From assembly GCA_003217735.2 (NCBI GenBank), contig CP031585.1:434001-498000 (forward strand): a stretch of 64,000 nucleotides of DNA, read 5' to 3'. How positions within the stretch are numbered: position 1 is the first letter of the stretch; each line of letters starts with the position of its first letter. This document shows positions 1 to 64,000 of this stretch, piece after piece. The position numbers and the translations under genes are program-made. Source of the stretch: Marinibacterium anthonyi. Lineage in GTDB: Bacteria > Pseudomonadota > Alphaproteobacteria > Rhodobacterales > Rhodobacteraceae. The notes under the pieces are model-generated. The model was not told where the DNA came from, did not search any database, and saw only the letters and a list, made by a program, of their open reading frames with translations.

Positions 1-247
1 GCTCGTCGTACTTGGGCCCGCCCACGGCGCCCAGCAGGACGGCGTCGACCTCCTGGGCCCGGGCCATCGTGGCGTCGGTCAGCGGCGTGCCATGGGCGTC
101 GTAGGCCGCGCCGCCCACCAGGTCCTCGCTCACGTCGAAGACCAGGCCGCGCTTGGTGCCGTACCAGTCGATGACGCGGCGGACCTCGGCCATGACTTCC
201 GGGCCGATCCCGTCGCCGGGAAGGATAAGGATGGACGGATTGGACAT
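1..247 (-). CDS. leuB: 3-isopropylmalate dehydrogenase, N-terminal part (cut by window edge)
   Basis: This is the first 82 or so residues of 3-isopropylmalate dehydrogenase, the NAD-dependent oxidative decarboxylase that follows LeuCD in leucine synthesis. The reading frame begins with an ATG at 247 and runs off the left edge. The opening [15 protein letters not shown] is the classic start of the isocitrate/isopropylmalate dehydrogenase family, and [12 protein letters not shown] near the cut end is the LeuB signature around the substrate pocket. It lies on the same strand as leuD (4556) and leuC (18185) but is separated from them by unrelated genes. The catalytic residues lie outside the window. 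Confidence 0.95.
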
Positions 248-302
248 GCGGGTACCCCCCTGAAAGATATCCCGTCTCAGCTACCGCCCCGCGCGGTGGA
301 CG

Positions 303-1208
303 TCAACGCGCAGCCCTGCATCTTGGCGGCAGCTCCCGCACCAGCAGGTCCCAGATCCGCCGGATCCGCGGGTTATGGCGCATCTTCTCGTGCGCCGTGA
401 TCCAGACGGGCAGGGGCGGGATGCCCAGGTCCATCGGCAGTTCCTCGACCAGCGGCTCGGCGCGGCCCACCGGCACCTGCGCGAACCCGATCCCGCAGCC
501 CGCCCGGATCAGCGCCATGTAGGTCGCCTGGTTGTCGCAGCGCACCGCGAAATCCTCGCGCCGGGCGGGCATCCCCATGGCGCGCATCGTCTGCAGGATC
601 AGCGGGTTGCGGTCGAACCCCACCAGGTCATGGGCCGCCAGGTCCTCGACCCGTTGCGGCCGCCCGGCCCGGTCCAGGTAATCCGTCGCGGCAAAGGCCC
701 CGATCGCGATATCGGCCAGGTGCCGCGTCACCAGGTCCAGCTGGGTCGGCCGGTACATGCGCAGCGCGATGTCGGCCTCCCGGAAATGCAGGCTTTCGCT
801 TTCGTCCGAAGGCGCCAGCTCGATCGCGATCTCCGGCGCCTCCCGCCGGATCCGGGCCAGCGCGCCGGGCAGCACGTAATGGGACAGGAACAGGCTTGCC
901 GTCACCCGCACCGTTCCGGCGGTCTGCCCCGCCTGTTGCGCCGCCGCCATGCTCAGCGCATGCACGGCCGCCGCCATCGCCCTTGCATGGGGCAACAGCG
1001 CCGCGCCCGCCGCGCTCAGCCGCAGTCCCCGCGCATGGCGGTCGAACAGCTGCGTGCCCAGCGTGGCTTCCAGCGCCTGAACCTGCCGCCCCAGCGTCGG
1101 CTGGCTGCGCCCCAGCGCCTGCGCGGCGCCGGACAGCGACCCATGATCGGCCACCGACAGAAAGCTCTGCACCAGCGACCAGTCCTGCAAGGTAAGCCTG
1201 TCATCCAT
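303..1208 (-). CDS. LysR-family transcriptional regulator
   Basis: This 301-residue protein has the LysR architecture: an N-terminal winged helix-turn-helix (about residues 8-66, with SLSGAAQALGRSQPTLGRQV as recognition region) and a C-terminal periplasmic-binding-like effector domain. It is divergent from the epimerase-like gene starting at 1302, with a 93-bp gap, the usual arrangement of a LysR regulator and its target. That target is frameshifted, so the regulator may have lost its original job. It ends 55 bp upstream of leuB but shows no link to leucine synthesis. The effector is unknown. Confidence 0.9.
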   Translation of the reverse strand: MDDRLTLQDWSLVQSFLSVADHGSLSGAAQALGRSQPTLGRQVQALEATLGTQLFDRHARGLRLSAAGAALLPHARAMAAAVHALSMAAAQQAGQTAGTVRVTASLFLSHYVLPGALARIRREAPEIAIELAPSDESESLHFREADIALRMYRPTQLDLVTRHLADIAIGAFAATDYLDRAGRPQRVEDLAAHDLVGFDRNPLILQTMRAMGMPARREDFAVRCDNQATYMALIRAGCGIGFAQVPVGRAEPLVEELPMDLGIPPLPVWITAHEKMRHNPRIRRIWDLLVRELPPRCRAAR

Positions 1209-1301
1209 TCAACTGTGAATACCAGACCTGCGCATTCAGGCAATAACCCCAGCGCTCGCGAATGGCTACCTGAAGCACATCCCACCGCAGGAGCTCCGCC
1301 C

Positions 1302-2176
1302 ATGTCCCGATCCATCCTCATCCTCGGCGCCCGTGGCCGCATGGGCCGCAACGCGGCGCAGGCCTTCGCGGCGGCCGGCTGGTCCGTCACCGCCTTCGAC
1401 CGCGCCACCGGCGATCTCATGGCGCAGGCCCGGAGCCAGGACGTCATCCTCAACGCCTGGAACCCGATCTACAGCGACTGGCAGGCCCGGCTGCCCGGGG
1501 CCTCACCGCACAGGTGATCCAAGCCGCCCGCGCCTCGGGTGCGACGATCATGATCCCCGGCAACGTCTATGCCTTCGGGCCACGGACCCCGGCGCCCTGG
1601 TCGGCCACATCCCCGCAGTCCGCCACCAACCTCCTCGGCCGGTTGCGTCGGCAGATGGAATCCTCCTACCGCGCCTCCGGCCTGCCCACGATCATCCTGC
1701 GCGCGGGCGATTACATCGACACCGAAGCGTCCGGCACCTGGTTCGACCGGGTCATGACCCCAAAAATCGCGCAGGGCCGGTTCACCTGGCCCGGCAACCC
1801 GGCCATCCCCCATGCCTGGGCCTTCCTGCCGGATGTCGCCCGCGCCATGGTCGCGCTGGCCAATGCGCGCGCCACCCTGCCGACCTTCGCCGACATCCCC
1901 TTACCGGGCTACACGATGACAGGCCGGGACATGGCCCGCCACCTGTGCGCCATCACCGGCCGCAGCATCCGCACCAGGCCCTTCCCCTGGTGGGCCCTGC
2001 GCCTGTCGCAACCGGTCTGGCCGATGGCGACGCACCTGCTCGAAATGCGCTACCTCTGGGAAACGCCCCACTGGCTCGACGGAACCGACTTCCACCGCCT
2101 CTGCCCCGATTTCACCGAAACCGCCCCCGAAACCGCCCCCGAAGCCGCCCTGCGCCAGGCCATCCGCCTCGCCTGA
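1302..2176 (+). pseudogene. NAD(P)-dependent epimerase/reductase, frameshifted
   Basis: Two adjoining frames together encode about 290 residues of an NAD(P)-binding epimerase or atypical short-chain reductase. The first frame (from ATG 1302) has the Rossmann start SILILGARGRMGRNAAQAFA and continues to NPIYSDWQARLPG. The second frame carries on with VIQAARASGATIMIPGNVYAFG and ends at 2176. The frame changes at the G run 1497-1500: adding one G there restores a continuous protein. The C-terminus holds a 12-bp tandem repeat (2114-2151) encoding a TETAPETAPEAA stretch. Either the gene is broken or the read has a homopolymer error. It is divergent from a LysR gene that probably controls it. Confidence 0.8.
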
Positions 2177-2208
2177 CCTGCTGCTTCTTTCTCTTCGAAA
2201 ATACCCGG
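2177..2208 (-). repeat. 3'-associated GGTATTTT/AAGAAG element, copy A
   Basis: Read on the minus strand this is GGGTATTTTCGAAGAGAAAG followed by AAGCAGCAGG. It lies 27 bp after the stop of the minus-strand phosphatase gene at 2235. It is nearly identical to copies at 47762-47793 and 63482-63513 and related to copies at 25058-25080 and 63583-63607. All five have the same orientation relative to the gene before them. Confidence 0.75.
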
Positions 2209-2234
2209 CCCTGTCCGCGCCAGATGCGCCCCGC

Positions 2235-3302
2235 TCAGGGCAGGTCCAGGTCCACCCACACCAGCCTGTGCCGGCTTGCCGTCTCGACAGTCATCCGCAG
2301 CGGATCGCCCAGGCCTGGCCAGACTACCCCGCTGCCCAGCACCTGCCAGTCCGTGGACGGCAGCACGTAATCGACCCGCAGCCGGCCAAAGCTCCATTCC
2401 ACCGTGTCCTGCGCCGGCGGCCCCCGCTGCGCCTCGTCGTCCCGCTCCATTGCGCCCGCGCTCTCCGGCGCCGGATCCACCAGCCTCGGGTCGTCCAGCA
2501 GCTCGGCAATCGCATCCCGCCGCCCCTCGCTGTCGAACGGGTCCAGGTTGGCCCCGCCCGCCAGCACGACCCGCCCGGGCACCGGCCCAAAGGCGCCGTC
2601 CAGGTAATGCCGCCAGAACACCACCTCGTCATGGTTGCGCCGCCCGTTCCGGTCTTCCGGCCCGTCAAAGACCGGCGGCGTCGCCTTGAAGGTCAGCAAG
2701 GTCATGTCCGCCCCGCCGGGCAGCGTGATCGGCACCGCCCAGTGATTGGTGCTGGACAGCCGCTGCACCGCCTGGGCCAGCGCCGACGGAAAGGGCCGGC
2801 CCTCGGCCTCGGGCAGCCTCGCCCAGGGCAGGTCCCGCCACAGCAGGCCCGAGAAATCCCGCACTTCGTCCTCGACGATGGGATAGGCCGACAGCACCGC
2901 AAGCCCGCCCTGGCCGGTGTAATCGCCATACCCTTGCGCATCGCCGGGGCCGGTGATGCGCCCGTCGCCATCCAGGTCGATCCCTGTCGCCATCCCCGCG
3001 TTGGGCCGCGCCGAGAACAGGTAGGGATAGATCACGCCCGCCGCTTCCAGCCGCCGGGCCAGCGCCGCCAGGGCGCGGCCGTCATGATCCCAGTCAAAGC
3101 TCAGCAGCGCCAGAACGTCGGGACGTGCGGATGCGATCACGTCGACGACGGCGGCCACCTGCGCCTCGCCGCGTTCGATGTCGCGCAGCAGGATGCCCGG
3201 TCCGTCGCGCCGCAGTTCGCTGTCATAGACCGCCACCCGCAGGCTGTCGGCGCAAAGGGACCCGGGCACCAGAAGGACGGCAAGGACTGTCCAGCGGATC
3301 AT
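2235..3302 (-). CDS. Secreted endonuclease/exonuclease/phosphatase-family protein
   Basis: The protein has 355 residues when started at ATG 3302. It opens with a signal peptide (MIRWTVLAVLLVPGSLCADS), so export to the periplasm is likely. The rest resembles the endonuclease/exonuclease/phosphatase fold: SARPDVLALLSFDWD near residue 70, GGLAVLSAYPI near 135, and a late RLRVDYVLPS followed by SRHRLVWVDLDL, the usual D-Y-V-L and S-D-H-region of the family. The substrate (nucleic acid, lipid or sugar phosphate) cannot be told. The start overlaps the stop of the upstream membrane-protein gene by four bases (ATGA), so the two are translationally coupled. A GGTATTT-type repeat follows the stop. Confidence 0.75.
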   Translation of the reverse strand: MIRWTVLAVLLVPGSLCADSLRVAVYDSELRRDGPGILLRDIERGEAQVAAVVDVIASARPDVLALLSFDWDHDGRALAALARRLEAAGVIYPYLFSARPNAGMATGIDLDGDGRITGPGDAQGYGDYTGQGGLAVLSAYPIVEDEVRDFSGLLWRDLPWARLPEAEGRPFPSALAQAVQRLSSTNHWAVPITLPGGADMTLLTFKATPPVFDGPEDRNGRRNHDEVVFWRHYLDGAFGPVPGRVVLAGGANLDPFDSEGRRDAIAELLDDPRLVDPAPESAGAMERDDEAQRGPPAQDTVEWSFGRLRVDYVLPSTDWQVLGSGVVWPGLGDPLRMTVETASRHRLVWVDLDLP

Positions 3303-4132
3303 GCGGTCTGCAGCGCCTTGGCCTGCTCGCAGGCGCGCCGTCGCTTGTTGGCGATCAGTTCGGCCACCCGGATCAACGCGATTCCCCGCAGGATCATCGA
3401 CGCCGGCAGGAAGGCCCAGGCGCTCAGCAGCCAGATCAGCACGTTCGGCGCGCTCATCACCACCGGCCCCAGGACGACCGAGGCCAGCTTGACCATGGCC
3501 GGGATCACGAAGGGCAGCAGCGCGCCCAGCACGATGTTCACCCGCCCGTCCCGCTGCAGCCGCTGGATCACGTCGCCCCCGGTGGTCGGATCGAACAGCG
3601 GCAGGTTGATCCAGACGTTGAACACGCCGGCATTCGACGGCCATCCCGCCAGGTGCACGGACCCCAGGAACAGCGCGATCGTCACCAGCGAGATCAGGTA
3701 CACCAGTCCCGCCGCGCCGCGCACCATCTCGATCACCGCCGGGCTTTCATCGGCCGGCAGCATCAGCACCGCCAGGTGGACCGGCGAATAGGGGAAATCC
3801 AGCGCGCCGCCGATCAACTCGCCCAGGCGATGGACGACGGCGGTCAGGCTGCTGGGCGCCAGGGTGTGGTTGAAGATCAGCGTCAGGAAGAACACCATGC
3901 AGAACAGCGCCGCGAACCGCAGCCGGTTCACCGGCGGCGCGTCGCGGAATTCGACCAGGCTGGGGAATTGCATCGTGTATTCGACCAGCGTCAGCAACCC
4001 GCCAAGCCCGGCCAGAAGCAACACGATATCGGTCGCCGCCGCCTCGCGGGGGGGCAGCAGCAATGCCGGTGTCGACACCAGCAAGGCGACCAGCAATGCG
4101 CGCACGATGGCGCCCGGAAGTCGTGCGACCAA
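3299..4132 (-). CDS. Conserved integral membrane protein of unknown function
   Basis: The 277-residue product has about seven hydrophobic segments spread through its length (for example near residues 8-25, 35-52, 70-88, 140-160 and 195-240) and a basic C-terminus (NKRRRACEQ), so it is an inner-membrane protein. I do not recognise a named family. Its stop overlaps the start of the secreted phosphatase-family gene downstream, which suggests the two proteins are made together and may act at the same place, perhaps in envelope metabolism. The function is open. Confidence 0.7.
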   Translation of the reverse strand: MVARLPGAIVRALLVALLVSTPALLLPPREAAATDIVLLLAGLGGLLTLVEYTMQFPSLVEFRDAPPVNRLRFAALFCMVFFLTLIFNHTLAPSSLTAVVHRLGELIGGALDFPYSPVHLAVLMLPADESPAVIEMVRGAAGLVYLISLVTIALFLGSVHLAGWPSNAGVFNVWINLPLFDPTTGGDVIQRLQRDGRVNIVLGALLPFVIPAMVKLASVVLGPVVMSAPNVLIWLLSAWAFLPASMILRGIALIRVAELIANKRRRACEQAKALQTA

Positions 4133-4555
4133 CTCAACATCCTCTCAAACCGGACCGGAGACGTGCGGCGCGACCCCGTTGTTCCAACTTGAAAACCGCC
4201 CAGTCGGAACCTCGTGGGACGGCCTGCCTCAATTTTGCCATGTTTCTGCGGGGCAAAGTCCCGCTGCTCAAGGCATGATGGCACAAGAGGTACGGTTTTC
4301 GGCCATTAGATGGGGAAACTGGTGCGCCTTTGCATCAAACTAGCGTGAAAATGCAACAAATTCGCAAGCAATCGCAACATGTTGCGATCATCAAAGCTGG
4401 GAGCACTAGGAATTTCAGGGCCCGTGGCCGACTGGGTAGCCGCCTGTGTAGTCGGCTGGGTGGTCGGGCTGGGCGGGCAGTCGGCGGTCAGTCGGCGGGG
4501 GCGGCGGGCGCCCCCTGCCGGGGTCAGGTCGGTTCAGGTCATCCGGACCCGGATG
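4133..4555. other. 423-bp intergenic region with 18-bp palindrome
   Basis: No convincing gene lies here. It separates leuD from the membrane-protein gene, both on the minus strand. The right part (about 4420-4540) is made of imperfect GTCGGC/TGGGCGG repeats. A perfect palindrome, ATCGCAACATGTTGCGAT, occupies 4371-4388, about 240 bp upstream of the 4132 start, and TGCAACA and TTGCATC motifs lie just before it. The palindrome looks like a dimeric regulator site, but I cannot assign the regulator. Confidence 0.45.
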
Positions 4556-5161
4556 TCAGACCCAGGGACGCGACGTCGCGGCCTGCGCTTCGAACGCGTC
4601 GATCGAGGCGGATTTTTCCAGCGACAGGCCGATGTCGTCCAGCCCTTCCAGCAGGCAATGCTTGCGGAACGGATCCAGCTCAAAGCCAAAGACCTCGCCG
4701 TCGGACGTGGTCACGGTCTGGGCTTCCAGGTCCACGGTCATCCGCGCGTTGGACCCTTTTTCGGCGTCCTTCATCAGCACGTCCACCACGTCCTGGGGCA
4801 GGGCGATGGGCAGGATGCCGTTCTTGAAGCAGTTGTTGTAGAAGATGTCGGCGAAGCTGGGCGCGATCACGCAGCGGATGCCGAAATCCTTGATCGCCCA
4901 GGGCGCGTGTTCGCGCGACGATCCGCAGCCGAAATTGTCGCCCGCGACCAGGATCTCGGTCTGGCGATAGGCCGGCTGGTTCAGCACGAAATCGGGGTTT
5001 TCCGACCCGTCATCCTTGAACCGCATCTCGTCGAAAAGGTTCTTGCCCAGGCCCGAGCGCTGAATGGTCTTCAGGAACTGCTTCGGGATGATCATGTCGG
5101 TGTCGATATTGATCAGCGGCAGCGGCGCGGCCACGCCGGTGAGCGTTTCGAACTTGTCCAT
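4556..5161 (-). CDS. leuD: 3-isopropylmalate dehydratase small subunit
   Basis: LeuD pairs with LeuC to isomerise 2- to 3-isopropylmalate in the cytoplasm. The 201 residues begin [30 protein letters not shown] and contain the swivel-domain hallmark [16 protein letters not shown]. The start at 5161 is preferred over an in-frame ATG at 5173 because GGAGG sits five bases before it. Length and motifs fit the family. The partner leuC is 13 kb away at 18185 on the same strand, and leuB is at the left edge. Confidence 0.97.
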
Positions 5162-5321
5162 GTGGGCCTCCATCTCAGATGCGTCTCTAAACCACGCCGG
5201 GGGCCTGTAGGCAAGGGCCGCGACCGCTGCGGGGGGCTGTTACAAAGCCGTCAGACTTCGCCGCTAAGGTCGCGCGGATCGCGCGGTCGCGCGCGGAAAG
5301 TCACAGGAAGGAAACGGAAAG

Positions 5322-5597
5322 ATGGCGACCTATGGCGCAACGCTGACCCACGGCCGTCGCGGCGGCGAGCGCATGTTCGAATTCGAAGGGCCCGAGGATC
5401 TGATGGACCATTCGCCGATGACGGTGATGCGGACGTTCATGGCCCATCTCGATGAAACCGCCGACCTGGGGCACATCGATTACCACGTCAACGCGGCGCT
5501 GAAGAACGACAAATACCAGGTCGTGACCGTGCTCGGAGAGCTGGTCTTTGGCAAGGGCGACCACCAGCCGTTCATGTGCATGATTTCCCCGGTCTGA
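5322..5597 (+). CDS. Small conserved protein of unknown function
   Basis: This 91-residue soluble protein (MATYGATLTHGRRGGERMFE) has no signal peptide, membrane segment or motif that I recognise. It reads like a compact alpha/beta domain with an acidic middle (HLDETADLGHIDYHVNAAL). A GGAAGGAAACGGAAAG stretch before the ATG gives a good ribosome binding site. It stands alone between leuD and an HdeD-type gene that is transcribed towards it. Two copies and a partial third of a 10-bp repeat (ATTGGCCTGG) follow the stop. Confidence 0.7.
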   Translation: MATYGATLTHGRRGGERMFEFEGPEDLMDHSPMTVMRTFMAHLDETADLGHIDYHVNAALKNDKYQVVTVLGELVFGKGDHQPFMCMISPV

Positions 5598-5620
5598 ATT
5601 GGCCTGGATTGGCCTGGATT

Positions 5621-5654
5621 GACCGGCGCCCGGGGGTGGCCCCCGGCGCCGGTC
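5621..5654. terminator. GC-rich hairpin between convergent genes
   Basis: GACCGGCGC at 5621-5629 pairs with GCGCCGGTC at 5646-5654, and an inner GGGGG/CCCCC stem extends the hairpin. It sits between a plus-strand gene ending at 5597 and a minus-strand gene ending at 5674, so it could stop transcription from both sides. There is no T run, so it may instead be an RNA-stabilising 3' hairpin. Confidence 0.5.
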
Positions 5655-5673
5655 ATCGGATCATGGCGTCAGA

Positions 5674-6204
5674 TCACTTTGTCAGGTTCCTGCCGATGGT
5701 GCGGATGAAGAACGCGACCACGACCAGGCCGAAGCCGTTGAACAGCAGTTCGATGCCCAGAAGGATGCCCAGAAGCTGCGGCGCGGCGGCGGCGAAATTG
5801 GCCAGGATGTAAGCCGCCAGCAGAACCGAAACGGCGCCCGAGATCAGCATCGGCCAGAAGAACCGCGTTTCCTTCATGCGCCAGGCGAACATGATTCGCA
5901 CCACGCCGGAAGCGGCCAGCAGAATCAGCACCAGAAGCGCGAGAGAGATCGTCCCTTCCAGCGGATTGGTGATGAACGACAACCCCAGGATGACCATCAG
6001 CGCGCCCAGCACGAAGGCAAAGATCTTGTGGCCGGTGCCTTCGACCGAGAAGCCCGCGACCACCTGGAAGCCGCCCGCGACCAGGAACAGCACGCCCGTG
6101 ATCGTCGTCAGCGCCAGCGAGGCGGCGACCGCATTGCCCAGCACAATGACCCCGAACACCACCGACAGGATGCCGAGGATCAACCATTTAACCCATTCTT
6201 TCAT
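5674..6204 (-). CDS. HdeD-family (DUF308) membrane protein
   Basis: The 176-residue protein consists almost wholly of six hydrophobic segments in three helical pairs, with short loops. WLILGILSVVFGVIVL at residues 6-21 and FVLGALMVILGLSF in the middle match the internal repeat of the HdeD/DUF308 family. In enteric bacteria HdeD is linked to acid resistance at high cell density, but its molecular action is not settled. The call here is by family only. It is a single-gene unit facing the small gene at 5322. Confidence 0.8.
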   Translation of the reverse strand: MKEWVKWLILGILSVVFGVIVLGNAVAASLALTTITGVLFLVAGGFQVVAGFSVEGTGHKIFAFVLGALMVILGLSFITNPLEGTISLALLVLILLAASGVVRIMFAWRMKETRFFWPMLISGAVSVLLAAYILANFAAAAPQLLGILLGIELLFNGFGLVVVAFFIRTIGRNLTK

Positions 6205-6293
6205 CAGGATTTCCCTTCCACCATATGTACCCTGACGCAGCTATAGCACAGCGTCTGGGTTACGCGACGACAAATCCCACGCCACCGCGTTCC

Positions 6294-7471
6294 TCAAAGG
6301 TGCGCCTGCGGATGGAGGGCGCTGCGCCGCCGCATCCGGGCCAGCGTCACCAGGACCACGACGGCAGCGCCGTAGATCGCCGCGATCGCCAGGTACAGCG
6401 CCCGTTCGCCGCCGTGGTCCAGCACGGCCAGCAGCAGCGGCGTGCCCGCCAGGTTGCCGATATTGCCGGTCTGCGCCATCAGCCCATAGCTCAGCGCCTG
6501 CGCGTCCCCTGTCCGGTTCAGTTCGGGCACCGCGGCAAAGCCCGCGCCCTGCACCAGCCCCATGGTCGTGAACAGCACCAGGCACATCGCCGCCAGCGAC
6601 ACCTGGCCAAACACCAGCACGGCGACCATCGAACAGGCAAAGCCGCCGATCACGATGGCGCTTGCCCCGATCCCCCGCATCAGCAGCGGCACGCCGATCA
6701 GCGCCATGCCCGTGCTCAGCAGCGGCATCGCCGCCGTCACCGGCGCGCGCACGCCATCGGGCAGCCGTTCGGGCAGGATCGCCATGACCGCCACGAAGAT
6801 CACCGTGTAAAACAGCCACGACGCCCCCGGCGCCGCGATGAAAGGCGACCGGCAGGCCGCCACCAGCCGCCCCGGGATCGCCCGGATCGCGGCCAGCCCG
6901 TCTGTCTCCTCGGGCTCCTCGGGCCCGCCGGCCCCGCGCAGGGTGACCGCCGCCACGACGCCCACGCCCAGCATCACCGCCCCGTGCACGGCAAACAACG
7001 CGCCCACGCCCGCCCGGCCCAGGCGACCAGCGCAAAGGCCACCCCGAAAAAGGTCGACCACAGCGCCATCGACGCCCCCCGCCAGCGCTCCGGCGTGATC
7101 CTTGCGATCAGCGTCGGCGCCGCGACCACGATGGCCAGGTGCGCCAGCCCTTCGATCACCCGGCTGGCCAGCATCACCGAAAATCCCGGTATCCCCGATT
7201 GCAGCAGCGATATCACCCCGCCCGCCAGCAACCCGCCGACCAGCATCCGGACCGGCCCGGTCACCCCCACCAGCGCCCCGGCAAAGGCGCCGAACAACGC
7301 GCCCAGCAGGCTGATCACCGACAACAGCCAGCCGACATTGCCCCCGGCGCCCGGATACAGCGCGCGGAACTCGGCAAAGGGCACGGCGATCTTGGCGAAC
7401 TGACCGGCGGCGCACAGGCCGGCGATCCACAGCAGCAGGACAAGGAACGGAATGCGGGGTGCGGTCATCAT
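6294..7471 (-). pseudogene. Major facilitator superfamily transporter, frameshifted
   Basis: Two frames jointly encode about 390 residues of a twelve-helix MFS carrier. The N-terminal half begins MMTAPRIPFLVLLLWIAGL and runs to STFFGVAFALVAWAGRA. The C-terminal half continues in another frame with GVGALFAVHGAVMLGVGVV and ends at 6294. The switch lies at about 7009-7015, where one extra base in a C run of the plus strand (a G run of the coding strand) would rejoin the frames. The break falls at the central part of the protein, so the product as read would not transport. Substrate unknown. The same kind of error affects 1302-2176. Confidence 0.8.
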
Positions 7472-7551
7472 GCGCCCGCCGTACCGAAACGCGCGCGCGC
7501 AGGCCAAGCATAAATCATGCGCGGATCACGACGATCACCCCGCTGTCCCGC

Positions 7552-8112
7552 CTAACCCGGCGCACGCGCTCCGCTTACCAGCCGCACCGGCTTGCCGTCC
7601 GCCAGGTACATCCGTTCCCAGACGATCAGCCCCTCGCGGATGCGGATCTCGGCATGGCGCGCCGCGGAGGTGACGAAATGCCGGGGCGCGGGCAGGTGGG
7701 TCTCCCACCAGCCGGCGGGGTCCAGGTCGGCTTCGGCCTGGCGGATCTCGTCGGTTGCGAACCGCCACAGGGGTTCGCCCAGCATCTGGCTCTGGCTCAC
7801 CTGCCATTCCTCGGCCCGGCCCCGCGAATAGGCCAGGCAGCGGTGGCTGGCGTCGTCCACCAGGTGCAGGCAATCGGCCGAATGTTCCACCAGCCGCCGC
7901 AACGCCGCATCCGCGCCGGTCGCTCCGCCGACCATGCGCAGCACTTCGCGCTGCATCCGGGCCGACGGCAGGATCCGCCCGGCCTCCCACCGCGATACGG
8001 TGGTCTGGTCCACTCCGGCCATGTCGGCCAGCGCCGCCTGCTTGATCCCGTGCGCCCGGCGCAGCCGCTTCAGGCGGGGGCCGAAATCGGGCAGGGGGGC
8101 CAAGGTCTGCAT
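7552..8112 (-). CDS. XRE-family transcriptional regulator with a PAS-like C-terminal domain
   Basis: The 186-residue protein has a Cro/C1 helix-turn-helix at about residues 8-60 (LRRAHGIKQAALADMAGVDQ, then TTVSRWEAGRILPS). The remaining 120 residues (VEHSADCLHLVDDASHRCLA) look like a small PAS-type sensor. A start at 8145 would add 11 residues; neither start has a clear ribosome binding site. It is divergent from the secreted hydrolase at 8221, about 110 bp away, which is the obvious candidate target. Confidence 0.75.
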   Translation of the reverse strand: MQTLAPLPDFGPRLKRLRRAHGIKQAALADMAGVDQTTVSRWEAGRILPSARMQREVLRMVGGATGADAALRRLVEHSADCLHLVDDASHRCLAYSRGRAEEWQVSQSQMLGEPLWRFATDEIRQAEADLDPAGWWETHLPAPRHFVTSAARHAEIRIREGLIVWERMYLADGKPVRLVSGARAPG

Positions 8113-8220
8113 GGTGTTCACCGGGACAGGAAATGCTGCGGCCATGGAACGACCGGCGACGCGGTTTGTCAATCGCGGCCGCCCCGCATAGGCTGTCCGG
8201 GTCCGACCCGAGGATCCAGA

Positions 8221-9192
8221 ATGCGCGCACCCCCGTTCCTGAATACGTTCCTGAACCCGTTCCTGGCCTCCCTCATGGCCCTGCTGTCCCCGGATCCGAC
8301 CCGGGCCGAAGCCGTCCGGATCCCCGGCCCCACCGGCCCGCTGGAAGCCGAAGCCATCGCGGTGGACAACGCCACCCACGTGGTGGTCATCATCCCCGGA
8401 TCGGGCCCCACCGACCGCGACGGCAACAACCCCATGGGCCTGGCGACCGATACCTACCGGATGATCGCCGCGGGGCTGGCCGCGCAGGGCATCGCCTCGT
8501 TGCGCATCGACAAGCGGGGCTACGCCGGCAGCGCCCGCGCGGTGGCCGACCCCGGTGATATCGATGTGGCAGGCTATGTCGACGACGCCCGCGCCTGGGT
8601 CACCCGGGCGCGCGACATGGCGCCCTGCGTCTGGCTGGCCGGTCATTCCGAAGGCGGGCTGATCGCCCTGCTTGCCGCGGCCGAGCCGCCCGAAGGGCTG
8701 TGCGGCCTGATCCTGATGGCCGCGCCCGGGCGGCCGATCGGGCGTCTGCTGATCGAACAGATGGGCGCGAACCCCGCCACGTCGGCCTTGCTGCCCCAGG
8801 TCGAATCCATCGTCGCCGATCTCGAAGCCGGGCGGACCCGTGATCCGATGACCCTGCCGCCGGCGCTTCAGCCGATGTTCCAGCCGGGGTTGCAGCGCTA
8901 CATGAAGGGGCTGTTCAAATGGGATCCCGCGCAGGTCGCCGGCGATTGGTCCGGCCCCGCGCTGATCCTGCAGGGCGACGCCGACCTGCAGGTCCGCCCG
9001 CGTGACGCCGACCTGCTGGCCGCTGCCATGCCCCAGGCGACCCGCATCGACCTGCCGGGCGCGACCCATATGCTGAAAGCCGACGTGCCCGGCCAGCCGC
9101 TGGCCGGCTACACGGACCGGTCGCTGCCCCTGGACCCCGCGCTTGTGCCCGCGATTGCCGGTTTCCTGGCCCAATTCGATCCCCCCGGCTGA
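8221..9192 (+). CDS. Secreted alpha/beta hydrolase
   Basis: The 323-residue protein starts with a signal peptide that includes a 12-bp DNA repeat (FLNT-FLNP-FLAS). The mature part has the alpha/beta hydrolase fold: oxyanion region VVIIPGSGPTDRDGNN near residue 60, nucleophile elbow GHSEGG near 141-146, a late acid in LILQGDADLQVRP, and the catalytic His in GATHMLK. This fits a periplasmic esterase or lipase-like enzyme of the YqiA/serine-hydrolase type; the substrate is unknown. The XRE gene on the other strand probably regulates it. The next element downstream is a terminator serving the opposite strand. Confidence 0.85.
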   Translation: MRAPPFLNTFLNPFLASLMALLSPDPTRAEAVRIPGPTGPLEAEAIAVDNATHVVVIIPGSGPTDRDGNNPMGLATDTYRMIAAGLAAQGIASLRIDKRGYAGSARAVADPGDIDVAGYVDDARAWVTRARDMAPCVWLAGHSEGGLIALLAAAEPPEGLCGLILMAAPGRPIGRLLIEQMGANPATSALLPQVESIVADLEAGRTRDPMTLPPALQPMFQPGLQRYMKGLFKWDPAQVAGDWSGPALILQGDADLQVRPRDADLLAAAMPQATRIDLPGATHMLKADVPGQPLAGYTDRSLPLDPALVPAIAGFLAQFDPPG

Positions 9193-9213
9193 CGGCCGGG
9201 GCGAACATGGCGC

Positions 9214-9257
9214 AAAAAACACAAACCCGGCGCCACGGGGGTCTGCGGCGCCGGGTT
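9214..9257 (-). terminator. Rho-independent terminator of the GGDEF gene
   Basis: AACCCGGCGCC at 9224-9234 pairs perfectly with GGCGCCGGGTT at 9247-9257 around a 12-base loop. Read on the minus strand the stem is followed by a T-rich tail (9214-9223, six Ts in a row). It lies 100 bp past the stop of the diguanylate cyclase gene. It may also stop the hydrolase transcript from the other side. Confidence 0.75.
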
Positions 9258-9357
9258 CATTCTCCTGACGAAAGGTAAGTCACCCGTCGGAAGGATCTGA
9301 ATTCACAATGTGGTCCGCCCGCCCCGCCCATGGGGCCGGGGCAGCGAAGGGGTCCGC

Positions 9358-9969
9358 TCAGGCGGCGCTGCGCGATGCCCGCTTGGAGGCGTAAAGCGTC
9401 GCGTCCACGCGGCGGTACATCTCGTCGTAGGTCTCGCCCGGTTCGCGCAGGCCGGTGCCGATCGATGCGCCGGCGGCGGGGCCGTCCCAGTCCTGGCCGG
9501 TAACCAGGCGGCAGGCCCGGGCCAGGCGCAGGTGCAGGCCGGCCAGTTCGGCGGCGCTGGTGTCGCGGGTGGTCAGGACGGCGAATTCGTCACCGCCCAG
9601 GCGGATGGCGACTTCGCCGGGCAGCAGGGCGGCGCGGATGCGGCGGCCCATCTCGACCAGGCAGGTGTCGGCGACGGGGTGGCCGTGGCGGCTGTTCAGA
9701 CCGTGCAGGTCATCGACATCCACCAGCGCCAGCGCGACGGGTGCGCCTGCGGTCAGGGTGCGGGCCAGGGCGGCGCGGTTGCCCAGGCCGGTCATCGGGT
9801 CGGTCTCGGCGGCCTTGCGCAGGGTGGCGTTCTCGGCCTCCAGCTGGGCGATGCGGGCAAGCAGGTCTGCTTCGATCGATGGCTTGGTCATGGCGTCGCT
9901 CCCCGGCACGTTGGCCACGAAAGAGGTGAGGTCGATGTTCGTGTTGTTTTCGGTGCAAGCGCTGAACAT
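9358..9969 (-). CDS. Diguanylate cyclase, minimal GGDEF protein
   Basis: The enzyme makes cyclic di-GMP from two GTP. The 203-residue protein has a short lead, a coiled-coil-like stretch (ADLLARIAQLEAENATLRKA, about residues 32-52) and one GGDEF domain beginning DPMTGLGNRAAL. The signature IRLGGDEFAVL is intact. The RxxD inhibitory site expected five residues before GGDEF is missing (LPGE in its place), so product inhibition through that site is unlikely. There is no membrane segment or obvious sensor domain; dimerisation through the coiled coil may be the control point. A GAGG lies eight bases before ATG 9969. A 400-bp leader with hairpins precedes it. Confidence 0.88.
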   Translation of the reverse strand: MFSACTENNTNIDLTSFVANVPGSDAMTKPSIEADLLARIAQLEAENATLRKAAETDPMTGLGNRAALARTLTAGAPVALALVDVDDLHGLNSRHGHPVADTCLVEMGRRIRAALLPGEVAIRLGGDEFAVLTTRDTSAAELAGLHLRLARACRLVTGQDWDGPAAGASIGTGLREPGETYDEMYRRVDATLYASKRASRSAA

Positions 9970-10332
9970 TTCGGGACCTCGTAACCTTGTCGGTGTGACT
10001 GGTAGTGAAATAACAGTTAACGACAGGTCAGGCAGGTGTGCATTGAGTGAGCAGGTACTCCCACGATGGAGAGGGTACCTATCCCTTCGGATAGGGGGGT
10101 CTCTGCATTTGGCTCTGCCGGCTTGACCCGTTTGGTGCCGTTTCGGCCCCTTGGGGACCCAAAAGTTTCCCATGCCGTCAGCATGTTATGCCCCGAGCCC
10201 CCTCTCCGACCCGATGATTCCGATCCGAACAGCTGCAAGAGGGGGGATAGGGGCGGAATTAACCAATATACCCCCTATCCCCGTGGCGCGGGGTGGTCCC
10301 GGTGGTGGCCCGCCGCGGCCCCGCGGGGGCGC
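9970..10332 (-). promoter_or_regulatory. Long structured leader/promoter region of the GGDEF gene
   Basis: No gene is evident. Two inverted repeats share the same core: CCTATCC at 10078-10084 pairs with GGATAGG at 10089-10095 around a four-base loop, and GGGGATAGGGG at 10243-10253 pairs with CCCCTATCCCC at 10272-10282 across an AT-rich spacer (AATTAACCAATATA). The GGATAGGGG motif therefore occurs three times. It could be a regulator operator or an RNA switch in the leader. GGTAC motifs also bracket 10053-10079. Confidence 0.5.
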
Positions 10333-10377
10333 AAAAAGGCCGGGTCGGGGGACGAACGTTAACGGATGCGCCCGGCC
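10333..10377 (-). terminator. Terminator of the LysR gene
   Basis: On the minus strand, GGCCGGG (10377-10371) pairs with CCCGGCC (10344-10338) and is followed at once by five Ts (10337-10333). The stem begins nine bases past the LysR stop at 10386. The loop of 26 bases is long, so the hairpin is not ideal, but the position and T run fit. Confidence 0.6.
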
Positions 10378-10385
10378 GTGCCCCG

Positions 10386-11336
10386 TCAGGCGGTCGCGTC
10401 TGGGATATCCTCAGCGGCCTGCCACGACACGATCCAGTCGCGAAAGGCGCGCACCTCGGGCCGGGCCAGCGCGTCATCGCGCACGATCATGTAATAGGCC
10501 TCGCGGATGGGCAGCCGGTAGGGGAACGGGCTGACCAGCAGGCCCTGCGCCAGGTAATCCCGGGCAAAGCTTTCGTGGATGATCGCCGCCCCCGGTCCGC
10601 CCACCATCATCTGCAGCGCCAGCATCGAACTGTCGGCCCGCGCCACCCGCCCCGGCATCGGCAGATCCAGCGAAAAATGCTCGGCCAGCCGTTCCCATTC
10701 CATCTCGGACCCCAGGATCAGCACGACACCCGCCTGCACCATCGCGCCCAGGTCCGGTTCCGGTCCGAAGGACCGGGCGTGATCGGGGTTGCACAGCACG
10801 ATGCCGGTCTCGTGCGACAGCGGCCAGATATGCGGATCGTCCCAGCCGCCGGTGCCATAGCGGATGTCGATGTCGATACGCGGGTCGTCCAGCCGGTCGG
10901 ACCACACCGCCGTGGTCATCTGCAGTTCGATATCCGGGTACATCGCCGAAAACGCGGCCAGCTTCGGCCCCAGCACCAGCGGCCCGTACGAGATCGACGT
11001 GCGCACATGCAGCCGCCGCTTGCGCCGCACGGTGAACAGGCCCGACGTCGCGTCCTCCATGTCGGCAAAGGCCTTGCGGATCGGCAGCGCATAGGCCTGG
11101 CCCATGTCGCTCAGCATGACGCCACGCGGCAGCCGCTTGAACAGGTTCACCCCCAGGTGCTGTTCCAGCAGGCGGATATGCTGGCTGACGGCGGCGGGCG
11201 TCAGGCCCAGCTCCTCGGCGGCGCTGGAAAAACTGCTGTGCCGGGCCGCCGCCTCGAAGGCGCGCAGCCAGGTGACATGGGGCAGCTTGCTCATCCTGTT
11301 ATTCGTCGGGCTGTTATTCGTCGGGCGGTTGCTCAT
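10386..11336 (-). CDS. LysR-family transcriptional regulator, GcvA-like
   Basis: This 316-residue regulator has the helix-turn-helix at about residues 20-80 (PHVTWLRAFEAAARHSSFSSAAEEL...TPAAVSQHIRLLEQHLG), the form typical of GcvA-type LysR proteins, followed by the effector-binding domain. It is divergent from the GMC oxidoreductase at 11513, so that gene is the likely target. The extreme N-terminus (SNRPTNNSPTNN) is coded by a 15-bp tandem duplication at 11296-11325. A later ATG at 11294 would give the usual family start, but GGAG is better placed before 11336. Confidence 0.9.
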   Translation of the reverse strand: MSNRPTNNSPTNNRMSKLPHVTWLRAFEAAARHSSFSSAAEELGLTPAAVSQHIRLLEQHLGVNLFKRLPRGVMLSDMGQAYALPIRKAFADMEDATSGLFTVRRKRRLHVRTSISYGPLVLGPKLAAFSAMYPDIELQMTTAVWSDRLDDPRIDIDIRYGTGGWDDPHIWPLSHETGIVLCNPDHARSFGPEPDLGAMVQAGVVLILGSEMEWERLAEHFSLDLPMPGRVARADSSMLALQMMVGGPGAAIIHESFARDYLAQGLLVSPFPYRLPIREAYYMIVRDDALARPEVRAFRDWIVSWQAAEDIPDATA

Positions 11337-11512
11337 CCGGGGGCTCCGTTCAACGCTGACACCCGTTCTGCCCGATCCGACGCATTACGGGAATAGGGTC
11401 AACACCCGATCAGCCTAAATGAAGATGGGGTCATAGCGTAAAGAACCGTTGCTTGTGCGATCCCGCCCGCCGGGGGCAGACAGGATCTGCGACATCGGCG
11501 TTGGCTGGGGCC

Positions 11513-13129
11513 ATGGAAGACTACGATTACATCGTCATCGGGGCCGGATCGGCGGGCTGCGTGATGGCCGAACGGCTGGGCGCGGACCCGCGCAGGCGGG
11601 TTCTGGTGCTGGAAGCCGGCGGATCGGACATGCGGTTCTGGATCAAGGTGCCGCTGGGCTATGCCTTCACCTCGACCGACGCGCGGCTCAACTGGGATAT
11701 CCGGACCGCCCCGGACGAAGGCCTGAACGGGCGCAGCCAGGTCTGGCCGCGCGGCCGCGTGGTGGGCGGCTGTTCGTCGATCAACGCCATGGCCTACATG
11801 CGCGGCCTGCCCGGGGATTTCGACGACTGGGGCCGCGCCGGCGCGCAGGGCTGGACCTGGGACGCCGTCCGCGCCACCTACGACGCCATCGAAACCCACG
11901 AGGACCGCGATGACCGGGGCCGCGCCCACCGGCGCGGGACCGGGCCGGTCTGGGTCAGCGACCTGCGTCGCGACATGCACCCGTTCAGCCGCCAGTTCCT
12001 GGCCGCCGCCGAACAATCGGGCTGGCCGGTGCTGGACGACCTGAACGCCGGGCGGGGCGAGGGGCTGGGATATTACCGCAGTTCGGTCCGCCACGGCCGG
12101 CGCTGGTCGGCGGCCGATGCCTTCCTGCGGCCCGCGCTGGCGCGCGGCAACGTCCACCTGGCGACCCACGCCATGGTCCAGCGCATCGTCATCGAAGACG
12201 GCGAGGCGCGCGGCGTCGCCTATGACCACGCCGGCCAGACCCGCATCGCCCGCGCCCGGCGCGGCGTGATCCTGTCGGCGGGGTCGGTCAATTCCCCCCA
12301 GATCCTGCAGCTCTCGGGCATCGGTCCCGGCGCGCTTTTGCAATCTCTGGGCATCCCCGTGCACAACGACCTGCCCCAGGTCGGGCAGGGGCTGCAGGAC
12401 CACCTGACCATCACCTACAGCTTCGCCGCCCATCCGCGCACGCTGAACAACACGCTGGGCGTCACGCTCTGGCGGCTGACATCGGGCATGCAATACCTCG
12501 CCACCCGGCGCGGGCCGCTGTCGGTCCCGGTGAACCAGGTCGGCGGCTACCTCGCCTCGACCCCCGGCGGCCCGCCCGACACCCAGATCTTCTGCAACCC
12601 CATCGTCTACACGCCCCGTCCCACCGGCGCCCCGCAGGTCGGCCGCGCCCCCGGCTACATCCTGTCGGCCCAGCCCTGCCGCCCCACCAGCCGGGGCGAA
12701 ATCCGGATCCGGTCCCCCCGGCCCTCAGACCGGCCCGATATCCTGCCCCATTCGCTGTCCACCGACCACGACCGCGCCGCCGCCATCCGTGCCGGACGGC
12801 TGCTGCAACGCCTGGCCCGCAGCGCCGCGCTGACCTCCGCCCGGCGCGAGGCTTTGGGTCCCGATGTCATGACAATGGACGACAACGCCCTGCTGGAGGA
12901 TTTTCGCGACCGGTCGACCACGGTCTATCACCCGTCCTGCACCTGCCGGATGGGCGACAGCCCGGTCAATTCGGTGGTCGATGCCCGGCTGCGCGTGCAC
13001 GGGCTGGGCCGTCTGCGGGTGGTCGATGCCTCGGCTTTCCCGAACATCACCTCGGGCAACACCAACGCGCCGACCATGATGCTGGCCGCCCGCGCGGCCC
13101 AGATGATCATCGAGGATGACAGGCGGTAA
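11513..13129 (+). CDS. GMC-family FAD-dependent oxidoreductase (choline dehydrogenase-like)
   Basis: The 538-residue protein is a glucose-methanol-choline oxidoreductase that oxidises an alcohol with FAD. The FAD-binding Rossmann motif DYIVIGAGSAGCVMAERL opens the protein. The GMC signature 1 region VWPRGRVVGGCSSINAMAYM is near residues 78-97, signature 2 near 257-275 (GVILSAGSVNSPQILQLSGI), and the C-terminal active site has YHPSCTCRMG plus SGNTNAPTMMLAARAA. The length fits choline or long-chain alcohol dehydrogenases, but no betaine aldehyde dehydrogenase or BetI is nearby, so choline is not assured. It is probably controlled by the divergent LysR. Confidence 0.9.
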   Translation: MEDYDYIVIGAGSAGCVMAERLGADPRRRVLVLEAGGSDMRFWIKVPLGYAFTSTDARLNWDIRTAPDEGLNGRSQVWPRGRVVGGCSSINAMAYMRGLPGDFDDWGRAGAQGWTWDAVRATYDAIETHEDRDDRGRAHRRGTGPVWVSDLRRDMHPFSRQFLAAAEQSGWPVLDDLNAGRGEGLGYYRSSVRHGRRWSAADAFLRPALARGNVHLATHAMVQRIVIEDGEARGVAYDHAGQTRIARARRGVILSAGSVNSPQILQLSGIGPGALLQSLGIPVHNDLPQVGQGLQDHLTITYSFAAHPRTLNNTLGVTLWRLTSGMQYLATRRGPLSVPVNQVGGYLASTPGGPPDTQIFCNPIVYTPRPTGAPQVGRAPGYILSAQPCRPTSRGEIRIRSPRPSDRPDILPHSLSTDHDRAAAIRAGRLLQRLARSAALTSARREALGPDVMTMDDNALLEDFRDRSTTVYHPSCTCRMGDSPVNSVVDARLRVHGLGRLRVVDASAFPNITSGNTNAPTMMLAARAAQMIIEDDRR

Positions 13130-13132
13130 GGA

Positions 13133-13423
13133 TCAGACCCCGGACATGAGCACGTCCACGGCCCGGGCGATACTGTCCCCCTGGTCCGCCACCGTGTCCA
13201 CGCGGCGCAGGGCCGATCGTCGGACGGCCCCGATCAGCCGGGTCGCCAGCAAGTAGTCCTGTGTATCGTGCCGGATCACGGGGTTCAGCTGTGCGACGGC
13301 CGGATAGCCCTGCAGCAACGGAATAACGACCACGGCCGGGTCGGGCGGCAGCAGGTCGCTTTCCACCACCACCATCAGGTGACTGCCGTGGGCCGCGATG
13401 TCGAACCGCTTCAGCTCTTCCAC
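13133..13423 (-). CDS. ccdB: CcdB-like toxin of a type II toxin-antitoxin pair
   Basis: This 96-residue protein matches CcdB in length and layout: a beta-rich first half with LMVVVESDLLPPDPAVVVIPL, a middle HDTQDYLLATRLIGAVRR, and a C-terminal helix. CcdB poisons DNA gyrase. In the F-plasmid toxin the last three residues Trp-Gly-Ile are needed for killing; here the end is Ser-Gly-Val, so the tryptophan is missing. The toxin may be weak, inactive or aimed differently. Its start overlaps the antitoxin gene by 13 bp, which implies coupled translation. It sits back-to-back with the GMC gene end. Confidence 0.82.
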   Translation of the reverse strand: MEELKRFDIAAHGSHLMVVVESDLLPPDPAVVVIPLLQGYPAVAQLNPVIRHDTQDYLLATRLIGAVRRSALRRVDTVADQGDSIARAVDVLMSGV

Positions 13424-13665
13424 GTCTCGCCCGCCGGACCGGCCAGGATGTCAGCCAGCGGATGACCGTTTTCTTCGTGCCAGGCAGCCTGGGCGGCGAA
13501 AGCTTCGGCATTGTCCTCGACCCAGCGTCGTTGCCGCGCCTCGGCCACCGCCCGGCGCAGCGCCTCGTCCGCCACTGCCGACACGTTCACCCCCAGCGCG
13601 CGCGCATCATCCAATGCGCCCGCATCCAAGGTCAAAGACGTCTTGCGTTTGGGCGCGGTCGTCAT
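13411..13665 (-). CDS. ccdA: CcdA-like antitoxin
   Basis: The 84-residue protein has a basic ribbon-helix-helix-type N-terminus (KRKTSLTLDAGALDDARALG) for DNA binding and dimerisation, and a C-terminal toxin-binding tail with RRWVEDNAEAFAAQ and HEENGHPLAD, the conserved RWxxEN and ExNG features of CcdA. Such antitoxins bind CcdB and repress their own operon. The gene precedes the toxin gene and overlaps it. Two 15-bp direct repeats lie just before the start codon and are probable operator or ribosome-binding elements. Confidence 0.85.
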   Translation of the reverse strand: MTTAPKRKTSLTLDAGALDDARALGVNVSAVADEALRRAVAEARQRRWVEDNAEAFAAQAAWHEENGHPLADILAGPAGETWKS

Positions 13666-13671
13666 GGCGGT

Positions 13672-13701
13672 ATCCTCTGGTGCAAGATCCTCTGGTGCAA
13701 G
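13672..13701 (-). promoter_or_regulatory. Tandem 15-bp repeat before ccdA
   Basis: ATCCTCTGGTGCAAG occurs twice head to tail (13672-13686 and 13687-13701). On the minus strand each copy contains AGAGGAT, and the copy nearer the gene supplies the ribosome binding site for ATG 13665. A TTGACG lies just upstream (about 13709-13714). Given CcdA autoregulation, the repeat may be an operator; it may equally be a slippage duplication of the ribosome binding site. Confidence 0.5.
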
Positions 13702-13751
13702 AATACCGTCAATATATACCGAAACAGGGTCTGGATCAACCGACCCTACCG

Positions 13752-14900
13752 TTACGCGGTCTGCAGAACCTCTTGCGCGACCAGCCCGTCGAACCCGTTA
13801 CGCACCAGCACCCGGTAAGTCGAATGCAAGGCCCCCCGGTCGGTGTAGCAGCCGCGCAGGTGACGCATGCCGCTGTCGGCCACGTAACCTTCGCGGCCAT
13901 GCACGATGCGGTGGTTGTCGAACACCACGCAATTGCCCGCCTCGGACCGGAACCGGATGCGGAACCGGTCTTCCTGCATCATGCGGATGAATTTGACGAA
14001 GGCCGGGTAATAGGTGTCCAGCAATTCCTGCGGCAGGTCGATCGTGTCCTGCAGGTGCTGCGATATCGTCACCCCCGTCACGTTGCCCCGCGCGTCCGTT
14101 TCGATCACCCGCTGGTGGGCGCGGTAATCCAGGTGGGTGTGCCGGTAGAAGAACGGGATCTCGTAATGGGCCAGCAGGGCAAAGGCGTCCGGGTCCTCGA
14201 CCCGCAGCGCCTCGGCCACGGCGGCGCCGTCCAGGAACAGCGACATGCCCCCGTCCACGGTATTCTCAAGGCAATGCAGGAACTGCACGCCCGGCGCGGC
14301 CTCTTCTCCGGGCAGGTCGGTGTGCATCTCCAGCGGGCCGGCGGTAAAGGCCAGGTTCGTCGGCTCGATCTCGACGCGCACGTCGAAATCCAGGCCCTCG
14401 CCCGACGGCGTGATCATCCCGATGGCGCCCACCAGCCGGCCCATCGCCCCGTGGTCCTTGTCCATGCCGGTCACGATGGCGATGCCGTCCTCGATCAGCG
14501 CCCGGCAGAACCGCGCGCGCGCGGCATCGTCATGCAGCACGTCGTCCTGCCCGATCCGCAGGATCCGCGGCTGGAAATCCCCGTACCACAGCTTGCGGGG
14601 CAGGGCGGCCGGGTCGTGCGGATGGCCCAGTTCGACCATGTCGCGCAACAGGCGCATCGGCACCCGGCTGACGAACCCCTCGTCCCGCCAGTGGATCCGC
14701 AGCGCGTCATCCTCGACCCAGGCGCTTTCCGCGAACGGAGGCTGCGCCAGGACCGAGCTGTCGAACACCCGTTCCTTCGTCTGCGGGTCGATACAGCTCT
14801 CGCAGGCGTCCCGCAGCCAGTAATAGTTGAAATACGCGTCCGTCTCGCCGATGGCGATCCGCAGGCCGCGGTCCTGAAGTGTGATGCACGTGTCCGTCAT
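13752..14900 (-). CDS. 2-oxoglutarate/Fe(II) dioxygenase, gamma-butyrobetaine hydroxylase-like
   Basis: The 382-residue protein has two parts: an N-terminal domain with WLRDACESCIDPQTKER (about residues 28-44), typical of the gamma-butyrobetaine hydroxylase N-terminal domain and its cysteines, and a TauD/TfdA-type catalytic domain. The iron ligands are visible as His193-x-Asp195 (EMHTDLPG) and His334 (NHRIVHGREGY). The family hydroxylates gamma-butyrobetaine or trimethyllysine and related substrates. It is the third gene of an operon with a beta-hydroxyacid dehydrogenase and a class II aldolase, so a hydroxylated product may be cleaved and oxidised. GAGG seven bases upstream supports start 14900. 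Confidence 0.85.
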   Translation of the reverse strand: MTDTCITLQDRGLRIAIGETDAYFNYYWLRDACESCIDPQTKERVFDSSVLAQPPFAESAWVEDDALRIHWRDEGFVSRVPMRLLRDMVELGHPHDPAALPRKLWYGDFQPRILRIGQDDVLHDDAARARFCRALIEDGIAIVTGMDKDHGAMGRLVGAIGMITPSGEGLDFDVRVEIEPTNLAFTAGPLEMHTDLPGEEAAPGVQFLHCLENTVDGGMSLFLDGAAVAEALRVEDPDAFALLAHYEIPFFYRHTHLDYRAHQRVIETDARGNVTGVTISQHLQDTIDLPQELLDTYYPAFVKFIRMMQEDRFRIRFRSEAGNCVVFDNHRIVHGREGYVADSGMRHLRGCYTDRGALHSTYRVLVRNGFDGLVAQEVLQTA

Positions 14901-14958
14901 CGTGGGCCTCATCAAGGGTCGTAGGGCAGGGTCTTCGTGAGTGGTGCTTGTCCGGTCG

Positions 14959-15705
14959 TCAGGTGGCGTAATCGGGTGTTTCCGCATCCAGGATGCGGCG
15001 GATCTGGGTCAGGTGCGCCCTGGCCTGTCCCGGGTAATCGTCCAGTTCCCGCGCGGTCTTTTCGGCGATCTCGTCCGACAGCACCCTGAGCGGCATCCCC
15101 GTCTGCAGCGCCCGGATATACGTCTCGGCCGCGCGTTCGAAGTAATACAGCCGGTTGAACGCATCCGCGACGTCCGACCCGATGATCAGCACGCCGTGGT
15201 TGCCCATGATCATCACCTTGACCTTGGGATCGCTCAGCATCCCGGCACAGCGCATGCCCTCCTCCTCGAACGCCAGCCCGCCGAATTCCTCGTCGATGAC
15301 ATAACGGTTGTAGAAGGTCGCCGTGTTCTGATCGATCGGCGGCAGCCGGCTGTCGGCCAGCGACGCCAGCACGGTGGCAAAGATCGAATGCACATGCATG
15401 ACGCATCGCGCATGCGGGCACAGCCGGTGCACCGACCCGTGCAAGCCCCAGGCCGTCGGATCGGGCGCATCGGGCTGGTCCAGCGTCGTGGGATCGTTGG
15501 CGTCGATCAGCAACAGGTCCGATGCCTTGATGGTGGAAAAATGCACCTGGTTCGGGTTCATCAGGAACCGCGTGCCATCCTCGTTCACCGACAGGCTGAA
15601 GTGGTTCGCCACCGCCTCGTGCATGTTCAGCTTCGCCGTCCACCGGAACGCCGCCGCCAGGTCCTGCCGTTCGACCCAATGATCCAGGTTGACCAGTCGG
15701 TTCAT
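14959..15705 (-). CDS. Class II aldolase/adducin-family protein
   Basis: This 248-residue protein belongs to the zinc-dependent class II aldolase family (fuculose-phosphate aldolase type). The metal-binding CVMHVHS lies near residue 105, and MGNHGVLIIGSDVADAFNRLYYFERA near 170-195 is the other family signature with a further histidine. Members cleave sugar phosphates or decarboxylate oxo-tetronates. ATG 15705 is chosen over a GTG at 15714 that would overlap the upstream stop; GGAG precedes it. Its neighbours suggest cleavage or decarboxylation of a hydroxylated intermediate. Confidence 0.85.
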   Translation of the reverse strand: MNRLVNLDHWVERQDLAAAFRWTAKLNMHEAVANHFSLSVNEDGTRFLMNPNQVHFSTIKASDLLLIDANDPTTLDQPDAPDPTAWGLHGSVHRLCPHARCVMHVHSIFATVLASLADSRLPPIDQNTATFYNRYVIDEEFGGLAFEEEGMRCAGMLSDPKVKVMIMGNHGVLIIGSDVADAFNRLYYFERAAETYIRALQTGMPLRVLSDEIAEKTARELDDYPGQARAHLTQIRRILDAETPDYAT

Positions 15706-15710
15706 CGCCC

Positions 15711-16679
15711 TCACTCCGCCGCCTGCGCCATGGCGCGCCCCATCGGCACCACCTCGTATCCCTGTTCCTCGGGCTCATCGTCCGTCATTTCCGGCGGAAA
15801 CCCGGGCGCCAGGATCGACAGCCCCGTCGCATCCTCAAGCCGGCGGATGATGTTGGGCGAAAGCTCCCTCGGCCCGTACCTGGCGATCCCGTCGTCAAAG
15901 ATATCGACCATCAGCGGGCTGATCTCCAACGGCACGCCGGCGGCATCCGCGATCTTCTGGAACAGCCCGATATCCTTCTTCACCAGGTCCATCGTGAACG
16001 AGATGTCGCGCGACCCGTTCAGGATCACCTGCCCCTCGGTCTCGGCCACGAACGACGTGCCCGACGACATCCGGATCGCCTCGAACGTGGTGTTCAGGTC
16101 CAGCCCCGCCGCCTTCATCGTCACCATCGCCTCGCAGACCGTCAGCAGGTTCGCCGTCGCCAGGTAATTGGTCATCACCTTCAGGACCGATGCCGTCCCG
16201 ATCCCGCCCGTATGCAGCACCCGCCGCCCCAGCGTCGTCAGCAGCGGCAGGACGCGTTCGAACGTCGCCCGGTCACACCCCGCGAAGATCGAGATATTGC
16301 CGGTATCCGCCCGGTGGCACCCGCCCGACACCGGGCATTCCACCACCGATCCGCCCGCCGCCTCGACCTGCGCCGCCAGCGCCTTCATCACCGCTTCGTC
16401 GGTGGTCGACATCTCCATCCAGGTCTTGCCCGGACCCACCTCCGGCAGCATCGCCTCGACCGTCGCCGCGCAGGCGGCGGGCGACGGCAGGCAGGTCACC
16501 ACCACGTCATTGTCGCGCATCACCTCGCCCGCCGACGCCGCGGGCCGCGCGCCCTTTGCCACGAACCCCTCCATCAGCGACGCATCCAGGTCAAAGACCG
16601 CCAGGTCATGCCCATTGCGCAGCAGGCTCCCCGCCAGCTTCGATCCGACATTCCCCAGACCGACAAATCCGACCTTCAT
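15711..16679 (-). CDS. NAD(P)-dependent beta-hydroxyacid dehydrogenase (3-hydroxyisobutyrate dehydrogenase-like)
   Basis: The 322-residue protein starts with the dinucleotide motif VGFVGLGNVGSKLAGSLL, has the substrate-binding loop VECPVSGGCHRADTG near residue 115, and the catalytic lysine region GGIGTASVLKVMTNYLA near 160. This is the beta-hydroxyacid dehydrogenase family (3-hydroxyisobutyrate, tartronate semialdehyde or L-threonate dehydrogenases). It leads the operon and is followed six bases later by the aldolase. LtnD-OtnC pairs of threonate catabolism share these two families, but no OtnK kinase is present here, so the substrate is open. Confidence 0.88.
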   Translation of the reverse strand: MKVGFVGLGNVGSKLAGSLLRNGHDLAVFDLDASLMEGFVAKGARPAASAGEVMRDNDVVVTCLPSPAACAATVEAMLPEVGPGKTWMEMSTTDEAVMKALAAQVEAAGGSVVECPVSGGCHRADTGNISIFAGCDRATFERVLPLLTTLGRRVLHTGGIGTASVLKVMTNYLATANLLTVCEAMVTMKAAGLDLNTTFEAIRMSSGTSFVAETEGQVILNGSRDISFTMDLVKKDIGLFQKIADAAGVPLEISPLMVDIFDDGIARYGPRELSPNIIRRLEDATGLSILAPGFPPEMTDDEPEEQGYEVVPMGRAMAQAAE

Positions 16680-16973
16680 CGCGCGTCCTTCCGCGTTGTT
16701 TCCCGCGTTCTATCGGGGTGTTTCGCCCCTCAGCGTGCCGACGCCGCTGACAAAAGTGAAACGAGGGATAACGGGCCTGAGGGGTCGTTTTCGTTGAAGC
16801 CGGGGCCACGCCGCAAGCCGACGGTGCGCCTCTTCCTATGGGCGGTCCTTTTCACCCGCCACCCGGGAAAGTTCATTGCAATTCAATCGGCCTCGGCCGA
16901 GGCTTCCGCCTTTGGGTCCGTCCGGGCCCGGAAAGCCAATTGCCTGTTGATCAATACGGAAGGTACCCGGATC

Positions 16974-17453
16974 ATGACATTTGACACCCAAAGCTTTGCC
17001 CCCGCCATGCGCCTTGGCGCCGGCGCGATCGCCCTGGTCCTGGTTGCCGCCTGCGATGACCTCGGCACGATGGACATGTCCTCCGCCTCCGGCACCGCGT
17101 CGCCCACCCCGGTCAGTGCAACCGCCCAACAGCCCGATTCCATCGTCGGCAAGTGGGAGATGTTCCCGGCCATCGGCCCGTCCACCAAGGGCTGCTCGAT
17201 CGAATTCATGTCCAGCGCGTTAAGCGCGACCAAGGGCCGGGTCAGCCCGTTTGCCTGCCATACGGTCGAAGGCCTGGGCGGGGTGAACGGCATCGCCCGG
17301 ATCAACGGCTGGGAACGCAAGGGCCGCACGATCATCCTGTCCGGCATCGCCGATTCCAACATCGGCACGATCGACCTGCCGGTCAATTCCTTCACGGACC
17401 GCATCTCCGGCGTCACCCGCGACGACATCCGTTTCACGATGGTCCGCAAGTAA
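16974..17453 (+). CDS. Putative lipoprotein, possibly Inh/AprI-like
   Basis: The 159-residue product has an N-terminal hydrophobic helix ending in a lipobox (LVLVAAC near residue 27), so it should be a lipid-anchored envelope protein. A Ser/Thr/Pro-rich linker follows. The folded part (IVGKWEMFPAIGPSTKGCSI to the end) has two cysteines that could form a disulfide and a GxW start reminiscent of the Inh/AprI protease-inhibitor and Omp19 beta-barrel family; this is a weak resemblance only. It stands alone, 294 bp from the divergent dehydrogenase operon, and I see nothing certain in that gap. Confidence 0.65.
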   Translation: MTFDTQSFAPAMRLGAGAIALVLVAACDDLGTMDMSSASGTASPTPVSATAQQPDSIVGKWEMFPAIGPSTKGCSIEFMSSALSATKGRVSPFACHTVEGLGGVNGIARINGWERKGRTIILSGIADSNIGTIDLPVNSFTDRISGVTRDDIRFTMVRK

Positions 17454-17612
17454 GCACCGGGCCGGGGGCCAACCGGCCCCCGATCCGCTCCTCCCCGCGC
17501 GGTGCCAGGGCTGTGCGTGGGCGGCTCCCCGGCGGGCACCCCGTCGCCCGTGATGGCAAAGGGCCGTGCCATCGGCACAGACCCGTGCGATACCTTCCGC
17601 AGGAGGTCTCCC

Positions 17613-18023
17613 ATGCCCAACCGCATCGCGCTCTTTTCCCTGCTGGTCCCGGATTACGACAAGGCGCTGGCCTTCTTCCTGCGCATCGGCTTCGAATGTC
17701 GCGAAGACACTGACCTGGGCAATGGCAAGCGCTGGGTCCGGATCGCGCCGCCTTCGGGTGAAACCGAAATCCTGCTGGCCCGCGCCGTCGGAGACCGTCA
17801 GCGCGCCGCCATCGGCGAACAGGGCGGCGGCCGCGTCTGGCTGTTCCTGCAGACCGAGGATTTCGATGCGGATTACCGGCGCCTGCAGGCCGAAGGCGTG
17901 GTTTTCGAAACCGGGCCGCGCCAGGAACCTTATGGCCGGGTGGCCGTCTGGAGCGATCCCTGGGGAAACCGCTGGGACCTGATCGAATACGCCCATGCTG
18001 ATCGCAGCGGAACAGACCGCTGA
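17613..18023 (+). CDS. VOC-family (glyoxalase-like) protein
   Basis: This 136-residue protein is a vicinal oxygen chelate domain: it opens ALFSLLVPDYDKALAFFLRI, has the paired beta-alpha-beta-beta-beta modules, and closes with GRVAVWSDPWGNRWDLIEY, whose glutamate is the usual metal ligand. Family members include glyoxalases, dioxygenases and antibiotic-binding proteins; which applies is not visible. AGGAGG lies seven bases before the ATG. A hairpin with GGTGCGCA arms follows the stop. Confidence 0.85.
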   Translation: MPNRIALFSLLVPDYDKALAFFLRIGFECREDTDLGNGKRWVRIAPPSGETEILLARAVGDRQRAAIGEQGGGRVWLFLQTEDFDADYRRLQAEGVVFETGPRQEPYGRVAVWSDPWGNRWDLIEYAHADRSGTDR

Positions 18024-18030
18024 CCTGTAG

Positions 18031-18050
18031 GGTGCGCATTCATGCGCACC
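18031..18050. repeat. Hairpin GGTGCGCA / TGCGCACC
   Basis: GGTGCGCA (18031-18038) and TGCGCACC (18043-18050) form an eight-base stem with a TTCA loop, eight bases past the VOC gene stop. No T run follows on the plus strand. It may be an mRNA-stabilising 3' hairpin or a REP-like unit. Confidence 0.5.
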
Positions 18051-18148
18051 ACCCCCAACAAAAATCCCGCCCGGAGCCTTCACCCCGCGCGGGACATCGT
18101 TAACAGAGGGTAAAACCGCCTCTGTAACCCATTGAAAAGGTTGAACGC

Positions 18149-18178
18149 GCCTGATGTCCCACGCGTGGGACATCAGGC
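18149..18178. repeat. Perfect 30-bp palindrome next to leuC stop
   Basis: The arm GCCTGATGTCCCACG is followed directly by its exact reverse complement, with no spacer. It begins six bases beyond the leuC stop. On the minus strand no immediate T run follows (a TTTT lies about ten bases on), so it is not a standard terminator, but a cruciform or RNA hairpin ending leuC mRNA is plausible. It is symmetrical, so it could serve either strand. Confidence 0.6.
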
Positions 18179-18184
18179 AGGGTC

Positions 18185-19591
18185 TTACATCAGGTCGCGC
18201 ACGTCCGTCAGCTTGCCGGTGACGGCGGCGGCGGCGGCCATGGCGGGGCTCACCAGGTGGGTGCGCCCTCCGCGGCCCTGCCGGCCCTCGAAATTCCGGT
18301 TCGACGTCGAGGCACAGCGTTCCCCCGGCGCGAGCTGGTCAGGGTTCATCGCCAGGCACATCGAGCAGCCCGCCAGGCGCCATTCGAACCCGGCCTCCTT
18401 GAAGATATCCGCCAGCCCTTCTTCCTCGGCCTGGGCGCGCACAAGGCCGGAGCCCGGAACCACCATGGCCCGCATGCCGTCCTTGACCTTCTTGCCCTTC
18501 AGGATCTCGGCCGCGGCGCGCAGATCCTCGATCCGCCCGTTGGTGCAGGACCCGATGAAGACCGCGTCGATCGCGATATCCGACAGCGCCATGCCCGGCG
18601 TCAGCCCCATGTAATCCAGCGACCGCTTCGCCGCGTCGACCTTGCCGCCCTTGAAATCCTCGGGCGCGGGCACCGTCGCGGTGATCGGCAGGACGTCCTC
18701 GGGCGAGGTGCCCCAGGTCACCACCGGCGCGATATCCTCGCCCCGGATGGTGATGACCTTGTCCCAATGGGCGTCGTCGTCGGAATAAAGCGTCTTCCAC
18801 CACGCCAGCGCGGCTTCCCACTGCGCGCCCTTGGGCGCGTGGGGGCGGCCCATGACGTAGTCGAACGTCGTCTGGTCCGGCGCGATCAGGCCGGCGCGGG
18901 CGCCGCCTTCGATCGCCATGTTGCAGACGGTCATGCGGCCTTCCATCGACAGGTCACGGATCGCCTCGCCGCAATATTCGATGACATAGCCGGTGCCGCC
19001 GGCGGTGCCGGTCTTGCCGATGACCGTCAGCGTGATGTCCTTGGCGGTCACTCCCGGCGCAAGCTTGCCGGTGATCTCGACCTTCATGTTCTTGGACTTC
19101 TTCTGGATCAGTGTCTGGGTGGCCAGCACGTGTTCCACCTCGGACGTGCCGATGCCGTGCGCCAGCGCGCCGAAGGCGCCGTGGGTCGCGGTGTGGCTGT
19201 CGCCGCAGACGACGGTCATGCCCGGCAGGGTCCAGCCCTGTTCGGGGCCGACGATATGCACGATGCCCTGGCGGATGTCCGAGACGGGATAATAGTGGAT
19301 CCCGAATTCCCTGGCGTTCGTATCAAGGGCGGCCACCTGGATGCGGCTGTCCTCGGTCATGTTCTCGGGGTTCTCGCGCCCCTCGGTCGTGGGCACGTTG
19401 TGGTCCGGCACCGCGATGGTCCGGTCGGGCGCGCGCACCTTGCGGTTTGCCATGCGCAGGCCTTCGAAGGCCTGCGGGCTGGTCACTTCGTGAACCAGGT
19501 GGCGGTCGATATAAAGAAGGCTGGTGCCGTCCTCGGCCTCGTGGGCCACGTGCGCGTCCCAAATCTTGTCATAGAGTGTCTTGGGGGACAT
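18185..19591 (-). CDS. leuC: 3-isopropylmalate dehydratase large subunit
   Basis: LeuC is the aconitase-type catalytic subunit of isopropylmalate isomerase. The 468-residue protein is full length. It begins with [15 protein letters not shown], carries [14 protein letters not shown], and provides the three cluster cysteines in [14 protein letters not shown] and [10 protein letters not shown]. The 4Fe-4S cluster acts in the cytoplasm with LeuD. It is on the same strand as leuD and leuB but not contiguous with them. No leader peptide is evident upstream; the 268 bp before it hold no gene that I can support. Confidence 0.97.
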
Positions 19592-19859
19592 CTGTCCTCT
19601 CCCATCATGCTTGAATTGAACTGGCGAAGGGGAAGGTGCCCCTATAGGCGAGCCTGGACGGAAAGCGTCGCGCCGAAAAACCGCTCGCGCAGGCGCGTGC
19701 GGTCCGGCAGGTTCCTCGTGCTTTCCGAGACATGATCCATGGATCGTCAGATACGCCCGCCGCCTGTTGCAATCAAGCCGCGAAACGTGGCTTCATGGCC
19801 GAACCCCGCCGCGGCGCTACATCAGTCCGGCACGATGCCCCATCCCGACAAGGGCCTGA

Positions 19860-21254
19860 ATGAGCCAGCACACGAGTTCGCAGAACCTGACGACAGGAAC
19901 CGAAGCGCCGCCGCTGGTGGCGACCGACCTGCCGGTGGATCCGCGCGAGGCGGCGCAGGAGGTGATGGGCTGGGCCGACAGCATCTGGACCGCCATCATC
20001 ACGCCCGGCTGGCGGCAATACCAGATCGCGATCCTGCTGGCCCTGCTGGTCCTGTCCTTCGTGCTGCGGCTGCTGACGCGGGGGCGGGTCGATGCCTGGA
20101 TGCGGGCGCGCGAAGGCTGGCCGAAATGGCGGCTGCGAACGCTGATCCATCTGCGCGACAGGCTGACGATGATCTATTTCGTGATCCTGTCCTGGGGCGT
20201 CTACTGGATCATGCAGCAGGCCACCTGGCCATCCCGCAGCCGACTGATCGGGATCTTCGCGACGCTGGCCTTCGCCTGGCTGGCCATCGGGCTGGGGTCG
20301 CGGCTGGTGCGGAACCGGTCGCTGCGGCGGCTGGTGGAATGGTCGCTGTGGGCCTATGCCTCGCTGGCCGCGCTGGGGTGGCTGGACGAGGCGGTGCAGT
20401 TCCTCGACAGCCTGGCGCTGAGCATCGGGACGTTCCGCCTGTCGGCGCTGCTTCTGATCAAGGCGGTGCTGGTGATCGCCGCGCTGCTGGTCGGCGCGCG
20501 CCTGCTGACGCAGGCCGCCGCCGGCGGGCTGAGGCGGAACGAGGATATCTCGCCGTCGATGCAGGTGCTGGCGATCAAGATCACCCAGCTGATCCTGTAT
20601 GGCATCGTCGTGCTGATCGGGATCCAGACGCTGGGGTTCGACCTGTCGGGGCTGGCGATCCTGTCGGGCGCCATCGGGGTCGGGATCGGGTTCGGCCTGC
20701 AGAAGGTCGTGTCGAACCTGGTGTCGGGGGTGATCATCCTGCTGGACCGGTCGATCAAGCCCGGCGACGTGATCTCGCTGGGCGAAACGTTCGGGTGGAT
20801 CGATTCGCTGGGCGCGCGGTACGTGTCGGTCGTGACGCGGGACGGACGGGAATACCTGATCCCGAACGAGGACCTGATCACCGGCCAGGTGGTGAACTGG
20901 ACGCATTCGAACGACCGGGTGCGGCTGGATATCTATTTTGGCACCTCCTACCACGACGATCCGCATCTGGTGCGCCGCGTGGCGATCGCGGCGGCGACGG
21001 GGGTGAACCGGGTGCTGGCGGTGCCCAATGCGCCGGTGTGCCATATCGTGGGGTTCGGAGACAGTTCGGTCGACTATATCCTGCGCTTCTGGATCTCGGA
21101 TCCGACTTCGGGGCTGACCAACGTGCGGGGAAATGTCTATCTTGCACTTTGGGACGCTTTCCAGGAGAACGGCATTTCGATTCCATTCCCACAGCGGGAA
21201 GTGCGGCTTCTGGGCGACGATCTGCCCGTGAAAGAGCCTGAAGACAGGGCCTGA
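19860..21254 (+). CDS. MscS-family mechanosensitive ion channel
   Basis: The 464-residue inner-membrane protein has several N-terminal hydrophobic helices (about residues 55-75, 105-122, 135-155, 160-180, 205-230), then the conserved pore helix and beta domain of MscS: LSGLAILSGAIGVGIGFGLQKVVSNLVSGVIILLDRSIKPGD (described here in parts) near residues 260-300, followed by VGWIDSLGARYVSV-like and IPNEDLI segments. Such channels open under membrane tension and release solutes on osmotic downshock. Extra N-terminal helices make it longer than E. coli MscS. It is a single gene ahead of rsfS. Confidence 0.92.
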   Translation: MSQHTSSQNLTTGTEAPPLVATDLPVDPREAAQEVMGWADSIWTAIITPGWRQYQIAILLALLVLSFVLRLLTRGRVDAWMRAREGWPKWRLRTLIHLRDRLTMIYFVILSWGVYWIMQQATWPSRSRLIGIFATLAFAWLAIGLGSRLVRNRSLRRLVEWSLWAYASLAALGWLDEAVQFLDSLALSIGTFRLSALLLIKAVLVIAALLVGARLLTQAAAGGLRRNEDISPSMQVLAIKITQLILYGIVVLIGIQTLGFDLSGLAILSGAIGVGIGFGLQKVVSNLVSGVIILLDRSIKPGDVISLGETFGWIDSLGARYVSVVTRDGREYLIPNEDLITGQVVNWTHSNDRVRLDIYFGTSYHDDPHLVRRVAIAAATGVNRVLAVPNAPVCHIVGFGDSSVDYILRFWISDPTSGLTNVRGNVYLALWDAFQENGISIPFPQREVRLLGDDLPVKEPEDRA

Positions 21255-21410
21255 CGGGCGCTGCCATGTCAGTGTCATTGAAACGACACGCCCGACTTGC
21301 TACCTTTGGACCATCCGGGCGCCGCGGACAGACGGCGCGTTTCATAGGAGGACGATGTCCTGTCAACCCACGCTGACGCGGCTGTGGCCGCTGATGACCG
21401 GGCTGGCCTG

Positions 21411-21773
21411 ATGGCTGCCCAGATGGATTACACCAGCGAGGACCTGCTGGCGCGTATCCTTTCTTCCCTTTCCGATGACAAGGCCGAAGACGTCGTGCAG
21501 ATCGATCTGCGCGGGAAAACGTCCATGGGCGATTACATGGTGATCGCTTCGGGCCGGTCGACCCGTCAGGTGTCGGCCATGTCGGAGAAGCTGGTCGAGA
21601 GACTGAAAGCCGATTTCGGTCTGAACGCCCGTGTCGAAGGCAAGGATGCCGGCGACTGGGTCCTGATCGACACCGGCGACGTGATCGTTCACGTGTTCCG
21701 ACCGGAAGTCCGCGAGTTCTACCAGCTCGAGAAGATGTGGATGCCGGCGGGCGGTACCGCCCTGCGCAACTGA
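21411..21773 (+). CDS. rsfS: Ribosome silencing factor RsfS
   Basis: RsfS binds ribosomal protein L14 and blocks subunit joining in stationary phase. The 120 residues include DLLARILSSLSDDKAEDVVQIDL, DYMVIASGRSTRQVSAM and the end GDWVLIDTGDVIVHVFRPEVREFYQLEKMW, all diagnostic. The start is uncertain. ATG 21411 overlaps the TGA of a short 18-codon frame beginning at ATG 21355, which owns the strong AGGAGG. The rsfS frame stays open upstream to 21348 with a GTG at 21384 and a CTG at 21360. It precedes rlmH by 52 bp, the usual bacterial order. Confidence 0.93.
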   Translation: MAAQMDYTSEDLLARILSSLSDDKAEDVVQIDLRGKTSMGDYMVIASGRSTRQVSAMSEKLVERLKADFGLNARVEGKDAGDWVLIDTGDVIVHVFRPEVREFYQLEKMWMPAGGTALRN

Positions 21774-21825
21774 TCCTTCGCGCCCCGGTCTGACTGAAAC
21801 GGATACCGGGGAGCCATAGTTGCCC

Positions 21826-22296
21826 ATGCGCGTGCAGATTTGCGCGGTCGGTCGCTTGCGGTCCGGCCCCGAGAAAACCCTTGTCGACGATTACCTGACC
21901 CGCTTTGCGCGGACCGGCCGGGCCCATGGTTTCGGCCCGGCGGAGGTGTGCGAGGTCGAGGACAGGAAGGGCGGTGGATCGCCGGCCGAAGCGGTTTTGT
22001 TGCGCAAGGCGCTGCCGGGGGGCGCGGTGATCTGTTGCCTGGATGAACGGGGATCGGTGATGAGCTCGCCGGTCTTTGCAGACCGTCTCGCGGCCTGGCG
22101 GGACGAGGGGCGGGGGGACGTGGCCTTTGTCATCGGCGGCGCCGACGGGATCGCGCCGGATCTGGTGGCCGAGGCGGATTTCAAGCTGTCCTTCGGCCAG
22201 ATGGTCTGGCCCCACATGCTGGCCCGCGTGATGCTGGCCGAGCAACTTTATCGCGCCGCCACGATCCTGGCCGGGTCGCCCTATCACCGGGCCTGA
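21826..22296 (+). CDS. rlmH: 23S rRNA pseudouridine-1915 N3-methyltransferase
   Basis: RlmH methylates pseudouridine 1915 in helix 69 of 23S rRNA, acting on the 70S ribosome. The 156-residue SPOUT-class protein matches the family length. Visible features are the N-terminal QICAVGRLRSGPEKTLVDDY, the SAM-knot region VAFVIGGADGIAPDL, and the C-terminal LSFGQMVWPHMLARVMLAEQLYRA with conserved Tyr-Arg and the HR near the end (SPYHRA). It follows rsfS and is probably co-transcribed with it. Confidence 0.95.
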   Translation: MRVQICAVGRLRSGPEKTLVDDYLTRFARTGRAHGFGPAEVCEVEDRKGGGSPAEAVLLRKALPGGAVICCLDERGSVMSSPVFADRLAAWRDEGRGDVAFVIGGADGIAPDLVAEADFKLSFGQMVWPHMLARVMLAEQLYRAATILAGSPYHRA

Positions 22297-22330
22297 AGCG
22301 AGGCTTGATCGGGAGCCTGAATTTGGCGGA

Positions 22331-22346
22331 GGCGGGCACGCCCGCC
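22331..22346. terminator. Short GC hairpin after rlmH
   Basis: GGCGGG and CCCGCC pair around a CACG loop 35 bp past the rlmH stop, followed by ATTCCTTCC. It lies between rlmH and a convergent minus-strand gene. The tail is weak, so the call is tentative. Confidence 0.35.
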
Positions 22347-22410
22347 ATTCCTTCCACTCACGCTCTGCCTCCGGCAGATCGCTCGGGCCGCGCGTGGCGG
22401 CCGGCCGGCT

Positions 22411-22758
22411 TCAGTCCAGATCGACCGTGTACGTGGTTTCGGCCCAGCCATCGACCAGGCAGCGCGCCCGGACCTGCACCCGTGTGATTCCGTCGGGGAT
22501 CTGCACGCCGGACAGGCTGCGGGTGAAGGGCTGTTCGTGTTCATGCGGATGCACGAGGTCCCGCATCCCCAGTTCGGTCCCGTCCGGCGCCAGCACGTGC
22601 CAGCCGTCGGCATAATGGTCCCAGCCGGTATCGGGATGGGTGAGCGTGACGTCGAATCGCCACCCCGCGCCGGTCTGGCGGGCGGTCACCGCCTTAATCA
22701 TCGGGGCGTCGGCCAGGGCGGGGGTGGCGAGGAAGGCCAGGGGCAGAAGCGATCTCAT
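22411..22758 (-). CDS. Small secreted protein of unknown function
   Basis: The 115-residue protein has a clear signal peptide (MRSLLPLAFLATPALADAP, cleavage after ALADA or so) and a mature beta-rich domain: GWRFDVTLTHPDTGWDHYAD, a histidine cluster HPHEHEQPFTRSL, and a closing VQVRARCLVDGW. Histidines and the DGWDHYADGWHV-type region hint at metal binding or an immunoglobulin-like fold, but I do not recognise a family with certainty. It lies 19 bases after the DUF599 gene on the same strand and is probably in its operon. Confidence 0.7.
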   Translation of the reverse strand: MRSLLPLAFLATPALADAPMIKAVTARQTGAGWRFDVTLTHPDTGWDHYADGWHVLAPDGTELGMRDLVHPHEHEQPFTRSLSGVQIPDGITRVQVRARCLVDGWAETTYTVDLD

Positions 22759-22777
22759 GGCCCCATCCTAGCGCATG

Positions 22778-23500
22778 TCAGCCGTCTCCGGGGCTCACGT
22801 CCTGGTGTGGCAGGGCCAGCAGCGCCGCGCGCGAGAGGGACGCGAATTCGCGCCGGTAAAGCATGGCGGTGGTGGCGATGGTGGCCACGATCAGGGGGAT
22901 GGAGCCAAAGAGCCAGGCCGCCGAGGCCAGGCTGAAATATGTCGCCCGCATCGCCTTGTTGAAGGCGCGTGCGGCGGTGATCGACACTTCGGCGGCCTGC
23001 CCGGCGCGCGGATAGGCGTGCGGGTCGTCGGGCTTGTTGGGCACCGCGGCCATCAGGATCGCGGTGTAGCCGAACAGCCGGTGCGACCAGACGAACTTCA
23101 GGAACGCGTGGGACAGGAACAGCAGGATCACGATCAGCTTGATTTCCCACACCACCTGGGGGGAATTGATCAGGCTGAGGTCCCCGGCGACATCGACCAG
23201 CGGCTTGGGGTTGCCGATCAGCGCCAGCCCGCCGCCGATCGCCAGCATGGCGGCCGAGGCGAAGAAGGCCGTGCCCTGGCGCATCAGCCCCAGCACCTGG
23301 CTGTCGAACATGCGCGGCTGGCGCGTCACCATCTCGCGCATCCAGTCGCGCCGGTAGGCGTTCATCAGGACCGACACCGAGGGGCGACCCTTGGGCGGGT
23401 TTTCGATATAATAGCTGATGACGATCCAGCACAGCATCAGCAGGGCCAATGCGGCGGCGTCGGTCAGGGTGAAAAGCGTGATACGGTCGAACCAGGTCAT
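22778..23500 (-). CDS. DUF599-family membrane protein
   Basis: The 240-residue inner-membrane protein opens with a helix (LTDAAALALLMLCWIVISYYI) followed by the conserved NAYRRDWMREMVTRQPRMFDSQVL segment that marks DUF599, then three more helices. The function of the family is unknown. Start 23500 (MTWFDRITLF) is preferred to upstream codons because the following helix begins properly there. It is divergent from glcD with an 80-bp gap. Confidence 0.82.
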   Translation of the reverse strand: MTWFDRITLFTLTDAAALALLMLCWIVISYYIENPPKGRPSVSVLMNAYRRDWMREMVTRQPRMFDSQVLGLMRQGTAFFASAAMLAIGGGLALIGNPKPLVDVAGDLSLINSPQVVWEIKLIVILLFLSHAFLKFVWSHRLFGYTAILMAAVPNKPDDPHAYPRAGQAAEVSITAARAFNKAMRATYFSLASAAWLFGSIPLIVATIATTAMLYRREFASLSRAALLALPHQDVSPGDG

Positions 23501-23580
23501 GTGAGACACTAAGCAAATGGGCGCGCGCTTGTCAGCGGCCAGAATTGGTAATAATAGTTTACCAGAGGGGGAGGCCAGCC

Positions 23581-25020
23581 ATGCAGATGCCAGAGCCAAA
23601 CACCGCCATTCTTGCGCGCAAGGATCGCGTTGTCGCGCGTCTTCGCGACGTGTTGCCCGGCGGGGCGGTCATATCCGACCCGGCCGAAACGCGCGCCTAT
23701 GAATGCGACGCGCTGACCGCCTATCGCTGCGCCCCCATGGTCGCCGTTCTGCCCGGGTCCACGGCCGAGGTGTCCGCAGTCCTGAAGATCTGCCACGAGG
23801 AAGGCGTGCCGGTGGTGCCGCGCGGGGCGGGCACGTCGCTGGCGGGCGGGTCGTTGCCCACCGCCGATTGCGTGGTGCTGGGCGTGTCGCGGATGACGCA
23901 GGTGCTGGAGACCAACTATGCCGACCGCTACATCCGCCTGCAGACGGGGCGGACGAACCTGAGCGTGTCGGGCGCCGTGGCCGAGGCCGATTTCTTCTAT
24001 GCGCCGGACCCGTCGTCACAGCTGGCCTGCGCGATCTCGGGCAATATCGCGATGAATTCCGGCGGCGCGCATTGCCTGAAATACGGCGTGACGACGAACA
24101 ACCTGATGGGCGTGACCCTGGTGCTGATGGACGGCACCGTGGTCGAGATCGGCGGCGCGCACCTGGATGCCGGGGGTCTGGACCTGCTGGGGGTGATCTG
24201 TGGGTCCGAAGGGCAGCTGGGCGTGGTGACCGAGGCGACATTGCGGATCCTGCGCAAGCCCGAGGGCGCGCGTCCGGTGCTGATCGGCTTCGATGCAAGC
24301 GAGACGGCAGGGCATTGCGTGTCGGACATCATCCGGTCGGGCATCCTGCCGGTGGCGATCGAGTTCATGGACCGTCCCTGCATCGAGGCCTGCGAGGCCT
24401 TTGCCCATGCCGGATACCCGATGTGCGAGGCGCTGCTGATCGTCGAGGTCGAGGGATCGGAGGCCGAGATCGCCGACCAGCTGGATCGGATCATCGCCAT
24501 CGCCCGCACCCACGACCCCGTGGCGCTGCGCGAGGCGGGCGATGCCGACGAGGCGGCGCGGATCTGGCTGGGGCGCAAGTCGGCGTTTGGTGCCATGGGG
24601 CAGATCAACGACTACATGTGCCTGGACGGCACGATCCCGGTGTCCAGCCTGCCCGAGGTGCTGCGCCGGATCGGCGAGCTGTCGGAGGAATACGGGCTGG
24701 GCGTGGCCAATGTCTTTCACGCCGGGGACGGCAACATGCATCCGCTGATCCTGTACAACGCCAACACGCCCGGCCAGCTTGAGCTGTGCGAGGCGCTGGG
24801 GGCGGAGATCCTGAAGCTGTGCGTCGAGGTGGGCGGTTGCCTGACCGGCGAACATGGCGTGGGAGTCGAGAAGCGGGACCTGATGCTGCATCAGTACCGG
24901 CCCGTGGACCTGGAAGCGCAGATGGCGGTGAAGGATGTCTTTGACCCCGAATGGCTGCTGAACCCGGCGAAGGTGTTTCCGCTGACCTCGTCCGAGGCGC
25001 GGCGGATGGCGGCGGAATAG
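23581..25020 (+). CDS. glcD: Glycolate oxidase FAD-linked subunit
   Basis: GlcD is the FAD subunit of the GlcDEF complex that oxidises glycolate to glyoxylate at the membrane and feeds the respiratory chain. The 479-residue protein has the PCMH-type FAD domain (VVPRGAGTSLAGGSLPTADCV near residue 80, SGNIAMNSGGAHCLKYG near 155) and the C-terminal FAD-oxidase domain with NVFHAGDGNMHPLILYN and GGCLTGEHGVGVEK. GGGGAGG lies six bases before the ATG. glcE starts 60 bases downstream, after a pair of hairpins and a GGTATTT element. Confidence 0.95.
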   Translation: MQMPEPNTAILARKDRVVARLRDVLPGGAVISDPAETRAYECDALTAYRCAPMVAVLPGSTAEVSAVLKICHEEGVPVVPRGAGTSLAGGSLPTADCVVLGVSRMTQVLETNYADRYIRLQTGRTNLSVSGAVAEADFFYAPDPSSQLACAISGNIAMNSGGAHCLKYGVTTNNLMGVTLVLMDGTVVEIGGAHLDAGGLDLLGVICGSEGQLGVVTEATLRILRKPEGARPVLIGFDASETAGHCVSDIIRSGILPVAIEFMDRPCIEACEAFAHAGYPMCEALLIVEVEGSEAEIADQLDRIIAIARTHDPVALREAGDADEAARIWLGRKSAFGAMGQINDYMCLDGTIPVSSLPEVLRRIGELSEEYGLGVANVFHAGDGNMHPLILYNANTPGQLELCEALGAEILKLCVEVGGCLTGEHGVGVEKRDLMLHQYRPVDLEAQMAVKDVFDPEWLLNPAKVFPLTSSEARRMAAE

Positions 25021-25080
25021 GGGGCGCTGCCCCCGTCCTCCGGTGGAGGACTCCCCCGAGGTATTTGGGACCAAGAAGAA
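25020..25080 (+). repeat. Double hairpin plus GGTATTT/AAGAAGAA element, copy D
   Basis: Immediately after the glcD stop come two hairpins, GGGGG-CGCTG-CCCCC (25020-25034) and GTCCTCC-GGT-GGAGGAC (25035-25051), and then the element GAGGTATTTGGGACCAAG plus AAGAA (25058-25080). The last A is the first base of the glcE start codon. The related copy E at 63583-63607 also has a CCTCC/GGAGG hairpin in front of it. The block may end or stabilise part of the glcD mRNA and may modulate glcE translation. Confidence 0.65.
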
Positions 25081-26216
25081 TGATGAAACCTCAGAGCGAA
25101 GCCGAGCTGGCCGAAGTGGTGGCCGGGGCCAATGGGCCGCTGCGGATTGTGGGCGGCGGGACGCGGGATGTCGGGCGGCCGGTGGAGGGCGAGGAGCTGT
25201 CGACCTCGGGGCTGAGCGGCGTGACGCTGTACGAGCCGGGGGCGCTGACGCTGGTGGTGCGGGCCGGGACGCCCTTGGGCGAGGTCGAGGCGGTGCTGGC
25301 GGGCGAGGGGCAGAGGCTGGCGTTCGAGCCGATGGATCATCGGGGTCTGCTGGGCACCTCTGGCGAGCCCACGATCGGCGGGGCGGTGGCGGCCAATGTG
25401 TCCGGGCCCAGGCGGGTGCAGGCGGGGGCCTGTCGCGATTTCCTGCTGGGGGTGCGGTTTGTCGATGGCGCCGGGCGGGTCGTGGCCAATGGCGGGCGCG
25501 TGATGAAGAACGTGACCGGCTATGACCTGGTCAAGCTGATGGCCGGATCCTGGGGGAGCCTGGGCGTGCTGAGCGAGTTGTCGTTCAAGGTGCTGGCGAT
25601 CCCGCAGGCCGAGGCGACGCTGGTCGGGCGCGGGTTGGACCCCGAGGCCGGGGTGAAGGCGCTGTCGGTGGCGCTGGGGTCACCCTTTGACGTGTCTGGT
25701 GCGGCGCATCTGTGCGGTGGCGCGGCCAGGACGCAGGTCCGCATCGAGGGGCTGGAGGCGTCTGTTGCCTACAGGCGGGACCGGTTGAAGGAATTGCTGC
25801 CGGGGTTCGAGGCGGTCGAAGGGGCGGACAGCGCCGCGCTGTGGGCCGAGGTGCGGGATGTGGCGCCCTTTGCGGGGCAGGCGGGCGCGGTCTGGAAGGT
25901 TTCGGTAAGGCCATCGGATGCGCCGGGGATGTGCAAGGCGCTGGCGGAGGGGGGGCTGGCGCACCAGGCGATCCTTGACTGGGGCGGCGGGCTGGTCTGG
26001 CTGCTGGTGCCCGAGACGGGCGATGGCGGCGCTGCGGCGGTGCGCGGGCAGGTGGCGGCCCTGGGCGGGCATGCGACGCTGGTGCGCGGGTCGGCGGCAT
26101 TGCGCAACACCGTGCCGGTGTTCCAGCCGGAGGTGCCGGCATTGGCGGCGCTGAGCCGGGGGCTGAGGGCGAAATTCGATCCCCGGGGGATCCTGAACCC
26201 CGGGCTGACGGGCTGA
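25080..26216 (+). CDS. glcE: Glycolate oxidase subunit GlcE (FAD-binding)
   Basis: GlcE is the second FAD-fold subunit of glycolate oxidase. The 378-residue protein contains a shortened PCMH domain: LRIVGGGTRDVGRP, LGTSGEPTIGGAVAANVSGP, RDFLLGVRFVDGAGRVVANGGRVMKNVTGYDLVKLMAGSWGSLG (quoted in part) and the end AKFDPRGILNPG, all typical. Two adjacent ATGs (25080, 25083) are possible starts. No normal ribosome binding site is present; AAGAAGA of the repeat element is the only purine-rich stretch. glcF follows after six bases. Confidence 0.92.
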   Translation: MMKPQSEAELAEVVAGANGPLRIVGGGTRDVGRPVEGEELSTSGLSGVTLYEPGALTLVVRAGTPLGEVEAVLAGEGQRLAFEPMDHRGLLGTSGEPTIGGAVAANVSGPRRVQAGACRDFLLGVRFVDGAGRVVANGGRVMKNVTGYDLVKLMAGSWGSLGVLSELSFKVLAIPQAEATLVGRGLDPEAGVKALSVALGSPFDVSGAAHLCGGAARTQVRIEGLEASVAYRRDRLKELLPGFEAVEGADSAALWAEVRDVAPFAGQAGAVWKVSVRPSDAPGMCKALAEGGLAHQAILDWGGGLVWLLVPETGDGGAAAVRGQVAALGGHATLVRGSAALRNTVPVFQPEVPALAALSRGLRAKFDPRGILNPGLTG

Positions 26217-26222
26217 GGTGCG

Positions 26223-27506
26223 ATGCAGACGAACTTTACCGAAGAACAGCTGAAGGATGCGGGCACCCATCGGGCGAACCAGATCCTGAGGGCCTGCGTG
26301 CATTGCGGATTCTGCACGGCGACCTGCCCGACCTACCAGGTGCTGGGCGACGAACTGGACAGTCCAAGGGGTCGGATCTACCTGATCAAGGACATGCTGG
26401 AAAACGAACGGGTGCCGGATGCGACGACCGTCAAGCATATCGACCGGTGCCTGTCGTGCCTGTCCTGCATGACGACCTGCCCGTCGGGCGTGCATTACAT
26501 GCACCTGGTCGACCACGCGCGCGCCTATATCGAAGAGCATTACGAACGTCCCTTCATGGACCGTGCCCTGCGCTGGATGCTGGCCCGGATCCTGCCCTAT
26601 CCGTCGCGGTTCCGTCTGGCGCTGGTGGCGGCAAAGCTTGGGCGGCCGTTCAAGGCGCTGATGCCCGATCCCCGGCTGAAGGCGATGCTGGAGATGGCGC
26701 CGCGGCGGATCCCGCCGGTCAGCCGCAATGACGATCCGCAGGTCTTTGCCGTGGACGGCGCCCCCGTGAAGCGGGTGGCGCTGATGACCGGCTGTGCGCA
26801 GAAGGCGCTGAACACCGACATCAACGACGCCACGATCCGCCTGCTGACCCGGCTGGGCTGCGAGGTTGTCGTGGCCGAAGGCGCCGGATGCTGCGGGGCG
26901 CTGACCCATCACATGGGGCAGGTGGACCTGTCGCATGGGTCTGCCGAGGCGAACGTGCGGGCCTGGACGGCCGAGATGGACGGGCGGGGCCTGGATGCCA
27001 TCGTGATCAACACCTCGGGCTGCGGCACGACGGTGAAGGATTACGGGCACATGTTGCGCCAGGGCCCGCTGGCCGAAGATGCGGCGCGGGTGTCGGCCAT
27101 CGCGATGGATATCAGCGAGCTGCTGAGCAAGCTGGAGCTGCCGGCCGGAGAGGCCGAGGGGCTGCGCGTGGCCTATCACGCGGCCTGTTCGCTGCAGCAC
27201 GGGCAGAAGGTGAAGAATGCGCCGAAGGATCTGTTGAAACGGGCCGGATTCGAGGTGGTCGAACCGGCGGACAGTCACCTGTGCTGCGGATCTGCCGGGA
27301 CGTACAACCTGATGCAGCCCGAGATCTCGGGCCAGCTGAAGGCGCGCAAGGTTCAGACGCTGGAGGCCAGGGCGCCCGACGTGATCGCGGCCGGCAACAT
27401 CGGCTGCATGATGCAGATCGGGTCGGGGACGGATGTGCCGGTTGTCCATACCGTGGAACTGCTGGATTGGGCGACGGGGGGGCCCAAGCCCGCCGCCCTG
27501 GGATGA
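26223..27506 (+). CDS. glcF: Glycolate oxidase iron-sulfur subunit
   Basis: GlcF carries electrons from the flavin subunits through two 4Fe-4S clusters. The 427-residue protein has the two ferredoxin motifs near its N-terminus (CVHCGFCTATCPTYQ and CLSCLSCMTTCPSGVHY) and two CCG/cysteine-rich domains further on (GAGCCGALTHHMGQ near residue 222, SHLCCGSAGTYN near 355). It completes the glcDEF operon. A 23-bp palindrome follows 28 bases past its stop. Confidence 0.96.
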   Translation: MQTNFTEEQLKDAGTHRANQILRACVHCGFCTATCPTYQVLGDELDSPRGRIYLIKDMLENERVPDATTVKHIDRCLSCLSCMTTCPSGVHYMHLVDHARAYIEEHYERPFMDRALRWMLARILPYPSRFRLALVAAKLGRPFKALMPDPRLKAMLEMAPRRIPPVSRNDDPQVFAVDGAPVKRVALMTGCAQKALNTDINDATIRLLTRLGCEVVVAEGAGCCGALTHHMGQVDLSHGSAEANVRAWTAEMDGRGLDAIVINTSGCGTTVKDYGHMLRQGPLAEDAARVSAIAMDISELLSKLELPAGEAEGLRVAYHAACSLQHGQKVKNAPKDLLKRAGFEVVEPADSHLCCGSAGTYNLMQPEISGQLKARKVQTLEARAPDVIAAGNIGCMMQIGSGTDVPVVHTVELLDWATGGPKPAALG

Positions 27507-27533
27507 GGCCGAGTGTTCGAGCAAAGCGCGGGG

Positions 27534-27556
27534 CATTTTATTCGGCGAATAAAATG
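27534..27556. repeat. 23-bp palindrome with ATTCGGCGAAT core, after glcF
   Basis: CATTTTATTCG and CGAATAAAATG are exact inverse arms around one central G. It shares the ATTCG-S-CGAAT core with two palindromes at 36946 and 37031. It lies 28 bp past glcF and about 100 bp before the protease gene. It could act as a terminator-like hairpin or as a binding site. Confidence 0.6.
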
Positions 27557-27658
27557 TGGGCGCCGGTGGTAGGGGCGTCGCTTTACCGGCTCGGATCGGC
27601 CCAATTTCTGCCGTAAGCTGTCCGTAACTCCCAAGGGCATAACGGGTTGGAGAACGGC

Positions 27659-28477
27659 ATGCGCATCACCGGTTGGATCCTTGCGGCGGGGCTGGCGCTG
27701 GCCGGTACACTTGGTGCGGCGCAGGACCACGTGATGCAGCGGCTCGACACGATGGATGCGGCACGCGGATGGGAGGCGGTCGGGCGGCTGAACCTCAACG
27801 GCACCGGCTTTTGCACCGGCGCGCTGATCGCGCCCGACCTGGTGGTGACCGCCGCCCATTGCCTTTACGACAAGCGCAGCCGCACACGGATCGACCAGCG
27901 CGGGATCGAGTTCCTGGCCGGCTGGCGCGACGGCCGGGCCGAAGCCTATCGCAACGTGCGGCGCGCGGTGGTGCATCCCGATTACGTCTACGCTTCGGAC
28001 ATCACCGCCGAACGGGTGCGCAACGACCTGGCCCTGCTGGAGCTGGACCACCCGATCCGCAACACAACCGTCATCCCGTTCGCCACCGCCGCCCGTCCGC
28101 GGGCGGGCGACGCGGTTGGCGTCGTGTCCTATGCGCGCGACCGGTCCGAGGCGCCATCGCTAGAAGAGGTCTGTGACATCATGAACCGCCAGGAGGGCGT
28201 TTTGATCATGTCCTGTTCGGTGGATTTCGGATCCTCCGGTGCGCCGATCTTCTCGTTTGCCAACGGGACGCCGCGGATCGTTTCGGTGGTTTCGGCCAAG
28301 GCCGAGCTGGACGGGCAGAACGTGTCTCTGGGCACCACGCTGGACGGGCCGCTGGACGTGCTGAAGGCGGAACTGGCCGCCGGCAGGGGCTATGGGCTGG
28401 CCCCCGCGCCGCTGGCGAACCGGGTCGGCGTGGGCAAGGGGCGCAACGACACGGGCGCCAAGTTCATCCGGCCCTGA
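27659..28477 (+). CDS. Secreted trypsin-like serine protease
   Basis: The 272-residue product has a signal peptide (MRITGWILAAGLALAGTLGAAQD) and a chymotrypsin-fold domain. The catalytic triad is visible: His67 in VVTAAHC, Asp123 in RNDLALLEL, and Ser193 in GSSGAPIF. Cysteines near the histidine and before the serine could form the usual disulfides. It resembles V8/glutamyl endopeptidase-like periplasmic proteases; there is no PDZ domain, so it is not a DegP. GGAG precedes ATG 27659. It is a single gene. Confidence 0.87.
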   Translation: MRITGWILAAGLALAGTLGAAQDHVMQRLDTMDAARGWEAVGRLNLNGTGFCTGALIAPDLVVTAAHCLYDKRSRTRIDQRGIEFLAGWRDGRAEAYRNVRRAVVHPDYVYASDITAERVRNDLALLELDHPIRNTTVIPFATAARPRAGDAVGVVSYARDRSEAPSLEEVCDIMNRQEGVLIMSCSVDFGSSGAPIFSFANGTPRIVSVVSAKAELDGQNVSLGTTLDGPLDVLKAELAAGRGYGLAPAPLANRVGVGKGRNDTGAKFIRP

Positions 28478-28501
28478 CGCCCCGGATCGCTGCGCGGACC
28501 T

Positions 28502-28530
28502 CTTGAAACCGCCGGAAATCCTTCCCATCT
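28502..28530 (+). promoter_or_regulatory. Sigma-32-type heat-shock promoter of hsp20
   Basis: CTTGAAA (28502-28508) and CCCATCT (28524-28530) are separated by 15 bases, matching the -35 and -10 of RpoH promoters (CTTGAAA, CCCCATnT). The nearest gene downstream is the small heat-shock protein at 28633, with about 95 bases of leader. Confidence 0.75.
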
Positions 28531-28632
28531 GATCGTTACCGGGACGCCGATGATCGGGTTCTGGAAACGACCGCCCGTCCGCTGCAGGAGGGCACTTATC
28601 GTGAATTGCTCAGAAGATGAGGATGACGACCC
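28531..28632 (+). ncRNA. ROSE-like RNA thermometer in the hsp20 leader
   Basis: The 3' end of the leader can fold with CTCA (28609-28612) pairing to TGAG (28618-28621) around a GAAGA loop, then G28608 facing G28622 and T28607 pairing with A28623. This places UUGCU (28606-28610) against the Shine-Dalgarno AGGA (28620-28623), the pairing with an internal G-G that defines ROSE elements in rhizobial small heat-shock genes. The ATG follows nine bases later. Upstream bases 28531-28600 contain further complementary segments. A seven-codon frame from ATG 28617 overlaps the start and is probably incidental. Confidence 0.65.
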
Positions 28633-29109
28633 ATGCGTAACAGCTTTGACCTTGCCCCGCTCTATCGTGCCACCGTCGGTTTCGACCGGATCGCCGATAT
28701 GATGGACCGCGCCCTTGCCACCGATGGCAGCGCGCAAACCTACCCGCCTTACAACATCGAAAAGACCGCCGACGATACCTATCGCATCTCGATCGCCGTC
28801 GCGGGCTTTGCGCCCCGTGACCTGACGGTCGACGTCAAGGATGGCGCCGTGATCGTGGCCGGCCGCAAGGCCGAGGACCAGTCCGAACGGGCCTTCCTGC
28901 ATCGTGGCATCGCCACCCGCGCCTTTGAACGCCGCTTCCAGCTGGCCGATCATGTGCGCGTGACGGGCGCATCCCATGCCGACGGCATGCTGCACGTTGA
29001 CCTTCAGCGTGAAGTGCCCGAGGCCCTGAAACCCCGCCGGATCGAGATCGCGACCTCTTCCGCGGCTCCGATCGAAGCCGACGTGGTGGACGCCAAGGCC
29101 GTCAACTAA
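28633..29109 (+). CDS. Small heat-shock protein, Hsp20/IbpA family
   Basis: Hsp20 proteins hold unfolding proteins in oligomers. The 158-residue protein starts RNSFDLAPLYRATVGFDRIADMM, a start typical of IbpA-like class A members, then has the alpha-crystallin domain (YPPYNIEKTADDTYRISIAVAGF to VRVTGASHADGMLHVDL), in which the usual A-x-x-x-n-G-x-L motif appears as ASHADGMLHV. The C-terminal I-x-I motif is visible as IEI in PRRIEIATS. Transcription from a sigma-32 promoter and translation behind a ROSE-type hairpin are both suggested by the leader. Confidence 0.93.
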   Translation: MRNSFDLAPLYRATVGFDRIADMMDRALATDGSAQTYPPYNIEKTADDTYRISIAVAGFAPRDLTVDVKDGAVIVAGRKAEDQSERAFLHRGIATRAFERRFQLADHVRVTGASHADGMLHVDLQREVPEALKPRRIEIATSSAAPIEADVVDAKAVN

Positions 29110-29133
29110 GCCTTACCTCGTGAAGACCAGGAC

Positions 29134-29160
29134 GGCCCGGGAGAGATCCCGGGCCTGTTT
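29134..29160 (+). terminator. Terminator of hsp20
   Basis: GGCCCGGGA (29134-29142) pairs with TCCCGGGCC (29147-29155) around GAGA, followed by TGTTTCGTT. It lies 25 bp past the hsp20 stop and 10 bp before the end of the convergent P450 gene, so it may serve both. Confidence 0.75.
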
Positions 29161-29169
29161 CGTTGCGCC

Positions 29170-30399
29170 CTATTCCAGAACCACCTGCATTTCCGACGCC
29201 GTGCGGATGGCGCTGAAGCCGCGCAGGGTGGTTGGCGGGCCGTCGAACCGGGCATTGGGCGCCAGGCGGGCCAGCGTCTTGATCGCCTCTTCCAGCTGGA
29301 TCCGGGCCAGCGATTCCCCGATGCAGCGATGCACGCCGAAGCCAAAGACCGGATGCAGGCGCGGATGGTCGGTGCGCGTGATGTCGAAGGTGCCGGGATC
29401 GGCATAGACTTCTGGGTCGCGCAGCGCCGCCATGACCGAAGGCGTGATCACCGAGCCGGGCGGGATGGCGTAACCCTCGATCTCGATCTCTTCGGTCACG
29501 ATCCGGGCCAGGGCGCCGATGATCGGGTCGTACCGCAGGCCCTCCTGCACGGCACCGGCCGCGTATTTTTCGGGATCTTCCACAACCAGCGCCCATTGCT
29601 CGGGGTGCTGCAGCAGCTGCGAGAAGATCGAGGTCAGGCTGCCCCGCGTCGTGTCGGACCCGGCCACGACAAGGCCCACGATCTGGGCGCGGATCTCGGT
29701 CTCGTTCAGGGGGCCGTCCTTCACCTTTTCCACGTAGCTGGTCAGGAAATCGCCCCGAGGCGCCTCGCGCCGGCTTTCGATCAGCTTGCGCACGTAATCG
29801 GTGACGGTCTCGACGGCGGCATCGGCCTCGACCCGCTGCGACGCCGGGCAGATGCCGATCCCGCGCGCGGCCACGTAGGCGAGTTCCGAAAATAGCGGCC
29901 CGTCGACCTCGGGCGCCCCGATGACCGAGGCCACGGTGCAGGCCGGCAGCGGCCCGGACAGCCGTTCGATGAAGGGGATCGGGCCTGCGCCGACAAGCGG
30001 TTCGATCATGCGCTGCACACGTTCGGCCACGGCCGGGCGCAGCGCCATCATCAGGGGCTGGGCAAAGGTGCGGGCCAGCGGGCTGCGGCGGTCGCGGTGG
30101 GTCTGGCCATTGGCGAACAGCAGCGCGTTCTCCACCAGCTCATAGCTGGCACCGCCCTTCACGCCCGAGGCATGCATGACCTCCATCTCCATCTGCCGCG
30201 TCCAGCGGTCGTCGAAGAAGTGGTTCAGATGCGCCATCGAGAACGAGGTGATCGTGTTGAACCGGTCGCGCAGGAAGGGCCCCATGCCCCGGCAGCGTTC
30301 GAGATAGGCATGATCGTTCTTCACGCCGATCGCCGCCGGAAACTGCGGCATCTCCCGCACGGGTTTCAGCGACTGTGCCGCGTCGTTCGCTAGTCCCAT
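29170..30399 (-). CDS. Cytochrome P450
   Basis: The 409-residue soluble P450 uses heme and two electrons to oxygenate a substrate. The heme-binding loop FGFGVHRCIGESLAR lies near residue 345, the I-helix oxygen-activation motif VVAGSDTTRG near 240, and the K-helix ExxR as EGLR. Length and motifs fit bacterial class I P450s, which need a ferredoxin and an FAD reductase. None is adjacent; a putidaredoxin-reductase-like flavoprotein lies at 60999. Start 30399 (MGLANDAAQSL) has AGGAG eleven bases upstream. The substrate is unknown. Confidence 0.93.
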   Translation of the reverse strand: MGLANDAAQSLKPVREMPQFPAAIGVKNDHAYLERCRGMGPFLRDRFNTITSFSMAHLNHFFDDRWTRQMEMEVMHASGVKGGASYELVENALLFANGQTHRDRRSPLARTFAQPLMMALRPAVAERVQRMIEPLVGAGPIPFIERLSGPLPACTVASVIGAPEVDGPLFSELAYVAARGIGICPASQRVEADAAVETVTDYVRKLIESRREAPRGDFLTSYVEKVKDGPLNETEIRAQIVGLVVAGSDTTRGSLTSIFSQLLQHPEQWALVVEDPEKYAAGAVQEGLRYDPIIGALARIVTEEIEIEGYAIPPGSVITPSVMAALRDPEVYADPGTFDITRTDHPRLHPVFGFGVHRCIGESLARIQLEEAIKTLARLAPNARFDGPPTTLRGFSAIRTASEMQVVLE

Positions 30400-30579
30400 G
30401 TGCTTCGGATCTCCTGCTTCAAATGCCCAAAAGTAACGGGTCGGCCATGGTTTGCCAATCGGCGGCAGGAAAACCGCCCCCTTCTTGGGACCGTTGGTCA
30501 CATAAAGCGCAGGGCATCGCCACCGTTTGCGTAACACGGCCCGCGATCAGGCCCGCAATCATCCGTGACATCAGGCACG

Positions 30580-30610
30580 AAAAAGGGCGCGCCGGTTGCC
30601 CGACGCGCCC
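30580..30610 (-). terminator. Terminator of the phytase-like gene
   Basis: On the minus strand, GGGCGCG (30610-30604) pairs with CGCGCCC (30591-30585) with further inner CGG/CCG pairing, and five Ts follow (30584-30580). It is 23 bp past the stop at 30633. Confidence 0.85.
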
Positions 30611-30632
30611 CCTGCATCCGGTTTGATCCGGC

Positions 30633-32795
30633 TCAGTTCAGCGGGATCTCGAAGAACATCGTTTCGCCCGAACTGTCGTCGACACCGTCGTTGTCGGTCG
30701 AGACATAGGCGCGGCCGTCCGGCGTGATCGCAAAGCCTTCGACCTTGTCCAGCACGTAGCCACCCGTGGATTTCAGGTCGGGGATCAGGTCGCGGACCTC
30801 TTCCTTGGACACCACCGGCAGATCGCCCCCCAGCGCGGCCGGGGTCATGTCGGCCAGCGGGACGCGATAGATCTTCTTGGTCACGGCGCGGTAATCGTGC
30901 TGGTTGTCACGTTCGACCACATAGACGTAATCGCCAAAGGCGGTCAGTTCCGACAGGCCGGTCCAGCCGGTTTCGGGCTCGGCCTTCTCGTAGCGCACGG
31001 CGCCCCATTCCTCGGTGTCGAGGTTGTAGGCCACCAGCTTCACCTGGTTCTTCGGGTCGTCCTTCCATTCGCGCTGGACGGGCATCCAGAGCGTATCGCC
31101 GATCCGCGTGATGCCTTCGAAACCAAAGCGCCTTTCGTTGGCCAGCAGTTCGGCGGGCAGGGCAATCTCGTCCTCGATCTCGCCATCGGCGCCGACGTGG
31201 TACAGCGCATGGGGCACCAGCTTGGCGGTATTGCCTTCGGACGCGATCCAGAAACCGCCTTCGCCGTCCAGCGTGATGCCTTCCATGTCGAGCTTCTGCG
31301 CGGGCATGCCCGCGCGGGTCACCCGGATGGCGTCGACGATCCGCGCCGGTTTCTGCGACGGGTCGATCTTGAAGATCGTCGGCTGGTAGCCGTAGAAGCT
31401 GTCGTTCACGGCGTAGATCATGCCGTCGTCATCCGCCACCATGCCCGAAATCGCGCCCCAGCCGGTCAGCTTGTCCATCCCGGCGCTGGTCAGCATCGGG
31501 TAGCTGGCCGGTGCGTCCTGGTATTCGTAGATCATGACATGGGCACGCACGCCGCCGTCCTCGATCAGGTCGCTTTCGTTGGCCGAAACAAGCAGGTTGC
31601 GGTCCGGGATCGTGACATAGCCTTCGGGACCGACACCCGAGGGCAGCAGCTGTTTCAGCACCGGGTTGGCCGGGTCGGTGGCGTCGTAGACCCCAACGAT
31701 CGACCCGCGCTCGGCGCCGACGAAGACGAAGGGGGTGCCGCCGAAGGTGCCGGAGGTGACCGATTCAGGTTCGATGCCCTTGGCGTCGGACCGCTTGTCC
31801 GGGTAGTGGCCGGCAGTGATCGCCGCGTATTCGAAGGACACGCCGCTGTCATAGACCAGCGTGCCGTCCTTGTTGAAGATCGACCAGCCGCGCGTTCCGC
31901 CGTCCATGTCGCCTTCGTTGGCGATGGCAAAGTGATCGTCGTCCAGCCATTTCACGGCGTCGGGTTCGCGCACGCGGCCCTTCTGGCTTTCGGTGAAGAT
32001 CAGCGCGCCGCGTTCGTCGGTGGCATCGATCCCGTCCAGGTCGACCGACCCGGCCGAAAAGCTGTTCACGATCGACCCGTCGCGGCCGACGATCACCAGG
32101 TGGTTGTTTTCCTGCATCGTCATCACCGTCTCGCCAAGCGCGTTGATGTCGACGAATTCCGGTTCGGGGTCTTCGCCCGCGATGTCGGCCAGGCCGGTCA
32201 CGTCGACCTTCTTCAGGGTGTCGCAGGCGGCGGTGTCATCGGCGATATCGACCATGACCATGTAGCCGGCGGGCATCTGGCCGACGCGGCCATCGCCCAG
32301 GTCCTCGTCCCGCTCGTTCTCGATCGCGACCGAAATGAAGGATCCGTCCTTGGCCACGGCGACGCTGTCGGGCTGACCGCCCAGGTCGCAGCTGCCGACT
32401 TCTTCACCGGACGCGATGTCGATCACCGCCAGGCGGCCCGACGGGTCGGTGTAGCTTTCCGAGGTGTTGACGCCCACGTAGGCGCGCTCGCCCACCACGC
32501 CGACCGAAGTCGGCTCGCCGTTCAGCACGACATTGCCCAACGGCTGCGGGTTGGCCGGGTCGGTGATGTCGACCATGCCCAGCACGCCCAGCGGGCTGTC
32601 GGTGTAGACCAGCGTCATGCCATCGGGCGTGGCCGCGATGATCTCGGGCGAGGTTTCGCGCGACTGGTCTTCACCGTCGGCCATGTTGCGCACCACCGGG
32701 AAAGAGGCGATGCGGTTGAAATTCATGTCCTGAGCCATTCCGGCCCCGGCCGCGATGGCCAGGACGGAGGTCAGCGTTGCCAGCTTCACTGTCAT
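30633..32795 (-). CDS. Secreted esterase-like protein with a phytase-like domain
   Basis: The 720-residue protein has a signal peptide (MTVKLATLTSVLAIAAGAGMAQD). The first two thirds form a beta-propeller of repeated blades (MVDITDPANPQPLGNV, LAVIDIASGEEVGS, GVYDATDPANPVLKQL). The last third, from about residue 440 (YPMLTSAGMDKLTGWGAISGM), matches the esterase-like-activity-of-phytase domain: KLDMEGITLDGEGGFWIASEG and KVEGFAITPDGRAYVSTDNDG. It is probably a periplasmic or extracellular phosphate-ester-related protein. AGAGGGGA precedes ATG 32795. A possible Pho-box-like repeat lies upstream. Confidence 0.85.
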   Translation of the reverse strand: MTVKLATLTSVLAIAAGAGMAQDMNFNRIASFPVVRNMADGEDQSRETSPEIIAATPDGMTLVYTDSPLGVLGMVDITDPANPQPLGNVVLNGEPTSVGVVGERAYVGVNTSESYTDPSGRLAVIDIASGEEVGSCDLGGQPDSVAVAKDGSFISVAIENERDEDLGDGRVGQMPAGYMVMVDIADDTAACDTLKKVDVTGLADIAGEDPEPEFVDINALGETVMTMQENNHLVIVGRDGSIVNSFSAGSVDLDGIDATDERGALIFTESQKGRVREPDAVKWLDDDHFAIANEGDMDGGTRGWSIFNKDGTLVYDSGVSFEYAAITAGHYPDKRSDAKGIEPESVTSGTFGGTPFVFVGAERGSIVGVYDATDPANPVLKQLLPSGVGPEGYVTIPDRNLLVSANESDLIEDGGVRAHVMIYEYQDAPASYPMLTSAGMDKLTGWGAISGMVADDDGMIYAVNDSFYGYQPTIFKIDPSQKPARIVDAIRVTRAGMPAQKLDMEGITLDGEGGFWIASEGNTAKLVPHALYHVGADGEIEDEIALPAELLANERRFGFEGITRIGDTLWMPVQREWKDDPKNQVKLVAYNLDTEEWGAVRYEKAEPETGWTGLSELTAFGDYVYVVERDNQHDYRAVTKKIYRVPLADMTPAALGGDLPVVSKEEVRDLIPDLKSTGGYVLDKVEGFAITPDGRAYVSTDNDGVDDSSGETMFFEIPLN

Positions 32796-32840
32796 GAGGG
32801 TCCCCTCTGTTCTTGTCGAAGCTGGGGGTGACGCCAATCT

Positions 32841-32858
32841 GTAACAGGGGTGTGACGC
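32841..32858 (-). promoter_or_regulatory. Possible Pho-box-like direct repeat
   Basis: On the minus strand GCGTCAC and CTGTTAC are spaced by four bases, an 11-bp period as in PhoB boxes (CTGTCAT-N4-CTGTCAT). The matches are four and five of seven bases only. The gene downstream has a phytase-like domain, which would suit phosphate control, but the evidence is weak. Confidence 0.25.
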
Positions 32859-32972
32859 ATTTGTTGCGGGCGTGTAATATTCGGGGGAACTCACGCTTAT
32901 CGTCTGTCAGGACGCTCTTGCCCTTCCCGCCTTTGTCGTGGCACCCACGCTGCATTCCACGCCGGGGAAGTC

Positions 32973-34124
32973 ATGCGTACACTTTATCTCCATATCGGCC
33001 ACTCAAAGACCGGGTCGAGCTTTCTTCAGGCGAGCTTCGCCAATTCCATCCGGGCCCTGGCCGACCACGGGTTCGATTACCCCGGGGCGCCGAACGAGGC
33101 CGCGGCAGGCTGGAAGATCTCGTCGGGCAACGGCCAGGCGCTGCTGTTGGCCCCGCCCGAAAGCTTCGAGATCGACCGCGACAAGGTCTTCTTCAGCGCC
33201 GAACGGCTGTTCCGGTCGTTTGCGCAGGAAAAGGAATGGGAACAGCGCCTGATCGCGTTCTGTTCGCACCATGATGTCGGCGCCGTCGAGGTGCTGATGT
33301 TCCTGCGCGATCCGATCCCGCATGCGGAAAGCAGCTATCAGCAGATGGTCAAGCGGGGCGGGGCGACGGAATCGGTCGACAAGACCTTCGAGAACTACGT
33401 CCAGCCCGACCTGGTGCGCGCGGCGCTGACGCGGCAGTACGGCGATCTGCCGATCAGGTGGCACGTCTACAACTACGACCGCCACAAGACCGAACTGATC
33501 GAGCTGACCGAAAGCTTCCTGGGCCTGCCCGAAGGCACGCTGGTGCGTGGCGACGACCGGCCGGTCAACCGGTCGATGACCGCCGGAGAGCTGAACATCC
33601 TGCGCGGGCTGAACGGACACGATCCGGTGGCGGCCTCGCTTCTGGCCGACGCGCTGTGCAACGACGTGCCCGAGGTGAAATCGGAAACCGTGTTTCCGAC
33701 ACATGCCGTGCAGAAGGCCATGCTGGCCCGCCTGGCCGAAGCGATTGCCGACGTGGACGGGATGATCGACCCGGCCGAGCATTACGGAGTCGCGCTGCAG
33801 AATCCCGGCTGCGAGGCCGACCGCTATACCTTTTCGGCGCGACAGGTCGAGGTGCTGACCCAGACGCTGGGCCGCCGGGTGGGCGAGGTTACCCGGCAGA
33901 TGCAGGTCGAACGGGCGCGGCGGCAGATCAACCTGGCCCAGGCGATGATCGAAAAGGGCCGCCTGAGTGACGCCGGCGCCATGGCAGAACGTGCAGAAGC
34001 CGCGCTGAAGGGCCTTGGCGGCGAAGGCGACATCGAAGGGTTGCGCCGCGTGGCCAGACGGATGCGTGCCGCCGCCACCAAGGCGGACAGCCCGCCGAAA
34101 AAGACCCCCGCGAAACCGGATTGA
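32973..34124 (+). CDS. Sulfotransferase-family protein
   Basis: The 383-residue protein begins MRTLYLHIGHSKTGSSFLQ, the 5'-phosphosulfate-binding loop of PAPS-dependent sulfotransferases, and has the 3'-phosphate-binding motif VLMFLRDPIPHAESSYQQM near residue 110. The C-terminal 100 residues (RQINLAQAMIEKGRLSDAGA) look helical, and the tail is rich in Lys and Pro. The acceptor is unknown; roseobacters carry many such genes for surface-glycan sulfation. It is transcribed away from the phytase-like gene. Confidence 0.82.
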   Translation: MRTLYLHIGHSKTGSSFLQASFANSIRALADHGFDYPGAPNEAAAGWKISSGNGQALLLAPPESFEIDRDKVFFSAERLFRSFAQEKEWEQRLIAFCSHHDVGAVEVLMFLRDPIPHAESSYQQMVKRGGATESVDKTFENYVQPDLVRAALTRQYGDLPIRWHVYNYDRHKTELIELTESFLGLPEGTLVRGDDRPVNRSMTAGELNILRGLNGHDPVAASLLADALCNDVPEVKSETVFPTHAVQKAMLARLAEAIADVDGMIDPAEHYGVALQNPGCEADRYTFSARQVEVLTQTLGRRVGEVTRQMQVERARRQINLAQAMIEKGRLSDAGAMAERAEAALKGLGGEGDIEGLRRVARRMRAAATKADSPPKKTPAKPD

Positions 34125-34203
34125 ACCTGGCGCAACCGGGTCCAACCGGGGACTTGGGGCCACAGCCTGCGCCGCGTTCGACCCCGATGCTGCGTTGCCT
34201 GAT

Positions 34204-34241
34204 CCCCCCTGGCCCCCCCCTTGGCCCCCCCCTGGCCCCCC
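34204..34241. repeat. Four C runs (G-quadruplex-capable on the minus strand)
   Basis: Runs of 6, 8, 8 and 6 C (34204-34209, 34213-34220, 34225-34232, 34236-34241) are spaced by TGG, TTGG and TGG. The minus strand therefore has four G tracts with three- to four-base loops, a strong quadruplex pattern, located 12-49 bp after the stop of the minus-strand PilZ-like gene. Confidence 0.7.
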
Positions 34242-34252
34242 AGCGCCGTGGC

Positions 34253-35272
34253 TCAGGCGGCATCCTCCTTGCCGTTCTGATCCCGGGGCTGGTTGTTGGG
34301 CAGGTTCTGGGGCTGTTCCGGAGTCCCGGCGGGCGTCGCATCGCCGTCCTTGCGCCGGGGCACGTTGTGGCGCAGTCCGGGCAAGGTCACCGGGCGCGGT
34401 CGGATTTCGGACCGCTCCAGGATCGTTGCATGCAGGCCGTGGTCCAGCGCCGCCTGGAACAGGATGGCCGACCAGTTGTCATGCAGGGCCACCACGTGCG
34501 CCGGGATCCGGATGCTGCCCACCAGAACCTGAGTTTCCGCGCTTTCGGCCACGACACTCAGTAGGGCGCGCGCTTCCTCGGTTTCGGGGATCATCCGGCA
34601 GCCGTGCAGGCCCAGAACGGTGATCGTGCCCGGGATGACATAGCGACCGATGTGCAGTTCGGCCGTCACGCGACAGGACCGGCGGCTGTAGCGCCGGGTC
34701 TGCGTCAGCTTGTAGATGATGTGGCAGACCTTCAGGATCACGGCGAAGGCCGCGACGATCACCGGCAGGATCGACAGCCGCACGTAATCGGCCAGCGTCT
34801 CTCCCTCAGGGGACATGCCGAAGCCGGCGGGCGAGGCGGGTTCGTCGTCGAAGACCCCGACCGCCCCCAATCCGTCCCCGTCGACCTGGACGCAGATGTC
34901 CTTGGACAGGCGGTCGATCGTCTTCAGGTCCGTCAGCAGGTCACGCGGCAGCGACGTCCGCCCGGTCGAGGCGAAATTGCGCAGGTTGTCGGTCGAGCTG
35001 TCCATCAGGCGCCGGATCTCGGGCTGGGCGATGTGGGTCTGCCAGGCGTGCAGGCGCGCCCAGTTGATGGCGCGCAGGGCTTCGGCGATCTCACGCGGGG
35101 TTTCGGCGTCCATCCGCTCGGGCTGGCGGAAATGTCGGCGGGTCAGGGTCGCCAGCTTCTGCCAGTCCAGCGGCGGGCCGCAAAATTCCTCGGCCGCGCG
35201 CACGGGCGGGGCGACCGGGGCCAGAAGCCCCAGGATCACGATCACCCAGAGCCATCCGCGCATCCTCACCAT
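34253..35272 (-). CDS. Membrane protein with a PilZ-like domain
   Basis: The 339-residue protein has an N-terminal signal sequence (GWLWVIVILGLLAPVAPPVRA), a roughly 130-residue helical periplasmic-type region, one transmembrane helix (VRLSILPVIVAAFAVILKVCHIIY near residue 175), and a cytoplasmic part beginning RRYSRRSCRVTAELHI. That part has the RxxxR-type lead and a GLHGCRMIPE strand resembling a PilZ domain, which would bind cyclic di-GMP. The second motif (D/NxSxxG) is degenerate, so binding is unsure. The C-terminus is a hydrophilic tail rich in Pro, Asn and Gln. Confidence 0.6.
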   Translation of the reverse strand: MVRMRGWLWVIVILGLLAPVAPPVRAAEEFCGPPLDWQKLATLTRRHFRQPERMDAETPREIAEALRAINWARLHAWQTHIAQPEIRRLMDSSTDNLRNFASTGRTSLPRDLLTDLKTIDRLSKDICVQVDGDGLGAVGVFDDEPASPAGFGMSPEGETLADYVRLSILPVIVAAFAVILKVCHIIYKLTQTRRYSRRSCRVTAELHIGRYVIPGTITVLGLHGCRMIPETEEARALLSVVAESAETQVLVGSIRIPAHVVALHDNWSAILFQAALDHGLHATILERSEIRPRPVTLPGLRHNVPRRKDGDATPAGTPEQPQNLPNNQPRDQNGKEDAA

Positions 35273-35313
35273 GGCGGCGAGGGTAGGGCGAAAACCCTGT
35301 TTTCGGGTTAACG

Positions 35314-35337
35314 CGGGCCCGGTGGTCGCCGGGCCCG
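35314..35337 (-). terminator. Hairpin after the aldehyde dehydrogenase gene
   Basis: CGGGCCCGG (35314-35322) and CCGGGCCCG (35329-35337) pair around a six-base loop, eight bases past the stop of the minus-strand dehydrogenase. There is no T run, but a second small hairpin (CGAAAA/TTTTCG, 35289-35306) follows. Confidence 0.5.
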
Positions 35338-35344
35338 GTGGCTA

Positions 35345-36820
35345 TCAGACGGCCATGCAGACGTACTTGAGCTCGAGGAATTCCTCGATCCCGTAATGGC
35401 TGCCTTCGCGGCCCAGGCCCGATTGCTTGACGCCGCCGAACGGCGCGACCTCGGTCGAGATGATGCCGGTGTTGATGCCGACGATGCCGTATTCCAGCGC
35501 CTCGGCGACCTTGTACACGCGGCTCAGGTCCTTGGCGTAGAAATAGGACGCCAGGCCGAAGATCGTGTCGTTGGCCATGGCGATCACGTCGTCTTCGGTG
35601 TCGAACTTGAACAGCGGCGCCAGCGGGCCAAAGGTTTCGTCCTTGGAGAACAGCATGTCCTGGGTGGCGCCGGTGACGATGGTGGGCTGGAAGAAGTTGC
35701 CGGCCAGCTCGTGATCGGATCCGCCCAGGATGACCTTGGCGCCCTTGGAGGTCGCGTCGGCGATATGCTCGCGCACCTTGTCGGCGGCCTTGGGCGTGAT
35801 CAGCGGACCCAGGTCGGTGCCGCCTTCCAGGCCGTCGCCGACCTTCATGGATTCGACACGGGCCTTCAGCTTGGCGGCGAAGGCATCATAGACGCCGGCC
35901 TGCACGTAGATCCGGTTGGCGCAGACGCAGGTCTGGCCGTTGTTGCGGAACTTGCACAGGATGGCGCCTTCGACGGCGTCATCCAGGTCGGCGTCGTCGA
36001 AAACGATGAACGGCGCGTTGCCGCCCAGTTCCATCGAGCATTTCAGCACCTGGTCGGCGGCCTGGCGCAGCAGGATGCGGCCCACTTCGGTCGAGCCGGT
36101 GAAGGTCAGCTTGCGGATGCCGGGGTTCTCGCAGAATTCCTTGCCGACTTCGCTGGCCGAGGACGAGGTCACGACGTTGAAGACGCCCGCCGGGATGCCG
36201 GCGCGTTCGGCCAGAACGGCCAGCGCGGTGGCCGACAGCGGCGTTTCGGCGGCGGGACGCGCGACGAAGGCGCAGCCGGCGGCCAGCGCGGGGCCGGCCT
36301 TGCGGGTGATCATGGCGTTGGGAAAGTTCCAGGGCGTGATCGATCCGGCGACGCCGATGGGCTGTTTCATCACCGTGATGCGCTTGTCGCGCTGGTGGCC
36401 GGGGATGGTGTCGCCATAGATCCGCTTGGCCTCTTCGCCGAAGAATTCGATGAAGCTGGCGCCATAGGCGATCTCGCCCTTGGCCTCGGCCAGGGGCTTG
36501 CCCTGTTCGGCGGTCAGGATGGTGCCCAGGTCATCCTGGTTTTCCATCATCAGGTCGAACCACTTGCGCAGGATCTGCGCGCGTTCCTTGCCGGTGAATT
36601 TCGCCCATTCCTTCTGGGCGGCGACGGCCTTGGCGATGGCCTGGCCCACCTGGGCGCGGCTGAGGTCGGCGACCTCGGCGATGACATCGCCCCGGGCGGG
36701 GTTGGTCACGTCGAACGTGCCGTCGGCGCCGTCGATCCATTCGCCGCCGACATAGGCCTTGGTGGCCAGAAGGCTGGGATCCTTGAGAAGCGATTGCAGG
36801 TTGGTTGTGCTGTCGAGCAT
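35345..36820 (-). CDS. gabD: NAD(P)-dependent aldehyde dehydrogenase, succinate-semialdehyde dehydrogenase type
   Basis: The 491-residue protein is an aldehyde dehydrogenase closest in sequence features to GabD: TPWNFPNAMITRKAGPALAAGC near residue 155, FTGSTEVGRILL near 235, ELGGNAPFIVFDDADLDDA near 260, catalytic NNGQTCVCANRIYVQAG near 292, and SGLGREGSHYGIEEFLELKYVCM at the end, the GabD-type C-terminus. It would oxidise succinate semialdehyde to succinate. GGGGAG six bases before ATG 36820 favours this start over 36826. It is divergent from creatinase across a 381-bp gap with paired palindromes. Confidence 0.9.
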   Translation of the reverse strand: MLDSTTNLQSLLKDPSLLATKAYVGGEWIDGADGTFDVTNPARGDVIAEVADLSRAQVGQAIAKAVAAQKEWAKFTGKERAQILRKWFDLMMENQDDLGTILTAEQGKPLAEAKGEIAYGASFIEFFGEEAKRIYGDTIPGHQRDKRITVMKQPIGVAGSITPWNFPNAMITRKAGPALAAGCAFVARPAAETPLSATALAVLAERAGIPAGVFNVVTSSSASEVGKEFCENPGIRKLTFTGSTEVGRILLRQAADQVLKCSMELGGNAPFIVFDDADLDDAVEGAILCKFRNNGQTCVCANRIYVQAGVYDAFAAKLKARVESMKVGDGLEGGTDLGPLITPKAADKVREHIADATSKGAKVILGGSDHELAGNFFQPTIVTGATQDMLFSKDETFGPLAPLFKFDTEDDVIAMANDTIFGLASYFYAKDLSRVYKVAEALEYGIVGINTGIISTEVAPFGGVKQSGLGREGSHYGIEEFLELKYVCMAV

Positions 36821-37201
36821 GGTCATCTCCCCCGGGGAATTGGATTTCGGGCCGAACAGAACGCCCTTGAGAGCCGATTGTCCAGTGCTGGCGGCGCCGG
36901 GTGTCCTGGCTTCGGGGTGTGTTCTTGCGGTCCCTGCGGGTTGCCGAGAAAATTCGCCGAATTTTCTCCCGCGTCGCGCCGACCGCCCGGGACCGATTTG
37001 CCCCCGGCTCTTGCCCCCGGCTCCTGGCCGGAGAAAATTCGGCGAATTTTCTCGACCCCATCGACGATGCGGCGTCTTGATCCCACCGGCCGAACACGGC
37101 ACCCTCGGGCAGGGCCATGGCGATGGCGTCGCCTCATCCCGTATTGATGCGGCCCTATCCCGTCCTGAACGCCGGGACCTTGTTCATCAAGGACCAACCC
37201 C
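36821..37201. promoter_or_regulatory. Divergent promoter region with two 23-bp palindromes
   Basis: This region between gabD and the creatinase gene holds no gene. Palindromes at 36946-36968 and 37031-37053 each have arms GAGAAAATTCG and CGAATTTTCTC around one central base (C in the first, G in the second), with centres 85 bp apart, about eight helical turns. Between them is a 13-bp tandem repeat (CCCCCGGCTCTTG, 37001-37026). The spacing and symmetry suit cooperative binding by one dimeric regulator of both genes, or two transcript-end hairpins. Confidence 0.6.
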
Positions 37202-38416
37202 ATGACGACACAGGTTCGCCCCGAAACCTATCGCTTCCACAACGGATCGAAGGCCGCGCTGCCCTTCGATCCGCAGGAATACGACCTTCGCCTCGCGCGC
37301 CTGCGCACCCGCATGCAATCGCTGGGCGTCGACACCGCGCTGTTCACCTCGATGCACAACGTGGCCTATTACGCGGGCTTCCTCTATTGCAGTTTCGGCC
37401 GTCCCTACGCCCTGGTGGTCACCGCCGACACATCCGTCACCATCTCGGCCGGCATCGACGCCGGCCAGCCCTGGCGCCGGTCCCATGGCGACAACATCAC
37501 CTATACCGACTGGAGCCGGGACAACTTCTGGCGCGCCGTCCGATCCGTCATCGGCGAGCGCAAGGTGGTGGGCTGCGAAAGCGACCACCTCACCGTGATC
37601 CAACGCGACCGGCTGGAGGATGTCCTGCAGCCGCTGACCACGGTCGACCTGTCGCTGGTCACCATGGAACAGCGCATGCACAAGACCGAGGCGGAAATCG
37701 CCCTGATCCGCGCCGGCGCGCAGGTGGCCGATATCGGCGGCCACGCCATTCGCGACGCCATCCGACCGGGCGTGCGCGAGATCGACGTCGCCATGGCCGG
37801 GCGCGACGCGATGGAACTTGAGATCGCGCGCCGTTTCCCAGATGCGGAATACCGCGACACCTGGGTCTGGTTCCAGTCCGGGCTCAACACCGACGGCGCG
37901 CACAACCCGGTGACGGGGCGCGCCCTGGAACATGGCGATATCCTGTCGCTGAACACCTTCCCGATGATCTCGGGCTATTACACCGCGCTGGAACGCACGC
38001 TGTTCCTGGGCGCGGTCGATCCCGCCAGCCTGACGGTCTGGGAGGCGAACGTGGCCACTCACGACTATGGCATGTCGCTGCTGAAACCCGGCGCCTCCTG
38101 CGCCGCGATCACGCACCAGATCAACGCCTTCCTCGAAGACCGCGACATGCTGAAATACCGCACCTTCGGCTACGGCCATTCCTTCGGCGTGCTCAGCCAT
38201 TACTACGGCCGCGAGGCCGGGCTGGAGCTGCGCGAGGATATCGACACGGTGCTGGAACCGGGCATGGTGATCTCGATGGAACCGATGCTGACCATCCCCC
38301 ACGGCCAGCCCGGCGCGGGCGGCTACCGGGAACACGACATCCTGGTCATCACCGAAACCGGGGCGGAGGACATCACCGGCTTTCCCTACGGCCCGGCGCA
38401 CAACGTGATCGGCTGA
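37202..38416 (+). CDS. Creatinase (creatine amidinohydrolase)
   Basis: Creatinase hydrolyses creatine to sarcosine and urea. The 404-residue protein has the creatinase N-domain (FTSMHNVAYYAGFLYCSFGR, residues 48-67) and the pita-bread M24 domain. The catalytic histidine is His234 in NTDGAHNPVT, next to FQSG, and GYGHSFGVLSHYYGREAGLE, VLEPGMVISMEPM and GGYREHDILV are all close to Pseudomonas creatinase. M24 metal ligands are not needed in this subgroup. The length agrees. Sarcosine oxidase and urease genes are not in the window. It is divergent from gabD. Confidence 0.9.
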   Translation: MTTQVRPETYRFHNGSKAALPFDPQEYDLRLARLRTRMQSLGVDTALFTSMHNVAYYAGFLYCSFGRPYALVVTADTSVTISAGIDAGQPWRRSHGDNITYTDWSRDNFWRAVRSVIGERKVVGCESDHLTVIQRDRLEDVLQPLTTVDLSLVTMEQRMHKTEAEIALIRAGAQVADIGGHAIRDAIRPGVREIDVAMAGRDAMELEIARRFPDAEYRDTWVWFQSGLNTDGAHNPVTGRALEHGDILSLNTFPMISGYYTALERTLFLGAVDPASLTVWEANVATHDYGMSLLKPGASCAAITHQINAFLEDRDMLKYRTFGYGHSFGVLSHYYGREAGLELREDIDTVLEPGMVISMEPMLTIPHGQPGAGGYREHDILVITETGAEDITGFPYGPAHNVIG

Positions 38417-38438
38417 CCGGCGGGCTGACAGCCAACTC

Positions 38439-38852
38439 TCAGGCGGCTTTGCCCGCCTGAGATCCCGCCTGAGATCCCGCCTGGGATTCCGCCTCTGGCC
38501 GCGCGTCGAAGGCGGCGCGGCTTTTGCGGATCCCGGACTGGTTGGCCAGCGCCCAGTCGTTCAGCGCGTTGACCGCCGCGTGCAGCGATGCCCCCCGGTC
38601 GGTCAGCGCGTATTCCACCTGCGGCGGAGCGGTCGGCAACACCGTCCGCGACACCAGCCCGTCGCGTTCCAGGTGCCGCAGCGTGACCGACAGCATGCGC
38701 TGGGAAATCCCGTCGATCACCCGGCGCAAGGCGTTGAACCGGCAGGGCCCCTGGGCAAGTTCAAGGATCACCAGCACCGACCAGGCATCGCCGACGCGGT
38801 CAAGCACGTCGCGGACGGGGCAGGCGTAATTCTGGATGCGTCGGGCGGGCAT
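38439..38852 (-). CDS. HxlR-family transcriptional regulator
   Basis: The 137-residue protein is a one-domain winged-helix regulator. CPVRDVLDRVGDAWSVLVIL is the HxlR opening, with its cysteine, and RFNALRRVIDGISQRMLSVTLRHLERDGLV is the DNA-binding part. Such proteins often sense electrophiles or oxidants through the cysteine. The C-terminal SQAGSQAGSQAG comes from a 12-bp tandem repeat (38452-38487). It is divergent from the NAD(P)-binding protein at 38959, with a clean operator in between. Confidence 0.92.
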   Translation of the reverse strand: MPARRIQNYACPVRDVLDRVGDAWSVLVILELAQGPCRFNALRRVIDGISQRMLSVTLRHLERDGLVSRTVLPTAPPQVEYALTDRGASLHAAVNALNDWALANQSGIRKSRAAFDARPEAESQAGSQAGSQAGKAA

Positions 38853-38913
38853 GGTTCCTCCAAGGTAACTATGAGACGGCAGAATGCGTATTCCGGAGGG
38901 CGCCGGCGCCCTC

Positions 38914-38940
38914 TATCTGGTTACCAATAGTAACCAGATA
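38914..38940. promoter_or_regulatory. Probable HxlR operator
   Basis: TATCTGGTTAC (38914-38924) and GTAACCAGATA (38930-38940) are perfect inverted arms around CAATA. The site lies 18 bp before the start of the reductase gene and 61 bp before the HxlR start. GGTTAC/GTAACC arms are usual for HxlR-type operators. A half-site GGTAACTA at 38864-38871 lies near the regulator start. Confidence 0.7.
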
Positions 38941-38958
38941 CGGAATAGGATCCAAGCC

Positions 38959-39585
38959 ATGAAACTTCTTGTCATCGGAGCGACCGGAATGGTCGGCAGC
39001 CGCATTGTCACCGAGGCCCTGGGCCGCGGGCACGAGGTCATCGGCGCGGCACGCTCGCCTGAAAAACTGGCCGCAGCGCCCGGACTGACGCCGCTGAAGC
39101 TTGAGGTGACCGACGGCGCGGCCGTGGCGGCCGCCGCGGGCGGGGTGGATGCGATCATCGGCGCGGTCAGCCCGCGCAGCACCGGCAACCCCGCAGAGGA
39201 GATGGCCGCGATCATGAAAGGCTACATCGACGGGGCGACCGGTGCCGGCAAGCCGCTGGTCGTGGTGGGCGGCGCCGGCACGCTGAACCTGCCCGATGGC
39301 ACGCCGGTGGCCGACGTGGTGCCGGAGATGTACGCCCCCGAGGCCAAGGCCATGCGCGCGGCCTATGCGCTGCTGGAAGCCTCGGATGCCGACTACAGCT
39401 TCCTCGCCCCGGCCGGCGAGATCGCGCCGGGCGACAAGACCGGCACCTTCCGCACGGGCGGACGCGAATACCTGACCGACGCCGACGGCAACAGCCGGAT
39501 CAGCGCCGAGGATTTCGCGATTGCCCTTTTGGACGAGGCCGAAAGCCCGTCGCACAAGCGCGCGGTCTTCACCGTCGCCTATTGA
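38959..39585 (+). CDS. NAD(P)H-binding reductase-like protein (atypical SDR)
   Basis: The 208-residue protein opens MKLLVIGATGMVGSRIVTEAL, a GxxGxxG dinucleotide motif of the NmrA/atypical short-chain reductase group, and has VVVGGAGTLNLPDGT near residue 98 and DADYSFLAPAGEI near 145. Similar proteins pair with HxlR regulators and take part in quinone or aldehyde stress responses. The operator overlapping its promoter supports control by the divergent HxlR. Confidence 0.88.
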   Translation: MKLLVIGATGMVGSRIVTEALGRGHEVIGAARSPEKLAAAPGLTPLKLEVTDGAAVAAAAGGVDAIIGAVSPRSTGNPAEEMAAIMKGYIDGATGAGKPLVVVGGAGTLNLPDGTPVADVVPEMYAPEAKAMRAAYALLEASDADYSFLAPAGEIAPGDKTGTFRTGGREYLTDADGNSRISAEDFAIALLDEAESPSHKRAVFTVAY

Positions 39586-39591
39586 GCCACG

Positions 39592-39615
39592 CGGCCGGGC
39601 CTGACAGCCCGGCCG
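39592..39615. terminator. Hairpin between convergent genes
   Basis: CGGCCGGGC (39592-39600) pairs with GCCCGGCCG (39607-39615) around CTGACA, between stops at 39585 and 39624. It has no T run but fits a shared bidirectional 3' hairpin. Confidence 0.55.
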
Positions 39616-39623
39616 CCCGCCGT

Positions 39624-40181
39624 TCAGCGGCCGAAATCGGCAAGCGCCTTGAAATCCATCGACTTGAGGGCCGTCAGCATCATGTCGGTGTCGTCGCCCT
39701 GGGCCTGCACGAGGATGCGCTTGTCGATCAGCCCGGTGATCTCGCTGTCCTGGATCATGAATTTCTCGCGCCCGATCCGTTCGACCTTGGCGCCCATCGC
39801 CCCGGCGCTGCCGATCGCGGCGGCCATGGCCGACACCATCGGGTTGTCGGCCATGATCGAGATCGAAAACGACCCGTCGTCGCCCGCATAATCCGCCTGG
39901 GCCCCGGTGCCGCCGCCCATCATGGCAAGGCCCGCGCCCATTTCGGTATCGATCTCGCGGGTCCAGCCCTCTGGCGCCTCCGGCAGGAGGGCGACCAGCG
40001 CATCGGTCTCCATCGCGGCCAGCAGTTGTTTGGCATAATCCAGCTCTGACATGGCATAGGCGACATCGCCTTCGGTGTAGGCGTCGATCGCGTTCTGCAG
40101 CGCATCGGTGACATCGTCGGCGCGGGCGGGGCCGGTGGCAAGCAGGGCAAGGATGGGAAGGGACACCAGAAATCGGGTCAT
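39624..40181 (-). CDS. Secreted protein of unknown function
   Basis: The 185-residue product has a signal peptide (MTRFLVSLPILALLATGPARADD). The mature part starts with a helical TPR-like stretch (ALQNAIDAYTEGDVAYAMSELDYAKQLL), then a beta-rich half (GSFSISIMADNPMVSAM, KFMIQDSEITGLIDKRILVQAQG, DDTDMMLTALKSMDFKALADFG). I do not recognise a named family. AGGAG precedes the ATG by nine bases. It faces the reductase gene and stands alone. Confidence 0.7.
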   Translation of the reverse strand: MTRFLVSLPILALLATGPARADDVTDALQNAIDAYTEGDVAYAMSELDYAKQLLAAMETDALVALLPEAPEGWTREIDTEMGAGLAMMGGGTGAQADYAGDDGSFSISIMADNPMVSAMAAAIGSAGAMGAKVERIGREKFMIQDSEITGLIDKRILVQAQGDDTDMMLTALKSMDFKALADFGR

Positions 40182-40368
40182 GGCAAAGGTCTCCTGAAAG
40201 GGATTTGTCAAAGTGGCGCCAGATTGCATGGCGATCCGCGTCGTCGCAAGATTCTGGCGATGCAAACGGATGCAAACAAAGGCATCGCCCCCCGGATCCC
40301 GATACGTCATTTGACAGGTGTCCCGACGCGCCTGAGAATATCGACGTTGGGTAAAGGGAGTTTTGCGG

Positions 40369-40728
40369 ATGTTTCCTCCGTTCGACATCTGGGCGCCGAT
40401 GTTCCGGGCGCCGTTTTCCGGCGACGTGAACCAGGCCATCGTGCCGCGGATCTTCTCGCCCGATTACAAGGGCGTCCCCGAGATCGAGGACAAGGTCCAG
40501 ACGCAGGTCGCAAGCTATGGCACGCAGCTGGGCAAGATCCTCGAGGCGCTGCGGGCGCTGTCGGAACAGACCGGGACACCCCTGCCCGAAATCGACAAGC
40601 TGGTCGCGGGGGTCGAAGAGGTCAAGAAGACCAGCCGGGAGGAGCTGCGCGCCGATGCCGAAGCGGCGCTGGCCCGGCTGAAGGCGGTCGACCGGCCGGC
40701 CTGGCGGGCGATGACCGGACAGGAATGA
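40369..40728 (+). CDS. Small soluble protein of unknown function
   Basis: The 119-residue protein begins MFPPFDIWAPMFRAPFSGDV and then is largely helical (IEDKVQTQVASYGTQLGKIL, EVKKTSREELRADAEAALAR), with heptad-like spacing. An amphipathic, phasin-like or coiled-coil role is possible but not shown. GGGAG eight bases before the ATG is a good ribosome binding site. It is the first of three plus-strand genes (40369, 40797, 41073) that encode proteins without assigned function. Confidence 0.65.
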   Translation: MFPPFDIWAPMFRAPFSGDVNQAIVPRIFSPDYKGVPEIEDKVQTQVASYGTQLGKILEALRALSEQTGTPLPEIDKLVAGVEEVKKTSREELRADAEAALARLKAVDRPAWRAMTGQE

Positions 40729-40796
40729 AAGTGTCGCGGTTGCGGTTTGGCGTGCGCACCCCCTAGTCTGGGGGGACACCAAAGGACCGAACCGCC

Positions 40797-41063
40797 ATGA
40801 TTGCCCTGATGCGGATGCTGATCCCGCTGCTGATCGTCCTCAGCATCGCCTACGCGGTGCTGTCGTTGCGCGCCCGCGCCCGGGCCAGGGACCGGCTGGA
40901 ACAGGAATGGGACGACCAAGGCCGCACCGGCGACCGCGACGCCTTTATCGAAGAAGGGCTGGAGGACTATTCCGGGTCGTTCCGTCGCAAGATGCTTCTG
41001 GCGATTTATGTCGTCCCGCTTTTACTAATCGGACTCATGGTCTATCTCACCAACTATAGTTGA
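40797..41063 (+). CDS. Small two-helix membrane protein
   Basis: The 88-residue protein has one hydrophobic helix at each end (MLIPLLIVLSIAYAVLSLRA and LLAIYVVPLLLIGLMVYLTN) joined by a charged loop with RARARDRLEQEWDDQ and DAFIEEGLEDYSG. Both termini should lie on the same side. It is nine bases ahead of the DUF1523 gene, so the two are likely co-expressed. No family function is known to me. Confidence 0.72.
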   Translation: MIALMRMLIPLLIVLSIAYAVLSLRARARARDRLEQEWDDQGRTGDRDAFIEEGLEDYSGSFRRKMLLAIYVVPLLLIGLMVYLTNYS

Positions 41064-41072
41064 GAGGCACAG

Positions 41073-41717
41073 ATGACATACGTTAAGTGGGCGATCTTCG
41101 TCGTATTCTGGGGTCTGGTAGCCTCGGTTCTTTATTACACGCTGCCGCGCCATGACGTGGTGCGCATCGTCAACACCGATACCCGACGGGTCGATTTCGG
41201 CGACAATTCGATCTTCTGGGCCAACACCGGGTCGGGCGATGCCGAAGGCACCGCGTCGCGCGACATCTACTTCATCTCGGCCGTGCGCCCCAACGGCCGT
41301 CCCCGGGTCTACCGGAACGAGGACACCGGCTGGATCTGGCCGCCGTATTTCAAGCTGAACTCGTCGAACCTGCAGGCCACGGCCAGCGATCTGAGATCCT
41401 CGCAGGAAAGCCCCAAGTGGGTGTCGGTCAAGTTCTACGGCTGGCGGTTCGAACCGTTCTCGATCTACCCCAACGCGGTGTCGATGAAGCAGGTGGACGG
41501 ACCCGACGACAAGGGCATCAACTACTTCAACATCATCTTCCTGATCGGCTTTGCCATCCTGGTCTATGCGATCCATCGCCGGATCCAGCGGTTTCGCGAA
41601 AACCGGATCGACCCGGTGATCGAGGACATGACCGACCGGTTCGAAGCGGCGGGCGATGCCGCGGAAAGCCGGAAGGGGCGGTTCCGCCGCTGGCTGAAGG
41701 ACTGGAAACAGACCTGA
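41073..41717 (+). CDS. DUF1523-family membrane protein
   Basis: The 214-residue protein has an N-terminal helix (WAIFVVFWGLVASVLYYTL), a periplasmic-type domain with HDVVRIVNTDTRRVDFGDNSIFWA and GWIWPPYFKLNSSNLQATA, the features of DUF1523, and a second helix (IIFLIGFAILVYAIHRRI, near residue 155) followed by a basic cytoplasmic tail (RKGRFRRWLKDWKQT). The function is unknown. It is probably co-transcribed with the two-helix protein before it. Confidence 0.82.
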   Translation: MTYVKWAIFVVFWGLVASVLYYTLPRHDVVRIVNTDTRRVDFGDNSIFWANTGSGDAEGTASRDIYFISAVRPNGRPRVYRNEDTGWIWPPYFKLNSSNLQATASDLRSSQESPKWVSVKFYGWRFEPFSIYPNAVSMKQVDGPDDKGINYFNIIFLIGFAILVYAIHRRIQRFRENRIDPVIEDMTDRFEAAGDAAESRKGRFRRWLKDWKQT

Positions 41718-41751
41718 ACGGCCGGCCGGCCGCGACCGGCCTCAACAGCCA

Positions 41752-43329
41752 TCAATCGGCGAACAGGTAATCCGTCCGCGCGATTTCCAGCCCCTGTTCG
41801 GGGCTGATCGACAGGAAGGCGGCGATGCGGGCGCCGTTTTCCTCGTCGCTGGCGCGCTGGGTGATCATGTGCAGATCGGAAAACCCGGCGTCGCGGATAT
41901 AGTCGCTTTCCAACGCCAGATCGTTGCGGATCGTGGGCAGCAGCCGTTCCAGCGTGGTCTGGCTGGTCAGCTCTCCGGCCAGGCCCACGCGCTTGGCGTG
42001 GCCCACCAGGTAATCGTCGGTAAAGTCGCATTCGACTTCCAGCAGCTTGGTCGTCGACCGGTCGGCATAGAAATCATGCATCAGCTCCAGGTTCGACGGA
42101 TCCAGGCAGATCACCAGCCGGTCGCTGTCGTAATAGTCGAACAGCATCCGCATCAGCGCCCGCCGGTGCCGCGTGCGCTTTTCCAGCGAGGTCTGGATGC
42201 CGCCCAGGTCGGGCAGGGGCGTGTCGCCTTCGTTGAACAGGTAGTCGACCGCCGGCAGGTTGGTGACCTGGCGGATCTTCTCGGTCAGGCGCTTGGCCAC
42301 GTGCCATTTCTTGCAGGTCACGATCATCAGCTCGCGCTGACGGCCCACGGTGCCTTCCGTTTCCCAGAACCTTGGTGCGAAGCGGCGCCCGATGCGGCCG
42401 CGCCCGGTCAGGAACTTGAACAGGTTGCGCCCCTCGTTCGAGATCTGGAAATCCATGTCATGGGCCGCGTAAAGCATCCCCAGCCTTGCGCGCAGCTCGG
42501 TCGCCTCGGGGCTGATCTTGCGCGCGAACAGCGAATCCTGCGCCAGCAGCAGGTCGTAATGGTCGTTGTAGAAGACGACGGGCATGCCGTAGTCGGTGAA
42601 CATCAGGAAGGTCAGCGTGCGCGACCGGATCTCCTTGCCCGGAACCAGGTGGCGCACCAGGGTCTGAAAGAACGTCTCGTCCGGGATCCAGGTGGTGCGG
42701 AAGAACCGCATCACGTCCGGCCGCCTACGGCAGAAATCCAGGATCCATTCGATGGTCCGACGGCGCAGGCACCACCACTGGCTGCCGATCTGGATCTGCA
42801 GGTCGGCGGGCACCTTGCGGGTCAGCCCCAGCCGTTTCTGCCATTCGTAGGACCGGTAGAACCACCATTTCTGGCTGCGCTCGTTGAAGACATGGCGATA
42901 GATCAGCCGGTCTTCCTTCAGCCCCGTCTTGATCCAGTCGCTGTCGAAGAAATCAAAGCTTTCGATATAGTCGCAATCCTGGGCGTCCAGGAAGGCATGC
43001 ACGTATTCCGACGTCTTGATCGCCATGCAATCGCCCGAGACCATGTAGAAATGCGTCGCCCTGGGAAACGTCTCGACCGCCGCCTCGACCGCGTAAAGCG
43101 TGGCCTGCACCAGGGACCACGCCCCCCAGCCGCACTTGATCCGCCTGGTGGCGAAGGTGACCGACGGATTGGTCTTCAGCGCGTCGCGGATCCTGTCGAA
43201 ATGGGCGGGGTCGGCGCTGGCGTCGAAGTGGATCGCGATATAATCGCCCGTCGCCGTCAGACGCGCGGCCTGCCGGATGATGGCATCCGGGTCCTTGTGG
43301 CACAGCAGGATGTAGGCGATCTTGGCCAT
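41752..43329 (-). CDS. Core-2/I-branching-type glycosyltransferase (GT14-like)
   Basis: The 525-residue protein starts MAKIAYILLCHKDPDAIIRQ, the beginning of GT14 transferases (beta-1,6-N-acetylglucosaminyl- and xylosyltransferase fold), with FYMVSGDCMAIKTSEYV and GSQWWCLRRRTIEWILDF as further hallmarks and WIPDETFFQTLVRH as the putative catalytic region near residue 220. A 270-residue C-terminal extension is characteristic of the roseobacter version. It is divergent from a sulfotransferase gene 150 bp away, so a sulfated glycan is a reasonable inference. No good ribosome binding site is visible before ATG 43329. Confidence 0.82.
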   Translation of the reverse strand: MAKIAYILLCHKDPDAIIRQAARLTATGDYIAIHFDASADPAHFDRIRDALKTNPSVTFATRRIKCGWGAWSLVQATLYAVEAAVETFPRATHFYMVSGDCMAIKTSEYVHAFLDAQDCDYIESFDFFDSDWIKTGLKEDRLIYRHVFNERSQKWWFYRSYEWQKRLGLTRKVPADLQIQIGSQWWCLRRRTIEWILDFCRRRPDVMRFFRTTWIPDETFFQTLVRHLVPGKEIRSRTLTFLMFTDYGMPVVFYNDHYDLLLAQDSLFARKISPEATELRARLGMLYAAHDMDFQISNEGRNLFKFLTGRGRIGRRFAPRFWETEGTVGRQRELMIVTCKKWHVAKRLTEKIRQVTNLPAVDYLFNEGDTPLPDLGGIQTSLEKRTRHRRALMRMLFDYYDSDRLVICLDPSNLELMHDFYADRSTTKLLEVECDFTDDYLVGHAKRVGLAGELTSQTTLERLLPTIRNDLALESDYIRDAGFSDLHMITQRASDEENGARIAAFLSISPEQGLEIARTDYLFAD

Positions 43330-43396
43330 GGAGGAGGTTATGTCAGGCTCTGGACTGCTCTTGAGCTTCCCTGATACTGACAACAGCCGATTGAAT

Positions 43397-43415
43397 AAAC
43401 AGACTTTGTCTGTTT
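43397..43415 (+). promoter_or_regulatory. Inverted repeat in the glycosyltransferase/sulfotransferase gap
   Basis: AAACAGAC and GTCTGTTT pair around TTT, followed by TCTTG. It lies 64 bp before the sulfotransferase start. It may be an operator shared by the divergent genes or a small attenuator-like hairpin. Confidence 0.45.
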
Positions 43416-43478
43416 TCTTGTGGTCTCGTTCAACCTTGCGGGTAACAAGGGGGCGGGGGCAGCGAAGGGCAGGACCAG

Positions 43479-44297
43479 ATGGGGTTTCCGGGAACCTGGA
43501 TGACAGAGAGCGAGAGCATGGTGTACCGCGTGGTGCCCAAATGCGCCTGCTCGACGATCGGCCAGATCATGTATTATTCCGATCACGGCGAATTCTTTGA
43601 CGGCGACATCCATGACGCCGAACAGGGGCTGCACAAATGGGCGCACGACGGCGCGCAGGCCGCGATCAGCCGGGCGGTGAAACAGCATTCCAGCTATGCC
43701 TTCACCTTCGTGCGCAACCCCTATGCACGGATCCTGTCGTCGTTCTTCGACAAGATCTGCGGCATCCAGCGCAACGGCAAGCGCTATCGCGGCAACCTGG
43801 TGCCGCTGCTGATCCAGAAATACGGGATCGAGGTCGGCGGCGATGACGGCAAGCAGGAATTCGACCAGATCAAGTCGTTCCGCCGCTTTCTTCTGTTCGC
43901 CCGCGACACCATCCGCTGGCGCCGCCCGATGGAACCCGACATCCACTGGTCGGCCATGTCGGGCCACGTGTCGACCTTCATCGTGAACGGCGGGCGCTAC
44001 GACGGCATCTTCTGGACCGAGGATTTCAACACCGGGATGCAGCAGGTGCTGGACAAGACCACGCAGCGCCACGCCATCGACCTGGCCACCATCCCGCGGT
44101 TCAACGAAAGCGAAGGCCACGGGCCCAAGCGGGCGCATCCGGTCGAGGATTACTTCGACGACCTGGCCATGCACCTGGTCTACGAGATCTATCACCGCGA
44201 TTTCGACCTGTTCAAATACGACCGCGACAATCCGGGCAACAAGAAGCCCACGGGCGAGATCGACCTGGACGAGGTTCACGCCAAGCTCTCGGACTGA
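43479..44297 (+). CDS. Sulfotransferase family 2 protein
   Basis: The 272-residue protein has the PAPS 5'-phosphosulfate loop YRVVPKCACSTIGQIMYY (residues 16-33) and the 3'-phosphate motif FTFVRNPYARILSSFFDKI near 75, the pattern of the Sulfotransfer_2 group to which carbohydrate (chondroitin/HNK-1-type) sulfotransferases belong. VYEIYHRDFDLFKYD near the end is the usual C-terminal feature. AGGACCAG precedes the ATG. Divergence from a GT14-like glycosyltransferase suggests both modify one surface glycan. Confidence 0.85.
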   Translation: MGFPGTWMTESESMVYRVVPKCACSTIGQIMYYSDHGEFFDGDIHDAEQGLHKWAHDGAQAAISRAVKQHSSYAFTFVRNPYARILSSFFDKICGIQRNGKRYRGNLVPLLIQKYGIEVGGDDGKQEFDQIKSFRRFLLFARDTIRWRRPMEPDIHWSAMSGHVSTFIVNGGRYDGIFWTEDFNTGMQQVLDKTTQRHAIDLATIPRFNESEGHGPKRAHPVEDYFDDLAMHLVYEIYHRDFDLFKYDRDNPGNKKPTGEIDLDEVHAKLSD

Positions 44298-44426
44298 AAC
44301 CGGCCCTGCCCCGGCTGCGCTCCCGCCCCGGCTAGGGCGCACCGGCGGACAGTGCATCGCGGCCCACCCCGCGCAACCGGGGCAGAGCCTTGATGTTATG
44401 TCCGCGAAGCCCTAGATGACGCTGTC

Positions 44427-44903
44427 ATGGCAAAGCAGAAGACAGACCCCAACTACAAGGTGATCGCCGAGAACCGGCGTGCGCGCTTCGATTACGCGAT
44501 CGAAAGCGACATCGAGTGCGGGATCCTTCTGCAGGGCTCCGAGGTGAAATCCCTGCGCGCCAACGGCGGGTCCATCGCCGAAAGCTATGCCTCGGTCGAC
44601 AATGGCGAACTGTGGCTGGTGAATTCCTACATCGCCCCCTACGAGCAGGCCAAGATGTTCCCGCACGAGGAACGCCGCCGCCGCAAGCTGCTGGTGTCGC
44701 GCAAGGAACTGGCCGACATGTGGAAGGCGACCCAGCGCGAGGGCATGACCCTGGTGCCGCTGGTGATGTATTTCAACCACCGCGGGATCGCCAAGATCAA
44801 GCTGGGCGTCGCCAAGGGCAAGAAGAACCACGACAAGCGCGCGACCGAGGCCAAGCGCGACTGGAACCGCCAGAAGCAGCGCCTTCTGAAGGACCACGCG
44901 TAA
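44427..44903 (+). CDS. smpB: SsrA-binding protein SmpB
   Basis: SmpB delivers tmRNA to stalled ribosomes in trans-translation. The 158-residue protein is full length: [57 protein letters not shown], the [10 protein letters not shown] region, and the basic tail [25 protein letters not shown] that acts in the decoding centre (quoted in parts). No tmRNA gene is recognisable in this window. It is followed by sseA 95 bp on. Confidence 0.97.
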
Positions 44904-44998
44904 ACCTCTTCTTCGAACGCGGTCGGGCGTCGGTGATGGCTTGCCTCCGGGCGTGCCAAAATGTACGCAAATCCAAGGTCCGGAAGAGGAGGAAGCCG

Positions 44999-45853
44999 AT
45001 GCAGGACGATCCAGGTACGCTCGTGTCGACACAATGGCTGGCCGAGCATCTGAAGGATCCCGATCTGCGGATCCTGGACGGGTCGTGGTATCTGCCCACT
45101 TCCGACCGCGATGCCAGGGCCGAATACGCCGAGGCCCACATCCCCGGCGCCCGGTTCTTCGACATCGACGAGATTTCCGATCACCGCTCGGACCTGCCGC
45201 ACATGCTGCCCCCGGTGGAAAAGTTCATGTCCCGCCTGCGCGCCATGGGCGTGGGCGATGGCCACCAGGTGGTGGTCTATGACGGCGCGGGCATCTTCTC
45301 GGCGCCGCGGATCTGGTGGATGTTCCGGGTCATGGGCCAGATGGACGTCGCCGTTCTGGACGGCGGTTTCCCGAAATGGCAGGCCGAGGGCCGCGAGATC
45401 GAGGACATGCCGCCCGTGATCCGCGACCGGCACATGACCGTCCGGGTCCAGAACCACCTGGTGCGCGACGTGACCCAGGTCTCGGCCGCCTCCAAGCTGG
45501 GCGATCACACGATCATCGACGCCCGTTCGCCCGAACGGTTCCGCGGGGACGCGCCCGAACCGCGCGAGGGCCTGCGCGCCGGTCACATCCCCGGCGCGGT
45601 CAACGTGCCCTTCGGCACGCTGCTGAACCCCGACGGCACGATGAAGGACGAAGCCGGCCTGCGCGCGGCCTTCGCCGCCGGCGGCGCGGATCTGACCAAG
45701 CCGGCCATCACCTCCTGCGGGTCCGGCGTGACCGCCAGCATCCTTGCGCTGGCACTGGAACGGATCGGCAAAACGGATTACGCGGTCTACGACGGCTCGT
45801 GGTCCGAATGGGGCCTGTCGCCGACACTGCCCATCGCCACCGGAGACGCCTGA
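44999..45853 (+). CDS. sseA: 3-mercaptopyruvate sulfurtransferase
   Basis: SseA transfers sulfur from 3-mercaptopyruvate to thiols or cyanide. The 284-residue protein has two rhodanese domains: LRILDGSWYLP...HIPGARFFDIDEI in the first, and HTIIDARSPERFRG...HIPGAVNVPFG in the second. The catalytic Cys240 sits in the CGSGVTAS loop, the form of mercaptopyruvate enzymes rather than thiosulfate rhodaneses. Its TGA overlaps the ATG of the aminotransferase gene (TGATG). A transaminase that makes mercaptopyruvate from cysteine would be a fitting partner. Confidence 0.93.
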   Translation: MQDDPGTLVSTQWLAEHLKDPDLRILDGSWYLPTSDRDARAEYAEAHIPGARFFDIDEISDHRSDLPHMLPPVEKFMSRLRAMGVGDGHQVVVYDGAGIFSAPRIWWMFRVMGQMDVAVLDGGFPKWQAEGREIEDMPPVIRDRHMTVRVQNHLVRDVTQVSAASKLGDHTIIDARSPERFRGDAPEPREGLRAGHIPGAVNVPFGTLLNPDGTMKDEAGLRAAFAAGGADLTKPAITSCGSGVTASILALALERIGKTDYAVYDGSWSEWGLSPTLPIATGDA

Positions 45854-47037
45854 TGTTCGAAGTGCTCACCCCCCAGCCGGCCGACAAGATCCTGTCGCTC
45901 ATGGCCGCCTATCGCGAAGACCCGCGCGAGGCCAAGATCGACCTGGGCGTCGGTGTCTACAAGAACGCCGACGGCATCACCCCGGTGATGCGCGCCATCA
46001 AGGCGGCGGAACAGAAGCTCTGGGAGACCCAGACCACCAAGGCCTACACCGGTCTTGCGGGGGATCCGGCCTATGCCGACGCGATGATCGCCATGATCCT
46101 GGCCGATGCGGTGGACCGCGACGCGGTGGCTGCCGTGGCCACGCCCGGCGGCACCGGCGCCGTGCGCCAGGCCTTCGAACTGATCCGCATGGCCAATCCG
46201 CGCGCGCGCGTCTTCGTGTCGAACCCGACCTGGCCGAACCACATCTCGATCCTGCAGTACCTCGGGATCGAAATCGTGCCCTACCGCTATTTCGACGAAG
46301 ACACCCGCGGCGTCGACGTCGACGGCATGATGGCCGACCTGGCCCGGGCCACCAAGGACGACGTCATCCTGCTGCACGGCTGCTGCCACAACCCGACCGG
46401 GGCCAACCCGAACGCGGTGGACTGGCAGGGCATCGTCGACCTTCTGCTGAAGACCGGCGCCACCCCGATGATCGACCTGGCCTACCAGGGCTTCGGCGAC
46501 GGGCTGGAAGAAGACGCGGCCGCCACAAGGCTGATCGCGTCGTCGGTCCCCGAATGCCTGATCGCGGCCAGCTGTTCCAAGAACTTCGGCATCTACCGTG
46601 AACGCACCGGCCTGCTGATGGCGGTGTCCGCCGACACGTCCCGCATCCCGGTGACCCAGGGCACGCTGTCCTATCTCAACCGGCAGAACTTCTCGTTCCC
46701 GCCGGACCATGGCGCGCGGCTTGTCACGATGATCCTGACCGACGACGCGCTGCGCGCCGACTGGAAGGCCGAGCTGGAAGAGATGCGCAGCGGCATGCTG
46801 CGCCTGCGCGAACAGCTCGCGACCGAACTGCGCCGCCTCACCGGGTCGGACCGCTTCGCCTTTGTCGCCCAGCACCGCGGCATGTTCTCGCGCCTCGGGC
46901 TGCCGCCGGAAATCGTCGAACGACTTCGCGTGGAACATGCCATATACATGGTCGGTGACAGCCGCCTGAACATCGCAGGCCTCAATGCCACCACGGTGCC
47001 GATCCTGGCCAAGGCCATCGCGGACACCGTCGACTGA
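45853..47037 (+). CDS. Aspartate/aromatic aminotransferase (class I)
   Basis: The 394-residue PLP enzyme belongs to the AspC/TyrB group: KIDLGVGVYKNADGITPVM at the start, ATPGGTGAVRQAFEL near residue 96, LLHGCCHNPTGANP near 173, PLP lysine K243 in ASCSKNFGIYRERTG, and SRLNIAGLNA near the end. It would transaminate aspartate or aromatic amino acids with 2-oxoglutarate; cysteine to mercaptopyruvate is also possible given its coupling to sseA. Overlap with sseA shows co-translation. Confidence 0.93.
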   Translation: MFEVLTPQPADKILSLMAAYREDPREAKIDLGVGVYKNADGITPVMRAIKAAEQKLWETQTTKAYTGLAGDPAYADAMIAMILADAVDRDAVAAVATPGGTGAVRQAFELIRMANPRARVFVSNPTWPNHISILQYLGIEIVPYRYFDEDTRGVDVDGMMADLARATKDDVILLHGCCHNPTGANPNAVDWQGIVDLLLKTGATPMIDLAYQGFGDGLEEDAAATRLIASSVPECLIAASCSKNFGIYRERTGLLMAVSADTSRIPVTQGTLSYLNRQNFSFPPDHGARLVTMILTDDALRADWKAELEEMRSGMLRLREQLATELRRLTGSDRFAFVAQHRGMFSRLGLPPEIVERLRVEHAIYMVGDSRLNIAGLNATTVPILAKAIADTVD

Positions 47038-47052
47038 TCGGAAGGATCCCCC

Positions 47053-47652
47053 ATGTACCGCACGGCCACCGGACTTGCCCTGTTCCTCTGGCCGCTCGCG
47101 GTCCAGGCGGATCCCTCCTTCGACTGCGCCAAGGCCGAAAGCGCGGCCGAAAAGGCGGTCTGCGCCTCGCCCGACCTTGCGGCGATGGACACCGAAGTCA
47201 CCCGCCTCTTCGACCTGGCGCTGCACGGTCCCCACATGACGGACGACGCGGCCGCCACGCTCAAGGCCTACCAGCGCGGCTGGATCAAGGGCCGGGACGA
47301 CTGCTGGAAGGCGGATGACCTGCAGACCTGCGTGCGCAACAGCTACGCGGTCCGCATCGACGAGCTGCGCCGCGACTACGCCGATGCACGGGCCGAAGAC
47401 GGCCCGTCGCTGGGCCCCTATGCCTATGTCTGCGATGGCATCGACGCCGGCATCAGCGCCAGCTTCGTGAACACCGGCGACAGCCTGGTCGTGCTGCGCT
47501 GGCAGGACATCGTGCTGGTCCTGCCCCAGGGCATGTCCGGCTCGGGCGCCCGCTACGAGGCCGACGACACGGTCTTCTGGATCAAGGGCGACGACGCCAC
47601 CCTGACCCTCGACGGCACCGACCACGCCTGCCACACCGACACCACCGGCTGA
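47053..47652 (+). CDS. Secreted LprI-like/MliC-like lysozyme-inhibitor fusion
   Basis: The 199-residue protein has a signal peptide (MYRTATGLALFLWPLAVQADP). Residues 22-110 carry the LprI/DUF1311 pattern (FDCAKAESAAEKAVCASPDLAAMD... and a QRGWIKGRDDCW...CVRNSYAVRI block with paired cysteines). Residues 120-195 resemble MliC (YVCDGIDAGISASFVNTGDS, VVLRWQDIVLVLPQGMSGSGARYEADD, DHACH). Both domain families are tied to lysozyme inhibition, so the protein may protect peptidoglycan from host or competitor lysozyme. It is 15 bp after the aminotransferase gene. Confidence 0.82.
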   Translation: MYRTATGLALFLWPLAVQADPSFDCAKAESAAEKAVCASPDLAAMDTEVTRLFDLALHGPHMTDDAAATLKAYQRGWIKGRDDCWKADDLQTCVRNSYAVRIDELRRDYADARAEDGPSLGPYAYVCDGIDAGISASFVNTGDSLVVLRWQDIVLVLPQGMSGSGARYEADDTVFWIKGDDATLTLDGTDHACHTDTTG

Positions 47653-47761
47653 CCGCGCCCACCACTGCGCCCCCCACTGCGCCCCGGCCGCGCTCCCACC
47701 CTGTCCACGTCTTGCCGGCCCCGCGGCATCCAAGAGCCCACCCCGCACGCCCGGGGCGCTC

Positions 47762-47793
47762 CCTGCTGCTTCTTTCTCTTCAAAAATACCCGG
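47762..47793 (-). repeat. GGTATTTT/AAGAAG element, copy B
   Basis: On the minus strand this reads GGGTATTTTTGAAGAGAAAG followed by AAGCAGCAGG, differing from copy A at one base. It lies downstream of amtB on the minus strand, past the amtB terminator. Confidence 0.75.
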
Positions 47794-47815
47794 CCCTTCG
47801 CCCGGTATCCCCACA

Positions 47816-47866
47816 CCGGCACCCCAAAAAAGGCACCCCAAAAAAAGGCACCCCGGAAAAAGGCAC
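47816..47866. repeat. Tandem GGCACCCC/A-tract repeats
   Basis: GGCACCCC or GGCAC units alternate with runs of 5-8 A in about four copies (period about 15 bp). On the minus strand this gives successive T tracts directly after the amtB terminator T run. Confidence 0.7.
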
Positions 47867-47893
47867 AAAAAAACCCGGGCGCGAACGCCCGGG
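47867..47893 (-). terminator. Rho-independent terminator of amtB
   Basis: CCCGGGCG (47874-47881) and CGCCCGGG (47886-47893) pair around CGAA (TTCG on the transcribed strand), and the minus strand then has seven Ts (47873-47867). It lies 27 bp past the amtB stop. This is a near-ideal UUCG-tetraloop terminator. Confidence 0.92.
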
Positions 47894-47920
47894 CCAGTCA
47901 TTGGCTGATTGGAAGGAGAC

Positions 47921-49243
47921 TCAGCCTTTCGAGAATTCCGGGTAGGCTTCCATGCCCAGCTCGGCCATATCCAGACCGTTGATCTCTTCTTCCTCGCTCA
48001 CGCGGATGCCCATGGTGGCCGCCAGGATGAACCAGACGATCGAGGACACGACGAAGACGAAGACACCGACGATCACGATCGAGATCACCTGGCCACCCAG
48101 CGTCGCATCGGGGTTGGTCAGCACGACGGCCAGGGTGCCCCAGATACCGCAGACCAGGTGCACCGGGATGGCGCCGACCACGTCGTCGATCTTCAGCTTG
48201 TCCAGCATCGGCACGGCGAAGACGATCAGCACGCCGCCGACGGCGCCGATCAGGGTGGCTGCACCCAGCGTCGGGGTCAGCGGTTCCGCGGTGATCGACA
48301 CCAGGCCGGCCAGGGCGCCGTTCAGCACCATGGTCAGGTCGACCTTGCCGTACATGATCTGGGTCAGGATCAGCGCTGCGATCGCACCGCCGGCAGCTGC
48401 CGTGTTGGTGTTGGCGAAGATGCGCGAGATGTCGGCGACGTTGCCGGCGGTGTCCATGTAAAGCTGCGAACCGCCGTTGAAGCCGAACCAGCCAAGCCAC
48501 AGGATGAACGTGCCCAGCGTCGCCAGCGGCAGGTTCGACCCCAGGAACGGGGTGACGCGGCCGTCGGTGTACTTGCCGATCCGGGGACCCAGGATCAGGG
48601 CACCGGCCAGAGCTGCCCAGCCACCGACCGAGTGCACGACGGTCGAGCCGGCGAAGTCGAGGAAGCCGTAGTTGGCGTCAAGGAAACCGCCGCCCCACTT
48701 CCAGGACGCCTGGATCGGGTAGATCAGCGCGGTCAGGACAACCGTGAAGATCAGGAAGGGCCACAGCTTGATGCGTTCGGCAAGCGTGCCGGACACGATC
48801 GATGCGGTGGTCGCGCAGAACATCAGCTGGAAGAAGAAGTCCGAACCCACCGACGCATAGGTCAGGTCGGTGTCGGCACTGCCGCCGACCGGCTCCAGCG
48901 TGGTGATCGAGAAGGCGCCAAGGATGCCGCTGATGGTCCAGGCGTCGCCGGGGTACATCAGGTTGTAGCCGATCAGGTAATACATGATGGCCGCGATGGC
49001 GAACAGCGCGACGTTCTTGGTCAGCTGCATGGTCACGTTCTTGGTGCGGACCAGGCCGGCTTCGAGCATCGAGAAGCCCGCGCCCATCCACATCACCAGG
49101 AAGCCGGTGACAAGGAACATGAAGGTGGTGAAGATATAGCCGATCTCATCGTTCGGCGGGGTCATGTCGGCTTCCTGGGCCAGGGCCGCCAGCGGAAGCA
49201 TCACCAGCACCGCGGACGCAGGAAGGATTTTCGTCAGTTTCAT
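47921..49243 (-). CDS. amtB: Ammonium transporter
   Basis: AmtB conducts ammonium/ammonia across the inner membrane. The 440-residue protein has a signal-like first helix (KLTKILPASAVLVMLPLAALAQE) and eleven further helices with the Amt hallmarks: MWMGAGFSMLEAGLVR near residue 52, DFAGSTVVHSVGGWAALAGAL near 188 (pore histidine region) and GCGI-type VHLVCGIWGTLAV near 345 with the second histidine. It follows glnK by 31 bp, the standard operon in which GlnK gates AmtB under nitrogen excess. Confidence 0.96.
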   Translation of the reverse strand: MKLTKILPASAVLVMLPLAALAQEADMTPPNDEIGYIFTTFMFLVTGFLVMWMGAGFSMLEAGLVRTKNVTMQLTKNVALFAIAAIMYYLIGYNLMYPGDAWTISGILGAFSITTLEPVGGSADTDLTYASVGSDFFFQLMFCATTASIVSGTLAERIKLWPFLIFTVVLTALIYPIQASWKWGGGFLDANYGFLDFAGSTVVHSVGGWAALAGALILGPRIGKYTDGRVTPFLGSNLPLATLGTFILWLGWFGFNGGSQLYMDTAGNVADISRIFANTNTAAAGGAIAALILTQIMYGKVDLTMVLNGALAGLVSITAEPLTPTLGAATLIGAVGGVLIVFAVPMLDKLKIDDVVGAIPVHLVCGIWGTLAVVLTNPDATLGGQVISIVIVGVFVFVVSSIVWFILAATMGIRVSEEEEINGLDMAELGMEAYPEFSKG

Positions 49244-49274
49244 GGGTTTCAGTTTCCTTGGATTATCCGCGTTC

Positions 49275-49724
<450 letters not shown>

Positions 49725-49878
49725 TTACAACGGGTAAATGCCTAAATAATGCGCATGAGCAGTATTCCGCACAAAATTAGAGCAAAGTGTAAACGTGCGC
49801 CGGGCACGCATGCGCGTTACAACCGGGGTGAAAAAAGGCTAAACTGCTGAAAAAATGCAGGCCGAGCAGAGCTGAACA

Positions 49879-52128
49879 ATGAGTGATTCATCCCGTCGCC
49901 GCCCGCCCGTGGTGGCCGATAAGCGCTACGGCGCGGCGCCCGCCAAGCGGACGCCGACCAAGAGCCAATCCAAGAGCCCGCCAAAAGGCAAGGCCAGTAC
50001 CAAGACGAATGCCAAAGCCGGGGCCAAGCCGACCGGCCGCGCGAAGACCCGCAAGGCCGCCAATGGCGGGTCGGGCGGTGGCGGTGGCGGACGCGGACCG
50101 CTGGGCGTCCTGCGCCGGATCCTGGGGTTCTTCCTGGGCCTCGCCTGGGGGCTCAGCTGGCGCATTGCGCTGATCGTCTTCCTGATCATCGGCGGCGCGG
50201 TGTTCTATTTCTACGCCCAGCTGCCCGATTACACCGAATTGCTGGACGGCCGCGCACGCGGTTCGGTCACCATGCTGGATCGCAACGGCGAGGTCTTTGC
50301 CTGGCGTGGCGAACAATTCGGCGGCGTGGTCACGGCGGACACGGTGTCGCCCAACCTCAAGAACGCGATCGTCGCCACCGAGGACAAACGGTTCTACCGT
50401 CATTTCGGGGTCTCCCCCCGAGGTGTCGCCAGCGCCGTGATGATCAACCTGCGCGAGGGCCGTGGCCCTCTTGAAGGCCACGGCGGCTCGACCATCTCGC
50501 AGCAGACGGCCAAGCTTCTGTGCCTGGGCGTGCCCTACGACCCCGAGGTCTGGAAGGACGAGACCGAATACGAAAACGACTGCCGCCGCACCACGGTCTG
50601 GCGCAAGGTCAAGGAAGCCATCTACGCGATGGCCATGGAGGCGAAGTACTCCAAGAACGACATCCTGACGATCTACATGAACCGCGCCTACCTGGGCGAA
50701 GGCACCCGTGGCTTCGAGGCGGCCAGCCAGCGGTACTTCGGCCATGGCGCCGACAAGGTCTCTCCGGCCGAGGCGGCGATGATGGCGGGCCTTCTGAAGG
50801 CGCCGACGCGCTATGCGCCGACCAACAACCTCAAGCTGTCGCAGGACCGGGCGGCGGTGATCATCGGCCTGATGAACGACCAGGGCTACCTGAGCGCCGA
50901 GCAGGCGAAAGAGGCCCGCGACCATCCGGCGGAACTGTCGGATGCGGCCGCCGAGACGGCGGGCGGATATTTCGCCGACTGGGTGATGTCGTCGGGGCCG
51001 GAATACTTTACCCGCAACACCACCGAGGACGTGATCATTTCCACCACGCTGGACCGCCGCATCCAGAAGGCGGCCGAGGATGCGCTGGACTACGTCTTCT
51101 CCGAGAAGGTCAAGGAAGGCTCCAAGGCGCAGGCCGCGATCGTTGTGATGTCGGCCGACGGCGCCGTGCGGGCCATGGTCGGCGGGCGCAAGAAGCAGTT
51201 CGCGGGCGCCTTCAACCGCGCCACCCAGGCGCTGCGCCAGACCGGATCAAGCTTCAAGCCCTTCGTCTACGCGACCGCGCTGGAACTGGGCTATTCGCCC
51301 AACGACACGGTGGTCGACGAACCCTATTGCCTGGACATCCCCGGGTCGGGCGAATGGTGTCCGAAGAACTACACCAACCAGTACGCCGGCCGGGTCACCC
51401 TGACCCGGGCGCTGATGAACTCGCTGAACATCCCCGCCGTGAAGGTGGCGGAGTCCGTCGGGCTGGACCTGGTGCGCAAGGTGGCGTCCGACTTCGGGAT
51501 CAAGAGCGACCTGGCCGCTGGTCCGGCGCTGGCGCTGGGGGCCTCGGAATCGACGCTGATCGAGATGACGGGCGCCTACGCCGGCATCCTGAACGGCGGC
51601 TCGTCGGTGACGCCTTATGGCCTGACCCAGCTGAAGCTTCTGGGCGACGACACGCCCCTGATGGGCGCGGGCGGCGGTATCGGCGAACGGGTGATCCGCA
51701 CCGAGGCGGCCGAACAGCTGATCTGGATGATGGAAAAGGTCGTCAGCGAAGGCACCGGCCACCGGGCCAAGCTGCCCGACCGCCAGGCGGCGGGCAAGAC
51801 GGGCACCACCCAGGCCGCGCGCGATGCCTGGTTCATGGGCTTCACGGCCGATTACGTCGCCGGCGTCTGGATGGGCTACGACGACAACACCCCGCTGTCG
51901 GGCGTGACCGGCGGCGGCCTGCCGGCCGAGATCTGGCACGAGGTGATGGTGCGGGTGAACGAAGGCCTGCCAGTGCACGACCTGCCGATGCGCCCGCCGC
52001 TGGAGGGCCCGGCGACGGTGGACGCGCCCCAGGCCCAGCAGGCGCCGCAAAACAGCCAGCCGCCGCGCAAGGGTGTCGGCCTGGGCAAGGCCGTGGACAA
52101 TATCCTGAAGGATCTGTTCGGGGGATAA
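49879..52128 (+). CDS. Class A penicillin-binding protein (PBP1A-like)
   Basis: This bifunctional enzyme polymerises and cross-links peptidoglycan. The 749 residues begin with a 90-residue cytoplasmic tail very rich in Lys, Pro, Ala and Gly, then one transmembrane helix (IALIVFLIIGGAVFYFYAQL). The glycosyltransferase domain has ATEDKRFYRHFGV and GGSTISQQTAKLL. The transpeptidase motifs are SSFK (GSSFKPFVYAT, near residue 457), SLN (MNSLNIPA) and KTGTT (near 638). A low-complexity Pro/Gln stretch closes it. The gene stands alone between glnK-amtB and mla genes. Confidence 0.95.
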   Translation: MSDSSRRRPPVVADKRYGAAPAKRTPTKSQSKSPPKGKASTKTNAKAGAKPTGRAKTRKAANGGSGGGGGGRGPLGVLRRILGFFLGLAWGLSWRIALIVFLIIGGAVFYFYAQLPDYTELLDGRARGSVTMLDRNGEVFAWRGEQFGGVVTADTVSPNLKNAIVATEDKRFYRHFGVSPRGVASAVMINLREGRGPLEGHGGSTISQQTAKLLCLGVPYDPEVWKDETEYENDCRRTTVWRKVKEAIYAMAMEAKYSKNDILTIYMNRAYLGEGTRGFEAASQRYFGHGADKVSPAEAAMMAGLLKAPTRYAPTNNLKLSQDRAAVIIGLMNDQGYLSAEQAKEARDHPAELSDAAAETAGGYFADWVMSSGPEYFTRNTTEDVIISTTLDRRIQKAAEDALDYVFSEKVKEGSKAQAAIVVMSADGAVRAMVGGRKKQFAGAFNRATQALRQTGSSFKPFVYATALELGYSPNDTVVDEPYCLDIPGSGEWCPKNYTNQYAGRVTLTRALMNSLNIPAVKVAESVGLDLVRKVASDFGIKSDLAAGPALALGASESTLIEMTGAYAGILNGGSSVTPYGLTQLKLLGDDTPLMGAGGGIGERVIRTEAAEQLIWMMEKVVSEGTGHRAKLPDRQAAGKTGTTQAARDAWFMGFTADYVAGVWMGYDDNTPLSGVTGGGLPAEIWHEVMVRVNEGLPVHDLPMRPPLEGPATVDAPQAQQAPQNSQPPRKGVGLGKAVDNILKDLFGG

Positions 52129-52143
52129 GGCGGTCTGCCGCCT

Positions 52144-52200
52144 GGCGGGGCTTGGCGCCCCGCCGAACCGGCTCCGCCCCGCGCTTGGCGCGCGGCGGAG
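52144..52200 (+). terminator. Two GC-rich hairpins after the PBP gene
   Basis: GGCGGGGC (52144-52151) pairs with GCCCCGCC (52157-52164), and a second stem GCTCCGCC (52170-52177) with GGCGGAGC (52193-52200) and an inner GCGC/GCGC follows. No T run is seen. They lie between convergent genes. Confidence 0.5.
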
Positions 52201-52236
52201 CGTCAGTTCACCGTCCGGTCAGGACGGCCAACTCCG

Positions 52237-52285
52237 GGGACTCAGCCCGGGACTCAGCCCGGGACTCAGCCTTGTACTCAGCCCT
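52237..52285. repeat. 12-bp tandem repeat spanning the mlaC stop
   Basis: On the minus strand GGCTGAGT recurs four times at 12-bp intervals. The first copy contains the mlaC stop codon (TGA, 52280-52278); the others repeat the TGA just downstream. It looks like slippage expansion of the gene end. Confidence 0.7.
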
Positions 52286-52889
52286 GGGCCTTCAGCGCCG
52301 CGATCATCTTGTCGACATTGCCGCCATTCTTGTCCAGCAGCGCGCCGATCTCGGTCCGTTCGGTCAGCAGCAGGTTCACGCCTTCGATGAACATGTTGTA
52401 GAACTTGTCCTGGCCCGACTTGTCGGACACCAGGAACGTCACGTCGAAGGGCGTCTGCCCCCGCAGTTTCACGGTGGACCGGACCTCGTAGCCGGCCTTG
52501 ATCGGACGGGCCGAATTGACCTCGACCTGGCCGCCGATGAATTCGCGGAACCGGCGCCCGTACTTGTTCGAGATATAGGTCGCGAAGGCATCGGTGTACT
52601 GCTTCATCTGCGTCGAGTTGAGCGACCGGGCATCCGGCCCAAGCGCGTAGCGGGCCATGATCGGCACGTCGGCGTAGGTCAGGAACAGCTTCTTGAAATC
52701 GTTGATCATCCCGCTTTCCGACTGCCCGGAGGCGATGACGCGGTTGATCTCGGCCACGACCTTGTCGACGAGCGCGCGCGCCCCCGCTTCGGTCAGGGCC
52801 AGGGCAGGGGAGGTCACGAGCGCGGCAAGGGCGGTGGCAAGCGTACCGGTCAGGCAGAAGCGGCGGGTGAACTGATTATTGGAGCGCAT
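52278..52889 (-). CDS. mlaC: Phospholipid-binding protein MlaC
   Basis: MlaC shuttles phospholipids across the periplasm between MlaA in the outer membrane and the MlaFEDB complex. The 203-residue protein has a twin-arginine-like signal (NNQFTRRFCLTGTLATALAAL), and the Tgt2/MlaC domain: VDKVVAEINRVIASGQSESG, FLTYADVPIMARYALG, DAFATYISNKYGRRFREF and VTFLVSDKSGQDKFYNMFIEGVNLLLTERTEI. Its start overlaps mlaA by 14 bp. MlaFED is not in the window. The stop lies in a tandem repeat. Confidence 0.92.
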   Translation of the reverse strand: MRSNNQFTRRFCLTGTLATALAALVTSPALALTEAGARALVDKVVAEINRVIASGQSESGMINDFKKLFLTYADVPIMARYALGPDARSLNSTQMKQYTDAFATYISNKYGRRFREFIGGQVEVNSARPIKAGYEVRSTVKLRGQTPFDVTFLVSDKSGQDKFYNMFIEGVNLLLTERTEIGALLDKNGGNVDKMIAALKAQG

Positions 52890-53748
52890 AAGGGTCCTCG
52901 TAGGGATCTGAATACGGATCGGCGGCGGCCGCCGGCGCGGCTGCGCCGGTGTCGCCATAGGGGTCCGCGTATGGGTCGGCGTAAGGGTCGTCATAGGGAT
53001 CAAACGCATTACCCGTGCCATCGGATCCCAATTCGAACCGGCGGTTCTGCAGGTAGATCAGGCGCGACTGGGCGTAACTGTCCGCGCTGTCGTACAAAAC
53101 GCTGTCGATCGTGTCCGAATAACGGCCCCGGTCCGACAGCATCTGTCCGCCGTTGGAATACAGCGTCGCGTTGCCCAGCGTGTTGCCGCCGATGAACGAG
53201 AACGGGTTCAGCCAGATGTCGACCATGATGCCCACGGTATCACGTTCGGTGGACGGGCCATAGAACGGCAGTTCCAGGTAGGCGCCTTCCTTGAAGCCCC
53301 AGGTGTCCAGCGTCTGGCCAAAGTCCTTGTCGACCACGGGGATGCCGAATTCCGATGCCGGGTCGGACAGGCCGAACCCGCCGATGGTCGAATTCATCAG
53401 GAACCGTGCCAGCGCCCAGCCGAAGTTCTCGAAGTCGCCCTGCAGCAGGGCGTTGATCATCACCTTGGGCATGCCAAGGTTGTCGGCGAAATAGCCGATG
53501 CTGTCTTCCATCGGATCCGGCACCACGGTCGAGAACCCGATGCCGGCGGGGCGAAAGGCGTATTTGTCGACCGTCAGGTTCAGGTCATGGACCGCACGGT
53601 TCTGATTCTCGTACGGATCGAACACGCCATCGGCGGATGTCGCGCCATCCGGCACCTTGGTACAGGCAGCCATCAGCGGCAGCGCCGCGATCATGGCCAG
53701 TCGGGCAAGACGTGAGGCGCGGGTCGTATCGGGGGAGGAGGTGTTCAA
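52876..53748 (-). CDS. mlaA: Outer-membrane lipoprotein MlaA (VacJ)
   Basis: MlaA removes misplaced phospholipids from the outer leaflet. The 290-residue protein has a lipobox (LPLMAAC) after its signal helix, then FDPYENQNRAVHDLNLTVDKY and the family blocks ALLQGDFENFGWALARFLMNSTIGGFGLSDPA, DFGQTLDTWGFKEGAYLELPFYGPSTERD and LYDSADSYAQSRLIYLQNRRFELG (quoted in parts). An unusual acidic, Tyr-rich tail of DPYADPY repeats, partly coded by 12-bp DNA repeats, ends the protein. It leads the mlaA-mlaC pair. Confidence 0.93.
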   Translation of the reverse strand: MNTSSPDTTRASRLARLAMIAALPLMAACTKVPDGATSADGVFDPYENQNRAVHDLNLTVDKYAFRPAGIGFSTVVPDPMEDSIGYFADNLGMPKVMINALLQGDFENFGWALARFLMNSTIGGFGLSDPASEFGIPVVDKDFGQTLDTWGFKEGAYLELPFYGPSTERDTVGIMVDIWLNPFSFIGGNTLGNATLYSNGGQMLSDRGRYSDTIDSVLYDSADSYAQSRLIYLQNRRFELGSDGTGNAFDPYDDPYADPYADPYGDTGAAAPAAAADPYSDPYEDPYALQ

Positions 53749-53946
53749 TGTAAACCTCTAACGAACAAGTTTATGTCAGACATAATCCGAATTGGCGGAG
53801 GACCCAATGGCCTGTTGGCGAGATATGCATTTTGCACCGGTTTGGGAACGGGGCGTTTCACTTTTCTGCTTTACTGTGCCGATTTGCGCCGTATGCACGA
53901 TCTACGTAATTTATGAATCAGTTTTGATCGAACGGTCTTTGATGTG

Positions 53947-55680
53947 ATGAACAAGGCTCAGCCCCGTCCAGGGGTCGAAGAATTGCGCGCGGCCCGGCGC
54001 GAAAGCCGCGGTCTTTACTGGATGGTCGGCATTTTCAGCTTTTTCGCGAACATGCTGATGCTGACGGGCCCGCTATACATGCTGCAGGTCTACGACCGGG
54101 TGCTTGGCAGCCGGTCCGAGGCGACTTTGCTGGCGCTGTCGCTGCTGGTGGCGTTCCTGTACGGGGTGATGGGGATCCTCGATTATGCCCGCGGGCGGAT
54201 CATGGCCCGCGTCGGCGCGCGCTTCCAGGCGCGGCTTGACCGGCGGGTGTTCGACGCCATGGTGCGCCGCTCGGCGGTCGCGCAGGACAGCCGGGCGCAG
54301 ACCGGGCTGATGGATCTGGAATCGGTGCAGCGGCTGATCGGCTCGCCGGTGCTGATGGCGATCTTCGATATCCCCTGGACGCCGGTCTTCCTGGCCGGGA
54401 TCATGGTGTTCCACCCCTGGCTGGGCTTCCTGGCCCTGGGTGGCGGCGCGCTGCTGATCCTGATCACCTTCCTCAACCAGGCGTTCTCGCGCCGGCCCCT
54501 GCTGAAGGCCAACGCCGCCGGCCAGAAATCCCAGCTGATGTCCGAGGAAATCCGCGGTGAGGCCGAGATCGTGACATCGCTGGGCATGCGCGACGCCGCC
54601 TTCCGCCGCTGGCAGATCGCGCGGGACGAGGCGCTGACAAGCTCGGTGACCGCCAACGACATCACCGGCACCTTCACCTCGATGACCAAATCGCTGCGGT
54701 TGCTGCTGCAATCGGCGATGCTGGGCCTGGGCGCCTACCTGGTGCTGCACAACCAGATGACGGCCGGCGCGATGATCGCCGGATCGATCCTTCTGGGCCG
54801 GGCGCTGGCGCCGATCGAACTGGCCATCGGGCAATGGGCCCTGGTGCAGCGCGGCATGAAGGGCTGGCAGAACCTGGCGGAACTGCTGGGCGCGACCCCG
54901 CCCGAACCGGTGCGCACCAAGCTGCCGACGCCCAAGGCCAAGCTGATGGTGCGGGCGCTGACCGTGCTGCCCCCGGGCGAAAAGCGGGCCACGCTGAAGA
55001 ACCTGAATTTCGACGTCGAACCGGGCGAGGCCATCGGCGTCATCGGTCCCTCGGGCGCGGGCAAGTCGACGCTGGCCCGCGCGCTGACCGGGGTCTGGAT
55101 GCCGGCGGGCGGCTCGATCCGGCTGGATGGCGCGGGCCTGGACCAGTACGGCGCCGACGACCTGGGCCGCCACATCGGCTATCTGCCCCAGCGGGTGCAG
55201 CTGTTCGAAGGCACCATCGCCCAGAACATCGCCCGGCTCAGCGACAATCCCGATCCGGACAAGGTGGTCGCTGCGGCCAGGAAATCGGCGGCGCACGACA
55301 TGATCATCCGCCTGCCCGACGGCTATGACACGCGGGTGACCGCGGGTGGCGGTCGGCTGTCCGGCGGGCAGATCCAACGGATCGGCCTGGCCCGGGCGCT
55401 GTATGACGATCCCCGGATCCTGATCCTGGACGAACCGAACTCCAACCTCGACAACGACGGGTCCGTGGCGCTGAACCACGCGATCCGGGTGCTGAAGGAA
55501 GACGGCCGGTCGGCGCTGATCATGGCGCACCGGCCCGCGGCGATCCAGGAATGCGACCGCCTGCTGGTGCTGGATCACGGCATGCGCGCCGCCTTCGGTC
55601 CCAAGGACGAGGTGCTGCGATCCATGGTGCAGAACCATGCCGACATCAAGAAGACCGCCGCCATGGGAGGTGTGCAATGA
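53947..55680 (+). CDS. Type I secretion ABC transporter (PrtD-like)
   Basis: The 577-residue inner-membrane exporter has a six-helix membrane domain (from RGLYWMVGIFSFFANMLMLT) and a C-terminal ATPase: Walker A GPSGAGKST at 367-375, signature LSGGQIQRIGLARAL, Walker B ILILDEPNS, and the late H in IMAHRPAAI. There is no N-terminal peptidase domain, which fits the PrtD/RTX-exporter group rather than the bacteriocin type. A GTG at 53944 just before ATG 53947 is an alternative start. It overlaps the HlyD gene by four bases. No TolC or substrate gene is adjacent. Confidence 0.92.
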   Translation: MNKAQPRPGVEELRAARRESRGLYWMVGIFSFFANMLMLTGPLYMLQVYDRVLGSRSEATLLALSLLVAFLYGVMGILDYARGRIMARVGARFQARLDRRVFDAMVRRSAVAQDSRAQTGLMDLESVQRLIGSPVLMAIFDIPWTPVFLAGIMVFHPWLGFLALGGGALLILITFLNQAFSRRPLLKANAAGQKSQLMSEEIRGEAEIVTSLGMRDAAFRRWQIARDEALTSSVTANDITGTFTSMTKSLRLLLQSAMLGLGAYLVLHNQMTAGAMIAGSILLGRALAPIELAIGQWALVQRGMKGWQNLAELLGATPPEPVRTKLPTPKAKLMVRALTVLPPGEKRATLKNLNFDVEPGEAIGVIGPSGAGKSTLARALTGVWMPAGGSIRLDGAGLDQYGADDLGRHIGYLPQRVQLFEGTIAQNIARLSDNPDPDKVVAAARKSAAHDMIIRLPDGYDTRVTAGGGRLSGGQIQRIGLARALYDDPRILILDEPNSNLDNDGSVALNHAIRVLKEDGRSALIMAHRPAAIQECDRLLVLDHGMRAAFGPKDEVLRSMVQNHADIKKTAAMGGVQ

Positions 55681-56978
55681 CCGATCGTCGCTTTTCCGCA
55701 CGCCTGCCGCTGACCTTCGGTGTCGCGGCTTTGATCGCGCTGGTCGGGGGCTTCGGCACCTGGTCCGTCATGTCCAACATCGCCGGCGCCATCGTGTCCC
55801 CCGGCCGGATCGAGGTCGATCGCAACCGCCAGGTGGTACAGCACCTCGACGGCGGCGTCGTCAAGCAGATCCTGGTCAAGGAAGGCGATTCGGTCGAGGC
55901 CGGGCAGGTGCTGATCCGTCTGGATGACGAAGTCCTGCGTCCCGAACTGCTGATCACCGAAGGGCAGCTTTACGAGCTGATGGCCCGGCGCGGCCGGCTC
56001 GAGGCCGAACAGGACGGCAAGGAAACGATCGTCTTCGCTCCCGAACTCATCGAGGCCGCCGCCGACCGCCCCGATGTCAACACGCTGATGGAAGGGCAGT
56101 TGCGCCAGTTCGCCGCCAAGAACGAGACGGTCGAACGCGAGACCGAGCAGCTTGAGAAGCGGCGCGGCCAGATCGTCAGCCAGATCGAAGGCATCGTGGC
56201 CCAGGACAAGGCCCTGACCCGGCAGCTGACGCTGATCCAGAAGCGCCTGGACGACCTTAGCCCGGCGGTCGCAGAGGGGCTGGTGCAGGCCGGCATCTTC
56301 CTGGATCTCCAGCGCGAGGCCGCCCGGCTGGAAGGCCAGGTGGGCGAGTTGAAGGCGCAGAAGGCCCAGTCCGAAGGCCGCATCACCGAGATCGACATCG
56401 AGATCCTGAAGCTGGGCAGCCAGCGCCGCGAAGACGCCACCACGCGCCTGCGCGAACTGCAGTACCAGGAAATCGGCCTGGCCGAGGAAGCCCGCTCGAT
56501 GCGCGACAAGCTCGCGCGGCTGGATATCACGGCGCCGGTGTCCGGCGTGGTCTACGGGCTGCAGGTGCATACGCCCCGGTCGGTGATCAGGCCCGCCGAT
56601 CCGGTGCTGTACCTGGTCCCGCAGGACCGGCCGCTGGTCATCGCCGCGCGGATCGACCCGGTGAACATCGACCAGGTGCACCTGGACCAGCGCGTGATCC
56701 TGCGCTTTTCCGCCTTCGATCAACGCCATACGCCCGAACTGATGGGCGTGGTGCGGCTGGTTTCGGCGGATGCGTTCGAAGACGAGGCCAACCAGGTCAG
56801 CTTTTACCGGGCCGAAATCGAACTGGACGAGGGCGAGCAGGAAAAGCTGCCCGACGGTCTGGTCCTGATCCCCGGCATGCCGGTCGAGGCGTTCATTCGC
56901 ACCGCCGACCGCTCGCCCATGGCCTACCTGGTGAAACCGCTGTCGGATTACTTCACCAAGGCCTTCCGCGAAGGGTAA
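55677..56978 (+). CDS. Type I secretion periplasmic adaptor (HlyD/PrtE family)
   Basis: The 433-residue membrane-fusion protein has one N-terminal helix (LTFGVAALIALVGGFGTWSV), a lipoyl-like half-motif (HLDGGVVKQILVKEGDSVEAGQVLIRLDDE), a long coiled-coil hairpin (about residues 110-290), the second lipoyl half (LDITAPVSGVVYGLQVHT) and a beta-barrel ending with the conserved SPMAYLVKPLSDYFTKAFREG. It links the ABC transporter to an outer-membrane TolC. The start overlaps the ABC gene stop (ATGA). Confidence 0.93.
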   Translation: MTDRRFSARLPLTFGVAALIALVGGFGTWSVMSNIAGAIVSPGRIEVDRNRQVVQHLDGGVVKQILVKEGDSVEAGQVLIRLDDEVLRPELLITEGQLYELMARRGRLEAEQDGKETIVFAPELIEAAADRPDVNTLMEGQLRQFAAKNETVERETEQLEKRRGQIVSQIEGIVAQDKALTRQLTLIQKRLDDLSPAVAEGLVQAGIFLDLQREAARLEGQVGELKAQKAQSEGRITEIDIEILKLGSQRREDATTRLRELQYQEIGLAEEARSMRDKLARLDITAPVSGVVYGLQVHTPRSVIRPADPVLYLVPQDRPLVIAARIDPVNIDQVHLDQRVILRFSAFDQRHTPELMGVVRLVSADAFEDEANQVSFYRAEIELDEGEQEKLPDGLVLIPGMPVEAFIRTADRSPMAYLVKPLSDYFTKAFREG

Positions 56979-57189
56979 GGGCGGCACATCCGCCTTCGCA
57001 CTCGCCCGCCTTCGCACCTGCCCGATCCGTCGGCGCCGTCCCTGCGGGCGGCGCCGTCGCACGCCCGTTACATCGCCGCTGTAGCAGGGGCGGGCCGCCA
57101 AATGGGGGCCAATGGTTTCCACTGGTTTCCACCGGCGCGGCATACGGCTAGGGTCTTCGACGAACCCAGCCACAGAAGGAACAGACCCC

Positions 57190-57648
57190 ATGAGCTTTGA
57201 AAGCAAGCTGGCCGAACTTGGCGTGACCCTGCCCGACGCCCCCGCGCCTGCCGCCAATTACGTGCCCTACGTGCTGACCGGCGACACCGTTTACGTCTCG
57301 GGCCAGATATCGGCCGATGCGAACGGCCCGATCCTGGGCAAGCTGGGCGCCGGGATGGACCTCGCCGACGGGGCCGCCGCCGCCAGGTGCTGCGCCATCG
57401 CGCTGCTGGCGCAGGTCAAGGCAGCCTGCGGCGGCGATATCGACCGGCTGGTGCGGGTGGTGAAACTGACCGGCTTCGTCAACTCGACGCCCGATTTCAC
57501 CGACCAGCCCAAGGTGATCAACGGCGCGTCGGACTTCCTGGTCGAAGCCCTGGGCGAAGCCGGCCGCCATGCCCGGTCCGCCGTGTCCGCCGCTTCGCTG
57601 CCGCTGGGCGTGGCCGTGGAAATCGAAGGGATCTTCCAGATCAAATGA
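57190..57648 (+). CDS. RidA-family protein
   Basis: RidA proteins hydrolyse reactive enamines/imines formed by PLP enzymes. The 152-residue protein is of the longer, YjgF-related type: ANYVPYVLTGDTVYVSGQIS, the central LVRVVKLTGFVNSTPDF and ARSAVSAASLPLGVAVEIEGIF. The arginine in RHARSAV matches the substrate-binding Arg. A frame upstream to 57112 is open but ATG 57190 fits the family start. Its stop overlaps the start of the phosphodiesterase gene. Confidence 0.9.
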   Translation: MSFESKLAELGVTLPDAPAPAANYVPYVLTGDTVYVSGQISADANGPILGKLGAGMDLADGAAAARCCAIALLAQVKAACGGDIDRLVRVVKLTGFVNSTPDFTDQPKVINGASDFLVEALGEAGRHARSAVSAASLPLGVAVEIEGIFQIK

Positions 57649-58412
57649 CCAATACCCTGCCGGAGGCGTTCCTGCGCCTGCCCATCGCGCACCGCGCCTA
57701 CCATGACCTCGCCTCCGGCCGGCCGGAAAACGGCCTTTCTGCGATCGACGCCGCCGTGGCGGCGGGCTACGCGATCGAACTCGATTTGCAGATGTCGTGC
57801 GATGGCAAGGCGCTGGTGTTCCACGATGACGACCTGGACCGTCTGACCGGCGCCACCGGCCCCGTCTCGGCGCTTACCGCGGCCAAGGCCAACGCCACGG
57901 CCCTCACAGGCGGTGCCGCGCAGGACATCATCCCGACGCTGTCCCAGGTGCTGGACCGCGTGGCCGGCCGGGTGCCGCTGCTGATCGAGATCAAGGATCA
58001 AAGCCGGGGCGCCGGCATCGGCCCGCTGGAAGCGGCCACCGCGCAAGCGCTGCAAGGCTACGACGGCCCCGCCGCCGTGATGTCCTTCAACCCCGACTCG
58101 GTCGCCGAAATGGCGCGCCTGGCCCCTTGGATCCCGCGCGGCCTGACCACCTGCGACTATGACCCCAGGGACTGGCCGCTGGATGCGCAAACCTGCGCCC
58201 GCCTGCGCGAGATCCCGGATATCGACCGCACCGGATCAAGCTTCATCAGCCATTTCCACAAGGACCTGGACCGCCCGCGCGTGCAGCAGTTGCGCGCTGC
58301 CGGCCTGGCGATCTTCTGCTGGACGATCCGCTCGCCCGAGGAAGAGGCAGCGGCGCGCCGCAGTGTTCACAATATCACGTTCGAAGGGTATCCCGCACCG
58401 CACCCCGCTTGA
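57645..58412 (+). CDS. Glycerophosphodiester phosphodiesterase
   Basis: The 255-residue TIM-barrel enzyme hydrolyses glycerophosphodiesters to an alcohol and glycerol 3-phosphate. The catalytic elements are visible: IAHRAYHDLASGRPENGLSA (His and Arg, then the PEN metal glutamate), YAIELDLQMSCDGKALVFHDDDLDRLTG (E-x-D metal ligands and the second His), LLIEIKDQS and CWTIRS near the end. There is no signal peptide, so it is cytoplasmic. ATGA overlap with the RidA gene implies one operon. Confidence 0.92.
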   Translation: MTNTLPEAFLRLPIAHRAYHDLASGRPENGLSAIDAAVAAGYAIELDLQMSCDGKALVFHDDDLDRLTGATGPVSALTAAKANATALTGGAAQDIIPTLSQVLDRVAGRVPLLIEIKDQSRGAGIGPLEAATAQALQGYDGPAAVMSFNPDSVAEMARLAPWIPRGLTTCDYDPRDWPLDAQTCARLREIPDIDRTGSSFISHFHKDLDRPRVQQLRAAGLAIFCWTIRSPEEEAAARRSVHNITFEGYPAPHPA

Positions 58413-58457
58413 AGACCTGCGCCCCAACGCCACATTCTGGGGCAGAACGGAGACCCC

Positions 58458-59645
58458 ATGGATCAGGCACAGATCGAAGTCCAGGTGCACGGATCGCTGT
58501 CGGATATCCCGCCCGGCGAATGGGACGCCTGCGCCTGCCCGGAAACGGCGGACGGCGGGCGGCCCCTGGATCCCTTCACCACCCACCGGTTCCTGAAGGC
58601 GCTGGAAGACAGCGGATCGGTCGGGCGCGGCACCGGCTGGACTCCGCAATACCTGACCGCGCATCTTGACGGCCAGATGATCGCCTGCGCGCCGCTGTAC
58701 GCCAAAAGCCACAGCCAGGGCGAATACATCTTCGACCACAACTGGGCCCATGCCTACGAAGGCGCCGGCGGGCGGTATTACCCGAAACTGCAGATGGCCG
58801 TGCCCTTCACGCCGGCCACCGGCCGGCGGTTCCTGGTGCGCGACGGCTATGACGGCATCGGCCAGTCGGCGCTGGTGCAGGGGGTGGTCCAGCTGGCGTC
58901 GAACAACAACGTGTCGTCGGTGCACATCACCTTCTGCACCGGGGCCGAGGCCGAGATGGGCGAACAGATGGGCCTGATGGCGCGCGCCACGCAGCAGTTC
59001 CACTGGCTGAACGACGGCTATGCCGATTTCGATGCGTTCCTGAATTCCCTGTCCTCGCGCAAGCGCAAGAACATCCGCAAGGAACGCCGCCAGGCCAACG
59101 ATTTCGGCGGCGAGATCGTCATGCTGACCGGTGACGACCTGCAGCCCGAACACTGGGACAGCTTCTGGCGCTTCTACCAGGACACCGGGTCGCGCAAATG
59201 GGGCCACCCCTACCTGACGCGCCAATTCTTCGACCTCGCGCAGGACCATCTGCGCGACGACATCCTGCTGGCGCTGGCCATCGACGAAGACGTCCCCATC
59301 GCCGGCGCGCTGAACTTCATCGGGCGCGACACGCTCTACGGCCGCTACTGGGGCTGCATCGAACATCACCCCTGCCTGCATTTCGAACTGTGCTACTACC
59401 GCGCCATCGATTTCGCCATCGACCACCGCATGGCCCGCGTCGAAGCCGGCGCGCAGGGCGAACACAAGCTGGCCCGCGGATATCTGCCCAGCCTGACCCA
59501 TTCGCTGCATTGGGTGGCCGACCCGGGTTTCGCAAAGGCCGTCGCGAACTATCTGGAAGCAGAGAGGGACGCCGTCGAGGAGGAAATCGAGATCCTCACC
59601 GAATACGGCCCCTTCCGCAAAGCCCAGGTGGAGGAACAGGAATGA
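58458..59645 (+). CDS. GNAT/FemAB-like acyltransferase family protein (PF04339 type)
   Basis: The 395-residue protein fits the peptidoglycan-biosynthesis/GNAT-like family: [12 protein letters not shown]-type opening, [29 protein letters not shown] near residue 85, [21 protein letters not shown] near 200 and [27 protein letters not shown] near 300 (quoted in parts). It is cytoplasmic and probably transfers an acyl or aminoacyl group; the substrate is unknown. It overlaps the following pterin dehydratase gene by four bases, and the preceding phosphodiesterase gene lies 45 bp upstream. Confidence 0.85.
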
Positions 59646-59938
59646 GCGATCAACTGACAGGAACAGACAGGGCCAAGGCCCTGGCCACCCTTGCCGAAAC
59701 CGGCTGGACCGAAGTCGACGGGCGCGACGCCATCGCCCGCACGTTCGAGTTCGCCAATTTCGTCGAGGCCTTCGGCTGGATGACCCGCGTGGCCATCTGG
59801 GCCGAAAAGATGAACCACCATCCCGAATGGGAAAACGTCTACAAGACGGTCAAGGTGGTGCTGACCAGCCACGATGTCGGCGGTCTGTCCGACCGCGACG
59901 TCAAGCTGGCCGCCAGGATGGAAAAACTGGCCGCCTGA
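59642..59938 (+). CDS. phhB: Pterin-4a-carbinolamine dehydratase
   Basis: The 98-residue protein dehydrates pterin-4a-carbinolamine, recycling the cofactor of aromatic hydroxylases, and in other contexts aids molybdopterin metabolism. The active-site [19 protein letters not shown] is intact, and [18 protein letters not shown] precedes it as in the family. No phenylalanine hydroxylase is nearby. Translation is coupled to the GNAT-like gene by ATGA overlap, an arrangement seen in other alphaproteobacteria. Confidence 0.92.
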
Positions 59939-59944
59939 AGGGGC

Positions 59945-60292
59945 TTACCGGTTCGATTCGCCGATCGTGTGCGCCATCATCCCCTTCTGGAAGGTGGCGC
60001 TGAATTCGGCCGCCGTGATCGACCCGTCCGACAGGGTCACGCCGGGCGGCGGCGCCGTCGGCCGGCGCCCGTTCACCGATATCGCGCCGCTCTGCGGGTC
60101 GTACTTGAAGCATTTGTTGTCAAAACAGTTCAGCCCCGACGCGATCTGGATCTCGGTCACGCCGCCGGGGCCTGTCGTGGTCGGGTTCGGTGTCACATCG
60201 CAGGCGCTCAGCGCGATGGTCGTCAGACCCGTCGCCACCAGGGGGCGCAGGGGGGCTGACAACGGCAAAGGAAACGGCAAAGGAAACGGCAT
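59945..60292 (-). CDS. Small lipoprotein of unknown function
   Basis: The 115-residue protein begins with a repetitive MPFPLPFPLPL coded by a 12-bp tandem repeat (60261-60291), then a hydrophobic helix and lipobox (IALSAC near residue 31). The mature part has two close cysteines (LNCFDNKCFKYDPQSG) and a helical end (ITAAEFSATFQKGMMAH). I do not recognise a family. It faces the pterin dehydratase gene with only six bases between stops. Confidence 0.68.
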   Translation of the reverse strand: MPFPLPFPLPLSAPLRPLVATGLTTIALSACDVTPNPTTTGPGGVTEIQIASGLNCFDNKCFKYDPQSGAISVNGRRPTAPPPGVTLSDGSITAAEFSATFQKGMMAHTIGESNR

Positions 60293-60405
60293 AGGGCAAC
60301 ATCCTCACGAAAAACCGGAACCTGTCGTGACGGAACGTTACCTTGGGGCAGCGCGGCCAGCATAGCCGCGCCACCTTCACTTTTTCGTGGGATCCGAAGG
60401 GCTTG

Positions 60406-60894
60406 TCAGATCGCGTCCAGCAGGGATTCCCCGCCCGAGATCTCGCAGGTGCCCGGGCTTTCCTCCAGGTGCAGCACCTTCACGACGCCGTCCTCGACAT
60501 ACATCGCATAGCGCTTGGACCGCGCGATCAGCCCGGCGGGCGGCGCGTCGAAGTTCATGCCGATGGCGGTGGTGAACTTGCTTTCGGGATCGCCCAGCAG
60601 GGTCAGCCCGGCCTCGGCCGCGCCGGTGGCGTCGCCCCAGGCCTTCATCACGAAGGCGTCGTTGACCGAAACGCAGACGATCTCGTCCACGCCCTTGGCG
60701 TCGAACCCGGCCTTGGTGCGGATGAAGCTGGGCACATGCGCCATGCTGCAGGTCGGGGTGAAGGCGCCGGGCACGGCAAAGATCACCACCTTGCGGCCCG
60801 CGGTCAGCGCTTTCAGCTCGACCGGTTCGGGGCCTTTTTCGCCCATGCGCGTCAGCGTGACGTCGGGAAGGGTATCACCGGGTGCAATGGCCAT
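60406..60894 (-). CDS. Peroxiredoxin (Prx5/AhpE-like thiol peroxidase)
   Basis: The 162-residue enzyme reduces peroxides. The peroxidatic Cys49 lies in the PGAFTPTCS loop, and the Prx5 pattern continues with HVPSFIRTKAGFDAKGVDEIVCVSVNDAFVM and DPESKFTTAIGM (quoted in parts). Further cysteines at VCVSV and SPGTCEIS could act as resolving residues; the reductant is probably glutaredoxin or thioredoxin. AAGGAG nine bases before ATG 60894 supports this start over ATG 60903. Confidence 0.93.
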   Translation of the reverse strand: MAIAPGDTLPDVTLTRMGEKGPEPVELKALTAGRKVVIFAVPGAFTPTCSMAHVPSFIRTKAGFDAKGVDEIVCVSVNDAFVMKAWGDATGAAEAGLTLLGDPESKFTTAIGMNFDAPPAGLIARSKRYAMYVEDGVVKVLHLEESPGTCEISGGESLLDAI

Positions 60895-60998
60895 GGATCT
60901 CATCTCCTTTGATGAATTGCGTTTCGGTTAACGGGGACTATAGGGTTTGCACGCAATCAGACCATGACTAATCGGGACTAATCGGGGGCAGAAAGCAC

Positions 60999-62207
60999 AT
61001 GAGCGGAATCGTCGTGATCGGCGCGGGGCAGGCAGGATCGTCGCTGGTGGCGAAGCTGCGCAAGGACGGCTTTGACGGTGACATCACCCTGATCGGGTCC
61101 GAACCCGTGCCCCCCTACCAGCGCCCGCCGCTGTCCAAGGCCTACCTGCTGGGCGACATGGGCGTCGAACGCCTGTATCTGCGGCCCGAAAGCTTCTACG
61201 CCGACCAGGACATCACCCTGCGCACCGGCGCCACGGTGACGTCGATTGATCCGGTGGCAAAGACCGTGTCGCTGAACGGCGACCTGCTGTCCTATGACCA
61301 ACTCGCGCTCACCACCGGCTCGGTCCCGCGCCGCCTGCCGGCGGCCATCGGCGGCGACCTGGGCGGCGTCTACGGCGTGCGCACGCTGGCCGATGTCGAT
61401 GCCATGGCGCAGGATGTCCGCGAAGGCGCCCGCGCGCTGATCGTCGGCGGCGGCTACATCGGGCTGGAGGCCGCGGCGGTCGCGGCCAAGAAGGGCATGA
61501 AGGTCACTTTGGTCGAAATGGCCGACCGCATCCTGCAACGCGTCGCCGCCCCCCAGACCAGCGATTATTTCCGCAAGCTCCACACCGGCCACGGCGTCGA
61601 CATCCGCGAAGGCATCGGCCTGACCCGCCTGCTGGGCGAAGATCGCGTGACCGGGGCCGAGCTGACCGATGGATCGGTGATCGACGTCGACCTGGTGATC
61701 GTCGGCGTCGGCATCCTGCCCGACACCGCCCTGGCCGAATCCGCCGGGCTGACCATCGACAACGGCATCTGGACCGACGAACAGGGCCGCACCTCGGACC
61801 CGTCGATCTGGGCGGCGGGCGATTGCGCGTCCTTCCCGTGGAAGGGCGGGCGGCTCAGGCTGGAAAGCGTGCCCAACGCCATCGACCAGGGCGAAATCGT
61901 GGCCCGGAACATGATGGGCGCATCCGTGCCTTACGTGGCCACGCCCTGGTTCTGGTCGGATCAATACGACGTCAAGCTGCAGATCGCCGGGCTGAACGCG
62001 GGTTACGACCGCGTGGTCGAACGGCGCACCGACGATGTGACGGTGTCCTTCTGGTACTACTCCGGCGACCGGCTGATCGCGGTCGACGCGATGAACGACC
62101 CGCGCGGCTACATGGTCGGCAAGCGCCTGATCGATGCGGGCAAGACGGCGGATCCGGCACTGGTCGCCGATGCCTCGGCGGATCTGAAACCGCTGCTGCG
62201 GGCATGA
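60999..62207 (+). CDS. FAD-dependent oxidoreductase, ferredoxin/putidaredoxin reductase-like
   Basis: The 402-residue flavoprotein has two dinucleotide folds: FAD at GIVVIGAGQAGSSLVAKL (residues 3-20) and NADH at ARALIVGGGYIGLEAAAVAA near 145. PPYQRPPLSKAYLLGD near 38 and SIWAAGDCASFP near 268 are typical of rubredoxin/putidaredoxin reductases, as is the tail domain with FWSDQYDVKLQIAGL. It should pass electrons from NADH to a small ferredoxin, possibly serving the P450 at 29170. No ferredoxin gene is adjacent. Confidence 0.92.
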   Translation: MSGIVVIGAGQAGSSLVAKLRKDGFDGDITLIGSEPVPPYQRPPLSKAYLLGDMGVERLYLRPESFYADQDITLRTGATVTSIDPVAKTVSLNGDLLSYDQLALTTGSVPRRLPAAIGGDLGGVYGVRTLADVDAMAQDVREGARALIVGGGYIGLEAAAVAAKKGMKVTLVEMADRILQRVAAPQTSDYFRKLHTGHGVDIREGIGLTRLLGEDRVTGAELTDGSVIDVDLVIVGVGILPDTALAESAGLTIDNGIWTDEQGRTSDPSIWAAGDCASFPWKGGRLRLESVPNAIDQGEIVARNMMGASVPYVATPWFWSDQYDVKLQIAGLNAGYDRVVERRTDDVTVSFWYYSGDRLIAVDAMNDPRGYMVGKRLIDAGKTADPALVADASADLKPLLRA

Positions 62208-62214
62208 GGCCGGC

Positions 62215-62814
62215 ATGAGGATCGTCGCGGGCCGCTTCCGGGGCCGCCGCCTGGCGGCACTGGGCAAGGGCGATCCGGCCGCCCACCTGCGCCCCACCGC
62301 CGACCGCGTCCGCGAGAGCCTGTTTTCCATGCTGACGCACATGGACGCCATCGACGATGCCCGCGTTCTGGACCTGTTCGCGGGCACCGGCGCGCTGGGT
62401 CTCGAAGCCCTGTCGCGCGGTGCGGCGCATGTGACCTTCGTGGAAAGCGGGCGGAAATCCCTGTCCCTGATCAAGGACAACGTCTCGCTTCTGGACATCG
62501 ACGCCGAGACCGGGGTGATCGGCCGCGACGCCACCCGCCTTGGCCCCGGCACGCCCCACGACCTGGTGTTCCTGGACCCGCCCTATGGCAAGGGGCTGGG
62601 ACAGAAGGCGCTCCAGGCGGCGGTACAGGGCGGCTGGATCGCGCCGGGCGCGCTGATCGTCTGGGAAGAAGCCGCTCCGATGGACCCGCCCCCGGGTTTC
62701 CTCCCCGAGGACCAGCGGCGGTATGGAGAAACCCACGTCACCCTGCTGCGGTGGCCGGGCCCCAACGATCAAGCGCCCGATCATGTGGACGATCAAGCGG
62801 AAGGACCAAGATGA
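62215..62814 (+). CDS. rsmD: 16S rRNA (guanine-966-N2)-methyltransferase
   Basis: RsmD methylates G966 of 16S rRNA. The 199-residue protein has the RsmD opening MRIVAGRFRGRRL, LRPTADRVRESLFSML, the SAM-binding VLDLFAGTGALGLEALSRGA and the catalytic DPPYGKG motif. The C-terminal 15 residues are extra and hydrophilic. Its start lies eight bases past the reductase stop, and its own stop overlaps the HAD gene start. Confidence 0.96.
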   Translation: MRIVAGRFRGRRLAALGKGDPAAHLRPTADRVRESLFSMLTHMDAIDDARVLDLFAGTGALGLEALSRGAAHVTFVESGRKSLSLIKDNVSLLDIDAETGVIGRDATRLGPGTPHDLVFLDPPYGKGLGQKALQAAVQGGWIAPGALIVWEEAAPMDPPPGFLPEDQRRYGETHVTLLRWPGPNDQAPDHVDDQAEGPR

Positions 62815-63452
62815 CTGACCTGGTGATATTCGACTGCGACGGCGTGCTGGTGGACAGCGAAACCATCGCCAACACCGTCCTGGTCGAAAACCTTTCCGGC
62901 TACGGGCTGTCCCTGACGCTGCAAGACAGCGAAAGGCTGTTCGTCGGCGGCACCATGGCCGGCGTGCGTGCGACCGCCATCGACATGGGCGCCGACCTGC
63001 CCGACGACTGGGTCGACGGCATCTACGACACCATCTTCGCCCGCCTGCGCGACGGAGTCGACGTGGTCCCCGGCATCCCGCAATTGCTGGATCATCTCGA
63101 CGCGCGGGGCATTCCCTTCTGCGTCGCCTCAAACGGCTCGCCGGAAAAGATGCGGATCACGCTGGGTCAGAACGGGCTCTGGGACCGGTTCGAAGCCACC
63201 ATGGTCTCCGCCTACACCCACGGCGTGGCCAAGCCCGACCCCGGCCTCTTCCTGAAGGCCGCCGAACCCTTCGGCGTGCCGCCCGATCGTACCGTGGTGA
63301 TCGAGGACAGCCGCAACGGCGTCACCGCCGCCGCCCGCGCGGGCATGCGGTGCCTGGCCTACCTGCCGGAAGGCGACGGCGCGCATTTCGAGGCCCTCGG
63401 CGCGGAGATCATCCGCCACATGAACGAGGTGCCCGCCCGCCTGGACCCATGA
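62811..63452 (+). CDS. HAD-family hydrolase (phosphatase/beta-phosphoglucomutase-like)
   Basis: The 213-residue protein is a subfamily IA HAD phosphatase: motif I DCDGVLVDSE near residue 8, motif II SNGSPEKM near 107, lysine of motif III in HGVAKPDPGLF, and motif IV IEDSRNGVTAA near 165. The C1 cap lies between motifs I and II. It could act on a sugar phosphate or phosphoglycolate; glycolate from phosphoglycolate would feed glcDEF, but this is only an idea. ATGA overlap with rsmD. Confidence 0.88.
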   Translation: MTDLVIFDCDGVLVDSETIANTVLVENLSGYGLSLTLQDSERLFVGGTMAGVRATAIDMGADLPDDWVDGIYDTIFARLRDGVDVVPGIPQLLDHLDARGIPFCVASNGSPEKMRITLGQNGLWDRFEATMVSAYTHGVAKPDPGLFLKAAEPFGVPPDRTVVIEDSRNGVTAAARAGMRCLAYLPEGDGAHFEALGAEIIRHMNEVPARLDP

Positions 63453-63478
63453 CCGGCGGGGCGCCCGTGGGTGATGCC

Positions 63479-63513
63479 CGGCCGGGTATTTTGGAAGAGA
63501 AAGAAGCTGCAGG
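63479..63513 (+). repeat. GGTATTTT/AAGAAG element, copy C
   Basis: CCGGGTATTTTGGAAGAGAA followed by AGAAGCTGCAGG lies 27 bp after the HAD gene stop, in the sense direction of that gene. It matches copies A and B at nearly all bases. Confidence 0.75.
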
Positions 63514-63582
63514 TCGGGTACTTGATCCGCGGTACAAATACGGACAAGGCGTCCCGCGAGATTTGTACGAAACGGTCAATAT

Positions 63583-63607
63583 CTTCTTCTTGGCCCAAAT
63601 ACCTCCC
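63583..63607 (-). repeat. GGTATTT/AAGAAGAA element, copy E
   Basis: On the minus strand GGGAGGTATTTGGGCCAAG followed by AAGAAG lies about 40 bp after the map stop, again in the sense direction of the preceding gene. A CCTCC/GGAGG hairpin and a CCGGCC-TTCG-GGCCGG hairpin (about 63632-63647) stand between it and map. Confidence 0.7.
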
Positions 63608-63648
63608 GCCGGAGGCTCCCGTCCCATCCACCGGCCCGAAGGCCGGGA

Positions 63649-64000
63649 TCAGCCGTAGGTCGGGTGAAACTTGCCGGCGGGCGAGAGGGTAAAGATCTCG
63701 ACGCCGTCCGCCGTCACGCCGACCGAATGTTCGAACTGCGCCGACAGCGACTTGTCGCGGGTCACGGCTGTCCAGTCGTCGGCCAGTGTCTTGGTTTCGG
63801 GCCGGCCAAGGTTCACCATGGGTTCGATGGTGAAGAACATGCCTTCTTCCAGCACCGCGCCCGTGCCCGGGCGGCCGTAGTGCAGCACGTTCGGCGGCGC
63901 GTGGAACACGCGGCCCAGGCCGTGGCCGCAGAAATCGCGGACGACCGACATGCGGTGGCCTTCCACGAAGGTCTGGATCGCATGGCCGATGTCGCCGAAA
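63649..64000 (-). CDS. map: Methionine aminopeptidase, C-terminal part (cut by window edge)
   Basis: The frame enters from the right edge and encodes about 116 C-terminal residues of type I methionine aminopeptidase, which removes the initiator methionine. Visible features are FGDIGHAIQTFVEGH, the substrate-site GHGLGRVFHAPPNV with a metal-ligand histidine, the metal-ligand glutamate in FFTIEPMVNLG, and the last ligand in SAQFEHSVGVTADGVEIFT. It ends at 63649 and is followed by hairpins and a GGTATTT element. Confidence 0.95.
   Translation of the reverse strand, partial: FGDIGHAIQTFVEGHRMSVVRDFCGHGLGRVFHAPPNVLHYGRPGTGAVLEEGMFFTIEPMVNLGRPETKTLADDWTAVTRDKSLSAQFEHSVGVTADGVEIFTLSPAGKFHPTYG

Follow-up and report, generated by a model that had tools for sequence, protein, structure and literature searches.

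A predicted ROSE-type RNA thermometer transcribed from an RpoH-type promoter upstream of hsp20 in Marinibacterium anthonyi

In ROSE elements, a U(U/C)GCU sequence in the last hairpin hides the Shine-Dalgarno (SD) sequence and heat opens the hairpin (PMC3669281, PMC11342760); by 2005 more than 40 ROSE-like elements had been counted in alpha- and gamma-proteobacteria (as cited in PMC4166951). Two structures disagree on the core: the NMR structure of a B. japonicum element has a G paired with a G of the SD strand, whereas the crystal structure of the P. stuartii element shows a bulged G, preceded by a U that is paired with G (PMC11342760). Rhizobial ROSE elements (RF00435; B. japonicum ROSE1 of hspA) resemble the leader described here in bearing a UUGCU/AGGA core on the last of several hairpins 5′ of a small heat-shock protein (sHSP) gene, on a description drawn in part from PMC11342760 and PMC3669281. 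The short ROSE-like elements of Pseudomonas ibpA likewise place a U(U/C)GCU SD hairpin after a stable 5′ hairpin, but have two hairpins rather than three (PMC3669281). The E. coli ibpA element (RF01832, ROSE_2) precedes the same type of gene and also sets U(U/C)GCU against the SD. Within the Roseobacter group, ROSE-like motifs 5′ of ibpA and hspD were reported for Nautella sp. R11 in one sentence that carries no alignment or model (PMC3230580); among the publications listed as matches, and as judged by title and the start of the abstract, this was the only one to treat RNA thermometers in the group. A ROSE-type thermometer behind an RpoH-type promoter is a known kind, with a Roseobacter case already in print (PMC3230580), and the original prediction that the present locus would extend ROSE to the Rhodobacteraceae was anticipated by the Nautella report.

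The locus lies in a 64,000-nt stretch (hereafter the window) of contig CP031585.1 from the 6.8-Mb genome of Marinibacterium anthonyi, and its features are collected in Table 1. The best named relatives of the hsp20 product were found in Lentibacter (80% identity) and Roseovarius (75–78%), in a comparison that possibly left out records of the genome itself; this most likely places the host in the Rhodobacteraceae/Roseobacter group. Among 149 genomes of the family, representing 149 genera, 147 gave a protein match at E ≤ 1e-20. As we read the match table, an orthologue (best E ≤ 4e-49) is carried by 141; six others have nothing closer than a more distant sHSP, and two lack any match. The alignment set consisted of the best-scoring 110 of the 141 orthologue leaders, one being skipped as too near a contig end.

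Promoters recognised by RpoH have the consensus CTTGAAA, about 15 nt, CCCATNT. This consensus is found at 28502–28530 on the forward strand, with CTTGAAA (28502–28508) and CCCATCT (28524–28530) separated by 15 nt, and the sigma-32-type promoter originally predicted 5′ of hsp20 is thus a perfect one. It was the single match to the pattern in 64 kb and had zero mismatches, with 0.44 matches expected by chance when up to two mismatches were allowed. Both the C at −37 and the T at −9 that are overrepresented in R. sphaeroides RpoHI promoters (PMC3441632) are present in the window's promoter under that numbering, and in a search of the genome with an RpoH model one match exceeded the curated cut-off, while two weaker matches fell short of it. 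A weighted CTTGAAA/CCCATNT score of at least 16 was reached by all 110 orthologue leaders versus 2.9% of shuffles, and a score of at least 18 by 83 of the 110 versus 0.05%, where the range searched was −160 to −60 only, the weights were chosen post hoc from the forms seen and the control was a plain shuffle. A strict regular expression was set aside because it demanded a T after CCCA and thus missed CCCANAT forms, recovering only 27 of the 110. A simple scan of 28400–29300 for sigma-70-type promoters gave none. The promoter positions imply leaders of about 76–100 nt in the 110 orthologues (median 90). On the R. sphaeroides RpoHI numbering, transcription would start at about 28539, which is the first base of hairpin I, and a terminator-like hairpin at 29134–29155 suggests that hsp20 is probably transcribed alone.

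Table 1. Features of the hsp20 locus, in window coordinates.
Feature	Position	Strand	Evidence
RpoH (sigma-32)-type promoter	28502..28530	+	Pattern search; like promoter in 110/110 orthologue leaders
Predicted 5′ untranslated leader, ~94 nt	28539..28632	+	Promoter position; model R3 match 28536-28638; start from promoter numbering
Hairpin I, CCGGGAC-G-CCGA/UCGG-GUUCUGG, bulged G 28546	28539..28564	+	Folds; covariation; column counts
Hairpin II, GCCC-G-UCC...GGAGGGC, bulged G 28577	28573..28593	+	Folds; covariation; column counts
Hairpin III, putative sensor, UUGCU 28606-28610 versus AGGA 28620-28623	28599..28629	+	Folds; motif search; core in 109/110 leaders
Shine-Dalgarno AGGA, 9 nt 5′ of ATG 28633	28620..28623	+	Invariant A-G-G-A columns, alignment A1
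hsp20 / ibpA-type small heat-shock protein, 158 aa	28633..29109	+	PF00011, E = 7.1e-19; ORF
Intrinsic-terminator-like hairpin 3′ of hsp20	29134..29155	+	1 found, 0.3 expected in shuffles

Folding of 28531–28650 gave three hairpins at −42.4 kcal/mol (z = −2.42), and 6 of 200 shuffles folded equally well. The best fold of hairpin III pairs C28609-G28621, U28610-A28620 and U28607-A28623 and leaves G28608 opposite G28622, which agrees with the earlier description of a last hairpin that sets UUGCU opposite AGGA with a G-G mismatch. A second register, in which U28607 pairs with G28622 and G28608 bulges out, is less stable by 0.9 kcal/mol at 37 C (−6.1 versus −7.0 kcal/mol), and in the ensemble of the leader the probabilities of U28607-A28623 and U28607-G28622 are 0.58 and 0.12, respectively. 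UUGCU...AGGA...ATG matched once in the window against 0.38 expected, and at least one match occurred in 32 of 100 shuffles; judged on the window only, its occurrence is close to random expectation and proves nothing by itself. What raises it above chance is that it is conserved in relatives, covaries and is matched by a covariance model built without the window's own row.

A U(U/C)GCU...AGGA core was present within the last 50 nt of 109 of the 110 orthologue leaders, as UCGCU in 106 and as UUGCU in three including the window, which is an off-consensus member both in this and in its longer hairpin III loop. The sole leader without the core (L041) has AUUGCCUGAUGAGGA. In named records from another search, 80 of which were kept out of 572, the motif occurred in 80/80 (UUGCU in four), although these records share some genomes with the 110 aligned leaders. 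Alignment A1 was made with MAFFT and not fitted to structure, its paired columns being set by hand from column pair counts; 86.2% of its cells were paired compared with 78.5% after shuffling, both sides had changed at 18 of 25 pairs, and 245 such cells were counted compared with 82.2 in shuffles. None of 500 shuffles was as high on any of five measures, and when the partners were slid by one column the covariation score, 0.296 in register, fell to 0.159 or 0.123. The comparison of orthologous leaders that had been proposed as a check therefore came out in favour of the structure, with all three helices covarying. RNAalifold on A1 found hairpins I and III and missed hairpin II, since loops of unequal length were misaligned, and its structure was replaced by the hand-set one. 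Alignment A2 holds 100 leaders, the window excluded, realigned with Infernal; it is fitted to the structure and so biased toward it. In A2, 93.6% of cells were paired, with 97.9% for hairpin I and 99.0% for hairpin II; the outer stem of hairpin III was weakly supported, 27, 51 and 49 of 100 rows being unpaired at the three outermost pairs. The bulged G was kept in 110/110 rows in hairpin I and in 107/110 in hairpin II.

We also built a covariance model (R3) from 100 leaders without the window; the starting model and the choice of columns had included the window and nine others. R3 matched the window at 28536–28638 with 56.7 bits (E = 4.8e-10), and on the whole 6.8-Mb genome this match (E = 5.2e-8) was the only one at E ≤ 0.01. 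The next-best match in the genome (G000 C1 845818–845916, 18.5 bits, E = 3.81) is not directly followed by the start of any ORF longer than 50 aa and was rejected as chance, and a match at 1939–2050 of the window (10.7 bits, E = 1.4) was likewise taken as chance. All nine held-out family leaders were matched (33.6–67.2 bits), as were 139 of the 149 family genomes, for which 39 of the 49 genomes that gave no row to the model is the fairer count. Among the 110 aligned leaders the R3 match sits at the start codon. From coordinates compared by eye, it sits at the start of the orthologue for 28 of the other 29, and in the 29th (G146) it is 5′ of that gene, which is divided between two contig ends. 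The ten R3-negative family genomes comprised two in which the gene is absent, six with a distant sHSP only and two with the orthologue present (G008 and G017). In the leaders of these two (L242 and L243), both missed by R3, UAUCGCUC is kept and GAGGG replaces GAGGA, giving a possible U-G for U-A in the core.

The E. coli K-12 ibpA leader was matched by R3 up to its start codon with 42.6 bits, its hairpins I and II with bulged G aligning to the model as those of the window do. Many Rhodobacteraceae have a hairpin II that matches the E. coli one (CCUGUCC...GGAAGG) almost letter for letter, which suggests selection on its sequence beyond pairing. The window differs from E. coli ibpA in its longer hairpin III loop, in having UUGCU and not UCGCU, and in an SD of AGGAU and not AGGAG, and RF01832 (ROSE_2) gave it 13.1 bits against a gathering cut-off of 65. 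The covariance search with the Rfam ROSE models, proposed with the original prediction, returned nothing over the curated cut-offs in the window: RF02523 (ROSE_3) reached 17.8 of 43 bits, in a register ending at 28606, and RF00435 gave no match, a difference from the rhizobial elements. When the 149 family genomes were scanned at filter settings that sacrifice weak matches, neither RF01832 nor RF02523 passed its cut-off in any of them and RF00435 did so in one, its sole hit lying 5′ of another sHSP gene. A more sensitive scan of 20 sister loci gave no match over cut-off and a ROSE match under cut-off in nine, and none of the 19 class-wide non-family loci scanned (of 25 then available) passed the Rfam cut-offs. 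Given that these leaders show covariation and that one model covers both them and E. coli ibpA, we read this miss as reflecting the limited reach of the Rfam models.

The leader itself carries the sequence and structural features of the class. PF00011 is encoded directly downstream, and the 110 leaders are those of its orthologues; U(U/C)GCU (28606–28610) is imperfectly paired with the SD (28620–28623) in the 3′-proximal hairpin; the three hairpins, within the two to four of the class, covary in relatives; and R3 is a profile in common with known members, matching both E. coli ibpA and the RF00435-positive locus (L114; 25.0 bits, E = 0.0022). The ROSE-like leader of the original prediction is accordingly upheld, and we assign it to the biological ROSE class, not to Rfam RF00435, RF01832 or RF02523. 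The L114 locus (1501–1592, genome G101) is a rhizobial-type ROSE of 53.3 bits, over the Rfam cut-off, 5′ of another HSP20 gene; it was perhaps acquired from outside, and G101 also carries its own ibpA-type element.

Outside the family the same model was run on 385 genomes of the class, 97 of which had a match at E ≤ 0.01, five of them in the family. The 92 non-family genomes yielded 97 R3 matches, and tblastn placed 95 of the 97 5′ of an sHSP gene; since R3 knew nothing of proteins, this placement is a blind test of the model. Of the non-family leader rows, 96 of 97 were distinct. Bulged G was again kept, in 97/97 rows at hairpin I and, at hairpin II, in 83 of 86 rows that are ungapped there.

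Individual loci outside the family also showed other arrangements, the remaining two of the 97 matches being L309 and L265. Upstream of a ClpB-like gene (Clp_N) there is a weak R3 match of 31.1 bits (L309:501–597, minus strand), which lacks the strict UYGCU core, reading ACCGCU instead, and has a second SD-like sequence, GGAG, closer to the start codon. A ROSE-like leader of 42.0 bits (L265:61–156) precedes a 59-aa lipoprotein-like ORF and not an sHSP gene, and its genome (G473) has another R3 match 5′ of hsp20 (L125). In G447 C1, two apparently identical leader copies with an sHSP gene (L313 and L314) lie about 860 kb apart and score equally.

M. anthonyi has a second sHSP gene (L002; G000 C1 4044329–4044691), 46% identical, with an RpoH-like promoter and UCGCU opposite the SD; R3 gave no match on this leader. 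UCGCU and an RpoH-like promoter were found at this second gene in 10/10 genomes inspected, its own and nine others (L229–L237), the SD being AGGA in five and AGGG in five. Nautella R11 belongs to the same group and apparently has the same two genes, and in M. anthonyi cores are likewise found 5′ of both sHSP genes.

The geometry of the core could be read in two ways. One is that the window's core works through a G-G pair of the kind seen by NMR in B. japonicum rather than through a bulged G beside a pyrimidine-purine pair; we consider this reading plausible without adopting it. It would fit the rhizobial structure (PMC11342760), the UUGCU form of the window and the best fold, in which G28608/G28622 with U28607-A28623 is the better register by 0.9 kcal/mol at 37 C. 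The relatives speak against it: the register that covaries among them is the bulged-G one and not the window's best fold. In a structure-fitted alignment of the 97 non-family leaders, the base before the G and its SD partner were C-G in 53, U-G in 32, U-A in 12 and C-A in none, and the G itself was G in 97/97, a pattern that fits the bulged-G crystal form with its U-G pair (PMC11342760). The 12 U-A cases are spread over nine families, four of them in one family, and the association gave a Fisher's p of 3e-5 with kinship ignored. In the family, the same position is nearly fixed (C-G in 106, U-G in 3 and G-G in 1 of 110). Taken class-wide, the counts favour a real pyrimidine-purine pair with a bulged G.

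Whichever geometry applies, the hsp20 leader very probably acts as a ROSE-type RNA thermometer, with its transcription driven by an RpoH promoter. The basis is the conservation of promoter and structure, the covariation and the covariance model in common with E. coli ibpA; what we infer for M. anthonyi is where transcription starts, that melting falls in a suitable range, that expression depends on RpoH and that translation is controlled. At growth temperature, hairpin III would pair UUGCU with the AGGA ribosome binding site, a pairing that would be weak by design because a conserved G is without a Watson-Crick partner, so that heat could open the hairpin and let ribosomes load. Heat would also lift RpoH-driven transcription, and the two controls would add up, while hairpins I and II are predicted to be stable and probably steer the folding of hairpin III. 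Simulated opening of the SD between 25 and 42 C rose about fourfold both in the full leader (3.7e-4 to 1.4e-3) and in E. coli ibpA (6.3e-3 to 2.4e-2), stayed shut in a copy with a perfectly paired core, rose eighteenfold, more than wild type, in a copy with the anti-SD disrupted (2.6e-3 to 4.7e-2) and did not rise in hairpin III alone (4.4e-3 to 3.1e-3), in an energy model that ignores special core contacts, and the simulation as a whole does not single out a thermometer.

This last result would also suit a conserved structured RNA with a non-thermal role, such as mRNA stabilisation by 5′ hairpins or the binding of a protein or small RNA, in which pairing of the SD was incidental and control was by RpoH only. 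Hairpins I and II are well paired in the structure-fitted alignment (97.9% and 99.0% of cells), the retention of their bulged G (110/110 and 107/110 rows) exceeds the needs of a plain scaffold, and the part played by 5′ hairpins in ROSE elements is described as incompletely understood (PMC3669281). We nevertheless consider such a role improbable as the whole explanation: few parts of the leader are as constrained as the anti-SD/SD core (109/110), and the model is common with E. coli ibpA, which is named among the best studied ROSE-like thermometers (PMC3669281). This evidence is compatible with an extra role that the leader may have beside that of a thermometer. That a GC-rich leader merely happens to set UUGCU opposite the SD, as the 0.38 matches expected on the window alone and the modest z-score of its fold might allow, is refuted to near certainty by conservation in 109/110 orthologues, covariation equalled by 0/500 shuffles and 56.7 bits from a model without the window's own row.

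Beyond the thermometer itself, we tentatively raise the possibility that the alphaproteobacterial ibpA-type leaders form one ancient ROSE subtype in common with E. coli, with a bulged G in each of three hairpins. The sensor of this subtype would be the bulged G beside a true pair of the U(U/C)GCU pyrimidine with the SD, not a G-G pair; hairpins I and II would be selected beyond scaffolding, and the subtype would be nearly universal in the family while lying under the Rfam cut-offs. If so, hairpins I and II would perhaps be further heat-labile modules or contact sites. The approximately 200 leaders bear on the disagreement between the NMR and crystal structures, and mutating one position would make it testable. 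What is new here is the near-universality of the leader in the family, the blind spot of Rfam and the class-wide covariation of the core: in one bacterial family the main small heat-shock gene almost always sits behind a ROSE-type leader that goes unreported by present RNA-family models.
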